From assembly GCF_013302895.1 (NCBI RefSeq), contig NZ_VJOK01000001.1:350769-414768 (forward strand): a stretch of DNA of 64,000 bases, read 5' to 3'. How positions within the stretch are numbered: position 1 is the first letter of the stretch; the number at the start of each line of letters is the position of its first letter. Both the position numbers and the translations under genes were made by a program. This document shows positions 1 to 64,000 of this stretch, one piece after another. A model generated the notes under the pieces. That model saw only the letters and a list, made by a program, of their open reading frames with translations. It made no database searches and was not told where the DNA came from. The DNA comes from Streptomyces albus subsp. chlorinus (GTDB lineage: Bacteria; Actinomycetota; Actinomycetes; Streptomycetales; Streptomycetaceae).

Positions 1-40
1 CCGCGGAGGCCGACCGCCCGACGCGTCGTCCGCCCGCCGC

Positions 41-1375
41 TCACCGCTCCAGTTCTTCCTTCGCGCGCTCCGGGAGCCGCAGGTACACCAGTGCCGACAA
101 CAGGCACAGCACGGCCACGTACCAGGGGAAGGCGCCCGGCATCTCCAGTTCCTTGAAGAGGGTGCCGATGTAGGGCGCGGTGCCGCCGAAGAGGGCCACG
201 GCCAGCGAGTAGGGGAAGCCGATGCCCGCGGCGCGGACCCGGGCCGGGAAGATCTCGGCGTTCACCGCCGCCGCGATCGCCGTGTAGCCGGTGAGCAGCA
301 CCATTCCCGCGCACTGCACCAGCAGCAGGGAGACGAAGGAGTCGCCGACCGCGTGCAGCAGCGGCACGCACAGCACGGCGAACCCGACCGCGAACCCCAG
401 CAGCAGCGGTTTGCGGCCCACCCGGTCCGACAGCATCCCGCCCAGCGGTTGCAGCAGCATGAAGAACACCAGCGAGATCGTGCCGGCGATGAGCGCGTCG
501 CCCTTGTCGAAACCGGCGTTGACCTGCGCGTAGGTCGGCAGGTACGAGGTCCACACGTAGTAGGCGATCGTCCCGCCGGCCGTGATGCCGACGATCAGCA
601 GGGACTCACGGGGGTGGCCGCGCAGCGCGTCGAACAGCCCCGGGCGCGGGCTCGCGGCGTGCTTCTCGCTCCGTGTCTCCTGCGCCCCGCGCCGCACCCA
701 GAAGCCGGCCAGGCTCAGCAGCGCCCCGATCACGAACGGGGCCCGCCATCCCCACTGGTGCATCTGCCCGTCGTCCAGCGTGGAGACGAACAGCGCGGCG
801 ACCCCGGAGGCCGCCAACTGGCCCGCCGTCGTGGACACGTACTGGAAGCTGGAGAACAGCCCGCGCCGGCCCGGGCCCGCGGACTCCACCAGGAACGTCG
901 TCGAGGCGGCGAACTCCCCGCCCACCGACAGCCCCTGCACGAGCCGGGCGACCACCAGCACCACCGGGCCGAGCACCCCGGCGGACGCGTAGGTGGGGGT
1001 GACCGCGACCAGCAGGCTGCTGCCGCCCATCAGCAGAATGGTCAGCGTCAGCGCGCCCCGCCGTCCGGCCCGGTCGGCGACCGCGCCCAGCAGCAGCCCG
1101 CCCACCGGCCGCATGAAGAAGCCCACGGCGAAGACGGCGAAGGTGGACAGCAGCGGGACCAGCGAGTTGCCGGTCCCCTTGGGGAAGATCTCATCCGCGA
1201 TGTAGGTGGCGAGGAACGAGTACGCGAACCAGTCGTACCACTCGACGCCGTTCCCGACGGAGGCCGCCACCAGTTGCCGGGCCGTCCGCCCGGGCGGCCT
1301 GCCTCTCACCCCGTCCGGCTTCCCCGGCTCCGCTCCCGCGGTCGCCTCCCGCGACTGCTTTGTCGACTGCGTCAT
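41..1375 (-). CDS. MFS transporter, metabolite:H+ symporter (MHS) type
   Basis: This 444-residue inner-membrane protein is probably a proton-coupled importer of an organic acid, betaine or similar small metabolite. The sequence shows twelve hydrophobic segments. The MHS signatures are an N-terminal NGVEWYDWFAYSFLATYIA region, GRRGALTLT after helix 2, RLVQGLSVGGEFAAS in helix 4 and DRVGRKPLL after helix 8. The start is set at 1375 because GGAGAGGA lies just upstream. An in-frame upstream extension of 31 residues is basic, has no Shine-Dalgarno site and is not family-like. The gene stands alone, and the next genes on the same strand are pseudogenes. The substrate cannot be read from sequence. 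A second MHS transporter lies at 6361-7827. Confidence 0.9.
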   Translation of the reverse strand: MTQSTKQSREATAGAEPGKPDGVRGRPPGRTARQLVAASVGNGVEWYDWFAYSFLATYIADEIFPKGTGNSLVPLLSTFAVFAVGFFMRPVGGLLLGAVADRAGRRGALTLTILLMGGSSLLVAVTPTYASAGVLGPVVLVVARLVQGLSVGGEFAASTTFLVESAGPGRRGLFSSFQYVSTTAGQLAASGVAALFVSTLDDGQMHQWGWRAPFVIGALLSLAGFWVRRGAQETRSEKHAASPRPGLFDALRGHPRESLLIVGITAGGTIAYYVWTSYLPTYAQVNAGFDKGDALIAGTISLVFFMLLQPLGGMLSDRVGRKPLLLGFAVGFAVLCVPLLHAVGDSFVSLLLVQCAGMVLLTGYTAIAAAVNAEIFPARVRAAGIGFPYSLAVALFGGTAPYIGTLFKELEMPGAFPWYVAVLCLLSALVYLRLPERAKEELER

Positions 1376-1770
1376 CGATGGTCTTCCTCTCCGGCGCGCT
1401 TGCTGTGCGCCCCGGACAACCCGGCACCGGCACGCCCCCATTCCTGCACGCCGGAACTGTCCCGGCATGCGGACACGGTGCGGGCCGGGAGGCGCCCGGA
1501 CCCGTCAGGGAGAGCAGCCTTCCCGGCCGGGCGCGGAGTGCGGCGGACGGCGTCGCGCTGTGCGAAACCCCGTGGCAGGTCCGCTCCTTCGAGGTGGTCG
1601 GCATCCTCGTCGGCATCCTCGTCGGCACCGACAACGGCTACGCCCGCGCCCACGTCACCGAGCCGGTCGCACCGTCACCATCCGATGCGCCGTCCGGCCC
1701 GCGTGCGGCGTGACGCGCCGTGCCGTGCCGTATCGCACGCGGGCCCCGAGGAGCCGGCGCGGAGGAGCGG
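1376..1770. other. Intergenic stretch without a supported gene
   Basis: This stretch lies between the MHS transporter and the broken MerR gene. The plus strand from about 1560 to 1713 has G/C-biased third positions and an exact 12-bp direct repeat (GGCATCCTCGTC twice, near 1602-1625). No start signal, domain or homology is visible, so I call no gene. Confidence 0.4.
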
Positions 1771-2219
1771 TCAGCGCCGGCCGGGGCGGCCGGTTCGCTC
1801 CAGCTCCGTCCAGCCGGTCCAGCCCCGCTCTTTCAGCAGCTCGATCAGTCTGCGGGCGGGCGGCGCCGCATCGAAGGCGAGCGCGTCCATCAGCTGGACG
1901 AACGGGGGCTCCATCTCGACGTCGTCCACGTAGTCGTCGCCCTCTTCCTCGGCCATCCGCGTGAGGTGGGCGGCCAGTTCGTCGGCCAGCCCGACCAGCC
2001 GAGGGTCGTCGTCGGTCCGGTCGAGCGCCCGCGTGCGAGCGGGACACCGGCCTCGGCGAGGGTCCGGATCCTGATCAGCTCGACGACGGCCCCGGCGTCG
2101 TATCCGCGGTAGCCGGAGTGGTCCCGGTGCGGCTCCGGCAGCAGCCCCTTGGCGTGGTAGTGCCGCACCGCGCGCACCGTCACCCCCGCGTACGACGCCA
2201 GCTCGCTGATGGTCAGCAT
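1771..2219 (-). pseudogene. MerR-family regulator, frameshifted
   Basis: The first 63 codons encode a clear MerR DNA-binding domain (MLTISELASYAGVTVRAVRHY, then GYRGYDAGAVVELIRI). Near 2027-2034 the frame is lost. The expected continuation (ALDRTDDDPRLVGLADELAAHL, then MAEEEGDDYVDD to the stop at 1771) reads in another frame, consistent with one missing base. The gene starts 13 bp after the permease ends and belongs to the same unit. An intact copy would give about 148 residues and would be the likely regulator acting on the palindromic promoter at 4059-4090. Sequencing error is the main alternative to real decay. Confidence 0.8.
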
Positions 2220-2231
2220 CCGGTCAGTCTC

Positions 2232-3044
2232 CTATTTCGCGGCGCGGGTCCGGTACAGGCGGCGTGACCACAGGTGGCCGCCCACACCGATCACCGCGCA
2301 CCAGCCGAGGGCCCCGAGCGTGTCCGCGCCACTGGGCGAACCGGCCAGCAGGCCGCGGCAGGCGTCCATGACCGGGGTGAACGGCTGGTGCTCGGCGAAT
2401 CCGCGCAGCCCGGACGGCATCGACTCGACCGGCACGAACCCGCTGCCCACGAAGGGCAGCAGCACGAAGATCATCGGCAGGTCGCTCGCGGTCTCCGGGT
2501 CCGGGCCGGCCAGCCCCAGCGCCACGGTGAACCAGGTCATCGCGAACGACAGCAGCGCGAGCAGACCGGCCAGGCCCAGCCATTGCGTCACCGAGGCGGC
2601 GGTGTGCAGGCCGAGCAGGAACGCCGCGCCGAGGGCCACCGCCAGCGCGTGCGCGGTCTGGATCATCGCGCCGAGCACGTGCCCGGTGAGCACCGAGGAC
2701 CTGGCGATTGCCATGGTCCGGAACCGGTCGATGATGCCGTTGGTCATGTCGGTGGCGACCAGGACAGCGGTGCCGATGGACACGCTCGCCACCGTCATCA
2801 CCAGGATTCCGGGGGTGATGAACGTCAGGTAGTCGCCGCGGTCGCCCGCCGGGGCGCCCGGCAGTCCGGCGCCCATGGTGCCGCCGAAGACTTAGGTGAA
2901 CAGCAGCAGGAACAGCAGCGGCTGGCCGATCAGCATCAGCGTCATCGACGGGTACCGCACCATGTGCGTCAGGTTGCGGCGCAACATGGTCACCGAGTCG
3001 CGGACAGCGTACGTCGTGCCTGTCGGAGTGCTCGCGGCGCTCAT
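2232..3044 (-). pseudogene. DrrB-like ABC-2 permease with in-frame stop codon
   Basis: Read through, this is an ABC-2 type drug-efflux permease of about 270 residues. It has an N-terminal cytoplasmic stretch (RDSVTMLRRNLRHMVRYPS), a first membrane helix, the family sequence VFGGTMGAGLPG, and five further helices with ATDMTNGIIDRFRTM in the loop. Codon 51 (2892-2894) is TAA where the family normally has a tyrosine, so one base substitution (TAC to TAA) would truncate the protein within its first helix. The ATG overlaps the ATPase stop by four bases (ATGA), showing the original translational coupling. A restart at the Met in VFGGTM would lack the first helix. Confidence 0.85.
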
Positions 3045-4052
3045 GCAGGCATCTCCTCGGATCGCCGGCCGCCGGACCGTGTGACGGCGGGCTCTTCGCC
3101 GGCTGCGGGATCTCCGGTCAGGGCCAGGAACACGTCGTCCAGGTCCGGGGTGTGCACGGTGAGCCGGTGACCGCGTCGGCCGTGCCGGGCGCCTCGGCCG
3201 CCTCCTCGACGAGGCCGTCCAGCAGACGCCTCAGAGCGGTCAGGCTGCCGTCGTACGGCACGGTCAGGGTGAGTTCCTGGGCGTTCGCTCTCGCCTCGGG
3301 CAGCCTGTGCGCCAGCTCGGCCAACCGCGCGCCGTCGGCGGCCCTCAGCTCGATGTGGCCCCGGGAACCAGCCGCTTCAGTTCTGCCGCGGTGCTCTCGG
3401 CGACCAGTCGGCCCCCGTCCAGCACACCGATCCTGTCCGCGAGCTGATCGGCCTCCTCCAGGTACTGGGTGGTGAGGAAGACGGTGACCCCGTCGGCCAC
3501 CAGCTCCCGCACGTTTCCCCACAGATCGCGGCGGCTGCGCGGGGCGAGGCCGGTCGTCGGCTCGTCCAGGAAGATCAGCCGCGGCGCCGCCACCAGCGTC
3601 ATCGCCAGATCCAGCCGCCGCCTCATGCCGCCGGAGTTGGCGCCCGCGCGCCGGCCGGCGGCGTCGGCCAGGCCGAACCGCTCCAGCAGGTGCCCGACCA
3701 CGGCCCGGGCGCGGCGCCGGTCGAGGTGGGCAAGGCCGGCCATCAGCCGCGGGTTCTCCCGCCCGGTCAGCAACTCGTCCACGGCGGAGAACTGTCCGGT
3801 CACCCCGATCGACGCGCGCACCCGCGCGGCGTCCCGGCGTATGCCGTACCCGGCGACCCGCGCCGCACCGGCGTCCGCGTCGAGCAAGGTGGTCAGGATC
3901 CGCACCGTGGTGGTCTTGCCCGCACCGTTGGGGCCGAGCAGGGCGTAGACGGTGCCCTCCGGGACGGTCAGGTCCACTCCGGCGAGCACCTGGAGGCCGC
4001 CGTAGGACTTGCGCAGCCCGGCGGCCTCGATCGCGTTCGTTCTCGTCGTCAT
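3041..4052 (-). pseudogene. DrrA-like ABC transporter ATPase with two frameshifts
   Basis: The first 230 or so codons encode a daunorubicin-resistance-type ATPase. Visible are Walker A GPNGAGKTTT, signature NSGGMRRRLDLAM (usually YSGG), Walker [13 protein letters not shown] and H-loop-region TTQYLEEAD. Two -1 shifts follow. The first is in a G4 tract at 3359-3362, where LVPG should continue as GHIELRAADGARLAELA. The second is near 3170, where DAVTG should give way to LTVHTPDLDDVFLAL. The D-loop reads GLAPRS where GLDPRS is usual, a further sign of relaxed constraint. A complete protein would export a hydrophobic drug together with the 2232-3044 permease. As read, the last 100 residues are lost. 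Confidence 0.85.
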
Positions 4053-4058
4053 GCGCGG

Positions 4059-4090
4059 ATACTGCGAGGTTGACCCCGCGTCAGGGTCAA
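4059..4090 (-). promoter_or_regulatory. MerR-type promoter with operator palindrome, leaderless ABC gene
   Basis: On the minus strand, TTGACC (4090-4085) and CAGTAT (4064-4059) are separated by 20 bp, the overlong spacer typical of MerR-activated promoters. A perfect inverted repeat, TTGACCC then seven bases then GGGTCAA (4070-4090), covers the -35 and most of the spacer. The -10 lies only six bases from the ATG at 4052, so the mRNA is probably leaderless. The likely ligand is the broken MerR protein of the same unit. Confidence 0.7.
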
Positions 4091-4213
4091 ATGCCGTCGT
4101 GGCGGCGGGACTCCGCGCACATCCGGCTGCCGGAAACACCCACGACAGCGGGCGGTGATCTCGGGTACTCGGGCCGACGATCTTCGTCATCGCCGCCCGA
4201 GAGAGGAAACCGC

Positions 4214-5098
4214 ATGTCCGCACCCGTGCGCCGAGCGCGGCGGGTCGATCGCGACCGGCGCTTCGACCTGCGCACGACCGCCCTGTTCTTCCTTCTCCTC
4301 GCCCTCCTCGTATGCGCCCTCGGTTTCCTGGCGCGCGCCGCGCTGCACTTCGCCGAGAACCGGCCGCTGTGGGCCGGTGCGCTGGCGCTGCTCGGCATCG
4401 CGGTCGCCTGGCTGTCCCGTTCCAGGTGGCGCCGGTTCTCCGCGGCGAGGTGCGCGCGCCGGACCGCCCAGGCACTGGAGGAGGCGGCCGAGACGGCGTC
4501 GGACAGCCTCGGCGCCACGACGGCGGACGAGGACGCCCAGCCCGCCGTGCCGACCGGTGCGCCGGGCGAGCCCCCGGCCGGGACGGCAGCCCCGGTTTCC
4601 GACCCCGGCGAGGCGTGCCCACCGCGGTGGACGAGGCAGACCGGTGCCGTGCCGCTCAGCGCGGCGGACGACACCGAGGCCGCCGCGCCCGACCGCGTGG
4701 CGGACTGCGCCGAGCTGGACGCCGAAGGTTTCGAGCAGGCCGTGGCGCGGCTGTGCGAGCGCGACGGCTGTCGCGACGTGGAGGTGGTCGGCGGGGCGGG
4801 CGACTTGGGGGCGGACGTCGTCGCCGTCACCCGGGACGGGCGGCGGCTGGTCATCCAGTGCAAGCGGTACGGCGACGCCAACAAGGTCGGCTCGCAGGAC
4901 ATGCAGCGCTTCGGCGGTACCTGCTTCACCGTCCACGAGGCCGACATCGCGGCGGTGGTCACGACGAGCGACTTCACCGCACCCGCTCTCGCATACGCGG
5001 ACCAGTGCGGAATCGTGTGCGTGAACGGCCGGGAGGTGGAAGCGTGGTGGCACGGTACGGGCCCGTCGCCGTGGGAGTACGCGGTCAGCGAACACTGA
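4214..5098 (+). CDS. Membrane-anchored Mrr-like restriction endonuclease
   Basis: The 294-residue product has a basic N terminus, two membrane helices (about residues 20-42 and 50-68), a low-complexity Ala/Pro/Glu linker, and a C-terminal Mrr_cat nuclease domain (about residues 165-290). The catalytic core is visible as GADVVAV, then VIQCKRY, the D...QxK arrangement of the PD-(D/E)xK fold. VGSQDMQRF and VVTTSDFTAPAL are family-typical and follow. The start is chosen for the GAGAGG site six bases upstream. Mrr proteins cut modified DNA. A membrane-tethered form facing the cytoplasm may act on incoming DNA, but that is inference. It is transcribed away from the decayed efflux unit. Confidence 0.8.
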   Translation: MSAPVRRARRVDRDRRFDLRTTALFFLLLALLVCALGFLARAALHFAENRPLWAGALALLGIAVAWLSRSRWRRFSAARCARRTAQALEEAAETASDSLGATTADEDAQPAVPTGAPGEPPAGTAAPVSDPGEACPPRWTRQTGAVPLSAADDTEAAAPDRVADCAELDAEGFEQAVARLCERDGCRDVEVVGGAGDLGADVVAVTRDGRRLVIQCKRYGDANKVGSQDMQRFGGTCFTVHEADIAAVVTTSDFTAPALAYADQCGIVCVNGREVEAWWHGTGPSPWEYAVSEH

Positions 5099-5110
5099 CC
5101 GGGGGGCTTT

Positions 5111-5129
5111 CCAGGCGCGAGCCGCCTGG
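5111..5129 (+). terminator. Short hairpin after the nuclease gene
   Basis: CCAGGCG pairs with CGCCTGG across a five-base loop, 13 bp after the stop codon. There is no T-run, as is common in Streptomyces. Confidence 0.45.
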
Positions 5130-5282
5130 CGGGTCCTGCCCCGGCGTCCCACTCGCGCCCCAACCGCTCCCCCAGCCGGGCCGGCACGGCCCGCGGGCCG
5201 ATGAGGGACGCCCTCGAAAAACGTCGGAGTCCTGGCGTTTCCCTGCCGCGATGCGGCAAGTCCGAGTGCTACACATTTAACA

Positions 5283-5451
5283 TGAACAGCCACATCTTCA
5301 CTGAGGTGGCAGATCGGCGAGGTGGGCGCGCTCCTCGACGAGGTCCCGGTTCCGTTGACCGCGGTGCACGCGGTCACCGGCACGACGGGCGGCGTCCCCC
5401 ACACCGGCACCGGCCGTCCGCGACCGGTGCCATGTCGCAAGGGAGTGCACC
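5283..5451 (+). other. Possible small broken gene
   Basis: An ATG at 5283, preceded by an AT-rich stretch (CACATTTAAC), begins MNSHIFTEVAD. After about 11 codons the G/C-third-position bias moves to another frame, reading IGEVGALLDEVPVPLTAV. This looks like one small gene broken by an indel near 5311. No family is recognised. Confidence 0.3.
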
Positions 5452-5664
5452 TTGGCGCTTCTCACCCCCGAGGACACGGGCAACTCCTCCTCCGCTTCCC
5501 CTTCCCCTCTTCCGACCTGGGGCGACCTGGTCCTCCTGGCCCTGGTCCTGACCGCGCTCATCGTTCTTCTCCTGGCCGGTGTGGAGTTGCCGCAGGCCCT
5601 GGCCGTCGTGGGCGCTGCCGGCCTGATCACCGCCGAGATCCGGCAGCGGCTGTCCCGCCCCTGA
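5452..5664 (+). CDS. Small single-pass membrane protein
   Basis: This is a 70-residue ORF starting with TTG, preceded by AAGGGAG at a good distance. Residues 1-22 are polar and Ser/Pro-rich. Residues 25-62 are strongly hydrophobic (LVLLALVLTALIVLLLAG, then LAVVGAAGLITAEI), giving one or two membrane helices. The tail is basic (RQRLSRP). Codon bias is as in neighbouring genes. I do not recognise the family. It follows the possible broken gene at 5283-5451 and may share its transcript. Confidence 0.55.
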   Translation: MALLTPEDTGNSSSASPSPLPTWGDLVLLALVLTALIVLLLAGVELPQALAVVGAAGLITAEIRQRLSRP

Positions 5665-5762
5665 ACTCCGCCGCCCGTCTCACGGGCCACGGCCATGGGC
5701 GGCGGCACGCCTGTGGCCGCGCCCGGTATCTGCCCGTGCGGCGCCGGCCGGCGCCGGTGTGC

Positions 5763-6257
5763 TCATGGCTGGGGGGAGACGAACACGCAGAAAGGGTGTC
5801 CTGAGGGGTCCGCGAAGACGTACAGGGGTTCTTCGGGGTCGTCGCAGCGGTCGAGGAGCAGTTCGGCACCCAGTTCCCGCGCGCGGTGGCGCTGCCGGGC
5901 CAGCTCGGCCGTGTCGGCCACCGTGAGGTCGAGGTGCATCCGCATGGGAACGTCGTGCGCGGGCCACGTGGTACGGGGCAGGCGGTCGACTCGCTGGAAG
6001 GCGAGCCTGTTCCTACCGCCAGGGGTACGCAGCACGAGCCACTCCGGGTCGTCCGGGCCGCCCTCCCCGGGTGGTTCGTCACCAGGGCGGTAGGTCATGC
6101 CGAGCAGCCGCCGGTAGAACTCGGCCAGCCGTCGCGGCGTGGTGGTGTCGAACACGGTCTGCAGGAGCTGGGGGTACGCGTCCACGCGTTCTCCGATGTC
6201 GTAGTCGGACGGTGCATGGTCTTTCCGGTCGGCGTTCCCGCCCGGTTCCGCCCGCAT
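5763..6257 (-). CDS. VOC / glyoxalase-fold protein
   Basis: The 164-residue product has two beta-alpha-beta-beta-beta modules of the vicinal-oxygen-chelate fold. The first begins LLQTVFDTTTPRRLAEFYRRLLG; the second includes MRMHLDLTVADTAELARQRH and ends DPSGHPFCVF. The last motif, with preceding PLYVFADP, is characteristic of actinomycete glyoxalase-like proteins of this length. Members act on small electrophiles or serve as resistance proteins, and the substrate here is unknown. The start at 6257 has GAGGAAC immediately upstream; a longer in-frame reading to 6341 has none. Confidence 0.8.
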   Translation of the reverse strand: MRAEPGGNADRKDHAPSDYDIGERVDAYPQLLQTVFDTTTPRRLAEFYRRLLGMTYRPGDEPPGEGGPDDPEWLVLRTPGGRNRLAFQRVDRLPRTTWPAHDVPMRMHLDLTVADTAELARQRHRARELGAELLLDRCDDPEEPLYVFADPSGHPFCVFVSPQP

Positions 6258-6360
6258 GTGTTCCTCACGGGTGCCGTGGGCGCCGGCTTCGCGCAGCCGG
6301 TGCCGTCCCGGGTGCGCCCCGGCTCCACGGCCGGGGCGCACAGGCGACCGCTGGGCGCGG

Positions 6361-7827
6361 TCAGACTACGTGCTCGGCTTCGGCGCGGGCCAGGGCCCGG
6401 GCCTCCTCGTGGGTGCTGACAGAGGGCGGCGAGCCCGCGAGCGGCTGCTGGGCGGTCTCCTTCATGAGCGCCACCGCGATGATGCCGAGGACGGCCGCGC
6501 CCGACGCGTAGTAGGCCGGGGCCATCTTGTCGCTCGTGGTGTCGACGAGGTACGTCATCACGCCCGGCGCCGTACCGCCGAACAGGGAGGTGGACACGTT
6601 GTAGCCGATGGACAGGGACCCGTAGCGCACATCCGTGGGGAAGAGCGCGGGCAGCGTCGCCGACATGGTGCCCAGCAGGCACACCAGGCAGGCACCCAGC
6701 ACCAGCAGCCCGGCGATCACCGCGGCGAAGCTGCCCTGCTGGAAGAGGGCGAAGACGGGGACGGTCAGCACGGCGAAGCCCCCCATGCCGGCCATCAGCA
6801 GCGGTTTGCGCCCGAAGCGGTCGTTGAGGTGCCCGACCCGCTGGATCACCGCGGCCATGGCCACCATGGCGATGATCGCCGCGACCAGTTCCATCGAGTG
6901 CTTGTAGTCGAGGGCGTCGGTCAGATAGGCGGGCATGTACGACAGGAGCATGTAGTTGGTGATGTTGTACGCCGCGACCAGGGCGACGCACAGGAGCAGC
7001 ATGCGCCACTGCGCGGTGAAGATCGCGGTGAACTTCTTGCGCGGCATGTCCTCCGACAGCGCAGGTCCGGTCCCCTCGTCGTCCTCCGCAACCGACGAGT
7101 GCGACTGCTGCTTCTGGAAGGCCGGCGTCTCCTCCAGCTTCGTCCGCAGGTACAGACCGACGATCCCGATCGGTCCGCCGACCAGGAACGGGATCCGCCA
7201 GCCCCAGGCCAGCATCTGCGCGTCGCCCAGCACGGTGTTGAGCACCAGCACCAGGCCGGCGGCGCCGATGTAGCCGACCAGCGTGCCCAGTTCCAGGAAG
7301 CTGCCGAAGAAACCGCGCCGCTTGTCCGGCGCGTACTCGGCGATGAAGGTGGCCGCGCCACCGTACTCACCGCCGGTGGAGAAGCCCTGGAGCATCCGGC
7401 AGAGCAGCAGCAGGACGGGAGAGGCGATGCCGATCGAGTCGTAGGAGGGGATCAGGCCGATGAGGAAGGTGCTCGCCGCCATCAGCACCATTGTCAGCGC
7501 CAGGACGTGTTTTCGGCCGAGCCGGTCGCCGAGCGGGCCGAAGACCAGCCCGCCCAGCGGCCGGATCAGGAACGAGGCGGCGAAGGCCGTGAAGGAGGCC
7601 AGGAGTTGGGTGGCGCCGTCTCCGGGGAAGAAGACCTTGCCGATGGTGACCGCGAGATACGCGTAGATCCCGAAGTCGAACCACTCCATGGCGTTGCCGA
7701 TGGCCGCTGCCCTCGTGGCCCGCTTGACCGTCGCCTCGTCCGTCACCGTGATGTCGGTGCGGCCGACTTCAGGTTTGTGTTTGTGCGCAGCCGCGTCGTC
7801 GTGGGGCTGCTGAACCTCGTTGTTCAT
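6361..7827 (-). CDS. MHS-family transporter, ProP-like
   Basis: This 488-residue twelve-helix symporter resembles the proline/glycine-betaine transporter ProP. Family motifs are GNAMEWFDFGIYAYLAV in helix 1, DRLGRKHVLALTM, RMLQGFSTGGEYGGAATFIAEY and DRFGRKPLLMAG. It probably imports compatible solutes with protons. The C terminus is short and lacks the long coiled coil that E. coli ProP uses for osmosensing. The ATG at 7827 has AGGAG six bases upstream. The gene ends shortly before the VOC gene on the same strand. Confidence 0.85.
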   Translation of the reverse strand: MNNEVQQPHDDAAAHKHKPEVGRTDITVTDEATVKRATRAAAIGNAMEWFDFGIYAYLAVTIGKVFFPGDGATQLLASFTAFAASFLIRPLGGLVFGPLGDRLGRKHVLALTMVLMAASTFLIGLIPSYDSIGIASPVLLLLCRMLQGFSTGGEYGGAATFIAEYAPDKRRGFFGSFLELGTLVGYIGAAGLVLVLNTVLGDAQMLAWGWRIPFLVGGPIGIVGLYLRTKLEETPAFQKQQSHSSVAEDDEGTGPALSEDMPRKKFTAIFTAQWRMLLLCVALVAAYNITNYMLLSYMPAYLTDALDYKHSMELVAAIIAMVAMAAVIQRVGHLNDRFGRKPLLMAGMGGFAVLTVPVFALFQQGSFAAVIAGLLVLGACLVCLLGTMSATLPALFPTDVRYGSLSIGYNVSTSLFGGTAPGVMTYLVDTTSDKMAPAYYASGAAVLGIIAVALMKETAQQPLAGSPPSVSTHEEARALARAEAEHVV

Positions 7828-7931
7828 TTCTCCTGCGTATCACCGGCCCCTCTGCTCATACGCGGCCTCTTCAGGTCGTCCATCCGGTCCTCCACAGGTC
7901 GTCGCAGGATCACCGCGAAAACGGCCCGAGT

Positions 7932-9713
7932 TCATTGACGCGTTGACGGCCTTCCCGGTGCGGCCCACCCGTGGTCGTGGCCCGGGTGCCCCTCCTGCGC
8001 CACCGGGTCAGCCGCGGTCCGCGCCGGTCTGCGCACGGCGAGCAAGGCGACGTCGTCGTCGTTGTCGGCAGGGCGGACACGGTCGAGCAGCAGATCGCAC
8101 AAGGCGTCGAGAGGGCGGTGCGCCAGGGCGGCAGCGTGCTGGCTCAGCCGGTCGAGCCCCTCGCCGAGGGAGCGGACGCGCGACTCCACCAGCCCGTCGG
8201 TGAAGAAGATCAGCGTGGACAGGGGCGGCATGTCCACCACGGCGTCCTGGCGGGAGGGGACGAGTTCCGCGCCGATCAGAAGGTCCTCGACGTCGTCCAG
8301 GAAGCGGGCCTGTCCGTCGTAGGTGACGAGAAGCGGCGGCGGGTGCCCGGCATCCGTCCAGCGCACCCGGCAGCGCTGCCCGTCCTCGCCGCTGATCTCG
8401 ACCCGTGCGAAGACCATCGTCGCCAGCGACGCGTCGGTCATATGCCGCACGGCCTGGTCGAGCCGGCCGACGATGGAGCTGGGCGGTTCCTGGTACGACC
8501 ACGCGTAGGCGCGGAGCATGTTGCGGACCTGCGCCATACCGGCCGCCGCGTCGGCGTCGTGGCCCACGACGTCACCGATCGCCACGGCCAGTGTCCCGTC
8601 CTGGAGGCGGAAGGCGTCGTACCAGTCGCCGCCCACCTCCGAAGCCTCCGGCGCGGCCACATACCGTGCGGCCATCTCCAGCCCCGGCACACGCGGCAGC
8701 TGGGGCAGCAGGTGCCGCTGCATGGTCTCGGTGACACGCCGCTGGCGCTGGTACAAGCGCGCGTTCTCCAGCGCCAGCCCCGCCCGACGTGCGATGTCCT
8801 CGAGCAGGGACAGATCCGAGAACGCCTCCGGCCGCTCGGACCGGCCCAGCGTCAACGCGCCCAGCACCTGCCGCACGCCCCTGATCGGTGCGATGGCCGC
8901 CGAGTGCATCCCCGTCGCCTCGAACATCCTCCGCTGCGCCACCGCGATGCCCGCGTCCGGCGGCCCCTGGTAGTTCTCGGGCCCCGCCAGTGTGGACGCG
9001 GCGCCACGCAGGGCCCGCGACAGCGGCATCACGGACTCCTGCGGGATGGGCGGCATCGGGCCCTGCAGGTCCTCGCGGTCGACCAGCAGACCGCTCTCGT
9101 AGTGGACGACAGCGGCACGCCACACCTCGTCGCCCTCTGTGATCAAGTCGATCACCACCCAGTCCGCCAAACGGGGTACCACCAGCCGCGTGAGCCGGCG
9201 CAGCGCCTCGTGCACGTCCAAGGTCGAGGTGAGCGTGGTCGTGGTCTCGGCCAGCAGGGCCAGACGATCCAGCTCCGGCAGCGCCTCCTGGGAGCCCTCC
9301 CCTCGCTCCTCCCCGTCCGCGCCGGATCGGTGCCGGTGGAAGAGGATCGCCGCACCGTCCGTGCCGTCGGTGGTCCGGCACGGGGTGATCACCCATTGGA
9401 CCGGCAGGAGGGTGCCGTCGCCGCGCTCGTACCACCCGAGCTGTCCCTGTGCCGCCCGGCCGCGGTGGAACGCCTGCCGGATGGGGCAACTGCTCCGGGG
9501 CATCGTCTGCCCGTGGCGGTCCCGGTGGAGGGCGTCGTGCACATCCTGGTCCAGCAGGTCAGCGGCCGGCCGGCCGAGCAGCACCTCGGCCTCACTGTTC
9601 ACCTCGACGATCCGCGCCTGAGGATCCAGCAGCAGCACCCCGGCGCCGAACACCTCGGACACCATGTGTGCGTGACGCCGGCCGGCGAGCCCCTGCGTGC
9701 CCGGGACCTCCAT
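7932..9713 (-). CDS. PAS-GAF-SpoIIE (PP2C-type) serine phosphatase
   Basis: The 593-residue cytoplasmic regulator has a PAS domain (about 15-130, GVLLLDPQARIVEVNSEAE), a GAF domain (about 160-310, ending with RRAGLALENARLYQRQ), and a C-terminal SpoIIE/PP2C phosphatase (about 325-560). Metal-binding motifs of the phosphatase are present: GGDWYDAF, GDVVGHDADAA, TDAGHPPPLL, FFTDGLVESR and DDDVALLAVR. Such proteins dephosphorylate STAS anti-sigma antagonists to release stress sigma factors. A STAS protein lies 21 kb away (30783), but a partnership is not implied. No kinase domain is attached. The start at 9713 has GAGGAG seven bases upstream; 97 upstream in-frame residues are Arg/Pro-rich and unlikely. 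Confidence 0.88.
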   Translation of the reverse strand: MEVPGTQGLAGRRHAHMVSEVFGAGVLLLDPQARIVEVNSEAEVLLGRPAADLLDQDVHDALHRDRHGQTMPRSSCPIRQAFHRGRAAQGQLGWYERGDGTLLPVQWVITPCRTTDGTDGAAILFHRHRSGADGEERGEGSQEALPELDRLALLAETTTTLTSTLDVHEALRRLTRLVVPRLADWVVIDLITEGDEVWRAAVVHYESGLLVDREDLQGPMPPIPQESVMPLSRALRGAASTLAGPENYQGPPDAGIAVAQRRMFEATGMHSAAIAPIRGVRQVLGALTLGRSERPEAFSDLSLLEDIARRAGLALENARLYQRQRRVTETMQRHLLPQLPRVPGLEMAARYVAAPEASEVGGDWYDAFRLQDGTLAVAIGDVVGHDADAAAGMAQVRNMLRAYAWSYQEPPSSIVGRLDQAVRHMTDASLATMVFARVEISGEDGQRCRVRWTDAGHPPPLLVTYDGQARFLDDVEDLLIGAELVPSRQDAVVDMPPLSTLIFFTDGLVESRVRSLGEGLDRLSQHAAALAHRPLDALCDLLLDRVRPADNDDDVALLAVRRPARTAADPVAQEGHPGHDHGWAAPGRPSTRQ

Positions 9714-10018
9714 GTGCCACTCCTCGGTTCCGTCTTCCTCCGGGCCTCCTCCGGCAGCCCTGCCCGCCGCCCGACCGGCCCCTCGTCTCCAGCCTGCGGG
9801 AGGACGCGGAGAAGCGCAGGCAGGGAGGACGGCCGCGACCGCCGGTGTCCGCCGGCCGGCCGCTCCGCCCCGTTCCCACTCCGTACCCGTGCGCTGCGCA
9901 CGGTGAGCACCACGACGGCACCGGCGGCACACCCCGCCCACGGCCTCCCGGCTCACGGCCCCCCGGCCGCCGGCCCGCGCCCGTGCGCCACCCGGGACGG
10001 ACATGGCAAGCTGACCCC

Positions 10019-10513
10019 GTGTTCTGCCTCAAAACCGCCACCAGAGCGGCCGTTTGGCTCACCGCCGCGTGCGTGGTGGCCTCCTGTTCGTCGTCCTCCG
10101 ACGGGAAGACCCTCGACATCACGGGCGTGTCCTGCGCCGACCTCCTGACCAGGACGGAGCTGGCCGGCTACGGCGTCCCGCAGGGAGGCGAATTCCCCGA
10201 GGGGCCGAACGGGCCGAAGAACGAGGACTTCAGCATGTGCGGCTGGAACTCGGGGCCCAACGGCCGGTACCGCCTGATGGTCGCCCTCGACCGCACCGAG
10301 CGCAGCAACAGCTGGGTCGGGAAGAAGGACGCCGCCGAACCGATGCGCGGCTTCCGGACCAGTGGCGGCCGGCGGGGCGGCGGCGCATCGGTGACCATCG
10401 CCACGGGCCCCGGCACCGGATCGGTCCAGGTGTGGGGAACGACCAGGAAACCGATCCGTACCGTCGCCCAACGCGTACTCGCCCACCTCCTGTCCCGCAC
10501 AAAGGACGGGTGA
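10019..10513 (+). CDS. Secreted lipoprotein, DUF3558-like
   Basis: The 164-residue product starts at GTG with a lipoprotein signal: basic N terminus, hydrophobic core AAVWLTAACV and lipobox VASC, with lipidation expected at Cys23. The mature part holds CADLLTRTELAGYGV and CGWNSGPNGRYRLMVALDR, two cysteines spaced as in DUF3558-type actinobacterial lipoproteins; that assignment is tentative. The function is unknown. There is no convincing Shine-Dalgarno site, so the mRNA may be leaderless. It diverges from the phosphatase gene across 305 bp. Confidence 0.65.
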   Translation: MFCLKTATRAAVWLTAACVVASCSSSSDGKTLDITGVSCADLLTRTELAGYGVPQGGEFPEGPNGPKNEDFSMCGWNSGPNGRYRLMVALDRTERSNSWVGKKDAAEPMRGFRTSGGRRGGGASVTIATGPGTGSVQVWGTTRKPIRTVAQRVLAHLLSRTKDG

Positions 10514-10623
10514 GGGAGCAGGCATCCGCTTCCTGCCCGCCGGCTGCCGGCTGCGCACGGGCAGGCGGCCGCCGTCATGGTCCCGCCGGACAGAACGGGG
10601 GAGGAACCAGCAAGCTGTACGCC

Positions 10624-11088
10624 ATGAACGGAGTTGCTCAAGGCACGGTTCTCGCGCTGGTCGGCGTCCTTGTCGGGACCGCGGGCACCCTTCTGGGGCA
10701 GTACATGACGACGCGGGTCGAGGAGCGGCGTGACCGGCGGCAGCGCATGGACGCCCGGCGCGCTGAGCGCAAGGAAGCCGTCCTGGGCTTCCTCGCGGCC
10801 GCCCAGCGGGTCGAGTTGGTCCTGGACCGCCGCGAACTCGGCCTGCCGGCTCCCGACGATCCCGCCGACGAGAAGCTGCACGACCTGTGGCTGGCGAAGA
10901 AAGCCGTGGAGCTGGCCTGTTCGCACGAGACAGCTCAGGCCGCGCACGACTAGACGCAGGCGCTGCACGTCCGCATGCGCGATACCGTCCCCCCGGAAGA
11001 GATCCCTGTCAAACGGGAACGCCGGCACGCCTTCCTGGAGGCCGCGCGGGACGCCTTGGAGGGCGGCGGTACCAGGCTCAGGCGGTGA
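10624..11088 (+). pseudogene. Membrane-anchored hypothetical protein with internal TAG
   Basis: An ATG opens MNGVAQGTVLALVGVLVGTA, an N-terminal membrane anchor. It is followed by a charged helical region (VEERRDRRQRMDARRAERKE). At 10951-10953 a TAG interrupts the frame after ETAQAAHD. The frame then continues open and helix-like (TQALHVRMRDTVPPEEIPV, then RHAFLEAARDAL) to a TGA at 11086-11088. The simplest reading is one substitution of a sense codon to TAG in a protein of about 154 residues. The truncated 109-residue product could still be made. The function is unknown; the layout resembles small Streptomyces membrane-tethered coiled-coil proteins. Confidence 0.65.
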
Positions 11089-11495
11089 TCCGCCCCTGCC
11101 GCTCCCCTCCTCGGCGGCGCTTCAGCGGCGTGGCAGCGGCGCCGGTGCGGCGGCCTCGGACCGGGGGAGACGTTCACCGATCCCCTCTGGCGGGTGTCCG
11201 TCTGCCTGCGCCCGGTCGAAGTGGCCCCCATCCCCACGACGTTCGCCGGGGCCGGCGGTGCGGCGCTGTCGCCCTGTCTCCGCGGCGCGTTGTGTTCGTT
11301 CCGGCCGTCCGGCCATGAGCCGGGCTTGCCGTCTTCCAGCATGCACGCTTCCTATCCGACCGGGCCGACCGGCTGCAACCGCCAAGGGCGGTCACGCGAT
11401 CGGTGCGGCGGCGCTCTTCGGGGGTGGAGGGCCGTACCGGTCTCCGTGTCGGGGCTTCGCAGGGCGTTGCACAGCACGGGAGGTGCCAGCACTCG
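11089..11495. other. Intergenic stretch without a supported gene
   Basis: No frame combines codon bias, a start signal and recognisable sequence. The 3' end leads into the operator region at 11496-11543. Confidence 0.4.
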
Positions 11496-11543
11496 TTGAC
11501 AAAGCGGAACAGTGCTCCGTATCGTAAACGGAACAACGATCCG
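11496..11543 (+). promoter_or_regulatory. Promoter with twin TetR-like operators
   Basis: TTGACA (11496-11501) and TATCGT (11520-11525) are 18 bp apart. Two related 15-bp boxes start 24 bp apart: CGGAACAGTGCTCCG (11505-11519, a near-palindrome inside the spacer) and CGGAACAACGATCCG (11529-11543, just downstream of the -10). This arrangement suggests a repressor blocking RNA polymerase. No TetR gene is adjacent. It drives the 11641 hydrolase. Confidence 0.55.
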
Positions 11544-11640
11544 CTTTCAGTCGCGACTGAAGCCGGACACTTCTGCCCACCTCCGCGCCCGCCTCCCGCA
11601 AGAGACCGGCGGCGGAGGCCGTCGAAGGGATATGCGCACC

Positions 11641-12600
11641 ATGAGCGAACCGACCCAGGCGACCGCCGCCCCGGGTGCCCCCGCACCCGTCCTCTCCGTC
11701 AGCCCGGTGGTGCTGCCGGCTCCCGGCCGGGCCGTGGACCTGGAGGTCCGGGTTTCCGCACCCGCGACCGGGAGCGAGCTGCCGGTCATCCTCCTCTCGC
11801 ACGGGCAGGGCTACTCGAACCACCTCTCCTCCCTGAACGGCTACGCCCCTCTCGCCAACTTCTGGGCGGCGCACGGCTTCGTGGTGATACAGCCCACCCA
11901 TCTCAGCTCGGCGACCCTGAGCCTGGACTCCGACGACCCCGAGGCGCCGCTGTACTGGCGTTCACGGGCCGAGGACATGGGGCGCGTCCTCGACCGGCTC
12001 GACGTCCTCGAAGCCGCCGTCCCGCAGCTGGCCGGGCGTCTGGATCCCGGCAAGGTCGCCGTGGCGGGGCACTCGATGGGCGGTCACACCGCGAGCCTGC
12101 TGCTGGGGGCCCGGACCGTCGACCCGCTCGACGGGGCGGAAGTGGACCTGAGCGAGCCCCGCATCAAGGCGGGCGTCCTGCTCGCCGCGCCAGGCCGGGG
12201 CGGCGAGGCCCTCAGCGAGAACGCGGCCAGGAGTTACCCCGTCTTCCTGACCACGGACTTCTCCAGGATGACGACGCCCGCGCTCGTGGTGGCCGGTGAC
12301 AAGGACACCTCCGAGCATCTGACGGTCAGCGGCCCGGAGTGGCACACCGACCCGTACGTCCTCTCCCCGGGTCCCAAGTCCCTGCTCACCCTGTTCGACG
12401 CGGAGCACGGACTCGGCGGCGTCTCCGGCTACGACGTGGCCGAGACGACGGACGAGAACCCCGCGCGCGTGGCCGCGGTCCAGCAGCTCACCTGGGCCTA
12501 CCTCCGCTCCGCCCTCTTCCCCGGTGACACCGCGTGGCAGACGGCGTGCGACGCGCTGGCAGCGGAGTCCGACCCGCTCGGACAGGTCGAATCCAAGTAG
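11641..12600 (+). CDS. Alpha/beta hydrolase
   Basis: The 319-residue product has the alpha/beta-hydrolase fold of the PAF-acetylhydrolase/chlorophyllase-like type. Visible are an oxyanion region (LLSHGQG), the nucleophile elbow GHSMGG (Ser), a candidate acid in VVAGDKDTSEH and a late His in DAEHGLGG. No signal peptide is present, so it should be cytoplasmic. The start at 11641 has GAAGGGA about ten bases upstream; the in-frame ATG at 11632 is too close to that site. Its promoter carries twin operators, so expression is probably inducible by an unlinked repressor. A strong terminator follows. The substrate is unknown, most likely an ester. Confidence 0.85.
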   Translation: MSEPTQATAAPGAPAPVLSVSPVVLPAPGRAVDLEVRVSAPATGSELPVILLSHGQGYSNHLSSLNGYAPLANFWAAHGFVVIQPTHLSSATLSLDSDDPEAPLYWRSRAEDMGRVLDRLDVLEAAVPQLAGRLDPGKVAVAGHSMGGHTASLLLGARTVDPLDGAEVDLSEPRIKAGVLLAAPGRGGEALSENAARSYPVFLTTDFSRMTTPALVVAGDKDTSEHLTVSGPEWHTDPYVLSPGPKSLLTLFDAEHGLGGVSGYDVAETTDENPARVAAVQQLTWAYLRSALFPGDTAWQTACDALAAESDPLGQVESK

Positions 12601-12614
12601 TCCGGAAGGACAGC

Positions 12615-12660
12615 GCGAAGCCGGCAGCCCGGCCGGTGTCGGACTGGTTGCCGGCTTCGC
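12615..12660 (+). terminator. Rho-independent-type terminator
   Basis: GCGAAGCCGGCA (12615-12626) pairs perfectly with TGCCGGCTTCGC (12649-12660) over a 22-base loop. GTTTTCC follows. It ends the hydrolase transcript. Confidence 0.8.
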
Positions 12661-12765
12661 GTTTTCCGAGGACCCGTCGGGAACGTCCTTCCAGGACGTG
12701 CGGCGCCCGTCGAGAGGACGTCGAGAGGACGCAGGGGGACGGCATCCGGGCGGGGATCGCATCCA

Positions 12766-13242
12766 GTGGTGCGTGACGACGTGTCCGGGCAAGTGGCCGG
12801 CCGGGAGGTGACCGCACCGGCCGGCGGGCTGCGGGTTTGCGGCGTGGAGGTGGCCGCGTTCCGGGACCGCTGGGGCACCGGGCTGGAGATGCGGGTGTCG
12901 CCCCGGCCCGTCGCGACCGTGGTGATCGGGTTCGAGGACGACATGCTGACCGTCGGCGGCACCACCCGGCGGCAGACGCCCGGCGCCTCGTCGCCGCCAG
13001 GTCTCTGGGGCGCGTTCGCAGCGACCGGGTGGACTGCGTCGAGGTGCGTCTGCCACCGCTGGTCGCGGCTTCCCTGCCGGGCGTGCCTCTCTCCGAACCG
13101 GACGGCACGGTGACCGATGTGGCGGAGGTGTGGGGACGGCACGCGGGCCGCCCGCGGGAGCGGCCGGCAGCCGCAGCGGCGGGACCGGAGCGCTTCGCGC
13201 TGGTGGCCGGAGGGCGGGGCTGGCGCTCACCTCGGTGACCCC
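12766..13242 (+). pseudogene. AraC-family regulator remnant
   Basis: From a GTG, the frame reads GLRVCGVEVAAFRDRWGTG, then MRVSPRPVATVVIGFEDDML, an AraC-type sensory N terminus. Between about 12955 and 12990 the coding frame moves by one. The new frame reads GRVRSDRVDCVEVRLPPLV, then VTDVAEVWGRHAGRPRE and PERFALVAGG. The C-terminal helix-turn-helix half is missing altogether; sequence resembling the family stops near 13200, just before the methyltransferase. A frameshift plus C-terminal truncation makes this a true remnant rather than one sequencing error. Confidence 0.7.
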
Positions 13243-13334
13243 ACCGGCACAGGCCGCCCGTACTGCCTCACCCGTGCCGCGGCCGCGTGGCACCCGCGGC
13301 ACGGGTGACGGTGAGCGGGCCTGAAGATGGGGAG

Positions 13335-14108
13335 ATGACTTCCGGCTCACGTGCTCGCTCGTTTGCTCGCTCGTCCGACTCGGCTGCCGCCCGGTACGAG
13401 GCGAGCCGCCCTTCGTATCCGCCCGCGCTCTTCGACACGGTCGAGGAGTTCCTGGGCCGCTCGCTGGCGGGTCTCCGCGTCGCCGACGTCGGCGCGGGCA
13501 CGGGAATCGCGACGAGGCTCCTGCGCGAGCGGGGTGCCGATGTGATCGCCGTCGAACCCGGTGACGCGATGGCCGCCCGGTTCCGTGGGGTGCTCCCGGG
13601 CGTGCCGGTCGTCCGGGGGGACGGCAACGCCCTGCCGCTGGCCGGTTCCTCGCAGGACCTCCTCACCTACGCGCAGTCCTGGCAGTGGACGGATACGAGC
13701 CGTTCCGTCCCGGAGGCGCTGCGTGTCCTGCGTCCTGGCGGGTCACTCGCGCTCTGGTGGAACACCACCGCTCTCGACGTGCCGTGGATCCGTGCCCAGC
13801 ACGAGCGCATCGCACGGCACTGCGGAGTGCCCCCGCGTCCCGCCGTCCGGCCCGACGACGAGGCAGCCGTCCGGCTCGCGGGCCTGACCGGGCTGCGGGT
13901 CGCGCGTCGGCAGATCCGCTGGCGGCGGGTGGTCTCCCTCGACACGCACCTCGCCAACATCGGCAGCCGCTCGGCGTTCCTCGTCCTCGGCCAAGAGGCC
14001 AACAGCGCCTTCTTCGCCGAGGAGCGCCGGCGGTTGCGTGCGGCTTTCCCCGGCGAGACCTTGGAAGAGATGTATGTGGTCGATGTGCTGGTGGCCGCCT
14101 GTCCGTGA
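13335..14108 (+). CDS. Class I SAM-dependent methyltransferase
   Basis: The 257-residue product carries the Rossmann-like methyltransferase fold. Motif I is VADVGAGTGIATRLL, the acidic loop that binds the ribose is AVEPGDAMAARFR, then DGNALPLAGSSQDLLTYAQSW and LRPGGSLALWWN. It resembles UbiE/trans-aconitate-type small-molecule methyltransferases. The substrate is unknown. The start is uncertain: the ATG at 13335 directly abuts GGGGAG, so GTG at 13311 or 13287 in the same frame is possible. It stands alone after the AraC remnant. Confidence 0.8.
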   Translation: MTSGSRARSFARSSDSAAARYEASRPSYPPALFDTVEEFLGRSLAGLRVADVGAGTGIATRLLRERGADVIAVEPGDAMAARFRGVLPGVPVVRGDGNALPLAGSSQDLLTYAQSWQWTDTSRSVPEALRVLRPGGSLALWWNTTALDVPWIRAQHERIARHCGVPPRPAVRPDDEAAVRLAGLTGLRVARRQIRWRRVVSLDTHLANIGSRSAFLVLGQEANSAFFAEERRRLRAAFPGETLEEMYVVDVLVAACP

Positions 14109-14365
14109 GCTGTGCTGTCCCCGTGCGCCCTCGCCCCTTCCGGCGGTGTGCGCGCGTGCGGCCGGCCGTCCCGGCAGACGCCCGGAGAGGAGGCGTCATG
14201 GCCGCCCTCGTGCGCTCACATGGCGGGTGCCCGGCCAGCGGGTGAGCATGGAAGGGAGGGGGACACGGTTACCGCGGCCCGGGTGAGCGCGGGCCCTGCG
14301 CCCCCGTCCCCCGTTCCCGTCCCCCTGTCTCCGTCCCGCTCGGCCGATCCATGGGAGCAAGCACC

Positions 14366-15205
14366 ATGTCCCAGCCCCGCCAGCAGCAGACTCCGCCAGG
14401 TGTCACCTCCGAGATGACACCGACCCCGGATCACGGCGAGGAGAGCTACCGCGGATCCGGGCGGCTGGCCGGCAAGGCTGCGTTGATCACCGGCGGTGAC
14501 AGCGGCATCGGGCGGGCGGTGGCGATCGCCTATGCCCGTGAGGGCGCCGATGTCCTGATCTCGTATCTGGATGAGCACGAGGACGCGGAGGAGACCCGGC
14601 GGTGGGTGACGGCCGCGGGCCGCAGCTGCGTGCTGGTGCCCGGCGACGTGGCCGACCCCGCGCACTGCCGGTCGCTCGTCGGGGAAGCCGTGGAGGCGTT
14701 CGGCCGGATCGACGTGCTGGTCAACAACGCCGCTTTCCAGATGACGCGGGACCGCGTCGAGGACATCCCCGACGAGGAGTGGGACCGCACCCTGGCGATC
14801 AACATCAGCGCTTTCTTCCACCTGACCAAGGCCGCCCTCCCGTACATGCGGCCCGGCTCGGCGATCATCGGGAGCACCTCGGTGAACTCCGACAGCCCGC
14901 CGCCGCAGCTGCTCGCCTACAACGTGACGAAGGCGGGGATCGCGAACATGGTCGGTTCCCTGGCGCAGATGCTGGCCCCGAGAGGTATCCGCGCCAACAG
15001 CGTCGCCCCCGGTCCGATCTGGACGCCGCTCATCCCGGCGACCATGCCGGAGGAGCAGGTGGAGACCTTCGGCTCCCAGGTGCCGCTCGGACGACCGGGC
15101 CAGCCCGCCGAACTGGCGGGGGTCTATGTGCTGCTCGCCTCGGACGAGGCCGGTTACGTCTCCGGGGCCCGGATCGCGGTCACCGGCGGGCAGCCGATCC
15201 TGTGA
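14366..15205 (+). CDS. SDR oxidoreductase, YghA/GSP39-like
   Basis: The 279-residue product is a classical-length short-chain dehydrogenase with an N-terminal extension rich in Pro/Gln, as in stress-linked SDRs such as B. subtilis YdaD/GSP39 and E. coli YghA. Visible are cofactor motif TGGDSGIGRAVA, VNNAAFQ, the catalytic serine in IIGSTSVNS and the YNVTKAG (YxxxK) pair, then RANSVAPGPIWTPLIP. It probably reduces aldehydes or ketones with NAD(P)H. GGGAGCAA precedes the ATG at 14366. Its stop overlaps the next gene by four bases, so the two are translated together. Confidence 0.88.
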   Translation: MSQPRQQQTPPGVTSEMTPTPDHGEESYRGSGRLAGKAALITGGDSGIGRAVAIAYAREGADVLISYLDEHEDAEETRRWVTAAGRSCVLVPGDVADPAHCRSLVGEAVEAFGRIDVLVNNAAFQMTRDRVEDIPDEEWDRTLAINISAFFHLTKAALPYMRPGSAIIGSTSVNSDSPPPQLLAYNVTKAGIANMVGSLAQMLAPRGIRANSVAPGPIWTPLIPATMPEEQVETFGSQVPLGRPGQPAELAGVYVLLASDEAGYVSGARIAVTGGQPIL

Positions 15206-16338
15206 GCGCCGGCGGACGCGGCCTCTACCCGCTGCGGCTGTCCGTCACGGCGAAGCCGCTGGTCTTCGGCGGCCACTCGATCGCCCGCCGCCTGGGCAAG
15301 TCCGGCATCCCGGACTGGAGCGTCGCGGAGACATGGGAGTGCAGCGATGTGGAGGGCACCAGCGGTGTGGTCACCCAGGGCCCCCTGGCCGGCCGGTCCC
15401 TGCGCCGGCTGGTGCTCGACCACCCCGGGGAACTGATGGGCGAGGGGTGGTCCGGCCCCCGCTTCCCGGTGCTGACGAAGTTCATCGACGCCGCCGGAGC
15501 GCTGCCCGTCCACCTGCACGCCGACGACGGGGCGGCCCGCCGCCTGGAGGGGCAGCTCAACGGCAAGACGGAGGCCTGGCACATCCTCGACGCCGCCCCC
15601 GGCGCGACCGCCCTGTGCGGTGTCAGGAACGGAGTGACGGCCGACCGGTTGCGCGCCGCGCTGGAGGCCCAGGACTTCGACGCCGTCCTGCGCCGCCTGC
15701 CGGTGCGGGCGGGAGAGACCGTGTACGTGCCCGGCGGTACCCCGCACAGTTTCGGCCCGGACACGCTGGTCTACGAGATCGAGCAGACCTCCGACATCCA
15801 GCAGCACGCGATGCGCTGGAAGATGGAGGACGGCTCTCCCGTGGGCGACGCCGAGTTCGGCGCCAACCTCGACATGCTGATGCGGCAGGTCGATCTGGAC
15901 AGCCGACCGGACTTCACACCCGGCCTGGGGATCGCCGTCGGTGACGGGGTGGAGCGCATCTTCCTGTGCGCGGGCCCGTACTTCGCTCTCGAACGGTGGC
16001 GTGCCGGGACGGCGGAGCCGTTGCGGCACGCCTTCACCACCGCACAGATCCTGTCCAACGTCGGTGCGCCGGTGCGGGTGCGGACGGGCACGGGCACAGG
16101 CACGGGCACGGGCACGGGCACGGGCAGCGCGATGCTCGGCCGGGCGGAGACGCTGCTGCTGCCCGCGGTGTGCGGCCAGGTCGAGATCACCGGTCCGGCC
16201 GACGTCCTGTTCGGCTACCTGCCCGACCTCGACCGCGACGTCCGCGCACCGCTGCGCCGAGCCGGCTGTCCGCCCCGGCTCGTCGAGTCCCTCGGCCCGG
16301 CCACACACACCCGCGGCCCGGCCCCGCGCACGTCATGA
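15202..16338 (+). CDS. Class I mannose-6-phosphate isomerase-like protein
   Basis: The 378-residue product starts at a GTG overlapping the SDR stop (GTGA). It shows the zinc cupin features of type I phosphomannose isomerase: KFIDAAGALPVHLHADD (HxH), WHILDAAPGA and VYVPGGTPHSFG. The family interconverts mannose-6-P and fructose-6-P, but short bacterial paralogues like this often have unknown sugar substrates. Residues about 295-310 are a run of Thr-Gly pairs coded by a hexamer repeat. Coupling to the SDR suggests joint sugar or polyol metabolism, which is inference. Confidence 0.78.
   Translation: MSAGGRGLYPLRLSVTAKPLVFGGHSIARRLGKSGIPDWSVAETWECSDVEGTSGVVTQGPLAGRSLRRLVLDHPGELMGEGWSGPRFPVLTKFIDAAGALPVHLHADDGAARRLEGQLNGKTEAWHILDAAPGATALCGVRNGVTADRLRAALEAQDFDAVLRRLPVRAGETVYVPGGTPHSFGPDTLVYEIEQTSDIQQHAMRWKMEDGSPVGDAEFGANLDMLMRQVDLDSRPDFTPGLGIAVGDGVERIFLCAGPYFALERWRAGTAEPLRHAFTTAQILSNVGAPVRVRTGTGTGTGTGTGTGSAMLGRAETLLLPAVCGQVEITGPADVLFGYLPDLDRDVRAPLRRAGCPPRLVESLGPATHTRGPAPRTS
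16084..16125 (+). repeat. Hexanucleotide tandem repeat inside the isomerase gene
   Basis: Seven copies of ACGGGC, the third changed to ACAGGC, encode a run of (Thr-Gly). The 6-bp unit keeps the frame whatever the copy number. Confidence 0.9.
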
Positions 16339-16355
16339 GCGCGCCCCCCGGGGTC

Positions 16356-16380
16356 GGCCGGCACCCCCGGGGGTCCGGCC
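16356..16380. terminator. Hairpin between convergent genes
   Basis: GGCCGG and CCGGCC flank the self-complementary block ACCCCC/GGGGGT. It sits between the isomerase stop and the end of the 16391 hydrolase gene and may serve both. Confidence 0.5.
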
Positions 16381-16390
16381 GGGGGCCCGC

Positions 16391-17398
16391 CTACGCGGTT
16401 CCGGTGTCCGGCCGGGTGGGGGCCGCCGCCTCGGCGTCCGCGAGCCTGCCGTGCAGCATCAGGTCCATCACCTTCAGGTACCGCTGCGTCCGAGGCCGGC
16501 CCAGCACGAAGGGGTTCGGTCCGTGCGGATCGTTCCGCAGCTGCTCCGCGCGCTGGAGGCCGTAGTCGTTGGGGTGGTTGGACAGTTCCACGTCCACCCA
16601 CGCCTCCCGCGTCCGGTCGCGGAAGGAGTCGAGGGAGGCCAGGTAGGTGCGCAGTTCGGCGGGCGTGGAAGGCGGGTTCACGCCGCCCCACAGCATGGCC
16701 GTATGGCGCCGGTGCCCCGCGTGGACGGGGAAGACCGGGGAGACGGTGCCCGGGGTGTGGCCCGGTGTGTGGTGCAGGCGGATGCTCGTACCGCCGAGCG
16801 TGAGCCGTTGGCCGTCCTGGATGTCCAGGTCCCGGACGGGGGCGCGGTCCGGGTCGGTGCGGGCGACCAGGTCCCAGTCGGCGGGTGCCATCATGACGCG
16901 TGCGCCGTAGCGGTCCGCGAGGTACCGGGCACCGCCGTAGTGGTCGTCGTGGCCGTGTGTGACGACGACGTACGCGAGCGTCTCCGGATCGGCTCCCAGC
17001 GTGCGCAGCCCCTGGACGATGATGTCCTCCGCCTCCCGCGCGGAGGTGAGCGCGTCGATCAGCACGATGCCGTCGTCGGTCAGCACGGCCATGGCGGAGA
17101 CCCAGCCGGCGCTCAGCAGGGCGAGGTCGTCGAAGAGCTTCAGCGGTTCCGGTGCGCGGGGGCGGGGGACCTCGCCGTTGCCCGGGGCCAGCGCCTTCAC
17201 GAGGGCCAGCAGCACCGGGTCGTCGCCGGCCAGCCGGCGGGCACGGTCGTAGTGGACCTGCCCGCCCGCCGGGGCGGCCGCCGCCGGGGCGAGGGGGAGC
17301 GAGCCGGCCCCCGCGGCGAGGGCGAGGCCGGCGAGCTGTCCGAAACGGCGCCTGGAGAGAGGGCCGGGCGTCGAACGAGGGCGGGGCGGAGGTGTCAT
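16391..17398 (-). CDS. Tat-exported metallo-beta-lactamase-fold hydrolase
   Basis: The 335-residue protein has an N-terminal twin-arginine signal (LSRRRFGQLAGLALAAGAG, then an Ala/Pro-rich cleavage region). The MBL fold follows, with the zinc motif THGHDDH, then LHHTPGHTPGTVSPVF. The HxHxDH and GHTPG spacing recalls subclass B3 beta-lactamases, but the second metal ligands cannot be confirmed by eye. Members hydrolyse lactams, lactones or phosphodiesters. GAGGAG lies eight bases before the ATG. It is downstream of, and on the same strand as, a second exported MBL gene, separated by 99 bp that contain GTGACGCG three times (17467-17490). Confidence 0.83.
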   Translation of the reverse strand: MTPPPRPRSTPGPLSRRRFGQLAGLALAAGAGSLPLAPAAAAPAGGQVHYDRARRLAGDDPVLLALVKALAPGNGEVPRPRAPEPLKLFDDLALLSAGWVSAMAVLTDDGIVLIDALTSAREAEDIIVQGLRTLGADPETLAYVVVTHGHDDHYGGARYLADRYGARVMMAPADWDLVARTDPDRAPVRDLDIQDGQRLTLGGTSIRLHHTPGHTPGTVSPVFPVHAGHRRHTAMLWGGVNPPSTPAELRTYLASLDSFRDRTREAWVDVELSNHPNDYGLQRAEQLRNDPHGPNPFVLGRPRTQRYLKVMDLMLHGRLADAEAAAPTRPDTGTA

Positions 17399-17497
17399 GG
17401 GGGTTCTCCTCGTTGCTTTTCGGGTGGGTGTGTGTGCGTGTGGGGGCTCGCGGCTTCGTGTTCCGGGTGACGCGGTGACGCGGTGACGCGGTGGCGC

Positions 17498-18610
17498 TCA
17501 GAGTTCGAACTGCTCCAGGTGCCGGGGATCGACGACGTGGCCGGCGGCTCCGACCACCTGCCGCAGCCGCTCGACCGCCTGGCGGTTCACCGTGCCGTGC
17601 ACGGCCGGGTCGTCCAGCGCCGTGACCATGTCGTCGTGGTGACTCGGCACGACGACGCGGGGCCGGCCGAGGGCGCTGACGGCGCGCTCGACGTAGTCGT
17701 GCACGGCCGCGTGCCCGCTGGCGCCCAGCACCAGGACGTCCGGGGCGGCGCCGGAGACCTCGCGGGCGGCGAAGTTGGCCGTCCCGCTCAGGAACATGAC
17801 GCTCAGCCGGTCGCCCACCGTCACCTGGTATCCCAGCGTGCCGCCCTCGACCAGGTCGCCCAGCGTGCGGGGCCGGGAAGGAGGTGCGGTCAGCGTGCCG
17901 TAGGGGTCGAACCCGTAGCCGCCCAGCTGGCTGTGCAGGCTGCGGAACACCTCGATGGTGTAGTCCGGACGCGGCCGCTTGCCGGACGGCTGGAGGGGGT
18001 GGCGCAGCACCTCGCCGCCGGAGACCACGACCAGGCGGTGCCCGCGCCCCTTGCCGGGGACGCCCATGGCGGTCAGCAGATGCAGATGCGTCTCGGCGCC
18101 GAGGACGTTGATCTCCTCGTCCCGCCAGCTCGGATGGTCGAGGAGGTACGGCACGTCGGCGAGGTGGTCCCAGTGGCCGTGGGTCAGCAGGACGAACTCG
18201 GGTGCTCCCTCGAGGTGTTCGCGCAGCACCCGGTCGATGATCCGGTGGTCCACCTCAAGCGCCCGCGTCATATCGCCCTTGCCGTCCGGTCCGGTGTAGG
18301 GCTGGCGGGTCAGATACGGGTCGACCAGCAGGCGGTGCCCGTCGAAGGCCAGCTCCCAGCCCGCGATCCCGAGCCAGCGCAACCGCACGCCGCTGCTGCC
18401 CCGGCGGCTGCGGCGTGCGGGGCGGGACGCGCTCGCCGGGGCGTCGGCGGAGGCCGCCGTCGCCGAGGTCGCGGACGCTCCCGTGACGCCGACGGCCCCG
18501 GCCGCCACGCTCGTCCGCAGCACGCTGCGGCGGCTGGGCAGGTGCTGAGCGGCTGCCGGCTGCTGAACGGCTGTCGGCTGCTGAGCGGCTGCGGGCTGCT
18601 GAGAGGGCAT
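17498..18610 (-). CDS. Tat-exported MBL-fold (UlaG-like) hydrolase
   Basis: The 370-residue product begins with a Gln/Ala/Pro repeat, then a Tat signal (LPSRRSVLRTSVAAGAVGV). The hydrolase domain reads RLRWLGIAGWELAFDGHRLLVDP, LLTHGHWDHLADVP and VVVPSHHDDM, the pattern of UlaG-type MBL proteins. AAGGAG sits well before the ATG at 18610, and a 21-residue upstream extension is unneeded. It diverges from a LysR gene across 146 bp that hold a perfect palindrome, so it is the probable LysR target. The substrate is unknown; the blaA/blaB-like neighbours suggest a beta-lactam or cell-wall link. Confidence 0.8.
   Translation of the reverse strand: MPSQQPAAAQQPTAVQQPAAAQHLPSRRSVLRTSVAAGAVGVTGASATSATAASADAPASASRPARRSRRGSSGVRLRWLGIAGWELAFDGHRLLVDPYLTRQPYTGPDGKGDMTRALEVDHRIIDRVLREHLEGAPEFVLLTHGHWDHLADVPYLLDHPSWRDEEINVLGAETHLHLLTAMGVPGKGRGHRLVVVSGGEVLRHPLQPSGKRPRPDYTIEVFRSLHSQLGGYGFDPYGTLTAPPSRPRTLGDLVEGGTLGYQVTVGDRLSVMFLSGTANFAAREVSGAAPDVLVLGASGHAAVHDYVERAVSALGRPRVVVPSHHDDMVTALDDPAVHGTVNRQAVERLRQVVGAAGHVVDPRHLEQFEL
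18543..18596 (-). repeat. 18-bp tandem repeat at the start of the MBL gene
   Basis: Three units of TGCTGAGCGGCTGCCGGC with one or two changes, plus a partial fourth, encode repeated Gln-Gln-Pro-Ala/Thr-Ala-Ala/Val before the Tat signal. Confidence 0.8.
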
Positions 18611-18699
18611 GGCGGAACTCCTTCGTGTCGTACGGGTTTCCCCTGCTGCCCGGGCCCGGGGGAAGGGAGTCAAGCGCCGGCGGCCAACCGATGTCGAAT

Positions 18700-18715
18700 A
18701 CGCTCTCGAGAGCGT
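18700..18715. promoter_or_regulatory. LysR operator palindrome in divergent promoter
   Basis: ACGCTCTCGAGAGCGT is a perfect 16-bp palindrome lying between the MBL gene and the LysR gene. It contains the LysR signature T-N11-A (T18699, A18711). It is the likely binding site of the adjacent LysR protein. Confidence 0.65.
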
Positions 18716-18756
18716 GCCGATTCGTTCGGCATATCACCGCAGACCATGGGGGGCGG

Positions 18757-19641
18757 ATGCTGACGGAGCGGCACCTGGAAATATTCGTCGCGCTCGCGGA
18801 GGAGGGGCACTTCGGCGACGCCGCGCAGCGCGTGGGCATCACCCAGCCGCCCCTCTCGCAGGCGCTGCGGCGGCTGGAGGCCCTGCTGGGGGTGCGGCTG
18901 TTCGACCGGGAACGCGGGGTCTCCCTCACCGAGGAGGGCGCCCTGCTCCTCCCCCACGCCCGCCGGGCCCTCACCGCGCTGTCCGAACTCCGGGAGACCG
19001 GCGCCAGGGAGCAGGCGGACGGTCAGCGCCTGCGACTCGGCCTGCCGCCCGAACTGCCGCCCCGCACCGGCGCGTCCGTCGCGGCCGCACCCGTGCGCGC
19101 CGGGGTCCGCGGCCGGGTCTCGGTGACGACCGCGCCGACGGCCACGCTGCTGACGGACGTCTCGGCGGGACGGCTCGACCTGGCCGTCGTCCGTCACCCC
19201 GCCGTCCTGCACGGGCTGGCCGCGGGTCCGGTGACGCTGCTGCCGACCTGGCTGTTGACGCCCGAGGAGATGGACGAGATCCCGCCCGGGAAGCTGTTGC
19301 CGTACGCCGTCCGGTCACGCGCCGAAGCACCCGCCGCGCACGACCTGTTCCTGGACACGCTCGCCGGCCGGGGGCGCCGGGTGGAGACGGTGGTGGTCTC
19401 GGACGAGCGCGCCGGGCTGGCCCTCGTCGCCGCCGGCCAGGCCGTGCTCGTCACGGCCGACGAGACGCTCACCGCCGACGGCGTCACCCGCCGGCCGACC
19501 GCCGACCCGGCGCTCCCGCTGCGGCTGCGGGTGGTGTGGGACGCCCGGCGGCTGGCCGCGGCGGACGCGGACGAAGCGGCGGAAGCCCTGATCGACGCGC
19601 TGGCCGCGGCCCGCCGCCCGGCCGGGAAGGGGACCCGGTGA
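18757..19641 (+). CDS. LysR-family regulator, BlaA/AmpR-like
   Basis: The 294-residue product has an N-terminal winged helix (LTERHLEIFVALAEEGHFGDAA, then PPLSQALRRLEALLGVRLFDR) and a periplasmic-binding-type co-inducer domain. The ATG at 18757 is preceded by a G-rich GGGGGGCGG. Its stop overlaps the next gene by four bases. In Streptomyces cacaoi, a LysR gene (blaA) lies in an operon with blaB and diverges from the beta-lactamase gene blaL. The arrangement here is the same except that the divergent gene is an MBL-fold hydrolase. I infer a regulator of that gene, with the palindrome at 18700-18715 as its site. Confidence 0.82.
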   Translation: MLTERHLEIFVALAEEGHFGDAAQRVGITQPPLSQALRRLEALLGVRLFDRERGVSLTEEGALLLPHARRALTALSELRETGAREQADGQRLRLGLPPELPPRTGASVAAAPVRAGVRGRVSVTTAPTATLLTDVSAGRLDLAVVRHPAVLHGLAAGPVTLLPTWLLTPEEMDEIPPGKLLPYAVRSRAEAPAAHDLFLDTLAGRGRRVETVVVSDERAGLALVAAGQAVLVTADETLTADGVTRRPTADPALPLRLRVVWDARRLAAADADEAAEALIDALAAARRPAGKGTR

Positions 19642-20543
19642 ACGCGGCGCCCGGCAGCGGCATCGAGCGCACCCTGCGCGAGATGTTCGACGACGCGGGG
19701 GTGCGCGGCTGGCTCCACGTGGCCGACCTGCACCGGCCCGGGGCACGCGTCACCGTCGACGCCGACGAGAGCGCGCTGATGGGCTCCGTCTACAAGATGC
19801 CGCTGATGGTCGCCTTCTGCCGCCAGGTCGACGCGGGCGTGCTCGACCCCCGGCAGCGCGTCACCCTTTCCCCCGAGGACCGGCTGCCGGGCCCCACCGG
19901 CATCTCGCAGTTGCGGGACGAGGTGACGATGTCCCTGCGCGACCTCGTCGTCATGATGATGACCATCTCCGACAACGCGGCGGCCGACGCGGTGCTGCAC
20001 CAGGTGGGTGCCGCGGCGGTCGACGAGACCTGCCGGGCCCTCGGCCTCTTCCGCACCCACCTCAACGACGGCATCGCGGGCACCCTCGCACGGCTGGTGG
20101 CGGAGACCGGCGCGGAGACGGTGGACGCGGCACTCGCACGGATCACCGACAACGACAGGGCCGTGCCACCGGGCGTCTACGACCCGGCCTGGGCGACCGC
20201 GACCACCCCTGCGGAGATGGCACGGCTGCTGCGCGCCATCTGGCTGGACGAGGCCGCCTCCCCCGAGAGCTGCGCCTTCATCCGCCGCACGATGGCACGC
20301 CAGCCCTGGCAGCACCGGCTCGCTGCGGGCTTCCCCTACGACGAGGTCGCGGTCTACGGGAAGACCGGGACGTTCGGCGTCATGCGGCACGAGGCGGGAA
20401 TCGTCGAGCTGGCCGACGGCCGCGCGTACACGGCCGTCGTCTTCACCCAGGCCGCCCGTGCCGACCGCCGGCTGCCCCGCGCCGACGCGGTCATCGGCGC
20501 CACGGCCCGCGCGGCCGTCGAACACCTGAGGAGCCAGGAGTAA
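19638..20543 (+). CDS. Signal-less penicillin-recognising serine protein, BlaB-like
   Basis: The 301-residue product starts at GTG overlapping the LysR stop. It has the three active-site motifs of serine penicillin-recognising enzymes: SVYK (Ser50, Lys53), SDN (111-113) and KTG near residue 235. It lacks a signal peptide, so it stays in the cytoplasm, and I find no ExxLN omega-loop glutamate, so it is unlikely to be an efficient beta-lactamase. This matches BlaB of S. cacaoi, a cytoplasmic accessory of the BlaA activator. The probable role is sensing or modulating induction by beta-lactam or muropeptide. A plain class A-like hydrolase is the alternative. Confidence 0.8.
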   Translation: MNAAPGSGIERTLREMFDDAGVRGWLHVADLHRPGARVTVDADESALMGSVYKMPLMVAFCRQVDAGVLDPRQRVTLSPEDRLPGPTGISQLRDEVTMSLRDLVVMMMTISDNAAADAVLHQVGAAAVDETCRALGLFRTHLNDGIAGTLARLVAETGAETVDAALARITDNDRAVPPGVYDPAWATATTPAEMARLLRAIWLDEAASPESCAFIRRTMARQPWQHRLAAGFPYDEVAVYGKTGTFGVMRHEAGIVELADGRAYTAVVFTQAARADRRLPRADAVIGATARAAVEHLRSQE

Positions 20544-20900
20544 CCGCCCCGCCGGGTTCCCGGGCACCACAGGTTTCCCGGCGGCGGCCACCACGCGTCC
20601 GGCTCCCGGTGAGCGGAGTCCGCGTACCTCCTGTGACCCGCTCGGCCGCACCTGTCGCCTGGGCACCTGGACTCCCATGGGCACCTGGGCTCCCATGGGC
20701 GCCTGGATTCCTACGGGCGCCAGGACCGACACATGCGCCGCGCGCCGGCCGAGCAGACGCTGAGCGGGCCGGGCTCGTGCGCCGCGACGGCCGTCGTTCC
20801 GATACGCGTCCGCGGTGACATCGGGCGACACGCGTGGGCGGGCGTCCCGCCCGGTCCGGGTGGGACGCATCGGGAGCGCGACAGCCCTGGTGCCCGAGCC
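20544..20900. repeat. Intergenic stretch with 18-bp minisatellite
   Basis: No gene is supported here. From 20661 to 20714 there are three copies of an 18-bp unit (GGGCACCTGGACTCCCAT, then GGGCACCTGGGCTCCCAT, then GGGCGCCTGGATTCCTAC) and the start of a fourth. Confidence 0.7.
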
Positions 20901-21823
20901 CTAGTACCCGCCGCCGAAACCGCAGCTGAAGCCGCCACCGCTGTGTCCGCTGCCGAAGTCCCCGCCGATGCCGCCGTAATCGCCGCCCGAGTGGCCGTGC
21001 CCGTGGCCCGGGCGGGACGAGGGGGACGAGGGCGGGGGAAGCTCCTCGGGCGGCCGCCGGCGGCGGCCGGTGACCTCGGCCCACCACTGCTCGAACCGCA
21101 CCGGGTCCTCCGGCGTCGAACATGCGCGGATCACGCTCTCGCGGGCGGCCTTCTCCCACCGGACGCGGGTGAGTCGCGCGGGCCCCTCCCCTTTCCCGAG
21201 TTCCTCCAGTTCGTTCGCCAGGGCGTAGGCGTTCAAAGGGTCGGCGGACCGCCTTGAGGCGGTCGGCAGCGGCTGTGCGGGGTGTACGTCGTGGCGGTGG
21301 ACGAGCGCGGTCGTGCCGTCTTCGCCGACCAGCATCCAGCCCCATACCGCCCGGGACGCCGGCGTGTGGCACCGCTTCCCGCGCGCCAGTCCCACCCGCT
21401 CCCGCTCCTTCCGCCTGGCCTCCTCGGCCGCCCAGAGACGTTCACGGTTCCCCGTTCCCGGCGCGCCTCTTCCTCCGCGAGGACGAGACGGCGCCTGATC
21501 TCCGCCCGCACCGGCGCACAGCGCTCCTCGGCGGCGGCCACGACCCCCCGGAAGCGCTCGGCGGCGCGTTCCTTCCGCCGCCGCGCCCCGGGCAGGCGAC
21601 GGCCCACGCCTCGCCGGGTGACGGCGTGGTACGCGTCCTCCGCCTCCCGCACCGCGCGGCGGAACCGCTCGCCCGCCGCCCGCCACTCGTCGCGTTCGGC
21701 CGCGGTCCCCCGGACGGCGTTCCAGCCGAGCATGCCGCCTTGCCGGGCTCCGACCGGATGGAAGGAGCACCCGGTCCGCCCCAGCGGCTCCGGGTAGAAC
21801 GTCAGCTCCCCCACCTCGATCAC
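20901..21823 (-). pseudogene. Hypothetical protein with glycine-rich tail, frameshifted
   Basis: The N-terminal part reads VIEVGELTFYPEPLGRTGC, then a charged helical region (EDAYHAVTRRGVGRRLPG, then RRRLVLAEEEARRER). At a G4 tract (21450-21453) the biased frame moves. It continues NRERLWAAEEARRKERER, then VWGWMLVGEDGTTALVHRH, and ends in a Gly/His-rich tail (GGIGGDFGSGHSGGGFSCG). One added G gives one continuous protein of about 300 residues. The start is uncertain (GTG at 21823 or 21850). I do not recognise the family; coiled helices plus a Gly-rich tail suggest a structural or surface-associated role, but that is weak inference. Confidence 0.6.
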
Positions 21824-21894
21824 GCTCTGCCGTTCCCGCTCACCGGCCACGGCGCGACCACCCCCCGGCGTCCAGCATCCACCGGTCTGCGCGT

Positions 21895-21907
21895 GGGGGG
21901 GGGGGGG
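21895..21907. repeat. G13 homopolymer
   Basis: Thirteen consecutive G lie in the non-coding stretch upstream of the glycine-rich gene. It is the longest homopolymer I see in the window. Confidence 0.9.
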
Positions 21908-21980
21908 AGAGAGACGGGCGGACCGCACCGGTCGGGTGTGCGCACGCGGCGGGGGCTCGTGCACCACGCATTTGTGCCGC

Positions 21981-22028
21981 TCAGCACTCGTGACGGTCAG
22001 CACTCATGACGATCAGCACTCGTGCCGC
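21981..22028. repeat. Three tandem 16-bp repeats at the end of an MFS gene
   Basis: Units TCAGCACTCGTGACGG, TCAGCACTCATGACGA and TCAGCACTCGTGCCGC start at 21981, 21997 and 22013. On the minus strand each encodes Arg/Gly-His-Glu-Cys followed by TGA. Because 16 is not a multiple of three, the copies place a stop in each of the three frames. Confidence 0.85.
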
Positions 22029-23239
22029 CCATCCGAAGTGCGCACCGTTGACGTCATGTCGCCGCGTCCTCCCCTCCGGCCACCAGGCGGCACCATCAAG
22101 TGGCGGGCGAGGGCCAGGGACCCGAGCAGTGCCAGGAGTGCGCACACGCCCCACCACCCCGCCTGGCCCCAGGCGCGTACCCCGAGCCAGGAGCCGGCGC
22201 TGCCGCCCAGGTAGGCGCAGGTCATGTAGGCGGTGTTGAGCCTGCTGCGGGCGTCGGCACACAGGGCGTAGACCCGGGCCTTGTTGGCGACCATGCCCGA
22301 CTGCATGGCGACATCGAGCAGCAGCGTCCCGACGACCAGGGCGACCAGTCCGGGTACGTCGCCCAGGGCACCCGCGACGAGGATCGCGGCCGAGACGAGA
22401 ACGGCGACCATGGAGGCCAGGTTCACGGGGCCGGGGCCGTGGCGGTCCACCAGGCGGCCCACCAGCGGGGTGCACAGCATGGTCGCGCCGCCGACGAGGG
22501 CGAGGAGCCCGACGGCTTGGGCGCCCATACCGTAGGCCGGGCCGGAGAGGAGGAGCGCCAGGCAGGTCCACACGGCGGAGAACCCGGCGAAGACGGTCGC
22601 CTGGTAGAAGCAGGAGCGGCGCAGGCCCGGCTCGGTGCGCAGCAGCCGCAGCGTATCGGCCAGCAGCGCCCGGTAGGGCTGACGCGAGGGCGGGGCGACA
22701 GCGGGCACGGCGCGGGCCAGTACGCCCGCGAGCAGCAGGGTCACCGCCGCGGCCACCAGGTAGGGGGCTCGCCACCCCAGCCGTTCCCCGAGTGTTCCGC
22801 TGAAGGCGCGGGCCAGCAGCATGCCCCCGGTCGACCCGCTCAGGAGAGTGCCGAGGACCGCTCCGCGACGGTCGGAGGCCACCAGCCCGGCCGCCATCGG
22901 GCCGACGACCTGCGCGGCCACGGTGGTGAGGCCGACGAGTGCGCCGGCGGTGACGAGGAAGGGCAGGCCGGGGGCGCAGCCCGCGCCGAGCAGGCCCAGT
23001 CCGGTCAGGGTGAGCAGCGTGACGAGGAACCGCCGGTGCGGCAGCCGGTCACCGAGCGGCACCAGCAGGAAGATCCCGGCCGTGTAGCCGGCTTGAGTGG
23101 CGGTCACGGCCAGGGAGGCCGCGTCGGGGGACGTGTGCAGTCCCTCGGCGGCCAAGGGGACGATCGCCTGCGGGAAGTAGAGGTTGCCCACGGCCACGGC
23201 GCAGGTCACGGCCAGGAGCAGCGTCATGCGTGGGCTCAT
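22013..23239 (-). CDS. MFS drug/sugar efflux transporter (DHA1-like)
   Basis: The 408-residue protein has twelve hydrophobic segments. Motifs are NLYFPQAIVPLAAEGL in helix 1, FLLVPLGDRLPHRRFLV (motif A) and LSGSTGGMLLARAFSGTLGE. It is an exporter by family. The ATG at 23239 overlaps the SDR stop (ATGA); an in-frame ATG at 23227 is possible. The last four codons fall inside the 16-bp repeat array. The divergent DUF5937-ArsR gene (23808) is the expected local regulator, a pairing common in Streptomyces. Confidence 0.85.
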   Translation of the reverse strand: MSPRMTLLLAVTCAVAVGNLYFPQAIVPLAAEGLHTSPDAASLAVTATQAGYTAGIFLLVPLGDRLPHRRFLVTLLTLTGLGLLGAGCAPGLPFLVTAGALVGLTTVAAQVVGPMAAGLVASDRRGAVLGTLLSGSTGGMLLARAFSGTLGERLGWRAPYLVAAAVTLLLAGVLARAVPAVAPPSRQPYRALLADTLRLLRTEPGLRRSCFYQATVFAGFSAVWTCLALLLSGPAYGMGAQAVGLLALVGGATMLCTPLVGRLVDRHGPGPVNLASMVAVLVSAAILVAGALGDVPGLVALVVGTLLLDVAMQSGMVANKARVYALCADARSRLNTAYMTCAYLGGSAGSWLGVRAWGQAGWWGVCALLALLGSLALARHLMVPPGGRRGGRGDMTSTVRTSDGRHEC

Positions 23240-23751
23240 CCCCGGCCCACCGGCCCGTCGGCGACGTGGACGACTTGCCCGGAGACGAAGCCCGCCTCCG
23301 GGCTCACCGGGAAGGACGCCGTGTGCGCGACGTCCTCCGGCCCGCCCACCCGGCCGGCCGGGATCGACCGCGCCGCGCCGCGCCGGAACTCCTCGGACTC
23401 GCCGCCGAGGCGCCGGACGGATCGCTGTGCGGTCCTCGCGACCAGCCCGGCACGAGCGCCGATGCCCGCGTTGCCGGCCAGGACCGTCCAAGGCCCCAGC
23501 TCGTCCGCGACCCGTGCGACGGCTGCCGTCACCGAGGCTTCGTCCCAAACGTCAGCGGCGACGGCTGCCGCTACTCCCCCGGCGCCGGTGATGGCCGCCA
23601 CGGTGTCGGCGCGGTCCGCCCCGTCCAGGTCGGTCGCCCCGACCGCCAACCCGTCGTGTGCCGGCCGTCGGGCCACCGCTGCGCCGATACCGCGTGCGGC
23701 ACCGGCGACGAGGGCCGGTCTTCGTCCGTGCGCGATGTCCGTGTGCGTCAT
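23236..23751 (-). pseudogene. FabG-like SDR with catalytic core deleted
   Basis: Only 171 residues remain of a protein normally near 250. The N terminus is family-like (ALVAGAARGIGAAVARR, then VLAGNAGIGA), and so is the C terminus (RSIPAGRVGGPEDVAHTASF, then EAGFVSGQVVHVADGP). The stretch between, which should hold the catalytic Ser and YxxxK, is missing: about 75-80 residues jump from NAGIGARAGLV to RTAQRSVRRLG. The frame stays open and the ATGA coupling to the MFS gene is intact, so the short product may be translated, but it cannot be an active oxidoreductase. Confidence 0.75.
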
Positions 23752-23807
23752 GCGGGGAAGTTCACGGCATCGGTACCGCCCCGCCAATCGATGTAGCGTA
23801 CGGCTTA

Positions 23808-24848
23808 ATGATCAGCTTTGTGCTCGGTGTCGAGGACCTCGCGGACACGCGCTTCGCCGTCTCGCCCCTGGCCGAAACCGTGCTCAGCCTCAGGGTGTTG
23901 CGGGAGCCGGGCCTGTCCGCGCTGCACCTGCCGTGGCGCAGGTCCGTCCTCGGCAAACTGGAGACCCTTGGCACCCTCGACACCGGCCTGCTGCTGTCAC
24001 TGGTCGCGCGGAGGCGCACCCTCCCCGACTTCCTGACCCCGCGGCCCGGCGGTTTCTCACCGGCGTTCGGCGAGGAACTGGCCGTCGTCCGGCGGACCCG
24101 GCCCGACGCGGTCCGCCGCGATCTGGTGGCCGCGCACGCACCGGACCCGCTGCCGCCGGCGCTGCGCGACGCCGCCACGGGCGAGGACGCTGCCGTCGTC
24201 CGCCTCCGCGACGACATCTGCGACGTGCTGCGGCAGTACTGGGAGACAGCTCTGGAGCCGCTATGGCCCCGGATACGACTGGTACTGGAAGCCGACATGA
24301 CCTATCGGGCCCGCCAACTGGCCCTGGGCGGCGCTCGGCTGCTGTTCGCGGATATGCATCCCGACCTGCGCTGGAAGGACGGCGTCCTGCACATCGACAA
24401 GATGATCAGCCATTTCCGCACCACCGCGGCCGGCCGGGGACTGCTGCTGGTGCCGTCCGTGTTCGCCCACAAGCCGGCGCCACCCGTCAGCGCCGAGGAA
24501 CCGCCCTCGCTCGTCTACCCCAGCCGTGGAGTGGCCACGTTGTGGGCACCTGCACCGACGGCGGACGCGGCCGCCCTGGCATCGCTCGTGGGCGCACCTC
24601 GGGCACGACTGCTCGCCCTGCTCGATGAGCCGCTGCCCACGGTGGAACTCGCACGCCGTCTCAGAGTCACCCCGAGCGCCGTCTCCCAGCAGCTGCGCGT
24701 ACTCCACGCGACGGGGCTCGTCACCCGGGCACGCGACGGACGGCAGGTCCTGTACCGGCGCAGCGAACTCGGCGACCGGCTCACGGGCTCGCACGGGGCG
24801 CCCGAGGCGCGCGGGTCCCACGGGTCCCACCGCGAGGCGACGGACTGA
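23808..24848 (+). CDS. ArsR-type regulator with DUF5937-like N-terminal domain
   Basis: The 346-residue product has a long N-terminal domain (MISFVLGVEDLADTRFAVSP, then RPRIRLVLEADMTYRARQLA-like text near residue 165) typical of DUF5937 regulators. The C-terminal winged helix is of ArsR type (LLALLDEPLPTVELARRL, then TPSAVSQQLRVLHATGLVTR). TAGCGT lies nine bases before the ATG and no Shine-Dalgarno site is visible, so the mRNA is likely leaderless. It diverges from the SDR-MFS unit across 56 bp and is the probable repressor of that exporter. Confidence 0.85.
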   Translation: MISFVLGVEDLADTRFAVSPLAETVLSLRVLREPGLSALHLPWRRSVLGKLETLGTLDTGLLLSLVARRRTLPDFLTPRPGGFSPAFGEELAVVRRTRPDAVRRDLVAAHAPDPLPPALRDAATGEDAAVVRLRDDICDVLRQYWETALEPLWPRIRLVLEADMTYRARQLALGGARLLFADMHPDLRWKDGVLHIDKMISHFRTTAAGRGLLLVPSVFAHKPAPPVSAEEPPSLVYPSRGVATLWAPAPTADAAALASLVGAPRARLLALLDEPLPTVELARRLRVTPSAVSQQLRVLHATGLVTRARDGRQVLYRRSELGDRLTGSHGAPEARGSHGSHREATD

Positions 24849-25091
24849 GACCGGCGGCGAGCACGGCCGGTCCGCGCGACCACACACCCGCGTCGCGGTG
24901 CGTCGCCGGCACCACGCGGGACAGGGCACCGAGTGCGGGCACAGCGGCCGGAGCCCGGGGGTGTCCCCGCTCGGGGACGTGCGCCGGGACACCAGTACGG
25001 CGATAGGGCAAGCGCACCGCTGGCGACGGCGGCCGGTGCCGCCACGCTGGTGTCGCTGGTGGGCTCCTCCATGCCGTGAGGCCGGCGGGCG

Positions 25092-26024
25092 CTACGGTCG
25101 CGGCCGGGATGGTCCCTGAGCCTGTGCCGCCTTCTTGAAGACCTCGAAGAGGGAGAGGTAGCTCCGGTCGCCGTAGCCGTCCGCGATCGCCTGCTCGGCG
25201 ATCTCCTTCATCACGTGCGGCTGGCGGGAGTGGATGCCCTGTTCCTCGCTGGTGCGGGCTATGTGCTCCAGTGCGTTCAGGTTCATCTCCATCGTGCCGA
25301 GGTCGCCGGGATAGTGGGCCTTGTCCAGGTTGGCCGCCTGCTCCAGGAAGAAGGTGTTGCTCACCACCGTGGGCATGAACCAGCCGAAAGCCAGCTCGGC
25401 GAACCGGCTCGCCGGGACGCCGGCGGAGCCGACCAGGGCGGCCGCGTGCAGCCAGCCGTTCATGGTCGCGAACATCATTTCCAGCAGCGCCGTGTTGTGG
25501 AGCACGGCGAGACCGGGATCGGTGCCGAGGTGGCGGGGGTCGCCCAGGCTCGCGAGCGTCTCCCGCTGCTTGTCGAAGACCTCCCGCGATCCGCTGTACA
25601 GAAAGACGGCTCCGGGCTGCCCGACCAGCGGCGGCGGCACCATGATGGCACCGTCCAGGTACTCCATGCCGCGCTCGCCGGCCCAGCTGTGTGCGGCCTG
25701 CGCCTCCTGCGGCGTACCGGAGTTGAGGTTGACCAGTGTGCGGCCCGCCGGCGCTTCGCCCGCCGGGTCGAAGACCTCGTACATGGTCGCGTAGTCCTTG
25801 AGGCACATGACCGTGACGGGGCTCGCGGACACCGCTTCGGCGACGGTCGCCGCGCTCCGGGCGCCCCTGGCGACCAGGTCCTCGGCCTTCTCGGGTGTCC
25901 TGTTCCAGACCGTCAGGGGGTGCCCCTTCTCCAGAAGCGCCCCGGCGAGGGCCCTCCCCATGGGGCCGAGGCCGACGACCGTGACGGGGCTGCTGAGCTG
26001 ATGAGTTGTCCGCTGTGTTGTCAT
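25092..26024 (-). CDS. Imine-reductase-like NADPH oxidoreductase
   Basis: The 310-residue product belongs to the 6PGDH/3-hydroxyisobutyrate dehydrogenase superfamily and is closest in pattern to imine reductases. Visible are VVGLGPMGRALAGALLEKG, TVWNRTPEKAEDL, LVNLNSGTPQEA, then a helical C-terminal domain with ALLEMMFATMNGWLHAAAL. At the position where imine reductases carry the Asp/Tyr proton donor, the text reads HNTALLEMM, giving Asn. It would reduce cyclic imines or related C=N bonds in the cytoplasm. The ATG is eight bases from a MerR-type -10, so the mRNA is leaderless. It diverges from a MerR gene. Confidence 0.8.
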   Translation of the reverse strand: MTTQRTTHQLSSPVTVVGLGPMGRALAGALLEKGHPLTVWNRTPEKAEDLVARGARSAATVAEAVSASPVTVMCLKDYATMYEVFDPAGEAPAGRTLVNLNSGTPQEAQAAHSWAGERGMEYLDGAIMVPPPLVGQPGAVFLYSGSREVFDKQRETLASLGDPRHLGTDPGLAVLHNTALLEMMFATMNGWLHAAALVGSAGVPASRFAELAFGWFMPTVVSNTFFLEQAANLDKAHYPGDLGTMEMNLNALEHIARTSEEQGIHSRQPHVMKEIAEQAIADGYGDRSYLSLFEVFKKAAQAQGPSRPRP

Positions 26025-26031
26025 GAGCGGC

Positions 26032-26063
26032 AGGTTAGGGTTTCACATCGATGTGAGAGTCAA
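26032..26063 (-). promoter_or_regulatory. MerR-type promoter and operator for the imine-reductase gene
   Basis: On the minus strand, TTGACT (26063-26058) and TAACCT (26037-26032) have a 20-bp spacer filled by the perfect palindrome TCACATCGATGTGA (26043-26056). The overlong spacer and central palindrome are hallmarks of MerR-activated promoters. Confidence 0.75.
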
Positions 26064-26088
26064 ATCGAATATGTGTGGTGACCGTCAC

Positions 26089-26484
26089 GTGCGCATCGGA
26101 GCACTTTCCCGCCGGACCGGAGTAAGCCAGCGGCTGCTGCGCTACTACGAGGAGCAAGGACTGCTGAAGCCGCAGCGGAGGGCCAGCGGGTACCGCGAGT
26201 ACGACGAGGACGACGTACGCACCGTCCGGAGCATCCGCATGCTGCTGGGCGCGGGTCTCAGCACCCGCACGATCGCCGGACTGCTGCCCTGCACGGTCGA
26301 TGACGGCACGGGACCCGTGCCCGCCTGTTCCGGCCTGCTCCCCGATCTGCACCGGGAACGCGAGCGGATCGACAGAGCGGTGGCCGATCTCCTGACCGCG
26401 CGGGCGGCGTTGGACGCCCTTGTCGCGGCCACGCCGCAGGCCGACCCCGACAACCCGGACGCGTGCCTGAAGGCTGTCCCGTGA
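26089..26484 (+). CDS. MerR-family transcriptional regulator
   Basis: The 131-residue product is a compact MerR protein. It has the winged helix RIGALSRRTGVSQRLLRYY, then LLKPQRRASGYREYDEDD, and a dimerisation helix (RERERIDRAVADLLTARAALD). GTG at 26089 gives the family-typical start; an ATG at 26071 is also in frame and could be leaderless. There is a short effector region with two cysteines (PCTVDD, then ACSGLLPD). It should bind the palindrome at 26043-26056 and switch on the divergent imine-reductase gene. Confidence 0.85.
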   Translation: MRIGALSRRTGVSQRLLRYYEEQGLLKPQRRASGYREYDEDDVRTVRSIRMLLGAGLSTRTIAGLLPCTVDDGTGPVPACSGLLPDLHRERERIDRAVADLLTARAALDALVAATPQADPDNPDACLKAVP

Positions 26485-26690
26485 TCGGTCTCCGGCTCGT
26501 CCGGCGAGGCTCCATGCCGTCCCGGGAATTCTTCCTCACCGGCCGGCGCGTTTTCCGTCTCGGCCATGCCTTTTCCGACGGCGGACGGCCGGACGGTACG
26601 GCCACCCCCGACTCCCGCCGCTGAGGCGGTCACACGCGCCCGCGTCGGCGAGCGGTGTGGGGTGCAGCGGTCGTCGGGGGTGCGGGGCCG

Positions 26691-27179
26691 TCAAACGGGC
26701 AGTACGGCCTCGATGGCGGCGGTCACCTCGGGGGCGTCCGGTTCCGTGCGGGGGTCGAAGCGGGCGGCCACGGTACCGTCGGGGGCGATCAGGAACTTCT
26801 CGAAGTTCCAGCGGATGTCCCCTGTGTGGCCCTCGGCGTCCGGGGTGGCGACGAGTTCCGCGTAGAGGGGGTGGCGGCCTTCACCATTGACGTCGATCTT
26901 CTCGGTCAGGGGAAAGGTGACGCCGTAGGTGGTCGAGCAGAACGCGGCGATCTCCTCGGCGGTGCCCGGCTCCTGTCCCATGAACTGGTTGCACGGCACG
27001 CCCAGCACGGTGAAGCCACGGGGCGCGTACCGCTCGTGCAGCTTCTCCAGCGTCGCGTACTGCGGTGTCAGGCCGCACCGCGAGGCGACGTTCACCACGA
27101 GTACCGCCGTGCCGCGGTACTGGGCGAGGTCGGCCGGGCCACCGGTGAGGGCGTCGATCTTCACATCGTGAAAGGACAT
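26691..27179 (-). CDS. Glutathione peroxidase family (thiol peroxidase)
   Basis: The 162-residue product has the whole GPx fold: NVASRCGLTPQYATLEKLH with the peroxidatic Cys in place of selenocysteine, GVPCNQFMGQEPG, FCSTTYGVTFPLTEKIDVNG and RWNFEKFLI with the Trp-Asn of the tetrad. Cys-type bacterial members normally use thioredoxin, and actinomycetes lack glutathione, so the reductant here is presumably thioredoxin. The start at 27179 is set by family length. It lies 64 bp after a LysE gene on the same strand. Confidence 0.92.
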   Translation of the reverse strand: MSFHDVKIDALTGGPADLAQYRGTAVLVVNVASRCGLTPQYATLEKLHERYAPRGFTVLGVPCNQFMGQEPGTAEEIAAFCSTTYGVTFPLTEKIDVNGEGRHPLYAELVATPDAEGHTGDIRWNFEKFLIAPDGTVAARFDPRTEPDAPEVTAAIEAVLPV

Positions 27180-27243
27180 GCGGGCTCCTTGGCTTGCCAT
27201 CGCACCGGGCCCGATGTCCGGTCCACCGGGCCCGCCGGTTCTC

Positions 27244-27867
27244 TCAGGGCTGGGAGGTGGCGACCTTGACGCCGAATCCGATCAGGACGACACCGGTGAG
27301 GCGGTCCATCCTCCTGCGTACGGCCGGCTTCTCGAAGAACGCGCGGGCCTTGCTCAGCAGTATGACGTAACCGCCGAGCCAGCCGAAGGTGAGTACGGCG
27401 TGCAGCAGCACCAGCAGCCCCATCCCGGCCTGCGGCGGGAGACCGGACGGCGCGAGCGCGGGCAGCAGGCCGGTGTAGAAGACGGCGATCTTCGGATTGA
27501 CGATGTTGCTGACAAGTCCGGTCCGCCACGGGCTGCCGGAAGGGGACGGCGCGCCTGCGGCCAGGGCCGCCTGGAGCCGGCCGCGGCGGCTGTGCCACAG
27601 GGCCTGCAGTCCGAGGAAGGCGAGGTAGACGGCGCCGGCCAGCTTCACGACGGTGTAGGCCGTGGCCGAGGCGGCGAGGACGGCGGCCAGGCCCATCACG
27701 GTGAGCACGCCCCATACCAGCAGCCCCGCCGTGATGCCGCCCACGGTCCGCAGTCCGTCCTGCCAACCGGAGGAGATGGCCCGCTTCGTCACCACGGCCA
27801 TGTCCGGCCCGGGCACCACGGTCAGCACGGCGAGCACACCGCCTGCCGCCAGAAGCTGTACGAACAT
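27244..27867 (-). CDS. LysE/RhtB-family amino-acid exporter
   Basis: The 207-residue, six-helix membrane protein has the LysE signature near its N terminus (VLTVVPGPDMAVVTKRAIS) and the usual GLVSNIVNPKIAVFYTGLLP in the middle. It would export an amino acid or homoserine-lactone-like compound. It is probably co-transcribed with the downstream peroxidase. No regulator is adjacent. Confidence 0.9.
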   Translation of the reverse strand: MFVQLLAAGGVLAVLTVVPGPDMAVVTKRAISSGWQDGLRTVGGITAGLLVWGVLTVMGLAAVLAASATAYTVVKLAGAVYLAFLGLQALWHSRRGRLQAALAAGAPSPSGSPWRTGLVSNIVNPKIAVFYTGLLPALAPSGLPPQAGMGLLVLLHAVLTFGWLGGYVILLSKARAFFEKPAVRRRMDRLTGVVLIGFGVKVATSQP

Positions 27868-28063
27868 GCGGTGATTATGGCATTCGCTGAAGAGGCGTAA
27901 GAGGGTACAGCCGGGCTGACGTGGATGTCTGGAGGGGGGGACGACAGCGGAGGCGCGTGCGCGCGGAGGAGACGGGCAGACAGCGGGACGGGCCCCCCGG
28001 ATCGTCCGCCACCTGCGCGGTTAGGCTGATGGGCCGATGCCGAAGGGCCGAAGGAGACGCGCC

Positions 28064-28888
28064 GTGCCTGCCCGCCCCCGTATTCTTTACGTGACCGACC
28101 TGGCCTACCAGGCCCGGGGACGGCGCTACTGCGACGAGGACATCTTTCTGAGTTCCCGGCTGCGCGACGCCTTCGACATCGCGCTGTGCCACCCGCTGGA
28201 CGCCGCCGCGCTGATGGACACCTTCGACGCGGTCGTGGTCCGCAACAGCGGTCCCGTACTGCACTACCGGAACGAGTACGACGCCTTCCGCGCGCGGGCC
28301 GAGGCACGGGGCACGCGGGTCTACAACCCGCTGTCCGGGCGCGGGGACATGGGCGGGAAGCGGTATCTGCTGGATCTCACCGCCGCCGGGTACCCGGTCA
28401 TCCCCACCATCGACCGGCAGCGGGACCTGCACCTGCTGCCCGAGTCCGAGCAGTACGCGGTCAAGCCGAAGGAGGGCGCGGACTCCATCGGCCTGGCGTT
28501 CGTGCCCCGGCACGAGCTGAGCGGCCTCGCCTACGGCGACATCCTGGTCCAGCCCCGCGTCGACTTCCGCTACGAGGTCTCCTTCTTCTACGTCGACGAC
28601 GCGTTCCAGTACGCCCTGTACGCCCCCGACCCCGGCCGGCGCTGGGTGCTGGAGCCCTACGAGCCCACCGGCACGGACCTCGCCTTCGCGCGCCGCTTCC
28701 TCGACTGGAACACCCTCGAGCACGGCGTCCAGCGGGTGGACGCCTGCCGCACCCAGCGGGGCGACCTGCTCCTGGTCGAGCTGGAGGACCTCAATCCCTA
28801 TCTGTCCCTGGACCTGGTTCCGGACGGGACCCGTGAGGCGTTCGTCGCCGCCATGACGGCCTCCCTGCGCCGGTTCCTGGACGCGTGA
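28064..28888 (+). CDS. Orphan ATP-grasp-like protein
   Basis: The 274-residue product starts at GTG with an excellent AAGGAG seven bases before it; an ATG at 28037 is in frame but poorer. The fold looks like ATP-grasp. Residues 1-95 form a pre-ATP-grasp region (RILYVTDLAYQARGRRYCDEDI). Then come YLLDLTAAGYPVIPTI, a candidate ATP-lysine in YAVKPKEGADSIGL, and a metal site in LVELEDLNPYLSLDL. Members ligate an amino acid or acid to another molecule. No substrate partner, carrier or peptide gene is adjacent, so the role is unknown. Confidence 0.65.
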   Translation: MPARPRILYVTDLAYQARGRRYCDEDIFLSSRLRDAFDIALCHPLDAAALMDTFDAVVVRNSGPVLHYRNEYDAFRARAEARGTRVYNPLSGRGDMGGKRYLLDLTAAGYPVIPTIDRQRDLHLLPESEQYAVKPKEGADSIGLAFVPRHELSGLAYGDILVQPRVDFRYEVSFFYVDDAFQYALYAPDPGRRWVLEPYEPTGTDLAFARRFLDWNTLEHGVQRVDACRTQRGDLLLVELEDLNPYLSLDLVPDGTREAFVAAMTASLRRFLDA

Positions 28889-29144
28889 GCGCCGCGCACC
28901 GGCGCACGAGCGGGCCGGGGCTCCGGTCGCCGGCTGCCGGACGTCGGTCGGACGCCTCGCGGACGGCCAGGCTGTCCTCGTACATGGGAGGAGAGGTGAT
29001 CAGGCCGCCCTCGAACGTCGGCGGGGCATAACGGCGTGCTATGAGAGAAATGCTCTTACCCGGTTCTCCTCGTTTTCCGGAACCCTGAGTCCCGAACCTC
29101 CCTGGCCGTCTCGCGCGAGAGCGCGACTTCGGAAACGAGGAACC

Positions 29145-29903
29145 GTGAGATTCACCAGGCTACTCCCCACACTCATAGCCGCCTTACTGGCGGCCCTCAC
29201 CTTCGGCAGCGCGGCGGTCGCCGCCGACCGCTCGCCCAGCGGCGCCGCCCCCGCCGGCGTCACGGCCGACGACCGCGCCGCCACCGGTGGTCAGCGGCCG
29301 ATCATCGGCGGCGGATACGCCCAGAGCGGTCCGTGGGCGGCGCGGCTGTTCTCCGCCGGCAGGCAGACGTGCAGTTCGACGATCATCGCCCCCACCTGGA
29401 TCCTCACCGCGAAACACTGTGTCAGCGGCGGACAGCTGTCCTTCCGCATCGGCAGCCTCGACCAGACCAGCGGCGGCACTCTGGCCAACGGCACGCAGGT
29501 CCACACCCACTCGACGGCGGATCTGGCCCTGGTCCGCCTCGACCGGTCCGTCGCGACGACCTACGCCCGGCTCGGCAACCCGGGTTCGGTGTCGGTCGGC
29601 CAGTCCGTGCAGGTCTACGGCTGGGGGGCCACCTCCCGGTGCGGACAGGAGATCAACTGCCAGTCGCAGTACCTGAAGTACGCCAACGTCACGGTGACCG
29701 GCGGGTGTTCGGACGCCTACGGCGGCTCCGCGATCTGCGCCCGGCGGGGTGACGGCATCACCGCCGGCGGCGACTCCGGCGGCCCGATGATGGCCAACGG
29801 TGTGCAGGTGGGAGTCGCGTCCACCAGCGACCGGCAGACCACCACGGCGTACACCAATGTGACCCAGTACCGCTCCTGGGTCCAGTCCGTCGCGGGCGTC
29901 TGA
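29145..29903 (+). CDS. Secreted trypsin-like serine protease (S1)
   Basis: The 252-residue product starts at GTG with GAGGAA just upstream. It has a Sec signal (RFTRLLPTLIAALLAALTFGSAAVAA), a short propeptide and a mature N terminus near PIIGGGYA. The catalytic triad is His in TAKHCV (usually TAAHC), Asp in DLALVRLD and Ser in GDSGGPMM. Paired cysteines are present. It should be an extracellular endopeptidase of the chymotrypsin clan, at the short end of the Streptomyces range. No protease inhibitor gene is adjacent. A hairpin terminator follows. Confidence 0.9.
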   Translation: MRFTRLLPTLIAALLAALTFGSAAVAADRSPSGAAPAGVTADDRAATGGQRPIIGGGYAQSGPWAARLFSAGRQTCSSTIIAPTWILTAKHCVSGGQLSFRIGSLDQTSGGTLANGTQVHTHSTADLALVRLDRSVATTYARLGNPGSVSVGQSVQVYGWGATSRCGQEINCQSQYLKYANVTVTGGCSDAYGGSAICARRGDGITAGGDSGGPMMANGVQVGVASTSDRQTTTAYTNVTQYRSWVQSVAGV

Positions 29904-29957
29904 CCCCGGCCGTCGACAGCCCTCGATATCCTCGGCTGTTCCGTCGCACCTGACGCC

Positions 29958-29989
29958 GCCCGTCCCGCCGTCTTCGACGCGGGGCGGGC
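29958..29989 (+). terminator. Hairpin terminator after the protease
   Basis: GCCCGTCCCGC (29958-29968) pairs with GCGGGGCGGGC (29979-29989) over ten bases, with one G-U pair. Downstream, TTCCGGAC(G/A)AGTGCC occurs twice, 22 bp apart (30000 and 30022). Confidence 0.65.
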
Positions 29990-30285
29990 GCGCGTCCGTT
30001 TCCGGACGAGTGCCCAGCCGCTTCCGGACAAGTGCCAGGCGGAGAACAGCCGACCGCGACACGCCTCGGTGACACCGAGGGCTTACCCACGACACGGCAA
30101 CGCCCGCACCTGCCCATTGCGCCGCGTCATCGCGGAGACGCACGACAACTCCGCGTCATCGTGCGGCGACTCGCGGCTCATACGCCCGGCCGGCATCCCC
30201 CGCGCTCCGGCCAACCACCTCGGCGTGGCGAATGCCTCGGCACCGGGCGTCACCACGGCCCCCTCGGGCCGCACCGCCCCTCCCC
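29990..30285. other. Intergenic stretch after the protease terminator
   Basis: Apart from the 15-bp direct repeat pair noted with the terminator, I see nothing supported. It leads to the end of the 30286 regulator gene. Confidence 0.4.
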
Positions 30286-30651
30286 TCAGGCCGTCGCGTG
30301 GGGACGGTCCCGGTCGAGGGAGGTCTCGCCACGGTCGGCCTCGTTGCGGTCGGCCTCGTCCCGTAGGAGCCAGGACAGCAGGGAGGCGACCGTCAGGCCG
30401 GCCTCGGCCGGATGACGCAGCACCTTGCTCGGGTCGATCCGGTAGGTGTTGGTGCGCCCCTCGCGGGTGTGGGAGAGGTAGCCGTCCCGCTCCAGGTCGG
30501 AAATGATCTTCTGGACGGCACGCTCGGTGAGCCGGCAGTGCACCGCGATATCGCGGATGCGGGCGCTGTGGTTGTCCGCGATGGCCGCCAGCACCCGTGC
30601 GTGATTGGTCAGAAACGTCCATCCGGTGTGTGACTCGGGCACTCCATGCAT
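30286..30651 (-). CDS. Winged-helix (MarR-like) transcriptional regulator
   Basis: The 121-residue product has a single winged helix: HARVLAAIADNHSARIRDIA, then TERAVQKIISDLERDGYLSH and the wing TREGRTNTYRID. The C terminus carries an imperfect acidic repeat (RDEADRNEADRGE). A TAGAAT sits six bases before the ATG on the minus strand, so the mRNA may be leaderless. It diverges from the STAS-ANTAR gene; the ATACACG/CGTGTAT inverted repeat between them is the likely operator. Confidence 0.8.
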   Translation of the reverse strand: MHGVPESHTGWTFLTNHARVLAAIADNHSARIRDIAVHCRLTERAVQKIISDLERDGYLSHTREGRTNTYRIDPSKVLRHPAEAGLTVASLLSWLLRDEADRNEADRGETSLDRDRPHATA

Positions 30652-30687
30652 GCCGTGATTCTACCGATCAGCCATTCACGCAGCCAC

Positions 30688-30714
30688 ATACACGTAAGAG
30701 AGTTCGTGTATATT
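30688..30714 (+). promoter_or_regulatory. Operator and -10 in the divergent regulator/STAS-ANTAR region
   Basis: ATACACG (30688-30694) and CGTGTAT (30705-30711) form a 7-10-7 inverted repeat. It overlaps TATATT (30709-30714), a good -10 for the 30783 gene. The local AT content is far above that of its surroundings. Confidence 0.55.
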
Positions 30715-30782
30715 CTGACGCATGCGGGTCGGGGAAGCGGCCTGGGACCGAGACGGGCCTCACACCGAGGGGAGAGAAGCCC

Positions 30783-31556
30783 ATGTCGGAACCTGCGCTT
30801 CCCGCGCGGCCTCTCACCACACCACCCGCCGCACGCACCGCGCAGGCGGACAGCGTGAGCGCACCGGACTTCCCGCTGTGTCCGGCCGCTCTCAGCACCG
30901 TGCCGCACGGCGACCGGATTCGCGTGAGCGTGCGAGGAGAACTCGATCTCCAGGGTCACCAGCTCCAGCCCGACCTGCGTCGCGCGCTCGAAAGGTCGGG
31001 CAGCGGCATCGACCTGGACCTGTCCGGGGTGGCGTTCTGCGACTGCTCAGGGCTCAGCGTCCTGCTCGGCCTGCGCCGCCGGGCCCTCGCGCAGGGAAAG
31101 ACCGTCACCATCCATTCCAGCAGTCCCCCGGTCGAGCGGCTGCTCGACCTGACCGGAGCCGGCACATTGTTCGTTCATCCGAGCCCAGAAGCCAAGGACG
31201 CGGCCGACACCGTCGAGCCGGACCACGCCGCGGAAGAAGACCTGCGGGCCGAGGTGAACCAACTGCGGCGCGCCATGGAGACCAGGCCGACCATCGACCT
31301 GGCCCGGGGCATGCTCATGGCCACGTTCCACCTGAGTCCCCAGAAAGCCTGGAACGTCCTCGTCACGACCTCCCAGAACACCAACACCAAGCTGCACCGT
31401 CTGGCCAGCGACCTGGTCGGCACGGTCGAGGGGGTCCCGTTGCCGGACGCCGTGCAAAAGCAGCTGGCCGCCGCCGTGGCCAAGGCCAACAGCGCCCCGA
31501 CGAACAGCACCAAGACGGACAGCATCAAGACGGACAGCGGCAAGTCGAAGACGTGA
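30783..31556 (+). CDS. STAS-ANTAR fusion regulator
   Basis: The 257-residue product joins two regulatory domains. Residues about 40-140 are a STAS anti-anti-sigma domain (RIRVSVRGELDLQGHQLQPD, then DLDLSGVAFCDCSGLSVLL, with the usual phosphorylatable Ser in the CDCSGL site). Residues about 165-215 are an ANTAR RNA-binding domain (RPTIDLARGMLMATFHLSPQ, then AWNVLVTTSQNTN). ANTAR domains bind paired hexaloop RNA to stop termination. The tail is Lys/Thr/Ser-rich (TNSTKTDSIKTDSGKSKT). GGGGAG lies about ten bases before the ATG. This could link partner-switching stress signals to RNA antitermination. Confidence 0.85.
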   Translation: MSEPALPARPLTTPPAARTAQADSVSAPDFPLCPAALSTVPHGDRIRVSVRGELDLQGHQLQPDLRRALERSGSGIDLDLSGVAFCDCSGLSVLLGLRRRALAQGKTVTIHSSSPPVERLLDLTGAGTLFVHPSPEAKDAADTVEPDHAAEEDLRAEVNQLRRAMETRPTIDLARGMLMATFHLSPQKAWNVLVTTSQNTNTKLHRLASDLVGTVEGVPLPDAVQKQLAAAVAKANSAPTNSTKTDSIKTDSGKSKT

Positions 31557-31593
31557 TCTGGAGACGCCGCCGGGCCGGAGGGTGTACGCGTCG

Positions 31594-31625
31594 CCGGGCC
31601 GAGGCCGCACACACCCTCGGCCCGG
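31594..31625. terminator. Hairpin between convergent genes
   Basis: CCGGGCCGAGG (31594-31604) pairs perfectly with CCTCGGCCCGG (31615-31625) over a ten-base loop. It lies between STAS-ANTAR and the oxygenase gene. Confidence 0.7.
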
Positions 31626-31703
31626 TGAACTTCGTCAGGTACGGCCCTGCCCCGCCCCACCCGGAGCCGGGCCTGCCTCATCCCGCCCTCGGAGCGGTTC
31701 CGG

Positions 31704-32750
31704 TCACCGGATAGCGGCGCAGACGCGCGAGTCGCCCTGCCGCAGGGCCCGGGAGGGGCGCAGATCGGCCACGGCGAAGGAGCGGCGCAGCCACCTGTCC
31801 GTGCCGTCGTAGCGGGGGGTGAACCCGGTGCGGCCGTGCACGGCGACGCGGTTGTCGATCACGATCATGTCGCCGGGCCGCAGGACCACTCCGCACAGCA
31901 CCTTCTCCACGGCCCCGCGCAGTTCGTCCAGGGCTGTGGCAGCTCGTTCACCGAGCGCCTGGGTGCCGAAGAAGTTGACGCACAGATCGGGGTCGTCGGC
32001 CGGACCGGTGAGCACGGGCCGCGGCGAGGTATGGCGGGGTTCCGCGTCGCCGGTGAAGGAGCTGCTGAACCTGGTGCGGAAGAGCGGCTCGCGCAGCGTC
32101 GCCGCACAGGCCGGGGACAGCAGCGGGAGCGCCGCCCTGATCGAACCGGTCACGGTGAAGGCGTCGTCGTCCGGGTCGGAGCGCAGGCAGTACAGGCTGA
32201 GATAGTCGGGCTTGCAGGGGTGGAAGCTGTCCTCGGTGTGCAGGTCGAGCAGGACGCTGCCGGAGTTCTCCTGGCGCTCCTCGGCCCCCGGCTGCGGGCA
32301 GATGTCCTGGACGAGCCGCCCCTCCTTCTCGTCCGCGTAGGAGACCGTGTCGCCCAGCACGCTCATGACGGAGAGCTGGGTGAGCGTACTGAGGGGAAGC
32401 GCGGCCCAGGGGCCCGCCAGCTTTCCGTCCACCGGTGTTTTGGGCAGTGCCGTCTCCACCGGGAGATTCCGCAGCAACAGCGTTCCGGGTTCGTTTCCGG
32501 CGACCCGGAAACGTATCAACTGCTCCACCAGGAAGTCGGGCAGGAAACGGCGTGCCATTTCGGCGGCGCCCAGCACAACCGGATCATCAAGTTCCTTTTC
32601 TGCGTGGGATTCGGCGATCCGGGAGGCCGCCCGTGTGAAATCCGCCATGTCCTCATCGGCCACGCCGATGACGGCCTCGTCTCCCAGGACACCGAATCGC
32701 CAGGATCCGTTCACGCCGTCGTTCCCGGCTGCCGCCCAGGACTGGTCCAT
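31704..32750 (-). CDS. Fe(II)/2-oxoglutarate oxygenase, VioC/AsnO-like
   Basis: The 348-residue product matches the clavaminate-synthase-like group that hydroxylates the beta-carbon of free arginine or asparagine. Visible are the iron motif LHTEDSFHPCKPDYLSLYCL (HxE), a distal His in NRVAVHGRTGF and the 2-oxoglutarate-binding Arg shortly after (RWLRRSFAV). AAGGGA lies about eight bases before the ATG at 32750. No NRPS gene is in the window, so it either acts on a free amino acid for a distant pathway or on a terpenoid made by its neighbours. It forms a same-strand group with 32898, 34245 and 35290. Confidence 0.83.
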   Translation of the reverse strand: MDQSWAAAGNDGVNGSWRFGVLGDEAVIGVADEDMADFTRAASRIAESHAEKELDDPVVLGAAEMARRFLPDFLVEQLIRFRVAGNEPGTLLLRNLPVETALPKTPVDGKLAGPWAALPLSTLTQLSVMSVLGDTVSYADEKEGRLVQDICPQPGAEERQENSGSVLLDLHTEDSFHPCKPDYLSLYCLRSDPDDDAFTVTGSIRAALPLLSPACAATLREPLFRTRFSSSFTGDAEPRHTSPRPVLTGPADDPDLCVNFFGTQALGERAATALDELRGAVEKVLCGVVLRPGDMIVIDNRVAVHGRTGFTPRYDGTDRWLRRSFAVADLRPSRALRQGDSRVCAAIR

Positions 32751-32897
32751 CACTTGGTTCCCTTCCGTCACGTCCGACGCCGCATCATAAAGTCGGCGGA
32801 AGGCCCGCGTCATGCTGCCCGGGGTGGGGAAGAGGAGCCGTGAGGAAACTCTCAGGTGCGGACAAGGACACTCGTCCGGCGTGGAGTTGAGCAGAAG

Positions 32898-34055
32898 TCA
32901 CAGGATCGCGGCGGGCGGTACCCAGCGGCGGGTGCGGGGAATCGCGGAGGAGACCCCGTAATCCTTCTTGAGGTGTTCCGGGACGGCGTGGTGCATGACA
33001 CGGCCCCGGGTGAGCGAGCTGAGTTCGAAGACGGCGGTGAGGTGTCCGAGGCGGTCCAGCGCCCACGCGCCGAGGGGCGAGCGGTCCTCGATGGTCTCCA
33101 GCACGTTCAGCAGCGCCGGTGCCGCTTGCACGGCCGTGTCCCAGCCGGAGCGCGGCACGCGCAGCCAGTCGGCACACGTGTCCCCCAGCAGATAGCGGAT
33201 CAACGCCGAGACCAGGGGGTCGAAGAAGGTGCCGGGCACCACTTCCTCGTACAGCTCGATCAGTTTGCCCGTGAGGTGGGCGCCCTCCTCGCTGGGGCCC
33301 ATGTAGCGGGTCATGTAGCGGTCCGAGAAGCGGCGTGCCTCTTCCAGGTCGCGCGGCACATGGCTCTGGTCGACACCGAGGAGTGCGCCCACCACCCGCC
33401 ATGCGTAGTAGTAGGCCCCGGCGCCCTCCTCGGTCATGTGGACGCCGAGCCGGTGCAGGGCGTCCAGCACTTGGGTGGAGAAGATCATCTGGCCACCGAT
33501 CATGTCCTCCTGGCAGATCGGTGTGCCCAGTGTGTCGGTGTCCCAGTCGCCCTCCCGCCGGAGGTGGTGGCGGACGGCGGCGTGGACCAGGCGCACTTTC
33601 TGCACCGCGGGGAGGAAACGGCTCCCGGCTTCGAAGGCTTCCGGCTGCATGAGGTGGATGACGAACTGCCCCGTCTCGGCCATGCGTTTGGAGGGGAACT
33701 CGAGGGAATGGGCCGCGTACAGGAGTTTCGCCACGTGCGGTACGACGTAGCAGGCGGGCATGGAGGCGAAGGACAGCGCCGTGGAGATGTGCACGTTGTT
33801 GTCGAGGAAGAAGAGCCGCGCCTTCTCCATCAGTCCCCAGTCCACCCATGAGGGCGGGGCGGCTGTTTCCCGAAGGTAGTCGCGGACGTACACCGGCAGC
33901 CCCTCGGGAAGTTCCTGCCCGGCAGTGGAGAAGCAGCGCATCAGCGTGTTGAACTTCCCCGCCTCACCGCGCTCGAAGAGGGTGGCCACGGTGGCGTCGG
34001 CCATCTCGTCACCGGCCAGCCGCAGCGCGTGCGGGATTTCCTCGGAACGGGACAC
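32898..34055 (-). CDS. MpaB/rubber-oxygenase-type (DUF2236) protein
   Basis: The 385-residue product starts at GTG with GAGGAG seven bases upstream. It is a helical DUF2236 protein of the latex-clearing-protein (Lcp)/MpaB group, which are heme b dioxygenases or oxygenases that cleave polyisoprenoid chains. Visible are ARLFFLDNNVHISTALSFAS, FVIHLMQPEAFEAGSRFLPA, LVHAAVRHHLR and ICQEDMIGGQMIFSTQVLDA. There is no signal peptide, unlike secreted Lcp, so it should act inside the cell. Lying next to a polyprenyl synthase, it may oxidise or cleave a prenyl chain. Confidence 0.8.
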   Translation of the reverse strand: MSRSEEIPHALRLAGDEMADATVATLFERGEAGKFNTLMRCFSTAGQELPEGLPVYVRDYLRETAAPPSWVDWGLMEKARLFFLDNNVHISTALSFASMPACYVVPHVAKLLYAAHSLEFPSKRMAETGQFVIHLMQPEAFEAGSRFLPAVQKVRLVHAAVRHHLRREGDWDTDTLGTPICQEDMIGGQMIFSTQVLDALHRLGVHMTEEGAGAYYYAWRVVGALLGVDQSHVPRDLEEARRFSDRYMTRYMGPSEEGAHLTGKLIELYEEVVPGTFFDPLVSALIRYLLGDTCADWLRVPRSGWDTAVQAAPALLNVLETIEDRSPLGAWALDRLGHLTAVFELSSLTRGRVMHHAVPEHLKKDYGVSSAIPRTRRWVPPAAIL

Positions 34056-34244
34056 GGCAGCTCCTCGTGCGCATCGAGAACGGTTGCGAAAGGCTGGGGG
34101 GGAGGATTGTGGGTGGTCGCGGCCGGTCACGGGGCGGCGCACGGCTTCCGGGGGCGGAGCGGTCGCGGCAGGCGCCCCGGACCGTCCTCGCGGTCGCGTC
34201 GCGGTACGGGAACAGTGTCACCGTGTCAGCCACCGGGTCACCGG

Positions 34245-35303
34245 TCACCCCGAGCGGGCCGTCGCGGTGCGGGCGAGTTCGGTGAGCGCCCGCGCGGCCT
34301 GGGGCGGCACGGGCGTCCGGCCCAGCACCGCGGTGGCGGTCCGGACCCGCTCGGCGATCATGTCCTCCACGCGCTGCGGCGCCCCCGTGCCGCGTATGAC
34401 CTCGCGCACGTGCCGTACTTCGGCGTCCGTCAGCTCGCGGCGGCGCAGGAAGCCCTCCAGGACGCCGCGTTCGGTGGTACCGGCATGCTGCCAGGCGAGG
34501 GCGAGCAGCACGGTGGGGCGGCGCGCGGTGAGGTCGTCGCCGGTGGACTTGCCCGTGCGCCGGGGGTCTCCGAACAGGCCCAGCAGGTCGTCCCGCAACT
34601 GGAACGCCTCCCCCAGCGGTACCCCGTAGGCGGAGTAGGCGTCGCGGAGAGCCAGTGCCGCACCGGCCAGGGCGCCGCCGATGAGGAGCGGGTGCTCGAC
34701 GGTGTACTTGGCGGTCTTGTAGCGGATCACCTGCATCGACGCGGCGGTGTCCGGCGGGTTCCCGGTCCGCAGCACCTCCAGGCATTCCCCGGCCACCAGC
34801 TCCCTGGCCAGCACCGTCCACAGCGGGCGGGCCCTGCCCAGGTAGGCGGCGGGAAGTCCGCAATGGGCGAACATCTGCCCGGCCCACGCCATCAGCAGGT
34901 CCCCCACGAGCACGGCCAGCGACCGTGCCGCGGCAGGTGCTCTGGGCTGTCGTCTCACCGACCGGAGCAGCGCGCGGTGGGCGGTGGGCAGCCCGTGGCG
35001 CAGCCCGCTGCTGTCGATCACGTCGTCGTGAACGACCGCCGCGGCGTGCACCAGTTCCATCGAGGCCGCTGCCCGCACGAGTGCCTCGCTGTCGGGCCCG
35101 CCGGCCGCACGCCAGCCCCAGTAGCAGAAGGCGGCGCGCAGCCGTTTCCCGTGGGCGGTGGCCACGCGCAACTGCGCGGCAACCGGCTCCAGTTCCTCGT
35201 CGATCGCCACCAGCTGTGCGATCTCCTCCTCGACGAAAGCCCGCAGTTCCTGATCGACGCGCTCCCGGAGTCCCAGCTGGAGGAGCGCGTCAGGCGGCGT
35301 CAT
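34245..35303 (-). CDS. Polyprenyl diphosphate synthase
   Basis: The 352-residue product is an all-helical trans-prenyltransferase. The first Asp-rich motif is VVHDDVIDSSGLRHG (DDxxD). The second is AFQLRDDLLGLFGDPRRTGK, in which DDxxD ends in Gly, as in several Streptomyces GGPP-type synthases. GKRLRAAFCYWG and KTAKYTVEHPLLIGGAL bind the diphosphates. Chain length is probably C15-C25. The ATG overlaps the end of the 35290 gene by 14 bases, so the two are translated together. Confidence 0.9.
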   Translation of the reverse strand: MTPPDALLQLGLRERVDQELRAFVEEEIAQLVAIDEELEPVAAQLRVATAHGKRLRAAFCYWGWRAAGGPDSEALVRAAASMELVHAAAVVHDDVIDSSGLRHGLPTAHRALLRSVRRQPRAPAAARSLAVLVGDLLMAWAGQMFAHCGLPAAYLGRARPLWTVLARELVAGECLEVLRTGNPPDTAASMQVIRYKTAKYTVEHPLLIGGALAGAALALRDAYSAYGVPLGEAFQLRDDLLGLFGDPRRTGKSTGDDLTARRPTVLLALAWQHAGTTERGVLEGFLRRRELTDAEVRHVREVIRGTGAPQRVEDMIAERVRTATAVLGRTPVPPQAARALTELARTATARSG

Positions 35304-35580
35304 CGCTGTCCGCGCGGCGGGCGGCAGCCTGCCGGGCCAGGACTTCGAGGTGGGCGGGGCCGGTCGCGAGCCTGTCCAGGACGAGGCGTCCCCGCGCCTT
35401 GAGTTCCTCTCCTCCGTCCGCCGCCAGTTCCGGTACGTCCGCCCGGCTCAGCAGTTCGCGGACACGTCCCAGCGCCGTGGCCAGCCCGCTGACCGCCAGT
35501 TCGGCGGCGCCCACCGCCAGCAGCAGGGCGTCACTCACCTGCGACGGTCCGCCCGTGTGCGCCCGTTGGTCGGCTTCCAT
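35290..35580 (-). CDS. Small helical protein coupled to the prenyl synthase
   Basis: The 96-residue product starts at 35580 behind GGGGAGCGGGC. It is Ala/Leu-rich and fully helical (VSDALLLAVGAAELAVSGLA, then RVRELLSRADVPELAADGGE), with no signal peptide. I do not recognise a family. The 14-bp overlap with the polyprenyl synthase and its position as first gene of the unit suggest a subunit or partner of that enzyme, by analogy with heteromeric prenyl synthases that need a small helper; this is inference. Confidence 0.6.
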   Translation of the reverse strand: MEADQRAHTGGPSQVSDALLLAVGAAELAVSGLATALGRVRELLSRADVPELAADGGEELKARGRLVLDRLATGPAHLEVLARQAAARRADSDDAA

Positions 35581-35720
35581 GCCCGCTCCCCACTCCCCAC
35601 GACGTCGCCCGGCCACCCCTCAGAGTGACGCAGCCGGTGTGGTGGGGAGGGGGACAGCCCCTATCGGGTGAAAGGCTGAACTTCCGTTCCACGCATTCCA
35701 CGACCTGCCGCTGGCGTTGG

Positions 35721-35835
35721 CGGTCATCTCACCCGGCGCCGGCGGTCATCCCATCCCCGCATCGGCGGTCACCGCACCGGCGTCGGCGATCACCTCGTAC
35801 CGGCTCGGTGGTCACCTCGTACCGGCCCGACGGTT
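35721..35835. repeat. Degenerate 22-bp tandem repeat
   Basis: About five diverged copies of GGCGGTCAYCNCACCGGCGYC lie between the small prenyl-partner gene and the cellulase. The unit begins GGCGGTCAT or GGTGGTCAC. No ORF is supported across them. Confidence 0.55.
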
Positions 35836-35937
35836 CCGCCAGGACGGGGAAGCGGGTTCGCCGCACCTGTCCGTCCGCACGTCCCGAATCCGGCTCGCAC
35901 CGCCCCTTGCGCAACGGGGACTTGGCGCTACCGTCCG

Positions 35938-35996
35938 TGGGAGCGCTTCCATCCGCACCGCCCAAGTACCGCGTCGTGGGGATGGGAGCGGTTCCA
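35938..35996 (+). promoter_or_regulatory. Two CebR-like operators
   Basis: TGGGAGCGCTTCCA (35938-35951) and TGGGAGCGGTTCCA (35983-35996) differ by one and two bases from TGGGAGCGCTCCCA, the site bound by the cellobiose-responsive repressor CebR. Their starts are 45 bp apart. They precede the GH6 cellulase and predict induction by cello-oligosaccharides. Confidence 0.8.
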
Positions 35997-36102
35997 CCTC
36001 ACGGGGGTTCCACGGGAGGCCGGCGGAATCGTGATCCCGAAGGAGCGCGAGACCGCGCGAGGCACTCCCGCACCACAGCAACCGTTGGAGGGAACACACC
36101 AC

Positions 36103-37503
36103 ATGAGACGCCTCACCGATCGACACCGCGGCGGCCGGGGCCGCAGAACCGGACGGTTTGCCGGCGCCGTCGCCGCCGCACTCGCGCTCACCGCCGGACC
36201 GCTCGGCGCGGCAGGATTCGCGCAGCAGCCTCCGGCCGGCGCCCAGGCCAAGCTGGACAACCCGTACGAGGGCGCGCGGTTGTACGTGAACCCCGACTGG
36301 TCGGCGAAGGCCGCCGCCGAGCCGGGTGGCGACGCCGTCGCCGACGAGGGAACGGGCGTGTGGCTCGACCGGATCGCGGCGATCGAGGGCACCCGGGACG
36401 CCATGGGCCTGCGGGAACACCTCGACGCCGCGCTCCAGCAGGCGGGCGGAAAGCCCGTCGTCGTCCAGCTGGTCGTCTACGACCTTCCCGGCCGCGACTG
36501 CGCGGCGCTCGCCTCCAACGGCGAACTGGGACCCGAGGAGATCGGCCGGTACAAGAGCGACTACATCAACCCGATCCGCGACATCCTGCGTGCGTACTCC
36601 TCCCACCCGAACCTGCGGGTCGTCACGACGATCGAGCCGGACTCGCTGCCGAACCTCGTCACCAACGTCAGCGGACGGCCCACCTCCACCCCCGAGTGCG
36701 ACGAGATGAAGCGGAACGGCAACTACATCGAGGGGGTCGGCTACGCTCTCGCACAACTCGGCGCGATCAGCAACGTCTACAACTACATCGACGCCGGCCA
36801 CCACGGCTGGCTCGGCTGGGACAGCAACCTCCAGCCCGCCGCCGACGTGATGTACCAGGCAGCCAGGGCGGGCGGCGCCACGCCCGCCGACGTCCACGGC
36901 TTCATCGTCAACACGGCCAACTACAGCGCGCTGAAGGAGAAGAATTTCTCGGTCGGCGACACGGTCAACGGCCAGCCCGTCCGGCAGTCCACGTGGGTGG
37001 ACTGGAACCAGTACGTCGACGAACTCGGCTTCGCGCAGGGATTCCGCCGCGCCGCCGTCTCGGCCGGTTTCTCCTCCGGCATCGGCATGCTGATCGACAC
37101 CTCGCGCAACGGCTGGGGCGGTCCGGACCGGCCCACCGGCCCAGGACCCACGACCTCGGTGAACGCGTATGTCGACGGCGGGCGCTACGACCGCCGCATC
37201 CACGTCGGCAACTGGTGCAACCAGGCGGGTGCCGGCCTCGGCGAACGTCCGCGGTCCTCCCCCGCCTCCGGCATCGACGCTTACGTGTGGATGAAGCCGC
37301 CGGGCGAGTCCGACGGGTCCAGCACGGAGATCCCCAACAACGAGGGCAAGGGGTTCGACCGCATGTGCGACCCCACATACCAGGGCAACGCGCGCAACAA
37401 CTACAACCCGTCCGGAGCGCTGCCGAACGCACCGCTGTCCGGCACATGGTTCCCGGCCCAGTTCCAGCAACTCCTCAAGAACGCCTACCCGCCGGTGTCC
37501 TGA
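36103..37503 (+). CDS. Secreted GH6 cellulase / cellobiohydrolase
   Basis: The 466-residue product begins with a signal peptide (basic residues, then AGAVAAALALTAGPLGAAGF). It then has a complete GH6 catalytic domain: VVVQLVVYDLPGRDCAALAS, the acid region RVVTTIEPDSLPNLVTN, YNYIDAGHHGWLGWDSN, HGFIVNTANYSAL and YVWMKPPGESDGSS. GH6 enzymes cut cellulose from the non-reducing end or internally with inversion. No carbohydrate-binding module is attached; the protein ends with the catalytic domain, unlike many Streptomyces GH6 enzymes. GGAGGG lies 11 bases before the ATG. Two CebR-like boxes sit upstream. Confidence 0.93.
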   Translation: MRRLTDRHRGGRGRRTGRFAGAVAAALALTAGPLGAAGFAQQPPAGAQAKLDNPYEGARLYVNPDWSAKAAAEPGGDAVADEGTGVWLDRIAAIEGTRDAMGLREHLDAALQQAGGKPVVVQLVVYDLPGRDCAALASNGELGPEEIGRYKSDYINPIRDILRAYSSHPNLRVVTTIEPDSLPNLVTNVSGRPTSTPECDEMKRNGNYIEGVGYALAQLGAISNVYNYIDAGHHGWLGWDSNLQPAADVMYQAARAGGATPADVHGFIVNTANYSALKEKNFSVGDTVNGQPVRQSTWVDWNQYVDELGFAQGFRRAAVSAGFSSGIGMLIDTSRNGWGGPDRPTGPGPTTSVNAYVDGGRYDRRIHVGNWCNQAGAGLGERPRSSPASGIDAYVWMKPPGESDGSSTEIPNNEGKGFDRMCDPTYQGNARNNYNPSGALPNAPLSGTWFPAQFQQLLKNAYPPVS

Positions 37504-37513
37504 GGACACCCGC

Positions 37514-37540
37514 GTCCGGCCCGCCCCGCGCGGGCCGGAC
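37514..37540 (+). terminator. Hairpin terminator after the cellulase
   Basis: GTCCGGCCCGC (37514-37524) pairs perfectly with GCGGGCCGGAC (37530-37540) over a five-base loop, ten bases after the stop codon. Confidence 0.8.
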
Positions 37541-38008
37541 CGCGGCACCGCCCTCGACGGCCGGCTCGGCCCGGCCCGGCGCACCGCCACGCGCCGCCGC
37601 ACGGCGCCCCTGCCCGGTCAACGACCTGCGCACCGCCACCGGTGTCCGCCGCGTCGACTTCGCGCGGCGCGCTCGGCAAGGCCCTGGCCGAACCCGCCTG
37701 TCTCCGCGTCGGGTTCCCCACCTGCTGGTGCGCGGCCTCGCTGCTGACGGCCGGTGGGAGGGCGGTGCCCAGACGGTGGGCAGGGACCGCCAGGTGCTGC
37801 TGGCCCACCACCCCGGCATCGAGGTCATCCTTCCCACGGAGCAGGGCGTGGGACGCGTACGCGTCCAGGATCTCGTACCGTTCGCCACCGCCTGGAGTCC
37901 CGGTCAGGGGTCGGTCCCCTTCGCGGGTGACAGCTGAGAGGCCCTCGGGGCGACGCGATGCCGCGCGGCCGGGTCAGGTGCCGCTCGGCGGGACGGACGG
38001 GCAGGGAG
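37541..38008 (+). other. Stretch with a possible C-terminal gene remnant
   Basis: No intact gene is present. From about 37770 to 37937 the plus strand shows strong G/C third-position bias, reading TVGRDRQVLLAHHPGIEV, then QGVGRVRVQDLVPFATAW and a TGA. This looks like the last 50-60 codons of a lost gene. No start or family is recognised. Confidence 0.3.
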
Positions 38009-38665
38009 TCAGCCGATGACGAAGGGCGGTTTCGCGGCCAGGGCGCCCAGCTCGGCCTGCTGCGCGCCGGTCGGCGTCCGGCGGCCGGTGCCGGTCAGAA
38101 GGGCGTCCTTGTCGGTGAAGGACGCGGGAAAGACTGTCCCGGCGATCTCCTCCAGCATCGCGCGGGACCGGGCGAGGCCCTCGGCGGGCGGTTCCGCCAC
38201 GCCGGGAAGGTGTGCGGCCAGGTCGAGGTGGTGCAGCGTCCATTCGAGGACGTACGCGGTGAGGTAGTCGCCCGCGGTGAGCACCTTGTCCTGGGTGCTC
38301 ACCCGAAGGCCGGGATCGACGAGTCCGGCGGCGCGGCCGGCGGCCGAGCCGACGTCGTCGAGGTGGAACTTGAGCAGGCGTGGTTCCTCGTACGCGGCGG
38401 CCAGCCGGACGATCAGCGCGTCGAGCGGGTCCTCGCCGCTCGGTGGCCGGTCCTGGACGTTCCAGTACGTCACCGCGTCGGCGGTCGGCTCCGCGTCGGC
38501 GGGGGTGACGAGGGTGATCAGGACGTCCTGCGCGTCGATGACCAGGTGGCAGACCAGGTCCCGGACGAGCCAGCCGGTGCAGCCGGAGGGCTGCGCGAAG
38601 TCCTCGTCGGGGAGTTGGGCGACCGCCGTCCGCAACGCCGTCCACGAGCGTGAGAAGAGATCCAC
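38009..38665 (-). CDS. Mycothiol-dependent maleylpyruvate-isomerase-family protein
   Basis: The 218-residue product belongs to the DinB-like/MDMPI group. An N-terminal helical bundle begins DLFSRSWTALRTAVAQLPDE, with GCTGWLVRDLVCHLVIDAQ (the Trp and His of the metal site) and YVLEWTLHHLDLAAHLPG as the second metal helix. Members transfer mycothiol or isomerise small molecules; the substrate is unknown. The GTG at 38665 is six bases from a good -10 and sits inside a palindrome, so the mRNA is probably leaderless and repressed by an unidentified regulator. It diverges from the DHA2 exporter. Confidence 0.75.
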   Translation of the reverse strand: MDLFSRSWTALRTAVAQLPDEDFAQPSGCTGWLVRDLVCHLVIDAQDVLITLVTPADAEPTADAVTYWNVQDRPPSGEDPLDALIVRLAAAYEEPRLLKFHLDDVGSAAGRAAGLVDPGLRVSTQDKVLTAGDYLTAYVLEWTLHHLDLAAHLPGVAEPPAEGLARSRAMLEEIAGTVFPASFTDKDALLTGTGRRTPTGAQQAELGALAAKPPFVIG

Positions 38666-38700
38666 CCCCGCACGGTAGTGCGGGGGTGAAAGGCGGACAA
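38663..38700 (-). promoter_or_regulatory. Leaderless promoter under a 24-bp palindrome
   Basis: On the minus strand, TTGTCC (38700-38695), a 17-bp spacer and TACCGT (38677-38672) lie six bases before the GTG start. Arms of ten bases, ACCCCCGCAC and GTGCGGGGGT (38664-38687), are perfectly complementary around GGTA. The palindrome covers the -10 and reaches into the start codon. Confidence 0.65.
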
Positions 38701-38978
38701 GCACATAATGGACGGTCCCTGGCGAGGCAGCGAGGCCGACGGGGCGGCGAAGCCGCTCCGGCGCCCGGTCCGCCAGGTCACGCAGGCCGCACCAGGCCGA
38801 ACAACACAAGGCCGGACAAGACCGCCGGGCACGGGCCGCCCTCCCGCGTGTCCCGGCCACGGGCCGCGAGCCACGGCCACCGTCCCTGGGCGACGGGAGT
38901 GAACGGCGGCACAGGCGCAACAGGCGGCACAGGCGGCACAAGCGGAGCAGGCACAACAGACGAGCAGGCGGAGTCCAG
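38688..38978. repeat. Intergenic stretch with 9-bp (GGCGGCACA) repeats
   Basis: Between 38902 and 38962, diverged copies of GGCGGCACA/GGCGCAACA run in tandem up to the ribosome-binding region of the DHA2 exporter. CATAAT at about 38704 could be a -10. No gene is supported. Confidence 0.6.
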
Positions 38979-40613
38979 GTGAGCGGAACCAGCCCGGCGG
39001 GGGAAGTGCCGTGCGGGGACGAGGAGGAGGGCGGCGGGCATCCGCGCCGGTGGGCGATCCTGGTGGCGGTGTGTGCCGCGCTGCTGGTGATCGTGGTGGA
39101 CAACACGGTCCTCAACGTGGCGCTGCCCTCGGTCTCCGCGTCGTTCGGTGCGTCCACGGCGTGGCAGCAGGCGGTGCTGGACGCGTACACCGTCGTCTTC
39201 TCCGGGCTGCTGATCACCGCGGGGGCGGTGTCGGACCGGTGGGGGCGGCGGCGTGCCATGGTCACGGGCCTGGTGGTGCTGGGTCTGTCGTCGGCCGCGG
39301 CGGCGCTCGCGTGGTCGGTGTGGTGGCTCGTGGTGACGCGCGCGCTGATGGGCGCGGGGGCCGCGCTGGTGATGCCCGCCACTCTGGCCCTGCTGGTACA
39401 GGTGTTTCCCGCTTCCGAGCGTCCCCGGGCGTTCGCCGTGTGGGGTGTGGTCGCCTCCGTCGCGATGGCGCTGGGACCGGTGCTGGGCGGGGCGGTGGTG
39501 CAGCTGTGGGGGTGGCCGGGCGCGTTCCTGATCAACGTTCCGGTGGTGTGCGGGGCCGTGGCGGCGATCGTGCGCCTGGTGCCCGAGTCCCGCGACCGCC
39601 AGGGGCGTGTGGTCGATCCGTACAGCGCCGTCCTCATCACCGTGGGCATGACCGCGCTGACCTCGGCGGTGATCATGGCCGGAGAGGGCGGGGCGGGCCG
39701 CCCGCTGCCGCTGGCGTGCGGGATCCTCGCGCTGGTGACGGTGGCCGTCTTCCTGCGACGCCAGCGCCGGGCGGCCTCGCCCATGGTCGACCTCACGCTG
39801 TACCGGGACCGCCAGTTCGCGGGCGGGAGCCTGGCCGTGACGGTCATCTCGCTGGGCACCGGCAGCACGCTGTTCATCCTCGCCCAGTATCTGCAACTGG
39901 TACGCGGGATGGGGCCGCTGGAGGCCGGGCTGGCCTCCTTCCCGATGGCGGCGGGCATCGTGCTCGGCTCGTACGCCGGCGGCCGGGCACCGGGCCGTAT
40001 CGGTCACCGCCGCTCGGTCGTCCTCGGCTTCACGGGCACGGCCGTGGGCTTCCTCGTCCTGGCCGCGCTGGCCCTGTACCCCGGTTACGGCCTGGTCGCG
40101 GTCGGTCTGTTCCTGGTGGGCGCGGGGAACGGGTTCGCCGGTCCGGCCGTCACCAGCACCGTGCTGGGAGCCGTCTCCAAGGACCGGGCGGGCATGGGCT
40201 CCGCGCTCAACGACACCCACCAGCAGTTCGGCGTCGCGTTCGGTGTGGCCGCCCTCGGCGGACTCCTGGCCGCCGTCTACCGCACCGAGCTGCCCTCCGC
40301 CGTCCCCGGGTCCGCGCGCGGCGCGCTCGCCGCGACCCTCGACCACAGCGCGGCGCAGGGCGGCGTGGCAGGGCAGGAGCTGGCGGAAGCCGCGCGGACC
40401 GCCTTCACACAGGCGCAGACGGCCACCATGCTCGCCGCCGGAGCCTGCGTGACCGCCGGAGTGGTGGTCGCCGCCGCGGTGCTGCGGCGCGACTCCCCCG
40501 GCACAGCGGAAGCCGGTGCGGGCCCGTCCCGGCGAGGCCGGCTCGCCTGCCGACGGCAGCACGGAGGCCCCACGCACGAACAGCGACAGGACCGGCTCGA
40601 CGCCGAGGGATGA
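38979..40613 (+). CDS. DHA2-family (14-helix) drug:H+ antiporter
   Basis: The 544-residue exporter starts at GTG with GGCGGAG upstream. Motifs are [18 protein letters not shown] in helix 1, [12 protein letters not shown] (motif A), [20 protein letters not shown] and [20 protein letters not shown] (motif C, antiporter signature). Fourteen membrane segments are visible. It probably exports drugs or a secondary metabolite. The last 40 or so codons lose normal bias, while the frame starting at 40516 gains it, so the true C terminus may lie in that frame. Confidence 0.87.
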
Positions 40614-40701
40614 CGGTCCGCGCGGGTCCGACGACGGCCCCTCCTTCGACGACCCCGTCTCCGAGGCCCGCTCGGTTGTCGTCTGGAACCTGCTGAACTG
40701 A
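40516..40701 (+). other. Alternate-frame coding signal at the exporter's end
   Basis: From a GTG at 40516, 61 codons with strong G/C third positions read [16 protein letters not shown], later DDGPSFDDPVSEARS, and end VVVWNLLN. This is either the true exporter tail reached after an indel near 40500 or a small separate peptide. There is no good Shine-Dalgarno site. The remaining bases to 40965 hold nothing I can support. Confidence 0.35.
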
Positions 40702-40965
40702 CGCGCGGGGCTGCCGCCGCGTGCGGGCTCGGTCCCGCGCCGGGAGCGCGTCCGGTCGTCCGCTGTCCGAATCGGGCAGTTGACAACGGGCGTCCGGCGC
40801 CGGGCGTCCGGCGCGCGAGGGTGAGGGGGCGGCGCGAAGCCGTGGACACACCCGGCGGGCCGCCTCCGCACGCCGTCTTTGTGCTCTGGCCGAAGCCTGG
40901 TGGGCGCAACAGACTTCACCTGCTCCACCAGCGCAACCCCAACCCCTCATCAGGAGGAAGCCATA

Positions 40966-41553
40966 GTGGCCATACGCACGTACCTCACCACGGTCGCCGC
41001 TGCCGGACTGCTCGCGCTCATGCCCAGCACCGCACTGGCCGTGACGGCCGGGGTCGACGACGGCAGCTTCGAGTACCCCGCCGCGCCCGCGAACTCCTTC
41101 AGCACGCTGAGGGCCGGCCAGACCATCGGGCCCTGGACGGTGGACAGTGGTTCGGTCGACCTCATCGGCAGGGGCTTCTGGCAGGCGGCCGAGCGGGTCC
41201 AGTCCGTGGATCTCAACGGCACCGGTCCCGCCCGGGTGTCGCAGACGTTCCCGACCACGGCGGGGAAGACGTACACGGTCTCCTACGCGCTGGCCGGCAA
41301 TCCGGAGGGCAACCAGGGCGTGAAGACGGGGCGGGTCCTCATCGACGGGCAGAACGTCCAGGACTTCTCCTTCGACACCACCGGCAAGACCCGCGCCCGC
41401 ATGGGCTATGTGGGACGGCAGACGACGTTCGTGGCCACCGGCACCTCCACCACGCTGTCGTTCGCCAGCACCACCGCCAGCGGCGCGTACGGCCCTGTGA
41501 TCGACGACGTGCGGGTCGGGACCTGCTGCTCCTGCTCCACCTGTTCCGGCTGA
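40966..41553 (+). CDS. Secreted choice-of-anchor C / DUF642-like protein
   Basis: The 195-residue product starts at GTG behind a strong AGGAGG. It has a Sec signal (TYLTTVAAAGLLALMPSTALA). One beta-sandwich domain follows: VDDGSFEYPAAPANSFSTLR, GPWTVDSGSVDLIGRGFWQA, SVDLNGTGPARVSQTFPT, SFASTTASGAYGPVIDDV. This is the bacterial DUF642/choice-of-anchor-C pattern, a carbohydrate-binding-like fold. The tail CCSCSTCSG has four cysteines in nine residues; its role is unknown, perhaps covalent anchoring or metal binding. A strong hairpin follows. Confidence 0.8.
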   Translation: MAIRTYLTTVAAAGLLALMPSTALAVTAGVDDGSFEYPAAPANSFSTLRAGQTIGPWTVDSGSVDLIGRGFWQAAERVQSVDLNGTGPARVSQTFPTTAGKTYTVSYALAGNPEGNQGVKTGRVLIDGQNVQDFSFDTTGKTRARMGYVGRQTTFVATGTSTTLSFASTTASGAYGPVIDDVRVGTCCSCSTCSG

Positions 41554-41625
41554 CCGGGGCGCGACCGGCGGCCGGACCGCGGTGAGGAGCGACACGGGCC
41601 GCGGCGCCGGTGTCCGGTGAGTGCC

Positions 41626-41660
41626 CTGTGCCCGGTGAGTGCGACGCTCACCGGGCACAG
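41626..41660. terminator. 14-bp perfect hairpin
   Basis: CTGTGCCCGGTGAG (41626-41639) pairs with CTCACCGGGCACAG (41647-41660) over a seven-base loop, 72 bp after the DUF642-like gene. Confidence 0.8.
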
Positions 41661-41686
41661 ACCTGCCGAGGGCGGGGTGGACGCAG

Positions 41687-41796
41687 GTCCCCGCAGAGCC
41701 GGTTCCCGAGTCGGCCGAGGTGCCGGCGGCGCTGTACGAGGCCACCGGCAACCGCTCGGTGCCGCGCACCACGCTCAGCCTCGTCCGCCTGCGCGC
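41687..41796 (+). pseudogene. Fragment of a carboxymuconolactone-decarboxylase-like gene
   Basis: About 37 codons read VPESAEVPAALYEATGNRSV, then PRTTLSLVRLRA. This is the AhpD/CMD-type segment that normally continues into a GQIxGCxxC active site. The frame breaks there and the cysteines are absent. Nothing downstream restores it. It lies between a terminator and the end of the 41920 gene. Confidence 0.45.
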
Positions 41797-41919
41797 GTGG
41801 CCCCACCATCGGACAGGTCAGCCTCTTCCCTTCCGCCGCACTCGTCGCCAAGCCGGTCCCGGGACGGTCGGTCGTTCACGGGCCCGTGGGCATGAGGTGG
41901 GCTGCGGATGACAGGCTGT

Positions 41920-42963
41920 TCAGTCCCAGAAGGTGAAGACCGGGTAGCCGCCTTTGCGGAGTCTCCAGTGCTTTCCCGCTCGCAGATGGGTGGTGACCGC
42001 GCGTTGCACGTTGGTGTGCGCGGGGAGGGTGAGGGCCGTTTCGAGGTCGTCGACGAGCCGGCCGTAGGCGTAGCAGAGGGCTTCCCGGTCCGCCTCGGTG
42101 AGGCCGTGCGCGTCCGGTTCCTGGGAGACGCCGGCGGGCTCCGTGCCCAGCCACGATCCCAGGTGGCCGGCGAACCGCACGAGGTCGTGGTCTTCCGGCA
42201 GGTAGTCGCGCAGGGCCGGGTCGTTGACCCAGCTGATGACCTCCACTCCGGCGGCGTCGAAGCCCCATCTGACGTCCCGCGCGAAGTCGGGGACGTGGCG
42301 GTGGAAGAACGCCACGAGTTCCTTCGCCCACCGCAGGTCGGGCACGGTCGTCAGCGGGCCCGCCTCACCGCGTACCCCGACGGCGATGCTGCGGGCGCCC
42401 TTGGGCACCGCGCAGTCCAGCTGCCCCATCCGGAAGGTGACCCCGCGGCAGACGTAGGTGAGGGGCACGAACGGGCCGCAGCCGCCCTCGCCGAAACTGC
42501 GGCGGTAACAGGCCAGCTGGTCCCCGAAGACGGCCAGGCTGTCCCGCGAGACGTCCTCGGGCAGGTCGATGCTCCGGTGGTAGGCGCGGGTGTGTTCCAT
42601 GGCGGCGAGGTACACGGCGGCGTGGAACCAGCGCGCCGTCCGGCCGTACTCGTGGAGCAGGGGTCCCAGCTGCAGTTCGTCGGCGCTGGTGCCCATGCCG
42701 GTGGTGAGGACGCGGACCGTGCGGTCCAGCAGCCAGCGCCAGGGCGAGCCGGGCGCGGTGAGTGCGGGCAGGGCGGCGGTGAGGTCGGCGCGGTCCTCGT
42801 CACGCACGCCCAACTGGTCCAGCAGGGCGACCAGTTCGTCGCCCTCGGGTATGGCCGGCGGGGGAAAGGGGCCCTCGATGAGTTCCAGGGCCTCCGTCCA
42901 GCTCCGGCAGTCCTCGCCGAGGCTGAGCGCGCCACGCAGATCATCGGCGTGCCATGTCGTCAT
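41920..42963 (-). CDS. Acyltransferase-domain (GNAT-like, DUF5596) protein
   Basis: The 347-residue product matches the actinobacterial two-domain acyltransferase-like family. The N-terminal helical domain includes RSWTEALELIEGPFPPP, and the C-terminal GNAT-like domain includes CGPFVPLTYVCRGVTFRMGQ. The rest (WAKELVAFFHRHVPDFARDV, then FAGHLGSWLGTE) is family-typical. GAGGAG lies eight bases before the ATG. It diverges from the RiPP operon across 333 bp. A role as an acyl-transferring tailoring or self-protection enzyme is possible but not shown. Confidence 0.65.
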   Translation of the reverse strand: MTTWHADDLRGALSLGEDCRSWTEALELIEGPFPPPAIPEGDELVALLDQLGVRDEDRADLTAALPALTAPGSPWRWLLDRTVRVLTTGMGTSADELQLGPLLHEYGRTARWFHAAVYLAAMEHTRAYHRSIDLPEDVSRDSLAVFGDQLACYRRSFGEGGCGPFVPLTYVCRGVTFRMGQLDCAVPKGARSIAVGVRGEAGPLTTVPDLRWAKELVAFFHRHVPDFARDVRWGFDAAGVEVISWVNDPALRDYLPEDHDLVRFAGHLGSWLGTEPAGVSQEPDAHGLTEADREALCYAYGRLVDDLETALTLPAHTNVQRAVTTHLRAGKHWRLRKGGYPVFTFWD

Positions 42964-43296
42964 GGTCGGTGCTCCTCGGTGCTCCTCGGTGAGACGGCTT
43001 CGGGCCCTGGGTCGATGGCCTGATACGCACCCTAGAGGACGGCCACGGAGAGGGTGGGGCGGGCTCCGGACGGCACCGGTGGGCGCCCGGACGCCAGGTT
43101 CCGCCCCTCCGGCCCTGGCCCCGAGGGGCTTCCCGCAGCTGCGCATCCAGGCACTGACGGGGTGTCAACTAGCTGCACACATAAGGAGATCACACTCCCT
43201 AGTGAACTCACGTTCGAGTCAGTACGCTTCAGCAAGTCGCCGTGGCCGATCGTCACGGCGGCACTCCCTCGTCCATTCACGTGGAAAGGAAACCCA
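42964..43296. promoter_or_regulatory. Divergent promoter region of the RiPP precursor
   Basis: The stretch 43155-43260 is clearly less GC-rich than its surroundings. It holds an imperfect 19-bp inverted repeat with outer arms GTGT and ACAC (43160-43178). An AAGGAG at 43181-43186 precedes a GTG that opens no plausible protein. The exact promoter cannot be fixed by eye. Confidence 0.4.
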
Positions 43297-43533
43297 GTGC
43301 CTGAACACGCAGGGCATCTTGTCCGAAAGGCAGCCCTCGCGGCTGCCGCGGTCGCGGCCGCTTCCGCCTTCACCGCCGGGACGGCCGGCAGCGCCGCAGC
43401 CGCCGAGCCGACCTCCGCCCAGCTCACCGAGGCGGCGTCGGCCGCCCAGCCGGACAGCGCTCTCGGGGCCGTCCTGAACCAGGTGACCGCCGAGGACGGG
43501 GAAGTCGGCTCCCTGGGGCTGTTCAACAGGTGA
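43297..43533 (+). CDS. Candidate RiPP precursor ending in Phe-Asn-Arg
   Basis: The 78-residue product starts at GTG with GGAAAGGA six bases upstream. Residues 9-37 look like an export signal (HLVRKAALAAAAVAAASAFT, then an Ala-rich cleavage region AGSAAAAEP). A short acidic/hydrophobic segment (PTSAQLTEAASAAQ, DSALGAVLNQVTAEDGE) leads to the C terminus GSLGLFNR. It lies directly before an FxsB-family radical SAM gene, the hallmark of a modified-peptide operon. FxsB substrates usually end FxSxx; here the aromatic residue is third from the end. The expected product is a three-residue cyclophane at F-N-R, which is inference. Confidence 0.7.
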   Translation: MPEHAGHLVRKAALAAAAVAAASAFTAGTAGSAAAAEPTSAQLTEAASAAQPDSALGAVLNQVTAEDGEVGSLGLFNR

Positions 43534-43540
43534 CGAGCCC

Positions 43541-43577
43541 GGGCCGTTCCACGGACGGCTCGTCCGTGGAACGGCCC
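43541..43577 (+). terminator. Attenuator hairpin between precursor and maturase
   Basis: GGGCCGTTCCACGGA (43541-43555) and TCCGTGGAACGGCCC (43563-43577) form a perfect 15-bp stem with a seven-base loop, eight bases after the precursor stop. No T-run follows, so partial termination or mRNA stabilisation is expected, giving more precursor than enzyme. Confidence 0.75.
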
Positions 43578-43618
43578 ACCGGGACGACATACTTGCCGAG
43601 ATCCGGAGGAATCGTTTC

Positions 43619-44878
43619 GTGACCGAGCTGCCGATCGTGCAGGTGAACGAGCGGACTGCCGAGTGGCCCACCCAGGAGGTCACCGATCAGGCGCTCGCGG
43701 ATCCGGCCTGGCGCCCGCTGCCCTTCGTGGAGTTCGCCCTCAAGTTCCACGGCCGGTGCAACCTGGCCTGCGACTACTGCTACATGTACGAGATGGCCGA
43801 CCAGAGCTGGCGTGACAAGCCGATGGCCATGTCCCGGCAGGTGATCGACCAGTTCGCCTTCCGGCTCGGAGAACATCTGCGGGCCCACGCGGGCGAGGTC
43901 CGCGGAGCGTCGGTGCGGATGCACGGCGGCGAGGCGCTGCTCGCCGGTGCGGACCGGTTCGCCTACGCGGCCCGGGCACTGCGTGCGGCCGCGCCGCCCG
44001 AGGCCGAGCTGCGGCTCGTCACCACGACCAACGGCATACTCCTCGACGACGAGGAGCTGCTGGAGGTGCTCCGCGAGCACCGCATCGGCGTCACGGTCAG
44101 CCTCGACGGGGACCAGGAGGGACAGGACCGGCACCGCCGGTACGCCAACGGCCGGGGCAGCTACGACCGGGTGATGCGCGGCATCGAAGCGCTGAACCGG
44201 CCCGCCTACCGCGAGCTGTTCGACATCGTGCTGTGCACCATCGATCTGGAGAACGACCCGCTGGCCACCTACCGGGCGCTGGCCGATACGGGGGCGCCCG
44301 CCGTGGACTTCCTCCTGCCGCTCGGCAACTGGACGTCACCGCCGCCGGGATGGACCGGCCGGGACGGAGGCACCGCCTACGCCGACTGGCTCATCCCCGT
44401 CTTCGACCACTGGTACGGCACAGTCCCGGTCCCGACCGGTGTCCGGCTCTTCGAGAGCGTCATGGCGATGACGCTCGGCGGGCACAGCCGGGTCGAGGCG
44501 GTGGGGCTCGCCCCGTTCCAGCTGCTCGTCATCGAGAGCGACGGCACCATCGAACTCGGCGACGCGCTCAAGTCCGCCTACGCGGGCGCTCCGTTCACCG
44601 GCCTGAACGTCTTCCGCAACTCACTGGACGAGGCCCGCCTCCTCCCGGGCGTGGTCGCCCGGCAGCGCGGCGTGGCCGCCCTGTCGCCGGCCTGTACCGG
44701 CTGCTCGGTCCGGGACATCTGCGGGGCCGGCGAGTACAGCACCCGCTACCGCGCCGGCACGGGCTTCCTCAATCCCTCCGTCTACTGCGCCGACCTGACC
44801 AAGCTGATCTGCCACATCCGCGACCGGGTGCTCACCGACGTGGCACGGCTGAGGGAGCACGGCGCGACGGCCGGCTGA
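43619..44878 (+). CDS. FxsB-family radical SAM/SPASM peptide maturase
   Basis: The 419-residue product starts at GTG behind GGAGGA. The radical SAM cluster motif is CNLACDYC (Cys47, 51, 54). FxsB-type context includes PFVEFALKFHGRC, MYEMADQSWRDKPM, VRMHGGEALLAGADRF and FLLPLGNWTSPPP. A SPASM region near the C terminus (CTGCSVRDICGAGEYSTRY, then PSVYCADLTKLICHI) holds auxiliary iron-sulfur clusters. Related FxsB enzymes join an aromatic ring carbon to a nearby residue's beta-carbon, making strained cyclophanes. It is cytoplasmic, acting on the 43297 precursor, and lacks the long C-terminal extension found in some FxsB proteins. Confidence 0.88.
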   Translation: MTELPIVQVNERTAEWPTQEVTDQALADPAWRPLPFVEFALKFHGRCNLACDYCYMYEMADQSWRDKPMAMSRQVIDQFAFRLGEHLRAHAGEVRGASVRMHGGEALLAGADRFAYAARALRAAAPPEAELRLVTTTNGILLDDEELLEVLREHRIGVTVSLDGDQEGQDRHRRYANGRGSYDRVMRGIEALNRPAYRELFDIVLCTIDLENDPLATYRALADTGAPAVDFLLPLGNWTSPPPGWTGRDGGTAYADWLIPVFDHWYGTVPVPTGVRLFESVMAMTLGGHSRVEAVGLAPFQLLVIESDGTIELGDALKSAYAGAPFTGLNVFRNSLDEARLLPGVVARQRGVAALSPACTGCSVRDICGAGEYSTRYRAGTGFLNPSVYCADLTKLICHIRDRVLTDVARLREHGATAG

Positions 44879-45170
44879 CCCACGGTTCCGGTCGGTCGGC
44901 GGGCAGGCGGACGGACGGCTGGGACGCGCGGCCTTGGGACCGCCCTCGGCGGGCCGCGACCGGCGGCGCCCGTATGGGCTCCTCGCCTGACCCGTGACTC
45001 GCAGGGGCCAGGCGTTCCGCGCGGTCCCGGCGCCGTCCCCATCGGGGTGACAGTCGGCACCCTGTGGAGTGGCGGCGCCGCCGCCGGTGCCGCCACTCCC
45101 GGGTCGGTGGGGACCTTCCCCGGGTACGCGCCCTCAGCCGGGTGAGTTACCCCGCGAGCAAGGAGATCCC

Positions 45171-45755
45171 ATGCGTGACGCGCGGCACGACCGTGAGGCC
45201 GCCGCCGGGCTGCCGCCCGGCGATGTCATCGGCGTACTGCTGGCCCAGCACTCCCGGATCCGGGAACTGTTCGACGCGGTACGCGACGGCCCCGCCGACC
45301 GGCGCGAGGAGAGGTTCCTGGAGCTGCGTGTCCTGCTGGCGGTGCATGAGACCGCGGAGGAGATGATCGTCCGCCCCGTGGTCAGGAAGATCGGCGGTGA
45401 GCGGCAGGCCGCCGCCCGCGACAAGGAGGAGAAGGAGGCCGCCAGGGCCCTGGCCGGCCTGGAGAAGCTCGACTTCGGCAGCGCACGCTTCACCGCCGCC
45501 TTCACCGACTTCGAGCGGGCGGTCCACGAGCACGCCGACCTGGAGGAGCGCGAGGAGTTCCCCTCCCTGCTCCGTCTGTGCACCCCGGAGGAGCTGGTCA
45601 GGATGGGGGCACGCCTCCTCGCCGTGGAGAAGGCCGCCCCCACCCGCCCGCACCCCTCCACCACCGGTTCGGCGGCCGCGCAGTGGGCCCTGGGTCCCTT
45701 CGCCGCGCTCCTCGACCGCGTCCGCGACGCGATCGGTTCCGCCTCCCGCCACTAA
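45171..45755 (+). CDS. Hemerythrin-domain protein
   Basis: The 194-residue product has a four-helix HHE-type hemerythrin-like domain: GVLLAQHSRIRELFDAVRDG (first His helix), LLAVHETAEEMIVRPVV (HxxxE) and VHEHADLEEREEFPSLL. The Lys/Glu-rich middle separates the helix pairs. Such proteins bind a di-iron centre and handle oxygen, NO or peroxide. AAGGAG precedes the ATG at 45171. It is not overlapped by any neighbour and is probably monocistronic. Confidence 0.88.
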   Translation: MRDARHDREAAAGLPPGDVIGVLLAQHSRIRELFDAVRDGPADRREERFLELRVLLAVHETAEEMIVRPVVRKIGGERQAAARDKEEKEAARALAGLEKLDFGSARFTAAFTDFERAVHEHADLEEREEFPSLLRLCTPEELVRMGARLLAVEKAAPTRPHPSTTGSAAAQWALGPFAALLDRVRDAIGSASRH

Positions 45756-46283
45756 ACGCCGTCCCCTTCCGGCGGCAGGAGCGAGGGACCGCCCGGCAGC
45801 CCTCTCCGCGTCCGGGCGGCTGCCGCGGCGGCCTTGTGCGCGAGCGCCGCACGGCGGCGGTGTGTCCGGCGGGAAGGGAACGAGGGCACGGTGGTGCAGG
45901 TGAGTCGTCGCCGTGGGCGGCGAGGGCATGCCGGAGCAGGGCGGCGGCGAGCGCACGCCGAGCAGGGTGGCGGCGAGGGCACGGCGCACCCCTCGCGTCT
46001 CATGGTGCTCCTCTCCGAGCGCCCGCGCCCAGCCGCCCGCGGCCTGCTCGAACAGTTGGACGGCCTCCTCCCGCCGCTCCCGCTCCTCCCCCGGCAGGCA
46101 GGCGGCGGCGAGGCCGTTGCGGACCGACAGGTCAGGAATCGAGAAGCAGACCGCGCCGGGGCCCGGCTAGCGTGACGCCATGGACCTCACCCCGCACACC
46201 AGGTGGAAGGCCTGCGAGGCACCGGGGTCCTGGCAGGGGAGGACACTCCGCGGCCGCACCGGCCCACGACAGAGGGAGACACG
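45756..46283 (-). pseudogene. Stretch with a tetratricopeptide-repeat fragment
   Basis: On the minus strand from about 46140 to 45945 the frame reads LSVRNGLAAACLPGEERERR, then EEAVQLFEQAAGGWARALGE and RRALAATLLG. This is the TPR unit seen at the C terminus of Streptomyces NB-ARC/TPR regulators. It has no start, no upstream repeats and no proper end, so it is a fragment. Nothing else in the stretch is supported. Confidence 0.45.
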
Positions 46284-48719
46284 ATGAGCACGGCTGCCCA
46301 GCGGACGGGCGCGCACACGCCGGACCCCGCCGACAGCCACGGTCTGATCCGCGTGCACGGCGCACGCGAGAACAACCTCAAGGACATCAGCGTCGAGATC
46401 CCGAAGCGCCGCCTGACGGTGTTCACCGGCGTCTCCGGCTCGGGCAAGAGCTCCCTGGTGTTCGACACGATCGCCGCCGAGTCGCAGCGGATGAGCAATG
46501 AGACCTACAGCGCCTTCGTGCAGGGTTTCATGCCGACGCCGTCCCGGCCCGAGGCCGATGTGCTCGAAGGGCTGACGACCGCGATCATCGTCGACCAGCA
46601 GCGGATGGGCGCCGACCCCCGCTCCACGGTCGGTACCGTCACCGACGCCAACGCGATGCTGCGCATCCTCTTCAGCCGGCTGGGGCAGCCGCACATCGGC
46701 CCGCCCAGCGCGTACTCCTTCAACACCGCCTCGGTGCGGGCGAGCGGTGCGATCACCGTCGAGCGCGGCAACAGGAAGGCGGTCAAGGCGACCTACGCGC
46801 GCACCGGCGGCATGTGCACGAGATGCGAGGGCCGTGGCAGCGTCTCCGACATCGACCTCAGCCAGCTCTACGACGAGAACAAGTCGCTGGCCGAGGGCGC
46901 GTTCACCATTCCGGGCTGGAAGTCCGACAGCTTCTTCACCGTCCGGGTCTACGCCGAGTCGGGGTTCCTCGACCCGCTCAAGCCGATCCGCGAGTTCACC
47001 GAGAAGGAGATGCGCGACTTCCTGTACCGGGAACCGACCAAGGTGAAGGTCGAGGGGGTGAACCTCACCTACGAGGGGCTGATCCCCAAGATCCACAAGT
47101 CGTTCCTGTCCAAGGACAAGGAGGCACTGCAGCCGCACATCCGGGCGTTCGTGGAGCGGGCGGTCACTTTCACCACCTGTCCCGAGTGCGAGGGCACCCG
47201 GCTCAGCGAGGCGGCCCGGTCGTCGAAGATCGACGGGGTCAGCATCGCCGACGCCTGCGCGAGGGAGATCAGGGACCTGGCCGAGTGGGTCCGCGGGCTC
47301 CAGGAATCCTCGCGGGGCTCGTCGAGCAAGGAGTACGCCAGGGTGGCACCGCTGCTCACCGCGCTGCGGCAGACCTTCGACTCGTTCGAGGAGATCGGGC
47401 TGGGATACCTCTCGCTCGACCGGCCCTCGGGGACGCTGTCGGGCGGCGAGGCGCAGCGCGTCAAGATGGTCCGCCACCTCGGCTCCTCCCTCACCGACAC
47501 CACCTACGTCTTCGACGAGCCCACCACGGGCCTGCACCCCCACGACATCCAGCGGATGAACAACCTGCTGCTGCGGCTGCGGGACAAGGGCAACACGGTG
47601 CTCGTCGTGGAGCACGAGCCGGAGACCATCGCGATCGCCGACCACGTCGTCGACCTCGGCCCCGGGGCGGGTGCGGCGGGCGGCACCGTCTGCTTCGAGG
47701 GCAGCGTCGAGAAGCTGCGGTCCAGCGGTACCGTCACCGGCCGTCATCTCGACGACCGGACCGCCCTCAAGGAGACGGTACGCAGGCCCACCGGCGCGCT
47801 GGAGATCCGCGGCGCGTCGGCGCACAACCTGCGGGACGTGGACGTGGACATCCCGCTCGGCGTGCTCGTCGTCGTCACCGGGGTCGCGGGCTCCGGCAAG
47901 AGTTCGCTCGTGCACGGGTCGGTGCCGAAGCAGGCGGAGGCGGCCGGTGCGGGCGTGGTGGCGGTCGACCAGAGCCCCATCCGCGGCTCACGGCGCAGCA
48001 ACCCGGCCACCTACACCGGTCTGCTCGACCCGATCCGCAAGGCGTTCGCCAAGGCCAACGGCGTCAAGCCGGGGCTCTTCAGCCCCAACTCGGAGGGTGC
48101 CTGCCCCACCTGCGGCGGCGCCGGCGTCCTCTACACCGATCTGGCGATGATGGCCGGTACCGCCACCCTCTGCGAGGACTGCGAGGGGAAGCGGTTCCAG
48201 GCGTCGGTGCTGGAACACCGCCTCGACGGCCGGGACATCAGCGAGGTGCTCGCCATGCCGGTGACGGAGGCCCTGGAGTTCTTCGGCGCGGGCGAGGCCC
48301 GCTCGCCCGCCGCGCACCGCGTCCTGGGGAGGCTCGCCGACGTCGGGCTCGGCTACCTCACCCTCGGCCAGCCGCTCACCACGCTGTCCGGCGGCGAGCG
48401 GCAGCGGCTCAAGCTGGCCGGGCACATGGGGGAGAAGGGCGGCGTCTACCTCCTCGACGAGCCGACCACCGGCCTCCACCTCGCCGACGTCCAGCAGTTG
48501 CTGGGTCTGCTGGACCGGCTCGTCGACTCCGGCACGTCGGTCATCGTGGTCGAGCACCACCAGGCCGTCATGGCGCACGCGGACTGGATCATCGACCTGG
48601 GACCCGGCGCCGGCCACGACGGCGGCCGCGTGGTCTTCGAGGGCACCCCCGCCGACCTCGTCGCCGCCCCCTCGACCCTCACCGGTGAACACCTCGCGGC
48701 CTACGTCGGCGCCCGCTGA
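46284..48719 (+). CDS. UvrA-like double ATPase (DrrC/UvrA2 type)
   Basis: The 811-residue product is shorter than housekeeping UvrA (about 950). It has two ABC halves: Walker [10 protein letters not shown] (about 49-57) and GVAGSGKSS, signature motifs [11 protein letters not shown] and [11 protein letters not shown], and DEPTTGL twice. Zinc-finger-like cysteines appear in MCTRCEGRG and CPTCGGAG, then CEDCEG. The insert that contacts UvrB is reduced. Daunorubicin producers carry such a protein, DrrC, which protects DNA from intercalating drugs. A self-resistance or DNA-damage role is likely. AGAGGGAG precedes the ATG. Confidence 0.87.
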
Positions 48720-48856
48720 CCGGCACGGTCCTGTCGGAGGTCTTGTCGGGGGTCTTGTCGGGGACGGGGACGGGGACGCCGGTGCACAGCCGCCTCGTGG
48801 GCCGGGCCGCGCGCCGCGTGCGCACTTCCACCGACCCGGCGGCCGGCGCTTCCCGT

Positions 48857-49921
48857 TCAGGCCCGCAGCGCTCCCAGGTGCGCCGTGCGGACCTCGGCCG
48901 TCTGGCCCTGGACGACGAGGAAGAGGCCCTCACGGGCGAGGCGCTGGGCCGGGCTGGAGAGGCCGAAGGCGCGTCCGCCGCCGGCGACGAGCGCGGCCGT
49001 GGTGGCGGCCCGCATCAGGTCGTAGGCGCGGGTCTTGACCGCGAGCCTGTCGTCCAGGCGTTCGGCGGGTGGGACCTCGTCGACGAGGGCGTAGGCGTCG
49101 CGGCGGGCCGCGTCGAGGCGGGTGCGCAGGATGTCCGCGGTCTCCTTCGCCTCTCCGTCGCCGGAGGCGTCCAGGAGGTCGAGGGCGGCACGGGCCACGC
49201 CGAAGACGGCGGGGTTGGTGTTGGTGTTCTTGGGGCGGTCCTCCTCCGCCCAGCGCTCGTACGGGGTGCGCAGGGCCACCGCCTCGTCGGGCAGGACCAG
49301 GCCGTCGAGCAGCAGGCCGACCGTGCGCGAACCGGTGAGCGCGGCGAGCTGGAGCGGCGTCGTCGGGGCGAGGCCCGGCTGCTCGCGGGCCTCGGCGACG
49401 GCGAAGACGACCTCGCCGTCCTGGGTGGCACCGCCCAGCAGGAACAGGTCGTTGAGCCCCCATCCGGTGTACCAGGGCACGCGGCCGTCGAAGCGCCAGC
49501 CGCCCGGCACGCGGGTCGCCCGCACCGGCAGCCTGGGGTGGGCGCGCAGGTGGGAGAAGGCGATCCCGGCGAGCCGGGTGCCCTCGCCCAGCGGGCGCAG
49601 CCAGCGTTCCCGGGCCGCCTCGGCCTCCGTACCGCCCGCGGCGAGCGTGCGCACGGGCGTGTGGTGCTGGGCCTGGACGAAGAACGTCGAGCAGCAGGCG
49701 CCCGCCAGGATCTCGGCGATCTCCCGGCCGACCGCCGCCGGAGCCTCCGCGCCGCCGTAGGCCGCCGGTGCGTTGACGCCCAGTACACCCGATGCCTTGA
49801 CGGCCGCGACGGCCTCGGGGGTGACTCCTTCGCGGTCGTGCGTCTCGGCGGCGGGGGCGAGGACGTCGTGGGCCAGGCGGCGGGCGGCCTCGACGAGGGG
49901 GTGGTCGGGGGTCGCGGTCAT
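48857..49921 (-). CDS. Acyl-CoA dehydrogenase-family flavoprotein
   Basis: The 354-residue last gene of a five-gene operon shows the ACAD/DszC-like fold: an N-terminal helical domain (LVEAARRLAHDVLAPAAETHD, then GVLGVNAPAAYGG), a middle beta domain (AGIAFSHLRAH, then GWRFDGRVPWYTGWG), and a C-terminal helix bundle ending FGLSSPAQRLAREGLFLVVQ. It has the look of FMN-dependent desulfurising or N-oxygenating members rather than fatty-acid enzymes, and lacks an obvious catalytic Glu. Its ATG overlaps the previous stop (ATGA). Confidence 0.78.
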   Translation of the reverse strand: MTATPDHPLVEAARRLAHDVLAPAAETHDREGVTPEAVAAVKASGVLGVNAPAAYGGAEAPAAVGREIAEILAGACCSTFFVQAQHHTPVRTLAAGGTEAEAARERWLRPLGEGTRLAGIAFSHLRAHPRLPVRATRVPGGWRFDGRVPWYTGWGLNDLFLLGGATQDGEVVFAVAEAREQPGLAPTTPLQLAALTGSRTVGLLLDGLVLPDEAVALRTPYERWAEEDRPKNTNTNPAVFGVARAALDLLDASGDGEAKETADILRTRLDAARRDAYALVDEVPPAERLDDRLAVKTRAYDLMRAATTAALVAGGGRAFGLSSPAQRLAREGLFLVVQGQTAEVRTAHLGALRA

Positions 49922-51057
49922 GCTGTGGGCTCCTTGGGGTGCGAGGAGTGCGAGGAGGAGGACGGGGAGGAGGGGGACGAGGGGCTGGAGGGGAGCGGAC
50001 GGGGTTCGCCCAGGGTGAGCATCAGGCGGTTGGCCCAGGCGAAGACGGCGACGACGTGGATCAGGTCCAGGATCTCCGTGTCGTCCAGTCCCGCGTCCCT
50101 CCGCAGCGCCGTCAGGTCGAGCGGCTGGTTGGGCTCGCGGGTGAGGCGTACCGCGAGGTCGGTGACCGCGCGGCGACGGGCCGTCCCCATGTCCGCCGTC
50201 ACACCCTCGCGCAGCAGTGCCTCGGCCGGTGCGGCGTCCTTGTTGAGCTGTGCGAAGCGCCGCGCGTGCACGGACGCGCAGTAGACGCAGCCGTTGACGC
50301 GGGAGACGGCGAGCGCGGCGATCTCCCTCTCGCGGCGGTCGAGCCCGCGCGGCGCGTACATGATCGCGTTGTAGAGCCGCGACCGTTCGCGCAGCGCCGT
50401 CACATCGTGCGCCAGCGCCAGATAGTACGGGGAGGTCTTCGCCGTCGGCAGAGACTCCTCCAGTACGGCGAGCTGTTCGGGCGTGGCGTGCTCCACGTCC
50501 ACGGTCTCCACCCACGCGTCCCACTCCAGCGCGTCGATGGTGAACGGGCGGCCCTCGCTCGCGGGCTCGTACGCGGGCGCCTCGCCGCCCTCGGCCGTCA
50601 GGCCGCCGAGTGCCCGCAGCCCGGCCGCGAGCCGCGACTGGTAGGTGACGAACGCGATGAGCTGCGAGGCCGTGACGATGTCGGGGGCGCTCCAGCCCGC
50701 CCGCTGCAGCGCCGCGATGTCCTTCGGGCCCGCCTTGGAGGGGGCGAGGACGAGGAGGTCGGCGTGGCGCCGCAACGCCGAAAAACGCGCGGACGGAGCC
50801 GGCGCCTGCGCCAGGCTCCGATAGTGCGCGGCCAGCGCCGAGGCGCCGTCCAGTTCGGCGGCGTACGCCGCGAGCGCCGCCCGCTCGGCGCGGCCGAGCC
50901 CACTGCCGCCGCCGTTTCCGGTCTCCGTTCCCGTTCCGGTGGTCGCGGTCGCGGACAGCAGCGCGTCGTGGGCGCCCTGGGTGTGGAGGTACGCCTTGTC
51001 GCGGTGGGTCCGCAGCGCGGCGGGCGTGCCCGCGACGGCGTCGATCACATCGGACAT
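49918..51057 (-). CDS. Fused CMD / alkylhydroperoxidase-domain protein
   Basis: The 379-residue product combines two AhpD-like halves. The first (AGWSAPDIVTASQLIAFVTY) resembles the CMD-domain Avi_7170 family. The second, with CVYCASVHARRF (CxxC and His), resembles the alkylhydroperoxidase-domain Avi_7169 family; the two are normally separate neighbours. It would reduce peroxides or act with the adjacent flavoprotein. The C terminus is a Ser/Pro repeat (SSPSSPSSP). The gene follows the permease by 52 bp and overlaps the dehydrogenase by four. Confidence 0.78.
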   Translation of the reverse strand: MSDVIDAVAGTPAALRTHRDKAYLHTQGAHDALLSATATTGTGTETGNGGGSGLGRAERAALAAYAAELDGASALAAHYRSLAQAPAPSARFSALRRHADLLVLAPSKAGPKDIAALQRAGWSAPDIVTASQLIAFVTYQSRLAAGLRALGGLTAEGGEAPAYEPASEGRPFTIDALEWDAWVETVDVEHATPEQLAVLEESLPTAKTSPYYLALAHDVTALRERSRLYNAIMYAPRGLDRREREIAALAVSRVNGCVYCASVHARRFAQLNKDAAPAEALLREGVTADMGTARRRAVTDLAVRLTREPNQPLDLTALRRDAGLDDTEILDLIHVVAVFAWANRLMLTLGEPRPLPSSPSSPSSPSSSSHSSHPKEPTA

Positions 51058-51109
51058 GGGGTGGTGCCTTTCTCGTCGTGAGGGGAGTAATCGGCGCTCC
51101 GCCGGGGGC

Positions 51110-52018
51110 TCAGCCCGTCGCGTCCTCGCTCGCCCGGTACGCGCGCAGGTACAGCCGCGCCCCCGCGACCAGCAGGATCGCCACGCACACCGCGAGCGCG
51201 GAAGCCGCCCCCAGGTCCTGGTCGGCGAAGGCGAGCTTGCGGATCTCCAGGGGGACGGTGGTGGAGGTGTCCATCGGGCCGCCGCCGGAGAGCAGGTACG
51301 GCAGGTCGACGTCGTACGCCGTCCAGATGGTGCGCATCAGCATGGCGACGACGAGCGCGGGCGCGATCCACGGCAGGGTGACGTGGCGGAAGACGCCGAA
51401 GCGCCCGGCGCCGTCCAGTGCCGCCGCCTCGCGCAGCTCGCCCGGCAGTGTCTGGAGCCGTGCGAGGACGACGATCACGATGAACGGCACATATTTCCAG
51501 CAGTTCACGGCGACCAGCGCGGCCAGCACGGTGGCCGGGTCGGCGAAGGGGTTCACGAGGCTGTCGCTCAGCCCGAGGGTGCGCAGCACGTACCCGGCCA
51601 TGCCCGAGGTGTCGTTGAAGGCGAAGCGGAAGACCATGGCGGCCACCACGGCGGGGACGACGTAGGGGAACAGGACGAGTCCGCGCGCGAGGGTCTGGCC
51701 TTTCAGCCCGGCGTTGAGCAGCAGCGCGAGCGCGACGCCGGCGACGGCCTGGACCACCACGTTCCCCGCGACCCACAGCACGCTGCGCCCGAAGGCGCCA
51801 CGGGTGGCGGGGTCGTCCCACAGGCGGCGGTAGTTGTCGAGGCCGAGGAAGGTGTGCTCGCGGGTGAGGAAGTCGACGTGGAAGAAGCTGTCGAAGACCG
51901 AGGCGAGGAAGGGGTGGACGGCGAAGACGAGCAGCAGTGCGAGCGCCGGCAGCAGCATCAGCGTGCCCAGTGTCCGGTCGGAGAGGCCCCTGCGGGGTGT
52001 GGCGTTCACGGTCTTCAT
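51110..52018 (-). CDS. Sugar-type ABC permease (MalF-like)
   Basis: The 302-residue, six-helix permease has the binding-protein-dependent transport signature in the EAAxLDGAG form (LREAAALDGAGRFGVFRHVTLP). Its ATG overlaps the stop of the other permease (ATGA). No ATPase gene lies in the operon; Streptomyces sugar transporters usually share the ATPase MsiK, so that is assumed here. Confidence 0.9.
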   Translation of the reverse strand: MKTVNATPRRGLSDRTLGTLMLLPALALLLVFAVHPFLASVFDSFFHVDFLTREHTFLGLDNYRRLWDDPATRGAFGRSVLWVAGNVVVQAVAGVALALLLNAGLKGQTLARGLVLFPYVVPAVVAAMVFRFAFNDTSGMAGYVLRTLGLSDSLVNPFADPATVLAALVAVNCWKYVPFIVIVVLARLQTLPGELREAAALDGAGRFGVFRHVTLPWIAPALVVAMLMRTIWTAYDVDLPYLLSGGGPMDTSTTVPLEIRKLAFADQDLGAASALAVCVAILLVAGARLYLRAYRASEDATG

Positions 52019-52845
52019 TTCACGGCCCCCTGTCCGATGCCGCCGACGAGGAATTTCTGGACGAACACGAACAGCACCAGCACCGGCGCGACGACGATCA
52101 GCGCGGCGGCCATGAGCACACCCCAGGAGTAGACGCTCGTCTGGTCCATCAGCAGCGAGAGCCCCGGGCTGAGCGTCAGCTTCTCCGGGTCGGCCATGAG
52201 CGTGGAGGCGAAGAGGTACTCGCTCCAGGCGGCGTTGAAGGCGAACACGGCTGTCGCGACCATCCCCGGTACCGACTGGGGCAGCACGACCCGGACGAAG
52301 GCGCCGAAGCGGGTGCAGCCGTCGACCATCGCCGCGTCCTCCAGTTCGACGGTCAGCCCGTGGAAGTACGAGCGCAGCGTCCACAGCGCGAAGGGCAGCA
52401 GCGTGGCCGTGTAGATCACGACCAGCGCGGCGAGGTTGTTGGCGAGCCCGAACCGCGCCACGAGCTGCGAGACGGGCACCAGCACCAGGATGGGCGGCAC
52501 CAGGTAGGCGAACAGCGACAGCTCACCGACCCAGCGCAGCCCCGGGATGCGGAAGCGGACGAGCGCGTACGCGGCGCAGGTGCCGAGGACGACCACGAGC
52601 AGCGTCGAGCAGGCGGCCACGATCAGGGAGTTGCCGAGGTAGGTGCCGAAGGAGGAGATCTCGAAGAGCGTGCGGAAGTTGTCGAGGGTGATCTCGTGCG
52701 GGAGGAACGTCGGCGGGTAGGCGATGATCTCCTGGTCCGGCTTGACGGCCGTGCACAGGATCCACAGCAGCGGCAGATCGGCGGCGAGGACGACGGCGGC
52801 CAGCGCCGCGTACTGGAGGGCGCGCCCGGGGCGGAGGGTCCTCAT
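52015..52845 (-). CDS. Sugar-type ABC permease (MalG-like)
   Basis: The 276-residue inner-membrane permease has the loop motif EDAAMVDGCTRFGAFVRVVLP and the MalG-type start (MRTLRPGRALQYAALAAVVL). Its ATG overlaps the stop of the solute-binding gene, so synthesis is coupled. The MalG-type gene comes before the MalF-type gene, the reverse of the usual order. Confidence 0.88.
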   Translation of the reverse strand: MRTLRPGRALQYAALAAVVLAADLPLLWILCTAVKPDQEIIAYPPTFLPHEITLDNFRTLFEISSFGTYLGNSLIVAACSTLLVVVLGTCAAYALVRFRIPGLRWVGELSLFAYLVPPILVLVPVSQLVARFGLANNLAALVVIYTATLLPFALWTLRSYFHGLTVELEDAAMVDGCTRFGAFVRVVLPQSVPGMVATAVFAFNAAWSEYLFASTLMADPEKLTLSPGLSLLMDQTSVYSWGVLMAAALIVVAPVLVLFVFVQKFLVGGIGQGAVK

Positions 52846-54263
52846 GCGGCGGGCCTCCACGTGGGGTTGGCCGACTTCCAGTCGCGGGCCGCGAAGGCGA
52901 ACTGGTCCACGGCCCGGCGCCACGCCCGCTCGGGGTCGTCGCCGCGCAGCAGGATCGACTGCACCATGGAGGCGTCGGCCGGTGGCGGCGCCCACGCCTT
53001 GCCCGCCCAGGGGCAGGGATTGGAGCGCTTGCCGTCGTAGCGCCCGTCCACGACCGAGCCCATGGCCATGTCGGGACTCATCGCGTGCGGGACGAGGTCG
53101 AGGATGGTGCGCACCCAGTCGCCGTACTGGGTGAGGTAGGGGTCCTGCGAGCGGCCGATCTCCTCGCGGAGCCGGGCCAGCACGGACTTCAGCGGAGGGA
53201 CGAGGTGCCCGGGGACGGTGAGGGAGAACTCCAGCGCGTTCCCGCCGGTGGTCAGCTCCTTGAGGAAGGCCGTGGCCTCGCGTCTGTGCCGGGTGTGCCC
53301 GAAGACGCTGTACTGGTTCTTGCCGCCGTACGCCAGCCGCCCCGTGCGGAACGGCCCGGCCGGAACCGGCAGGACGCCCGTGACCTCGGCGATCCTCGGA
53401 TTCTGCGCGGCGAGGTTCACGCCGAGCCGGCCGGCCATGGTGGCGAAGGCGGCCTTCCCTGAGATGTAGGTGTTCATCAGGTCCGGGTAGGTGGTGTTGT
53501 ACGCGCCCTTGCGGCCGTACCGCATGATCGCGACGTGCCGTTGGACCGCGTCCAGCACCTCGTCCTTGCCGAACAGCACCTCGCCGTCGGGCCCGTAGTA
53601 GTCCCAGCCCGCCTGGTAGACGTACGGCGCCAGGAACTGGGTCGTCATCCCCGGGGTGTTGCCCGCGCCGGACGAGATGCCGTCGATGCCGTCCCGGCCG
53701 TGCAGCTCGCGGACGGCGCCGAGGAACTGCTCGTAGGTGCGGGGCGGTTCGATGCCGGCCTTGTCCAGCAGGTCCTTGCGGTAGTAGAGGACGGAGGCGT
53801 TGGCCTGGAACGGCATCGCGTAGTCCTCACCGCGGTGGATGATGCGGGTGCCGGGCAGGAAGTCGTCCTCGCCGATCTCCTGGACCATGCCGCTGAGCGG
53901 CAGCAGATAGCCCTTCACGGCCCAGTCGAGGATGTTGGCGGCGGGCGGGGCGAAGACGCCGATGTCGGTGCCGGTCTGCATGGCCGACTGGAGGTACTGG
54001 AGCTGGTTCTCGTCCGAGTACAGCGTCATCTTCACGGTGACGCCCGGGTGCTTCCGCTCGAACCTCCTGATCACCGAGCGGTAGAAGGCGAGCGATTCGG
54101 GGTCCGACTCGGTCGTGTAGAAGGGTACGACCTTGTCGCCGGAGGCGCCGCCGGTGCCGCGGGCGGTGAGCAGGGCGGAACCGGTGGCGGTGACGGCGGA
54201 CGCGGCGGCCAGCGACAGCAGGCCGCGCCGCGTCAGCCGCCGCGATATGCGCGCGGAGGGCAT
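52842..54263 (-). CDS. Tat-exported solute-binding protein (family 1)
   Basis: The 473-residue first gene of the operon has a twin-arginine signal (RRLTRRGLLSLAAASAVTAT). The mature part resembles sugar-binding proteins: KVVPFYTTESDPESLAFYRS, FERKHPGVTVKMTLYSDENQ, then YYRKDLLDKAGIEPPRTYEQ. There is no lipobox, so it may be released or anchored by the uncleaved signal. The substrate is unknown. The flavin and peroxidase genes of the same operon suggest it is not an ordinary sugar but something oxidised after uptake. Confidence 0.88.
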   Translation of the reverse strand: MPSARISRRLTRRGLLSLAAASAVTATGSALLTARGTGGASGDKVVPFYTTESDPESLAFYRSVIRRFERKHPGVTVKMTLYSDENQLQYLQSAMQTGTDIGVFAPPAANILDWAVKGYLLPLSGMVQEIGEDDFLPGTRIIHRGEDYAMPFQANASVLYYRKDLLDKAGIEPPRTYEQFLGAVRELHGRDGIDGISSGAGNTPGMTTQFLAPYVYQAGWDYYGPDGEVLFGKDEVLDAVQRHVAIMRYGRKGAYNTTYPDLMNTYISGKAAFATMAGRLGVNLAAQNPRIAEVTGVLPVPAGPFRTGRLAYGGKNQYSVFGHTRHRREATAFLKELTTGGNALEFSLTVPGHLVPPLKSVLARLREEIGRSQDPYLTQYGDWVRTILDLVPHAMSPDMAMGSVVDGRYDGKRSNPCPWAGKAWAPPPADASMVQSILLRGDDPERAWRRAVDQFAFAARDWKSANPTWRPAA

Positions 54264-54448
54264 GGCGGTCCAGGGTGAGGGTGCGTGAGCGGGGGAAGGA
54301 CGGAGCGGAGGAGAGTGCCGCTCAACATCCCGTGCTGGTGGACCGCCGCAGGTCGAGGTAGCGGCGCTGGGTGAGACGCGGAGTCGTCACAGCGCTGCCC
54401 TCCCTCGGAATCGGGCGCGACGCGGGTGCCGCGTCGCAGGTGAGCGGC

Positions 54449-54478
54449 AAACTATGCGGCGACCTGTGCCGTTGTCAA
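54449..54478 (-). promoter_or_regulatory. Promoter of the solute-binding-protein operon
   Basis: On the minus strand, TTGACA (54478-54473) and TAGTTT (54454-54449) have an 18-bp spacer. The predicted mRNA has an untranslated leader of about 180 bases before the ATG at 54263. Confidence 0.65.
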
Positions 54479-54599
54479 AGAGGATCCGCCCCGTGGACCG
54501 GCCGCACCGCCCCGGCACCCGAGGGCCCGGCCCGCTGTTCCCCAGGCCGCACCGGCGGACCAGTATGTGCCGTGAGAGCGAGGGAGGTGACGGCGGAAC

Positions 54600-55615
54600 G
54601 TGGAGCCCGCACGTCTGCGTCTGTCCACGGAGCGGCTGCCCGCCTGCGACCGTTTCGGCTGGTGGCACGACATGACCGCCACGTCCTTGATCCCCACCGC
54701 GATGAGCAGCGAGCGCGCCGGGGACTTCCCGGCGACGGCGGACATCCTCGACCTCGGCGGTGTCCAGGTCTCCACCATGGCGTACCCGCCCATGACGGTC
54801 CGTCGCACACCCCGGCTCATCCGGCGGAGCGATCCCGACTTCTTCCAGCTCTCCCTCACGTTCGAAGGCACCATGGGCCTCGAACAGGCCGGAGCCGGGC
54901 GGGGCTCGGCACCGGCGACCTCGTCGTCTACGACTCCTCGCTGCCCTTCGAGGGCTGGACCCGGTCCGGCTCGCGACGCTCCCGGCAGATCGTCGCCCAG
55001 TTCCCCAAGAAGGGCCTGCCGATACCGCCGGACCACCTCACCCGCCTGGTGGCCGCACCACTCCCCCGCACCGCGGAACGCACCGCGCTGCTGGCCCGGT
55101 TCCTCACCCACCTGTCCTGCCGTCCCCCTCGCCACGGCGGCCAGGACGCGTCCCGCCTCTCGACGGTCCTGCTCGACCTGGTGGCCGGAGCCGCCGCCGA
55201 GCGCCTCGGCACCGGCCACACCGTGGCGTTCGAGAGCCGGCATCGCGCCCTGTTCCTCAGGGTCCAGGACTTCATCCGCCGGCAGCTGGGCGACCCGGGC
55301 CTCACCCCGGACGAGGTGGCGGCGGCACACCACATCTCGGTCCGCTCGCTGCACCGGCTCTTCCAGCACCACGGCCTGACGGTGGCCGCCTGGATCCGGC
55401 GGCAGCGCCTGGAACACTGCCGTCGCGATCTGGCGGACCCCCGGCTGCGCGACCGGCCCATCCACGCCATCGCCGCGAGGTGGGGCTTCCCCCGTCCCGG
55501 CGACTTCACCCGGGCGTTCCGCGCCGCCTACGGCATCCCGCCGCGCGACTACCGGCGTATGGCCGTGAACGGAGAGCCCGGCGCGGAGCCCCGCGAAGCC
55601 GGAGCACGCTTCTGA
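54600..55615 (+). pseudogene. AraC-family regulator with one frameshift
   Basis: From GTG, the first 100 or so codons read RLSTERLPACDRFGWWHDM, then PDFFQLSLTFEGTMGLEQAG, the AraC_binding_2 type. At a G4 tract (54901-54904) the frame is lost. The next frame continues LGTGDLVVYDSSLPFEGW and ends with a complete helix-turn-helix domain (VAAAHHISVRSLHRLFQHHG, then HAIAARWGFPRPGDFTRAFR). Adding one G gives an intact regulator of about 338 residues. It diverges from the ABC operon and would be its natural regulator. All domains are otherwise well kept, so a consensus error is likely. Confidence 0.78.
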
Positions 55616-55865
55616 CACCGCAGTGGACGACGAGTCCGGGGGGGTGTGCCCTCAGGCGAGGAGGCGTGTCGCCCCGGACTGCCGGTGGGTCGCCCGTGCC
55701 AGGAAGCCCGCGACGGCGGCGAGTCGAGCCCGCCGTCGGTGCGGTTCCGCACAGGCGCCGTATCCGAGCGGCGAAGCCTTCGAAGCGGGGGCCGTGCTCG
55801 CCGTGAACCCCGGTGGTGGCGCCCGGCGGTTGGCGGCCGGGCGCCGGCCCCCGAGCGCGTCCGAC

Positions 55866-56335
55866 CCCTCGGGGTCAGGGTCGTGGGGATGTCGGCGAAC
55901 GTCATCTCGCCGCCCCGGCCCGAGGCGGGCGTCACCTGGAAGAGGTCGAGTGCGGCCAACGGCACGTCGTCCTTGGTCTCCTTGGGCTCGCCGTCGCCCT
56001 TCTCGCCCGTTCCGGTGGCCAGATCGGCCGTCAGGGTCCCGCTCCTGCCCCCGGTCCGCACGGAGAAGCCGGAGAGCTTGATGTCGAGTGCCCCGTGGTG
56101 GCCGTACAGGTGGACGCTGCCGTGGAAGGATGGTGACAGCGTGCGCCCTCGCGTCGTAGCCGCCCTTCCCCTTGGTGAAGCGGGAGGAGCCGTCGTCGTT
56201 GGTTCCGGCGCCGTCCCCACGGTGATCTTCCCGCCCGCGCGGCCGGTCAGGCAGGCGCGGAAGGATTTCTTGACGCCCCAGTCCAGCGTCCCGCCGGTGA
56301 GCGGGAGGGCGGGGGCGGCTGCCGGAGCGGCCGTG
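55866..56335 (-). pseudogene. HtaA-domain (heme-binding) protein remnant
   Basis: The text LPLTGGTLDWGVKKSFRACL, then SFHGSVHLYGHHGALDIKLS and GEMTFADIPTTLTP is an HtaA domain, which binds heme on actinobacterial surfaces. There is no intact signal peptide. Between them three single-base losses (the first at a C4 tract on the plus strand, 56215-56218, then near 56150) scramble about 22 residues but cancel out; the alternative frame reads NDDGSSRFTKGKGGYDA. A further shift follows TTLTP. The upstream part abuts a permease fragment of opposite strand. Confidence 0.6.
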
Positions 56336-56359
56336 CGCACCGTGCCCGGGGCCGCGAGG

Positions 56360-56629
56360 GCGGACAACGCGCAGCTCACCCAGATCACCTTCTGGCAGCT
56401 CGGTTCACTGGCCCGGGCCACCTGGCCCAAGGTGCTGGCCGTCCTGCCCTGGGCGCTCGCCGGGCTCCTCGTGGCGCCCTGCTACGCCCGCCGCCGAGAT
56501 CTGCTGGCCCTGGGCGAGAGGCCGGCCCGGCACCTGGGCGTCGACGTCGAACGGCTGCGGCTCGCCCTCGTGCTGGTCGTCGCGCTGCTGACGGACGGCA
56601 CCGCCCCTGACGGCACCCCGCCGCGCTGA
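56360..56629 (+). pseudogene. FecCD-type heme/siderophore permease fragment
   Basis: About 75 codons read AQLTQITFWQLGSLARATWP, then CYARRRDLLALGERPARHLG and RLALVLVVALLT, an internal piece of an HmuU/FecCD-type ABC permease. Both ends are missing: the next residues (DGTAPDGTPPR) and the upstream sequence are unrelated. It sits head-to-head with the HtaA remnant, and heme permeases and HtaA proteins normally share a locus and strand. Confidence 0.7.
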
Positions 56630-56732
56630 CCGGACCGGGTCGGGGGTTGCTCAGGGATCTCCCCGAGTTGCCGGGCCGGCGGCGGTGCGACGGCCTCGGC
56701 GCGCCCGCCTCTCGCGGAGCGCCCGGCGCCGT

Positions 56733-58187
56733 TCACCGGGACCGGCGGGACGGTACCGCCAGGGCGGTGGCGAGGAGGGCTGCCGTGGTGGCCGCCGTCA
56801 GGGGGACGGTGTAGGCCCAGCCGTCGGGGCCGAGCGCTTCCACGGCCCAGCCCCCGGTGGCCGATCCGGTGGCGATGCCGCCGAGCAGCGCGGTGACGGC
56901 CAGCGTCATGCCCTCGTTGAGGCGGCCGGCCGGAGTCAGCTGCTGGACGAGAGCCATGCCGGTGACCATCGCCGGTGCCGTCGCCATGCCCGCCACCAGC
57001 AGTGCCCCGGCCAGCAGCGGCAGCGGCGCCGTCAGCGAGGCCAGCAGCGGCAGGGTCGTCAGGGCGGCCATCGCCCCCACGTATCCGGCCAGCCGGCGCC
57101 GCGCCGAGCGGGCCGGCGGCAGGGCGCCGAACGCGAGCCCGGCGAGGGCGGAACCGGCCGCCTGGCAGGCGAGGACGGCGCCGGCCGCGGCCCGGTGCCC
57201 CTCCCCGTCCGCGTGGGCGAGGGTGACGACCTCCAGCGCGCCGAACACGGCCCCCGTGGCGAGGAAGACCAGCAGCAGCGCGGGCATTCCGGGCCGGGTC
57301 AGCGGTGCGGGCCCGGCCTGTGCGCTCTCGCGGCGGGGTGGCGGTTCCGTCGAGCGCTGCGCGGCGAACAGCAGCGTCCCCGTCAGCAGCAGCCCGCACC
57401 CGGCCAGCGTCCCGGCCTGCGGGAAGAGCGCCGTGCACAGGAAGGTGGCGAGGACGGGCCCGAGCATGAAGCACAGCTCGTCCGCGGCCTGTTCGAAGGA
57501 GTTGGCGGTGTGCCGCGCGGCCGGGTCGTCGCGCAGCAGATGCGCCCAGCGGGCCCGTGCCATACCGCCGGTGTTGGGGGTGGTGGCGGTGGCGGCGTAG
57601 GCGGCGAAGAGCGTCCAGTCCGGCGCGTGGGTGTGGACGCACACCACGAGCGCCAGCGAGCCGAGCAGTGCCATAGAGGTGGCGGGCAGGGCGACACGAG
57701 CCTGCCCGTACCGGTCCACGAGCCGTGCGACGAGCGGTCCGGCCAGCGCGGTCGCCGCCAGTCCCGCAGCGGTCACGCTCCCGGCCAGCGCGTACGAACC
57801 GCGCTCCCCCGCGATCATCAGCACGGCGCTGACGGTGAACATGCCCATCGGCAGCCGCGCGAGCAGGCTGCCGAGGGTGAAGCCGGCGGTGCCGGGACGG
57901 GCGAACAGCCGGGCGTACGGATTGCGTGCTGTCCGCGGACGCGCTTCCCGCCCGTCACGGGGCCGGTCGCACGGTCCCCGACCGTGCGGTTCCCCCTCAT
58001 GGGTTTCCCCCTCATGGGGTTCCCCCTCATCCGGTTCACGGGTGTGCGGTTCACGGGCGTGCGGCGCGTGCTCGCGCTTCGTCGGTGCGGGGTGCGTCAG
58101 GAGGAGGGTGCTGCCGTGGACGGCGTACCGGGCCGGTGCGGTGGCGGCGGACGGACGGGCGGGCCGGGGGCGGTGGTAGACGGGCAT
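56733..58187 (-). CDS. MFS transporter with repetitive N-terminal extension
   Basis: The 484-residue product has a polar N-terminal extension of roughly 90 residues (HAREPHTREPDEGEPHEGE), then twelve membrane helices starting ARLFARPGTAGFTLGSLLAR. Motif A is present as RLVDRYGQARVAL. It resembles DHA1-type exporters near secondary-metabolite loci. The start at 58187 is tentative since no Shine-Dalgarno site is clear. The extension is coded by 15-bp repeats, and its function is unknown. Confidence 0.78.
   Translation of the reverse strand: MPVYHRPRPARPSAATAPARYAVHGSTLLLTHPAPTKREHAPHAREPHTREPDEGEPHEGETHEGEPHGRGPCDRPRDGREARPRTARNPYARLFARPGTAGFTLGSLLARLPMGMFTVSAVLMIAGERGSYALAGSVTAAGLAATALAGPLVARLVDRYGQARVALPATSMALLGSLALVVCVHTHAPDWTLFAAYAATATTPNTGGMARARWAHLLRDDPAARHTANSFEQAADELCFMLGPVLATFLCTALFPQAGTLAGCGLLLTGTLLFAAQRSTEPPPRRESAQAGPAPLTRPGMPALLLVFLATGAVFGALEVVTLAHADGEGHRAAAGAVLACQAAGSALAGLAFGALPPARSARRRLAGYVGAMAALTTLPLLASLTAPLPLLAGALLVAGMATAPAMVTGMALVQQLTPAGRLNEGMTLAVTALLGGIATGSATGGWAVEALGPDGWAYTVPLTAATTAALLATALAVPSRRSR
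57988..58062 (-). repeat. 15-bp tandem repeats in the MFS N-terminal region
   Basis: Three units of GGTTCCCCCTCATGG (57988-58032, third ends CC) are followed by two of GGTTCACGGGYGTGC (58033-58062). They encode repeated His/Asp-Glu-Gly-Glu-Pro/Thr and His-Thr/Ala-Arg-Glu-Pro. Confidence 0.9.
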
Positions 58188-58316
58188 GCCGTTCAGCGTC
58201 GCCGCCGCCGGGGGGCGCGGTCCAACACCTGTCGGCGCCCCTTTCACGCACCCTCGTTGTGGATCGCGGGGCCGCGGCCCGCCCGCTGCGGCACGGGGCC
58301 GCGGACCGAGGCGGGC

Positions 58317-59081
58317 TCAGGGCGTAGGGACGCCGGCCGGGCGGACGGGCCTGCCGAACCGCACGGGGACGCCTGGGGAATACAGCACGCTGACCGGCTC
58401 CCCCACCGGCGCGGGCAGCCCCGCGGCCGTCACGAGATCCTCCTCGCAGGCGACCAGCTCCGCCTTGTGGAGCGGCCACCGGGGGTGGGCGTTGGGCAGG
58501 TAGGCAGCCGCGCCGAAGAACGCCGTGTGCATGCCCCACCGGGCGGTCAGGAAGTGCTCGAGGCCGGTGGGCTCCGCCACGCGTTCACCTGGGCGTACGA
58601 CGATCCGGCTGCGCGCCCCGCGCGGTCCCGGCCAGCGCCGCACACTCTCGTACCGGACCGTGTCCTTCCCGGTGCGGACGGCCATGCGGGACCACATGTA
58701 CGGCAGCCCGAACCCGAACCGCCCCAGCAGCACCGGCACCAGCCGGGCGGCGTCCAGCGAGCGGAAGACGACACCGCGCCTCCCGTGCGCGTCCACCGAG
58801 TACAGGCGGACGTTGGTCTCGGGAAACGTGCCCAGATACGGCACGCCCGGCAGCCGCAGCCAGCCGACCCGGTGCATCCGGAAGGCGACGAGCCCCACGA
58901 ACGACATCCCGTCGAACACGTCGGGCACCGTCCCGGCCGGCAGCACCCGCGCCACGGCGGCCGGGTCCACCGCCCAGTGCACGAAGGTCAGATCCAGCCA
59001 CTGCTGCGTCAGCAGGGGACGCGGTATGTCCACCGGTGCGTCCGGAGTGACGGGGTGGGGACCGCGCGAGGTGAACGGCAT
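58317..59081 (-). CDS. YqjF-like DUF2071 protein
   Basis: The 254-residue product is typical of DUF2071: PRPLLTQQWLDLTFVHWAVD, then GLVAFRMHRVGWLRLPGVPY, NVRLYSVDAHGRRGVVFRSL and RWPLHKAELVACEEDLV. The family fold relates to acetoacetate decarboxylase, but its function is unknown. It lies 48 bp after the sigma-factor gene on the same strand and is probably in its transcription unit. Confidence 0.85.
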   Translation of the reverse strand: MPFTSRGPHPVTPDAPVDIPRPLLTQQWLDLTFVHWAVDPAAVARVLPAGTVPDVFDGMSFVGLVAFRMHRVGWLRLPGVPYLGTFPETNVRLYSVDAHGRRGVVFRSLDAARLVPVLLGRFGFGLPYMWSRMAVRTGKDTVRYESVRRWPGPRGARSRIVVRPGERVAEPTGLEHFLTARWGMHTAFFGAAAYLPNAHPRWPLHKAELVACEEDLVTAAGLPAPVGEPVSVLYSPGVPVRFGRPVRPAGVPTP

Positions 59082-59129
59082 GGGGGCAGGATCGCAGACG
59101 CGCCACCGGCCCGGGTGCCGCTCCCCGCG

Positions 59130-60032
59130 CTAGCCGCGTGCGGGAGCGTGGTCGAGGACCGCCAGGTCGAAGTCGCGCAGCCGCAGCGGATCGGCGACGA
59201 CCCGGTAGCCGGCGACCCGGTCCCCCTCCACGGTGACCGTGAGGACGAGGCGCAGCCGGCCGTGGGGCGCCACCACGATCCCGGGGACGCCGTCGACGAG
59301 GGCCACCTCGGCGAACCTCGCGTTCCGTCCGAAGACGGCGACCTCCCCGGCCACTTCGCGCGCGCCGCGCACCTCGGACGGCCTGCCGCCGGGAAGGGCG
59401 GCCCGGTCCGCCGTGCGGACGACGTCCGGGGCCAGCACCGCGAGCACCGCGTCGATGTCGCCGCTCCTCGACGCGGCGAGAAACGCCTCGATCACCCGCC
59501 GCCGCCGGAACAGCTCGTCGGCCGGGACCGCCGGTGTGCCCCGCACCTTGCGGCGGGCGCGGCTGGCGAGCTGTTTCGCGGCGGCCGTCGAGCGGTCCAC
59601 GACGGCCGCGGCCTGGTCGAACGGCACCGCGAGGACGTCGTGCAGCACGAAGGCGACCCGCTCGGCCGGGGACAGCCGGTCCAGGACGACCAGCAGGGCG
59701 CGTCCGGCCGAGTCGGCCAGCAGCGCCTCCCGCTCCGGGTCGCCGCGGGTGGTGGGGTCCGGGTGGTCGAGCGTCTCCGGGTGGCCGGCCGGCTCCTCGC
59801 GGCGGGCCTCGCGGGAGCGGAGCATGTCCAGGCAGATGCGGGAGATCACCGTGGTCAGCCAGCCGGCCGGGTTGACGATGGCGCTCGCGTCGCCGCGCGC
59901 CAGCCGCAGCCAGGTCTCCTGCACGGCGTCGTCCGCGTCCGGCAGGGAGCCCAGCATCCGGTGAGCCACCGTACGCAGTCGGTCGCGATGGGCCTCGAAC
60001 AGTTCCGCGAGGGCCTCGTGCTGCTGCTCCAC
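59130..60032 (-). CDS. ECF sigma factor with SnoaL-like C-terminal domain (SigJ/ECF41-like)
   Basis: The 300-residue product has sigma region 2 (LAELFEAHRDRLRTVAHRML, then DADDAVQETWLRLARGD), region 4 (LSPAERVAFVLHDVLAVPFD, then STAAAKQLASRARRKVRG) and a C-terminal SnoaL-like domain (about 175-290). In SigJ/ECF41 proteins that domain replaces a separate anti-sigma factor and tunes activity. The usual partner is an oxidoreductase or CMD gene; here it is a DUF2071 gene. The ATG is MEQQHEALAELF-type. The signal sensed is unknown. Confidence 0.88.
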   Translation of the reverse strand: MEQQHEALAELFEAHRDRLRTVAHRMLGSLPDADDAVQETWLRLARGDASAIVNPAGWLTTVISRICLDMLRSREARREEPAGHPETLDHPDPTTRGDPEREALLADSAGRALLVVLDRLSPAERVAFVLHDVLAVPFDQAAAVVDRSTAAAKQLASRARRKVRGTPAVPADELFRRRRVIEAFLAASRSGDIDAVLAVLAPDVVRTADRAALPGGRPSEVRGAREVAGEVAVFGRNARFAEVALVDGVPGIVVAPHGRLRLVLTVTVEGDRVAGYRVVADPLRLRDFDLAVLDHAPARG

Positions 60033-60133
60033 CTGTCACCTTTCCCGGACGCCGCCCGTCACCACAGTAGGGAACACACCGAACCACGGGTGGCGCCGGG
60101 GTCCGGGGAACGAGGAGCCGGGAGGTCGTACGG

Positions 60134-60856
60134 GTGGACATCTACAAGGCGGTCGGGAGCCGGCGGGCGGTGCGCGGGTTCAGGGACGAGCCGGTGCCGA
60201 CGGCGGCCCTCGAACGCGTCCTGGCCGCCGCGGCACGGGCGCCGTCGGGCGGGAACCTCCAGCCGTGGAGGGTGTACGTGCTCACCGGTGCTCCGCTGGC
60301 CGAGCTGAAGGAGCGGGCCACGCGGCGCGCCGAGGCCGGTGACCCGGGCGACGAGCGGGAGTACCGGATGTACCCGGCGGAGCTGAAACCGCCGTACCGG
60401 GAGCGCCGTTCCGCCGCGGCGGCGCAGCGCTTCGACGCGCTCGGCATCCGCCGCGAGGACTCCCGGGCACGCCAGGAGGCCGTCGCCGCGAACTGGCGCT
60501 GCTTCGGCGCCCCCGCCCTGCTGCTCTGCTACATCGACCGGGACATGGGCGCGGCCCAGTGGGTGGACCTGGGCATCTACCTGCAAACAGTGATGCTGCT
60601 GCTCCGTGCCGAAGGGCTGCACAGCTGCCCGCAGATGGCGTGGTCGGTCTACCACCGGACGGCCGCCGCCGTGGTGTCGCCCCCGAAGGAGCTGCTGCTG
60701 TTCGGCGGCCTGTCCGTCGGCTACGAGGACCGGGCCGCGGCCTGCGCCCGCATCGGCCGCGCCCCGCTCGCGGAGACGGTCACGTTCCTCGGCGGCGCGG
60801 GCCCCCGGCCGGGGCGCCGGCCGGAGCAGCCGCGGCTCACTGGTCGGAGTAGCTGA
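60134..60856 (+). CDS. Nitroreductase-family flavoprotein
   Basis: The 240-residue product starts at GTG with GGGAGG upstream. It has the FMN-binding start IYKAVGSRRAVRGFRDEPVP, then AAARAPSGGNLQPWRVYV and YLQTVMLLLRAEGLHSCPQM. These enzymes reduce nitro compounds, quinones or related substrates with NAD(P)H. It diverges from the sigma gene by about 100 bp. Its end overlaps the convergent 60837 gene by 20 bases. Confidence 0.9.
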   Translation: MDIYKAVGSRRAVRGFRDEPVPTAALERVLAAAARAPSGGNLQPWRVYVLTGAPLAELKERATRRAEAGDPGDEREYRMYPAELKPPYRERRSAAAAQRFDALGIRREDSRARQEAVAANWRCFGAPALLLCYIDRDMGAAQWVDLGIYLQTVMLLLRAEGLHSCPQMAWSVYHRTAAAVVSPPKELLLFGGLSVGYEDRAAACARIGRAPLAETVTFLGGAGPRPGRRPEQPRLTGRSS

Positions 60857-61211
60857 GGTCCCCCATCGTCCAGGCGCTCACGTCCTTGATGGCGATGCGG
60901 TACATCCCGCCCGTCTCGGGGATGCCCACCTGTCCCTGCAGGATCCTGGCCACGTGGAAGTGCAGGTGGGAGGGCGGCCCGGTCCGCTCGCGGCCCGACT
61001 CGTCGGGCGCACCCATGAAGAGGCCGGCGAACGGGACGAGCCGGTCGGAGTCCCTCAGGACCTCGGCCACTCGCTCCCGCCACACCGTCTCAGGGGCCAG
61101 CCGGCCCGTGATGACAGCTCCGTGGACCACGACGGTCAGGGACATCTGATTGGTTTGCTCGGACTCCACCATGGCGGCGATGTCAACGAGCAGCTCATCA
61201 GCGTTCGACAT
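60837..61211 (-). CDS. GvpU-like gas vesicle accessory protein
   Basis: The 124-residue product (SNADELLVDIAAMVESEQTN, LTVVVHGAVITGRLAPETVW, THLHFHVARILQG-like text, IPETGGMYRIAIKDVSAWTM) resembles proteins annotated as GvpU in Streptomyces. No other gvp gene is in the window, so a gas-vesicle role is doubtful. TATAAC lies about ten bases before the ATG with no Shine-Dalgarno site, so the mRNA is probably leaderless. Confidence 0.65.
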   Translation of the reverse strand: MSNADELLVDIAAMVESEQTNQMSLTVVVHGAVITGRLAPETVWRERVAEVLRDSDRLVPFAGLFMGAPDESGRERTGPPSHLHFHVARILQGQVGIPETGGMYRIAIKDVSAWTMGDLSYSDQ

Positions 61212-61416
61212 GGGTGCTGATGTTATACGGCCCCGATCACGTCCGCGACGGACGAGCCGCATCGACGGTGCCGGGGCGGATCGGCGGTGGCCGGGGACGC
61301 CTCGGTGGTGACAGGGCGGATCGGTGCCGGCGGAGCCGGCCAGCCGGGACGGAGCCGGCCCGCGGGATCCTTGCCCGCGGGCCCGCCCTCCACCTCTGCG
61401 GGCCGCCTGCCGGGGG

Positions 61417-62421
61417 TCAGCGGGCCCGGTAGCGGGGGCGGGCGCGCAGCGGAGTCGTGGGGAGGGCGGGCGCGGGGAGCGCGGGGCCCGTGTAACCGGT
61501 CACCGCGCCGAAGCGGGCCGCCGCCCCGCCGCGCGCTTCCCGTTCGGCCTCCCATGCCGTCCGCGCCTCGACGATCTCCTCGTGGGTGCGGGCGACGAAG
61601 TTCCACCACATCACCAGCGGGTCCTCGAAGGGGACGCCGCCGATCAGCAGGGCGCGGGTGGCCGGCCCGGCCTCCAGCCGCACCTCACGACGCCCCCGGC
61701 CCAGATAGAGCATCGCCCCCGTGGTGACCGTGTGCCCCTCGACCCGGACCGGGTCGGCGAGGGCGAGCACGGCGTGCTCGAACTCCGGCTCCAGCGGCAG
61801 GGTCATCCGCCCGTACGCGCCGAGGGCGATCTCGGCGCCGACCAGCGGTGTGTAGGCGCGGGCCGGGGACACGGCACCGGCCAGCCCGCCCATGAGAACG
61901 GTGACGCTGCCCGCCGCCTCGCTGAAGGCGGGCAGCCCGGTGTGGTGGTCGAAGTGGGCGGGCCCGCCGCGGTCCCGCTCGGGCAGGGCGATCCACAGCT
62001 GGACCCCGTGCAAGGAACCGGAGTGGTCCGGCGGCGACTGCTCGGAGTGGGCGATACCGGCTCCCGCCGTCATCAGGTTCAGCTCCCCCGGCCGCACCAT
62101 CTGCCTGCTGCCGAGGCTGTCCTGGTGCCACACCTCGCCCTCCAGCAGCCAGCTGACGGTCTGCAGCCCGGTGTGCGGGTGCGGGGGCACCTGCATGCCC
62201 GGCCGGCCCGCGATGTCGGCCGGCCCGTAGGAGTCGGCGAAGCACCAGGCCCCGACCATCCGCCGGTCCCGGTTGGGCAGGCTGCGCCCCACCAGCATGG
62301 CCCGGGGGCCGCCCAGCGGAACCTCACGGGCTTCGAGCAGCTCGATGTCAGGCTCCGGCCGGCCCGTCGGCGGACCGGAGCACACCGTCTGCTCCGGGGG
62401 GTGGGTGTCCGTGTTGCTCAC
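61417..62421 (-). CDS. Pirin-family bicupin
   Basis: The 334-residue product starts at GTG. The pirin N-terminal cupin is clear: MVGAWCFADSYGPADIAGRP, then VPPHPHTGLQTVSWLLEGEV (HxH metal site), then RPGELNLMTAGAGIAHSEQS. A C-terminal cupin contains LLIGGVPFEDPLVMWWNFVA. Bacterial pirins are quercetinases or regulators of central enzymes; the role here is unknown. It is monocistronic. Confidence 0.92.
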   Translation of the reverse strand: MSNTDTHPPEQTVCSGPPTGRPEPDIELLEAREVPLGGPRAMLVGRSLPNRDRRMVGAWCFADSYGPADIAGRPGMQVPPHPHTGLQTVSWLLEGEVWHQDSLGSRQMVRPGELNLMTAGAGIAHSEQSPPDHSGSLHGVQLWIALPERDRGGPAHFDHHTGLPAFSEAAGSVTVLMGGLAGAVSPARAYTPLVGAEIALGAYGRMTLPLEPEFEHAVLALADPVRVEGHTVTTGAMLYLGRGRREVRLEAGPATRALLIGGVPFEDPLVMWWNFVARTHEEIVEARTAWEAEREARGGAAARFGAVTGYTGPALPAPALPTTPLRARPRYRAR

Positions 62422-62693
62422 ACGGTCACCGTACCGGCCTGCGGAGAGGGGGTGCCGGGTGCGGCGTACGGGCTGTTCCCGGGGCGGGGGCGCTCATGTC
62501 CGCCGGGCGGCGCCCGTTCGGCCGTCCGGACGGCTCCGGCACGGCAGGGCGCGGCGGTGCGCCGCCCCGTGCGCCGCCGGAAGCGCCGTCGGCTCCGCCA
62601 TATCCGACCTGTTCGGCCGAATCCTCCCTCAATCCTCTAAACGGACTTTCCGCCTAGACTGGCACTCCGACCCCACGGAAGCCGGGAGGCCCC

Positions 62694-63119
62694 ATGCGTT
62701 TTCCGATCGCCCTCAGGCATGTAGCGCCGCGGCTGGCCACCGGAGCGTTCATTCTCAACTCCGGACTGACCAAGCGCGGGATGGACGAGGAAAGCGCCAC
62801 CGGATTGCACGGGATGGCGAAAGGCGCCTATCCCTTCCTCGAGAAGACGCATCCAACGACCTTCGCGCGGCTGCTCTCCTCCGGGGAGATCGCCCTGGGT
62901 GCCGCCCTGCTGCTGCCGGTCGTGCCGACGCTGCTGGCGGGCGCGGGGCTGGTGGCGTTCTCCTCCGGGCTCCTGGGGATGTATCTGCGCACCCCCGGCA
63001 TGCACGAGGAGGGCAGTGTGCGCCCGACGGAACAGGGCACGCCGCTGGCCAAGGACGTGTGGATGCTGGGGATCGGCCTCGGGTTCGTCGTGGACGAACT
63101 CACCTCCAGGAGGAGGTGA
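62694..63119 (+). CDS. DoxX-like small membrane protein
   Basis: The 141-residue product has four hydrophobic segments (LATGAFILNSGLTKRG, IALGAALLLPVVPTLLAGAG, LVAFSSGLLGMYLR, VWMLGIGLGFVVDELTS), as in DoxX/SURF4-like proteins. GGGAGG is seven bases before the ATG. The function of the family is unclear. It converges on the 63163 gene. Confidence 0.75.
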   Translation: MRFPIALRHVAPRLATGAFILNSGLTKRGMDEESATGLHGMAKGAYPFLEKTHPTTFARLLSSGEIALGAALLLPVVPTLLAGAGLVAFSSGLLGMYLRTPGMHEEGSVRPTEQGTPLAKDVWMLGIGLGFVVDELTSRRR

Positions 63120-63162
63120 CGGCCGGCACCACGGCGGAGTCCCGCCGGTGCCGAGCGGGCCA

Positions 63163-64000
63163 CTACTTCCCTGGCAACAGCTCCACGAGGCGTGACGCCC
63201 GCTGCCACCCGCCCGCGAGGGTGCCGCCCAGGACGACGCCGACGGCCAGCAGAACCGCCTGGAGGCCCTTCGACGCGTCGATCGCCTGCCCTCCCACCTG
63301 CGCCGCCCAGGCCCCGGCCACGGCCGCCACGAGGACCAGCGCCATGTGTGCCGACTCCCGCAGGGCTCTTCGCGCCAGGGAGACCGGCTCGGCTCCTTCG
63401 AGCGCCTCCTCGGGCAGCAGCGCCCCGACCCGGCCCTCGGCGTACCGCTCGCCGAGCAGCACCACCTTCGCGGCCAGCTTCCGCACCGCGTCGTCGGGTT
63501 CGGTGTCGAGCCGGTAGATGTCCTGTCGCAGTGCCCCCACGACCCAGGCCGCGTGCTGCCGGGCGACGGCGTGCCGGGGGGAGGAGAAGGGCATGGTCGC
63601 GCGGGCGCGGTGCGCTCGCAGCACGGCTTGCTCCAACTGCCGGTAGGAGCGGTCCAGTTGCCGCATGTGCCCGGCGCGCCGGGCGAGGTCGTGCACGTCG
63701 TGGACGCGGGCGCAGGCGAGCACCGTCCTGGCCGCCACGTGGACGAGCCGGTTGCGCGCGGCCTCGCCGCCCGCCCTCGTCCGCGTCAGCAGCCAGGCGG
63801 ATCCCGAGCCGAGCACCACTGCGAACACCATGGCCGCACTCGCGCCGCCGGCCGTCGCCAGGGAAGGATGGGAGGGCTCCAGCCGGTCCTCCACGGCCAG
63901 TCCGAGGAACACCGCGGTCGCGGCCGTGACCAGCCAGGCGATCGCGGCCAGAGTCGGGTAGGCCTGGGGTCGCCCGAGCACCTCCCGGGTCAGCGGAACC
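63163..64000 (-). CDS. Membrane protein, start beyond the window
   Basis: The visible 272 or so residues have two N-terminal helices (LAAIAWLVTAATAVFLGLAV, then AAMVFAVVLGSGSAWLLT), a long charged helical cytoplasmic part (RQHAAWVVGALRQDIYRLDT) and two C-terminal helices (VLVAAVAGAWAAQVGG, LQAVLLAVGVVLGGTLAG). A GTG at 63981 could start it, but the frame stays open to the window edge (VPLTREVLGRPQAYP), so the gene probably continues. I do not recognise the family. Confidence 0.6.
   Translation of the reverse strand, partial: VPLTREVLGRPQAYPTLAAIAWLVTAATAVFLGLAVEDRLEPSHPSLATAGGASAAMVFAVVLGSGSAWLLTRTRAGGEAARNRLVHVAARTVLACARVHDVHDLARRAGHMRQLDRSYRQLEQAVLRAHRARATMPFSSPRHAVARQHAAWVVGALRQDIYRLDTEPDDAVRKLAAKVVLLGERYAEGRVGALLPEEALEGAEPVSLARRALRESAHMALVLVAAVAGAWAAQVGGQAIDASKGLQAVLLAVGVVLGGTLAGGWQRASRLVELLPGK

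What the first reader, a model, noticed from the sequence alone, without database searches (positions are those of the whole stretch)
43297..44878. FxsB-family maturase paired with a signal-like precursor ending in Phe-Asn-Arg
Seen: a 78-residue ORF with a Sec-like N terminus and C terminus GLFNR, then an FxsB-type radical SAM/SPASM gene 85 bp downstream. Known: FxsB enzymes act on FxSxx-COOH peptides to form three-residue cyclophanes. Inferred: this pair uses a different core, F-N-R, at the extreme C terminus, and a leader that doubles as an export signal, so no dedicated transporter would be needed. That combination looks like a new cyclophane peptide subclass.
Basis: partly seen in the sequence, partly recalled or inferred. 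Interest (0 to 1): 0.85.

Follow-up and report, generated by a model that had tools for sequence, protein, structure and literature searches.

The report
Exported aromatic-to-arginine cyclophane peptide cassette
This two-gene cassette encodes a 78-residue peptide with a signal-like front end and an FxsB-family radical enzyme that is predicted to stitch the ring of a near-terminal aromatic residue to a basic residue two places on; 19 of 20 sequences of this peptide family end in aromatic-any-basic, so it is likely a distinct variant of the known cyclophane peptides, and one that would leave the cell by the general export route.

Summary
In detail: a 78-residue ORF (43297-43533) ending GLFNR lies 85 bp before an FxsB-family maturase (TIGR04269, 418.7 bits, cut-off 370). 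Of 20 distinct precursor sequences, 19 end in aromatic-X-[Arg/Lys] plus at most one residue (FNR, HNK, HAR, HHR, HSR-L, YQR-W, YER-W, YLK), 21-22 residues after a conserved SAL segment; 3.4% of small ORFs in the same loci end so. The exception keeps an FQS core. Their maturases form one clade (100/99) inside FxsB, with five positions nearly invariant in other FxsB enzymes switched in 7 of 7. A HExxH gene follows 61 of 100 FxsB maturases but 0 of these 7. The N-terminus looks like a Sec signal, unlike six canonical FxsA peptides. The fold model matches ChlB, a solved cyclophane synthase. The ring-to-C-beta(Arg/Lys) bond and Sec export are inferred, not shown. Aromatic-to-Arg cyclophanes are reported for YhhB and XncB, so this is a new variant of a known kind.

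The parts
43283..43289 (+). ribosome-binding-like GGAAAGG before the precursor
   Evidence: read from sequence, 7 bases before the GTG start
43297..43533 (+). precursor peptide gene, 78 aa, GTG start, C terminus GLFNR
   Evidence: homologues; 19 of 20 distinct sequences of the family, this one included, end in aromatic-X-[RK]
43330..43404 (+). charge-free Ala-rich stretch (residues 12-36) after Arg10-Lys11, ending in several A-x-A sites: predicted Sec signal peptide (no predictor run)
   Evidence: 25-residue run free of D/E/K/R/N/Q/H, best 15-residue hydropathy 1.82; six canonical FxsA peptides have runs of at most 9; three of four partial profile hits opened in the same genome are signal-like N-termini
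43453..43485 (+). predicted maturase-recognition segment DSALGAVLNQV (residues 53-63)
   Evidence: S54, A55, L56, L60 invariant in 14 aligned precursors; the FxSxx-COOH model covers this region in P0006 (42.4 bits) and, below cut-off, in P0002 (15.1 bits)
43522..43530 (+). predicted cyclophane core Phe76-Asn77-Arg78
   Evidence: motif conserved; Arg codon changed synonymously in L002
43541..43577 (+). 17-bp perfect inverted repeat with 3-base loop between the two genes; possible attenuator or mRNA 3'-end stabiliser
   Evidence: spacer 43531-43618 folds at -51.6 kcal/mol, z -5.73, 0 of 200 shuffles as good; the spacers of L003, L004, L005, L087, L088 and L089 also fold better than the shuffle mean
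43619..44878 (+). FxsB-family radical SAM/SPASM maturase, 419 aa
   Evidence: TIGR04269 418.7 bits, cut-off 370; fold model pLDDT 88.6 matches ChlB 9gm3, TM 0.84/0.94

Best explanation
The locus is a two-gene cassette in which an FxsB-family radical SAM/SPASM enzyme is predicted to bind the SALxxxL segment of the small precursor and likely join the ring of Phe76 to the beta carbon of Arg78 (loss of 2 H), making a three-residue cyclophane at the very C terminus, after which the peptide would leave through Sec by its own N-terminal signal. Shown by sequence: the recurring pair; the conserved aromatic-X-[RK] end; its fixed distance from the SAL segment; one maturase clade with five switched positions; no HExxH gene after any of its 7 members. 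Inferred: the bond and its atoms, recognition by SAL, the order (modification before export), signal peptidase cleavage near Ala36 leaving a roughly 42-residue peptide whose ring cap would resist carboxypeptidases, and any bioactivity. The spacer hairpin would raise precursor over enzyme message. The ancestor was likely an ordinary FxSxx system: L005 still has a signal-like N-terminus, an FxsA leader, an FQS core and a HExxH neighbour, and the FxS core and that neighbour are gone in the aromatic-X-[RK] clade.
For: Maturase over the FxsB cut-off. Model matches ChlB-precursor complexes 9gm3/9gmc, 34% identity, rmsd about 2.1 A; a title in PMC12636437's reference list calls ChlB a multiple cyclophane synthase. 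19 of 20 distinct precursor sequences end in [FHY]x[RK]x?, 21-22 residues after SAL, against 22 of 642 ORFs of 40-160 aa in nine loci, precursors themselves not removed. Eight different ends keep the aromatic and basic positions while the middle residue is N, A, H, S, Q, E or L. Window against L002: the last 13 codons have 5 amino-acid changes, none in FNR, and the Arg codon differs. Clade of 7 maturases 100/99, next L005 at 98/94. Five positions switched in 7 of 7. A relative of the L005/L006 HExxH gene follows 61 of 100 maturases with enough downstream sequence, 0 of 7 in the clade. Nine neighbourhoods share no other gene except synteny among L087-L089 and that HExxH gene. Signal-like features. 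Precedent for Tyr/His-to-Cbeta(Arg), Trp-to-Cbeta(Arg) and, by MscB, Phe C4-to-Cbeta(Ser) (PMC11002830 passages).
Against: No chemistry, expression or mass data. No Phe-to-Arg or aromatic-to-Lys cyclophane was seen in the passages read. A basic end could serve binding, proteolysis or membrane contact instead. No signal-peptide predictor was available; Ala-rich, moderately hydrophobic N-termini could be helices or anchors, and profile hits to other N-termini may reflect composition. The 7 maturases are one clade, so each switch may be one ancestral event, and the five were picked from 18 positions that passed a filter. Precursors are few; those with names come from Streptomyces, Actinacidiphila, Nonomuraea and Dactylosporangium. 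L002, the closest locus, has its FNR end in another frame than its start, so that copy is a sequencing error or inactive. L006, a near relative, has no recognisable precursor in 13 kb. An MFS transporter gene is near the window pair.
Confidence: 0.72

Rival explanations
1. An ordinary FxsB/FxSxx triceptide system whose core has merely drifted; the enzyme is a usual FxsB enzyme and the signal-like N-terminus is incidental.
For: FxsB family call; L005 shows an intermediate with an FQS core; His, Tyr and Trp three-residue cyclophanes to Arg are reported for other enzymes.
Against: The FxSxx-COOH model does not detect the window precursor; the HExxH neighbour is absent in 7 of 7; five near-invariant maturase positions changed in the clade; 19 of 20 have [RK] at the third position.
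Confidence: 0.15
2. The maturase does something other than a ring-to-C-beta bond, such as epimerisation, an ether link, or a link to another atom of Arg78.
For: Radical SAM/SPASM enzymes are diverse; the switched positions include the residue after GGE and the Q of QTNG and could alter reaction type.
Against: Closest solved structure is a cyclophane synthase; the aromatic-X-X3 spacing equals that of known three-residue cyclophanes.
Confidence: 0.1
3. The N-terminus is not an export signal but a membrane anchor or part of a longer leader, so the product stays cell-bound or is processed inside, or leaves by another transporter such as the nearby MFS protein.
For: Ala-rich, moderate hydropathy (1.8-2.5 in full-length members apart from P0011 at 1.1); no predictor run; MFS_1 gene about 2.7 kb upstream.
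Against: Charge-free run of 19-30 residues and A-x-A sites in 17 of the 19 sequences scored, the other two (P0011, P0016) being shortened there; partial profile hits to signal-like N-termini in the same genome; no transporter shared between unrelated neighbourhoods.
Confidence: 0.25
4. The small ORF is a plain secreted protein that happens to lie upstream of the maturase, whose true substrate is elsewhere.
For: 83 of 105 maturase places showed no recognisable precursor within 1 kb by my scan, so substrates may lie elsewhere in many FxsB systems.
Against: The pair recurs in 7 loci, in five different surroundings; one maturase and one full-length precursor in the genome; conserved C-terminal motif.
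Confidence: 0.04

Closest known systems
FxsB / FxSxx-COOH (FxsA) triceptide systems of actinobacteria (TIGR04269 / TIGR04268)
   Same: Maturase family over cut-off; a leader segment resembling FxsA's, placed just over 20 residues before the reactive aromatic residue
   Different: Core aromatic-X-[RK] at or one residue from the C terminus instead of FxSxx; signal-like N-terminus; no HExxH gene after the maturase; five switched maturase positions
MscB (Phe C4 to Ser C-beta), HaaB/ScaB (His C2 to Ala C-beta), YhhB (Tyr C3 and His C2 to Arg C-beta), XncB (Trp to Arg/Asn) three-residue cyclophane forming enzymes (PMC11002830, passages)
   Same: Ring of residue i to C-beta of residue i+2; YhhB and XncB use Arg at i+2; His and Tyr rings used
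   Different: YhhB model scores 319.8 against cut-off 445; Phe-to-Arg and aromatic-to-Lys pairs not seen in the passages read; the motif here is single and C-terminal
ChlB (9gm3, 9gmc)
   Same: Fold, 34% identity; solved with its precursor's leader; keeps P106, Q136 and P226 equivalents of ordinary FxsB (alignment)
   Different: Multiple cyclophanes; HExxH hydroxylase partner (ChlBH/ChlH); D at the H235 and Q313 equivalents
Bufferins and other MNIO RiPPs with Sec signal peptides (PMC12452194, passages)
   Same: Signal peptide on a RiPP precursor, general Sec export
   Different: Different enzyme class, mostly Cys-containing cores, copper binding in bufferins, partner proteins

Membership tests
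FxsB radical SAM/SPASM maturase | TIGR04269 score over curated cut-off | tested here: met
   418.7 bits, cut-off 370
FxsB radical SAM/SPASM maturase | CxxxCxxC and C-terminal SPASM cysteines | tested here: met
   C47, C51, C54, C359, C362, C368 invariant and C390 nearly so in 36 sequences
FxsB radical SAM/SPASM maturase | residues nearly invariant in the other sequences sampled (P106, Q136, P226, H235, Q313); my own criterion, not part of the curated model | tested here: not met
   all five replaced in 7 of 7 clade members: a divergent subfamily within the curated family
FxSxx-COOH cyclophane RiPP precursor (TIGR04268) | model score over 28 bits | tested here: not met
   window 0 hits; P0002 15.1 bits; of 14 scanned only P0006 passes, 42.4
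FxSxx-COOH cyclophane RiPP precursor (TIGR04268) | FxS core near the C terminus | tested here: not met
   GLFNR
Triceptide (three-residue cyclophane RiPP) | aromatic-X-X3 motif next to a maturase of a cyclophane-forming family | tested here: met
Triceptide (three-residue cyclophane RiPP) | ring carbon to C-beta bond in the product | not testable with these tools
   needs expression, MS/MS and NMR
YhhB cyclophane maturase (NF041707) | model score over 445 bits | tested here: not met
   319.8 bits
Sec-exported RiPP | cleavable N-terminal Sec signal | tested here: inconclusive
   features only; no predictor or experiment

The most novel reading that the evidence does not exclude
A self-exporting triceptide subclass: FxsB enzymes re-tooled at five otherwise near-invariant positions weld Phe, His or Tyr to the beta carbon of a terminal Arg or Lys, capping the C terminus of a Sec-secreted peptide with a strained ring, in a minimal two-gene cassette that needs no transporter, protease or hydroxylase gene of its own.
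Probability: 0.5. Interest if true: 0.72.

Novelty: new variant of a known kind. Interest (0 to 1): 0.57.

Why it matters
If true it gives a very small tractable system (one enzyme, one peptide) for aromatic-to-Arg/Lys cyclophanes, a sequence-defined specificity switch within FxsB that can be tested at five residues, and a radical SAM RiPP precursor whose N-terminus serves export while a separate inner segment serves enzyme recognition, which raises the question how modification beats export. C-terminal ring caps are also of practical interest for making peptides protease-resistant.

Tried and rejected
1) The GNAT-like gene (41920-43146, minus strand; NAT_N 83.7 bits) as part of the cluster: rejected, not shared with the eight other neighbourhoods; at E <= 1e-40 found only in the window's own genome among 41 searched. 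2) The hemerythrin-like gene 45171-45755: not shared; 6 of 41 genomes, own included, carry a homologue at 1e-30. I ran no empty-site comparison. 3) Precursor profile and P0006 against PDB to find the ChlA leader: only chance hits, best E 0.074 and 0.22. 4) Distances of the five switched residues to the active site were not measured, as model coordinates are not readable here; that D315 matches the catalytic Asp of anSME, with Q313 two residues before it, rests on the alignment plus recall. 5) Scans, own genome counted in where drawn: genus 1 of 392 at 1e-140, the own genome alone; family 6 of 394 at 1e-120; genus of G496 4 of 35; class 35 of 394 at 1e-115, the other matches 49-54% identical. 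6) Tail scan (105 maturase places, 1 kb each side, regular expressions, some loci with short flanks, L004 and L090 the same locus): rows in 22, of which I judge L011, L109 and the L086 row chance; 83 had none, L002 among them because of its frame, so the scan misses many. L086's FNSY repeats were read by eye. An earlier, stricter scan missed most known precursors because its pattern was too narrow. 7) HExxH: a bare HE..H scan gave 62 of 100 maturases and flagged L090; the L090 frame does not resemble the L005/L006 gene and is taken as chance. The same scan of the window (36-54 kb) gave two frames that I take as chance, on the strand opposite the UvrA-like gene and the MFS gene. 8) Pfam on nine ORFs around the pair: GH6, MFS_1, DUF642, ABC_tran, acyl-CoA dehydrogenase, CMD, two ABC permeases, solute-binding protein; no peptidase or radical SAM partner. 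9) Papers: 'fxsb' listed none on the subject, 'fxsxx' one. The listings show no title on an FxsB system with an aromatic-X-[RK] end, but I opened only six papers, and those only as passages. Sugiyama 2022, Ruel 2025, Morishita 2024 and Phan and Morinaka 2024 were seen only as references, and a 2022 ACS Chem Biol paper on actinobacterial triceptide maturases is recalled, not seen. Novelty against them is untested.

Full report
OBSERVATION. The 78-residue ORF (43297-43533) and the maturase (43619-44878) are present as described. The maturase scores 418.7 bits with the FxsB model TIGR04269 (cut-off 370); the next model is YhhB, 319.8 bits against a cut-off of 445. The window precursor reaches no NCBIfam or Pfam cut-off. 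The genome holds one FxsB maturase at E <= 0.001 and one full-length precursor match. A search for the FxSxx-COOH family in the genome found nothing, but rang in none of 14 control genomes either.

PRECURSOR FAMILY. Three searches of 5.8 billion proteins and the loci gave 20 distinct sequences: window, P0001-P0016, L003, L082, L083. Nineteen end in [FHY]-X-[RK] plus at most one residue: HNK in 5, FNR 4, YQR-W 4, HAR 2, and HHR, YLK, YER-W, HSR-L one each. The exception, P0006 (locus L005), ends PWFQSVSPQ. P0016 is a 42-residue fragment, P0011 lacks part of the N-terminus, and P0012 is a 148-residue frame whose true start is probably later. From the S of SAL to the aromatic residue it is 22 in 13 and 21 in 6. 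Background: 22 of 642 ORFs of 40-160 aa in nine loci end this way (3.4%, precursors not removed). Family members are not independent, so I give no p-value. Window against L002 (maturase 81% identical): in the last 13 codons 5 amino-acid changes, none in FNR, and a synonymous change in its Arg codon. In L087-L089 the GKYQRW codons do not differ while the rest of the gene differs at many. In L002 the FNR end lies in another frame than the start.

TWO-PART LEADER. In 14 aligned precursors S54, A55, L56 and L60 are invariant. The FxSxx-COOH model hits P0006 at residues 46-81 (42.4 bits, cut-off 28) and P0002, below cut-off, at 48-66 (15.1 bits), so the SAL segment is likely the FxsA recognition region. 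Upstream lies a charge-free stretch: 25 residues in the window and 19-30 in the other full-length members scored, 15 in P0011 and 13 in the fragment P0016, with A-x-A sites near its end; six canonical FxsA peptides reach at most 9 (L003 was not scored there). Profile hits elsewhere in the same genome are partial (13 at E <= 1); of the four I opened, L120, L121 and L123 show a signal-like N-terminus (L121 with a lipobox-like LTAC) and L124 does not; L122 and the rest were not opened. Shared composition may explain such hits. No signal-peptide predictor was run.

NEIGHBOURHOODS. All-against-all comparison of ORFs of 90 aa or more around nine maturases (window, L002, L003, L090, L005, L006, L087-L089) shares only the maturase (and reverse-frame overlaps of it), apart from the synteny of L087-L089, whose flanks I did not annotate, and a gene after the maturase in L005 and L006 that carries HEFQH/HEFHH (read by eye). 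Precursors, being shorter, were read separately. A relative of the L005/L006 gene follows 61 of 100 maturases with at least 1400 bases downstream, and 0 of the 7 with aromatic-X-[RK] precursors. FxSxx systems are described with a zincin-like peptidase gene and AP-ATPase conflict systems (PMC7159879, passages); a HExxH enzyme fused to radical SAM turned out to be an alpha-KG hydroxylase (PMC12636437, passages). Pfam on nine further ORFs around the window pair shows GH6, an MFS_1 transporter 2.7 kb upstream (38979-40613), DUF642, a UvrA-like ABC ATPase, acyl-CoA dehydrogenase and carboxymuconolactone decarboxylase domains, and sugar-type ABC genes, but no peptidase or radical SAM partner.

MATURASE EVOLUTION. 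A tree of 49 maturases puts the 7 with aromatic-X-[RK] precursors in one clade (100/99), next L005 (98/94), then L006 (100/99), then FxS-associated L091/L092 (86/90). Against 14 sequences of an FxS set (L005 and L006 included) and 83 others, 18 positions passed a filter for a switch; five are 7 of 7 in the clade and nearly constant elsewhere: P106A (P in 14 of 14 and 83 of 83), Q136T (Q in 14 and 82), P226A (P in 13 and 83), H235L (H in 13 and 80), Q313L (Q in 13 and 81). Of the five, L005 has only L313 and L006 only A226 and L235. P106 follows the GGE motif and Q136 opens QTNG. Being one clade, each may be a single event.

STRUCTURE. A model from 36 sequences has mean pLDDT 88.6, pTM 0.87. 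The best PDB matches are ChlB with its precursor, 9gm3 and 9gmc (TM 0.84/0.94, rmsd about 2.1 A, 34% identity), then anSME; sequence search agrees (9gm3, 1.5e-108). Cysteines for the radical SAM cluster and four C-terminal SPASM cysteines are kept.

SPACER HAIRPIN. Between the genes lies a perfect 17-bp inverted repeat (43541-43577). The spacer folds with z -5.73. Others: L003 -5.31, L088 -5.33, L087 -4.37, L089 -2.61, L004 -2.58, L005 -2.54; shuffles as good 2 of 200 for L004 and L089, 0 for the rest. For L088 only 100 bases from the precursor's stop were folded; L002 was not tested, and no unrelated spacers were folded as control. An attenuator that raises precursor over enzyme is the usual reading in RiPP operons (recalled).

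READING. The wider motif fits three-residue cyclophanes: PMC11002830 (passages) lists Phe C4-Cbeta(Ser) by MscB (IPR026335, which I recall as the FxsB entry), His C2-Cbeta(Ala) by HaaB, Tyr C3- and His C2-Cbeta(Arg) by YhhB, and Trp-Cbeta(Arg) by XncB. PMC9062424 (passages) discusses such a Tyr-Arg link as a possibility for a YNR/HNR-repeat peptide. PMC12452194 (passages) calls Sec signals rare in RiPPs and says their use in the natural host was shown only for bufferins. So the chemistry class and the export idea both have precedents; their combination in FxsB, with a C-terminal aromatic-X-[RK] core, was not found in my searches, whose library lacks most key papers.

Noticed in passing
43541-43577: Perfect 17-bp inverted repeat in the spacer; spacers of six related loci also fold better than shuffles, with different sequences.
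   Followed up: partly
L002:5715-5950: Closest relative's precursor has its start and its FNR end in different frames; intact precursors of near relatives exist (P0001).
   Followed up: partly
L005:5555-5830 and the gene after the maturase: Dactylosporangium fulvum precursor combines a signal-like N-terminus, an FxsA leader and an FQS core, with a HExxH gene after the maturase: looks like an evolutionary intermediate.
   Followed up: yes
L002-L109: 83 of 105 maturase places show no FxS or aromatic-X-[RK] peptide within 1 kb by my scan, while 61 of 100 are followed by a relative of the L005/L006 HExxH gene. Substrates of many are unclear.
   Followed up: partly
L006: Asanoa iriomotensis maturase next to the clade with two of the five switches, a HExxH neighbour and no precursor found in 13 kb.
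   Followed up: partly
41920-43146 (minus strand): N-acyltransferase-like protein (NAT_N/GNAT_C), not found at E <= 1e-40 in the 40 other genomes searched.
   Followed up: partly
46203-48719: ABC-ATPase ORF (ABC_tran 72.4 bits) that looks like a UvrA-type protein by eye.
   Followed up: no
L120 (own genome, C1:3288855-3288971 region): Another small frame with a signal-like N-terminus, ending YYFSWY; not near a maturase as far as checked.
   Followed up: no
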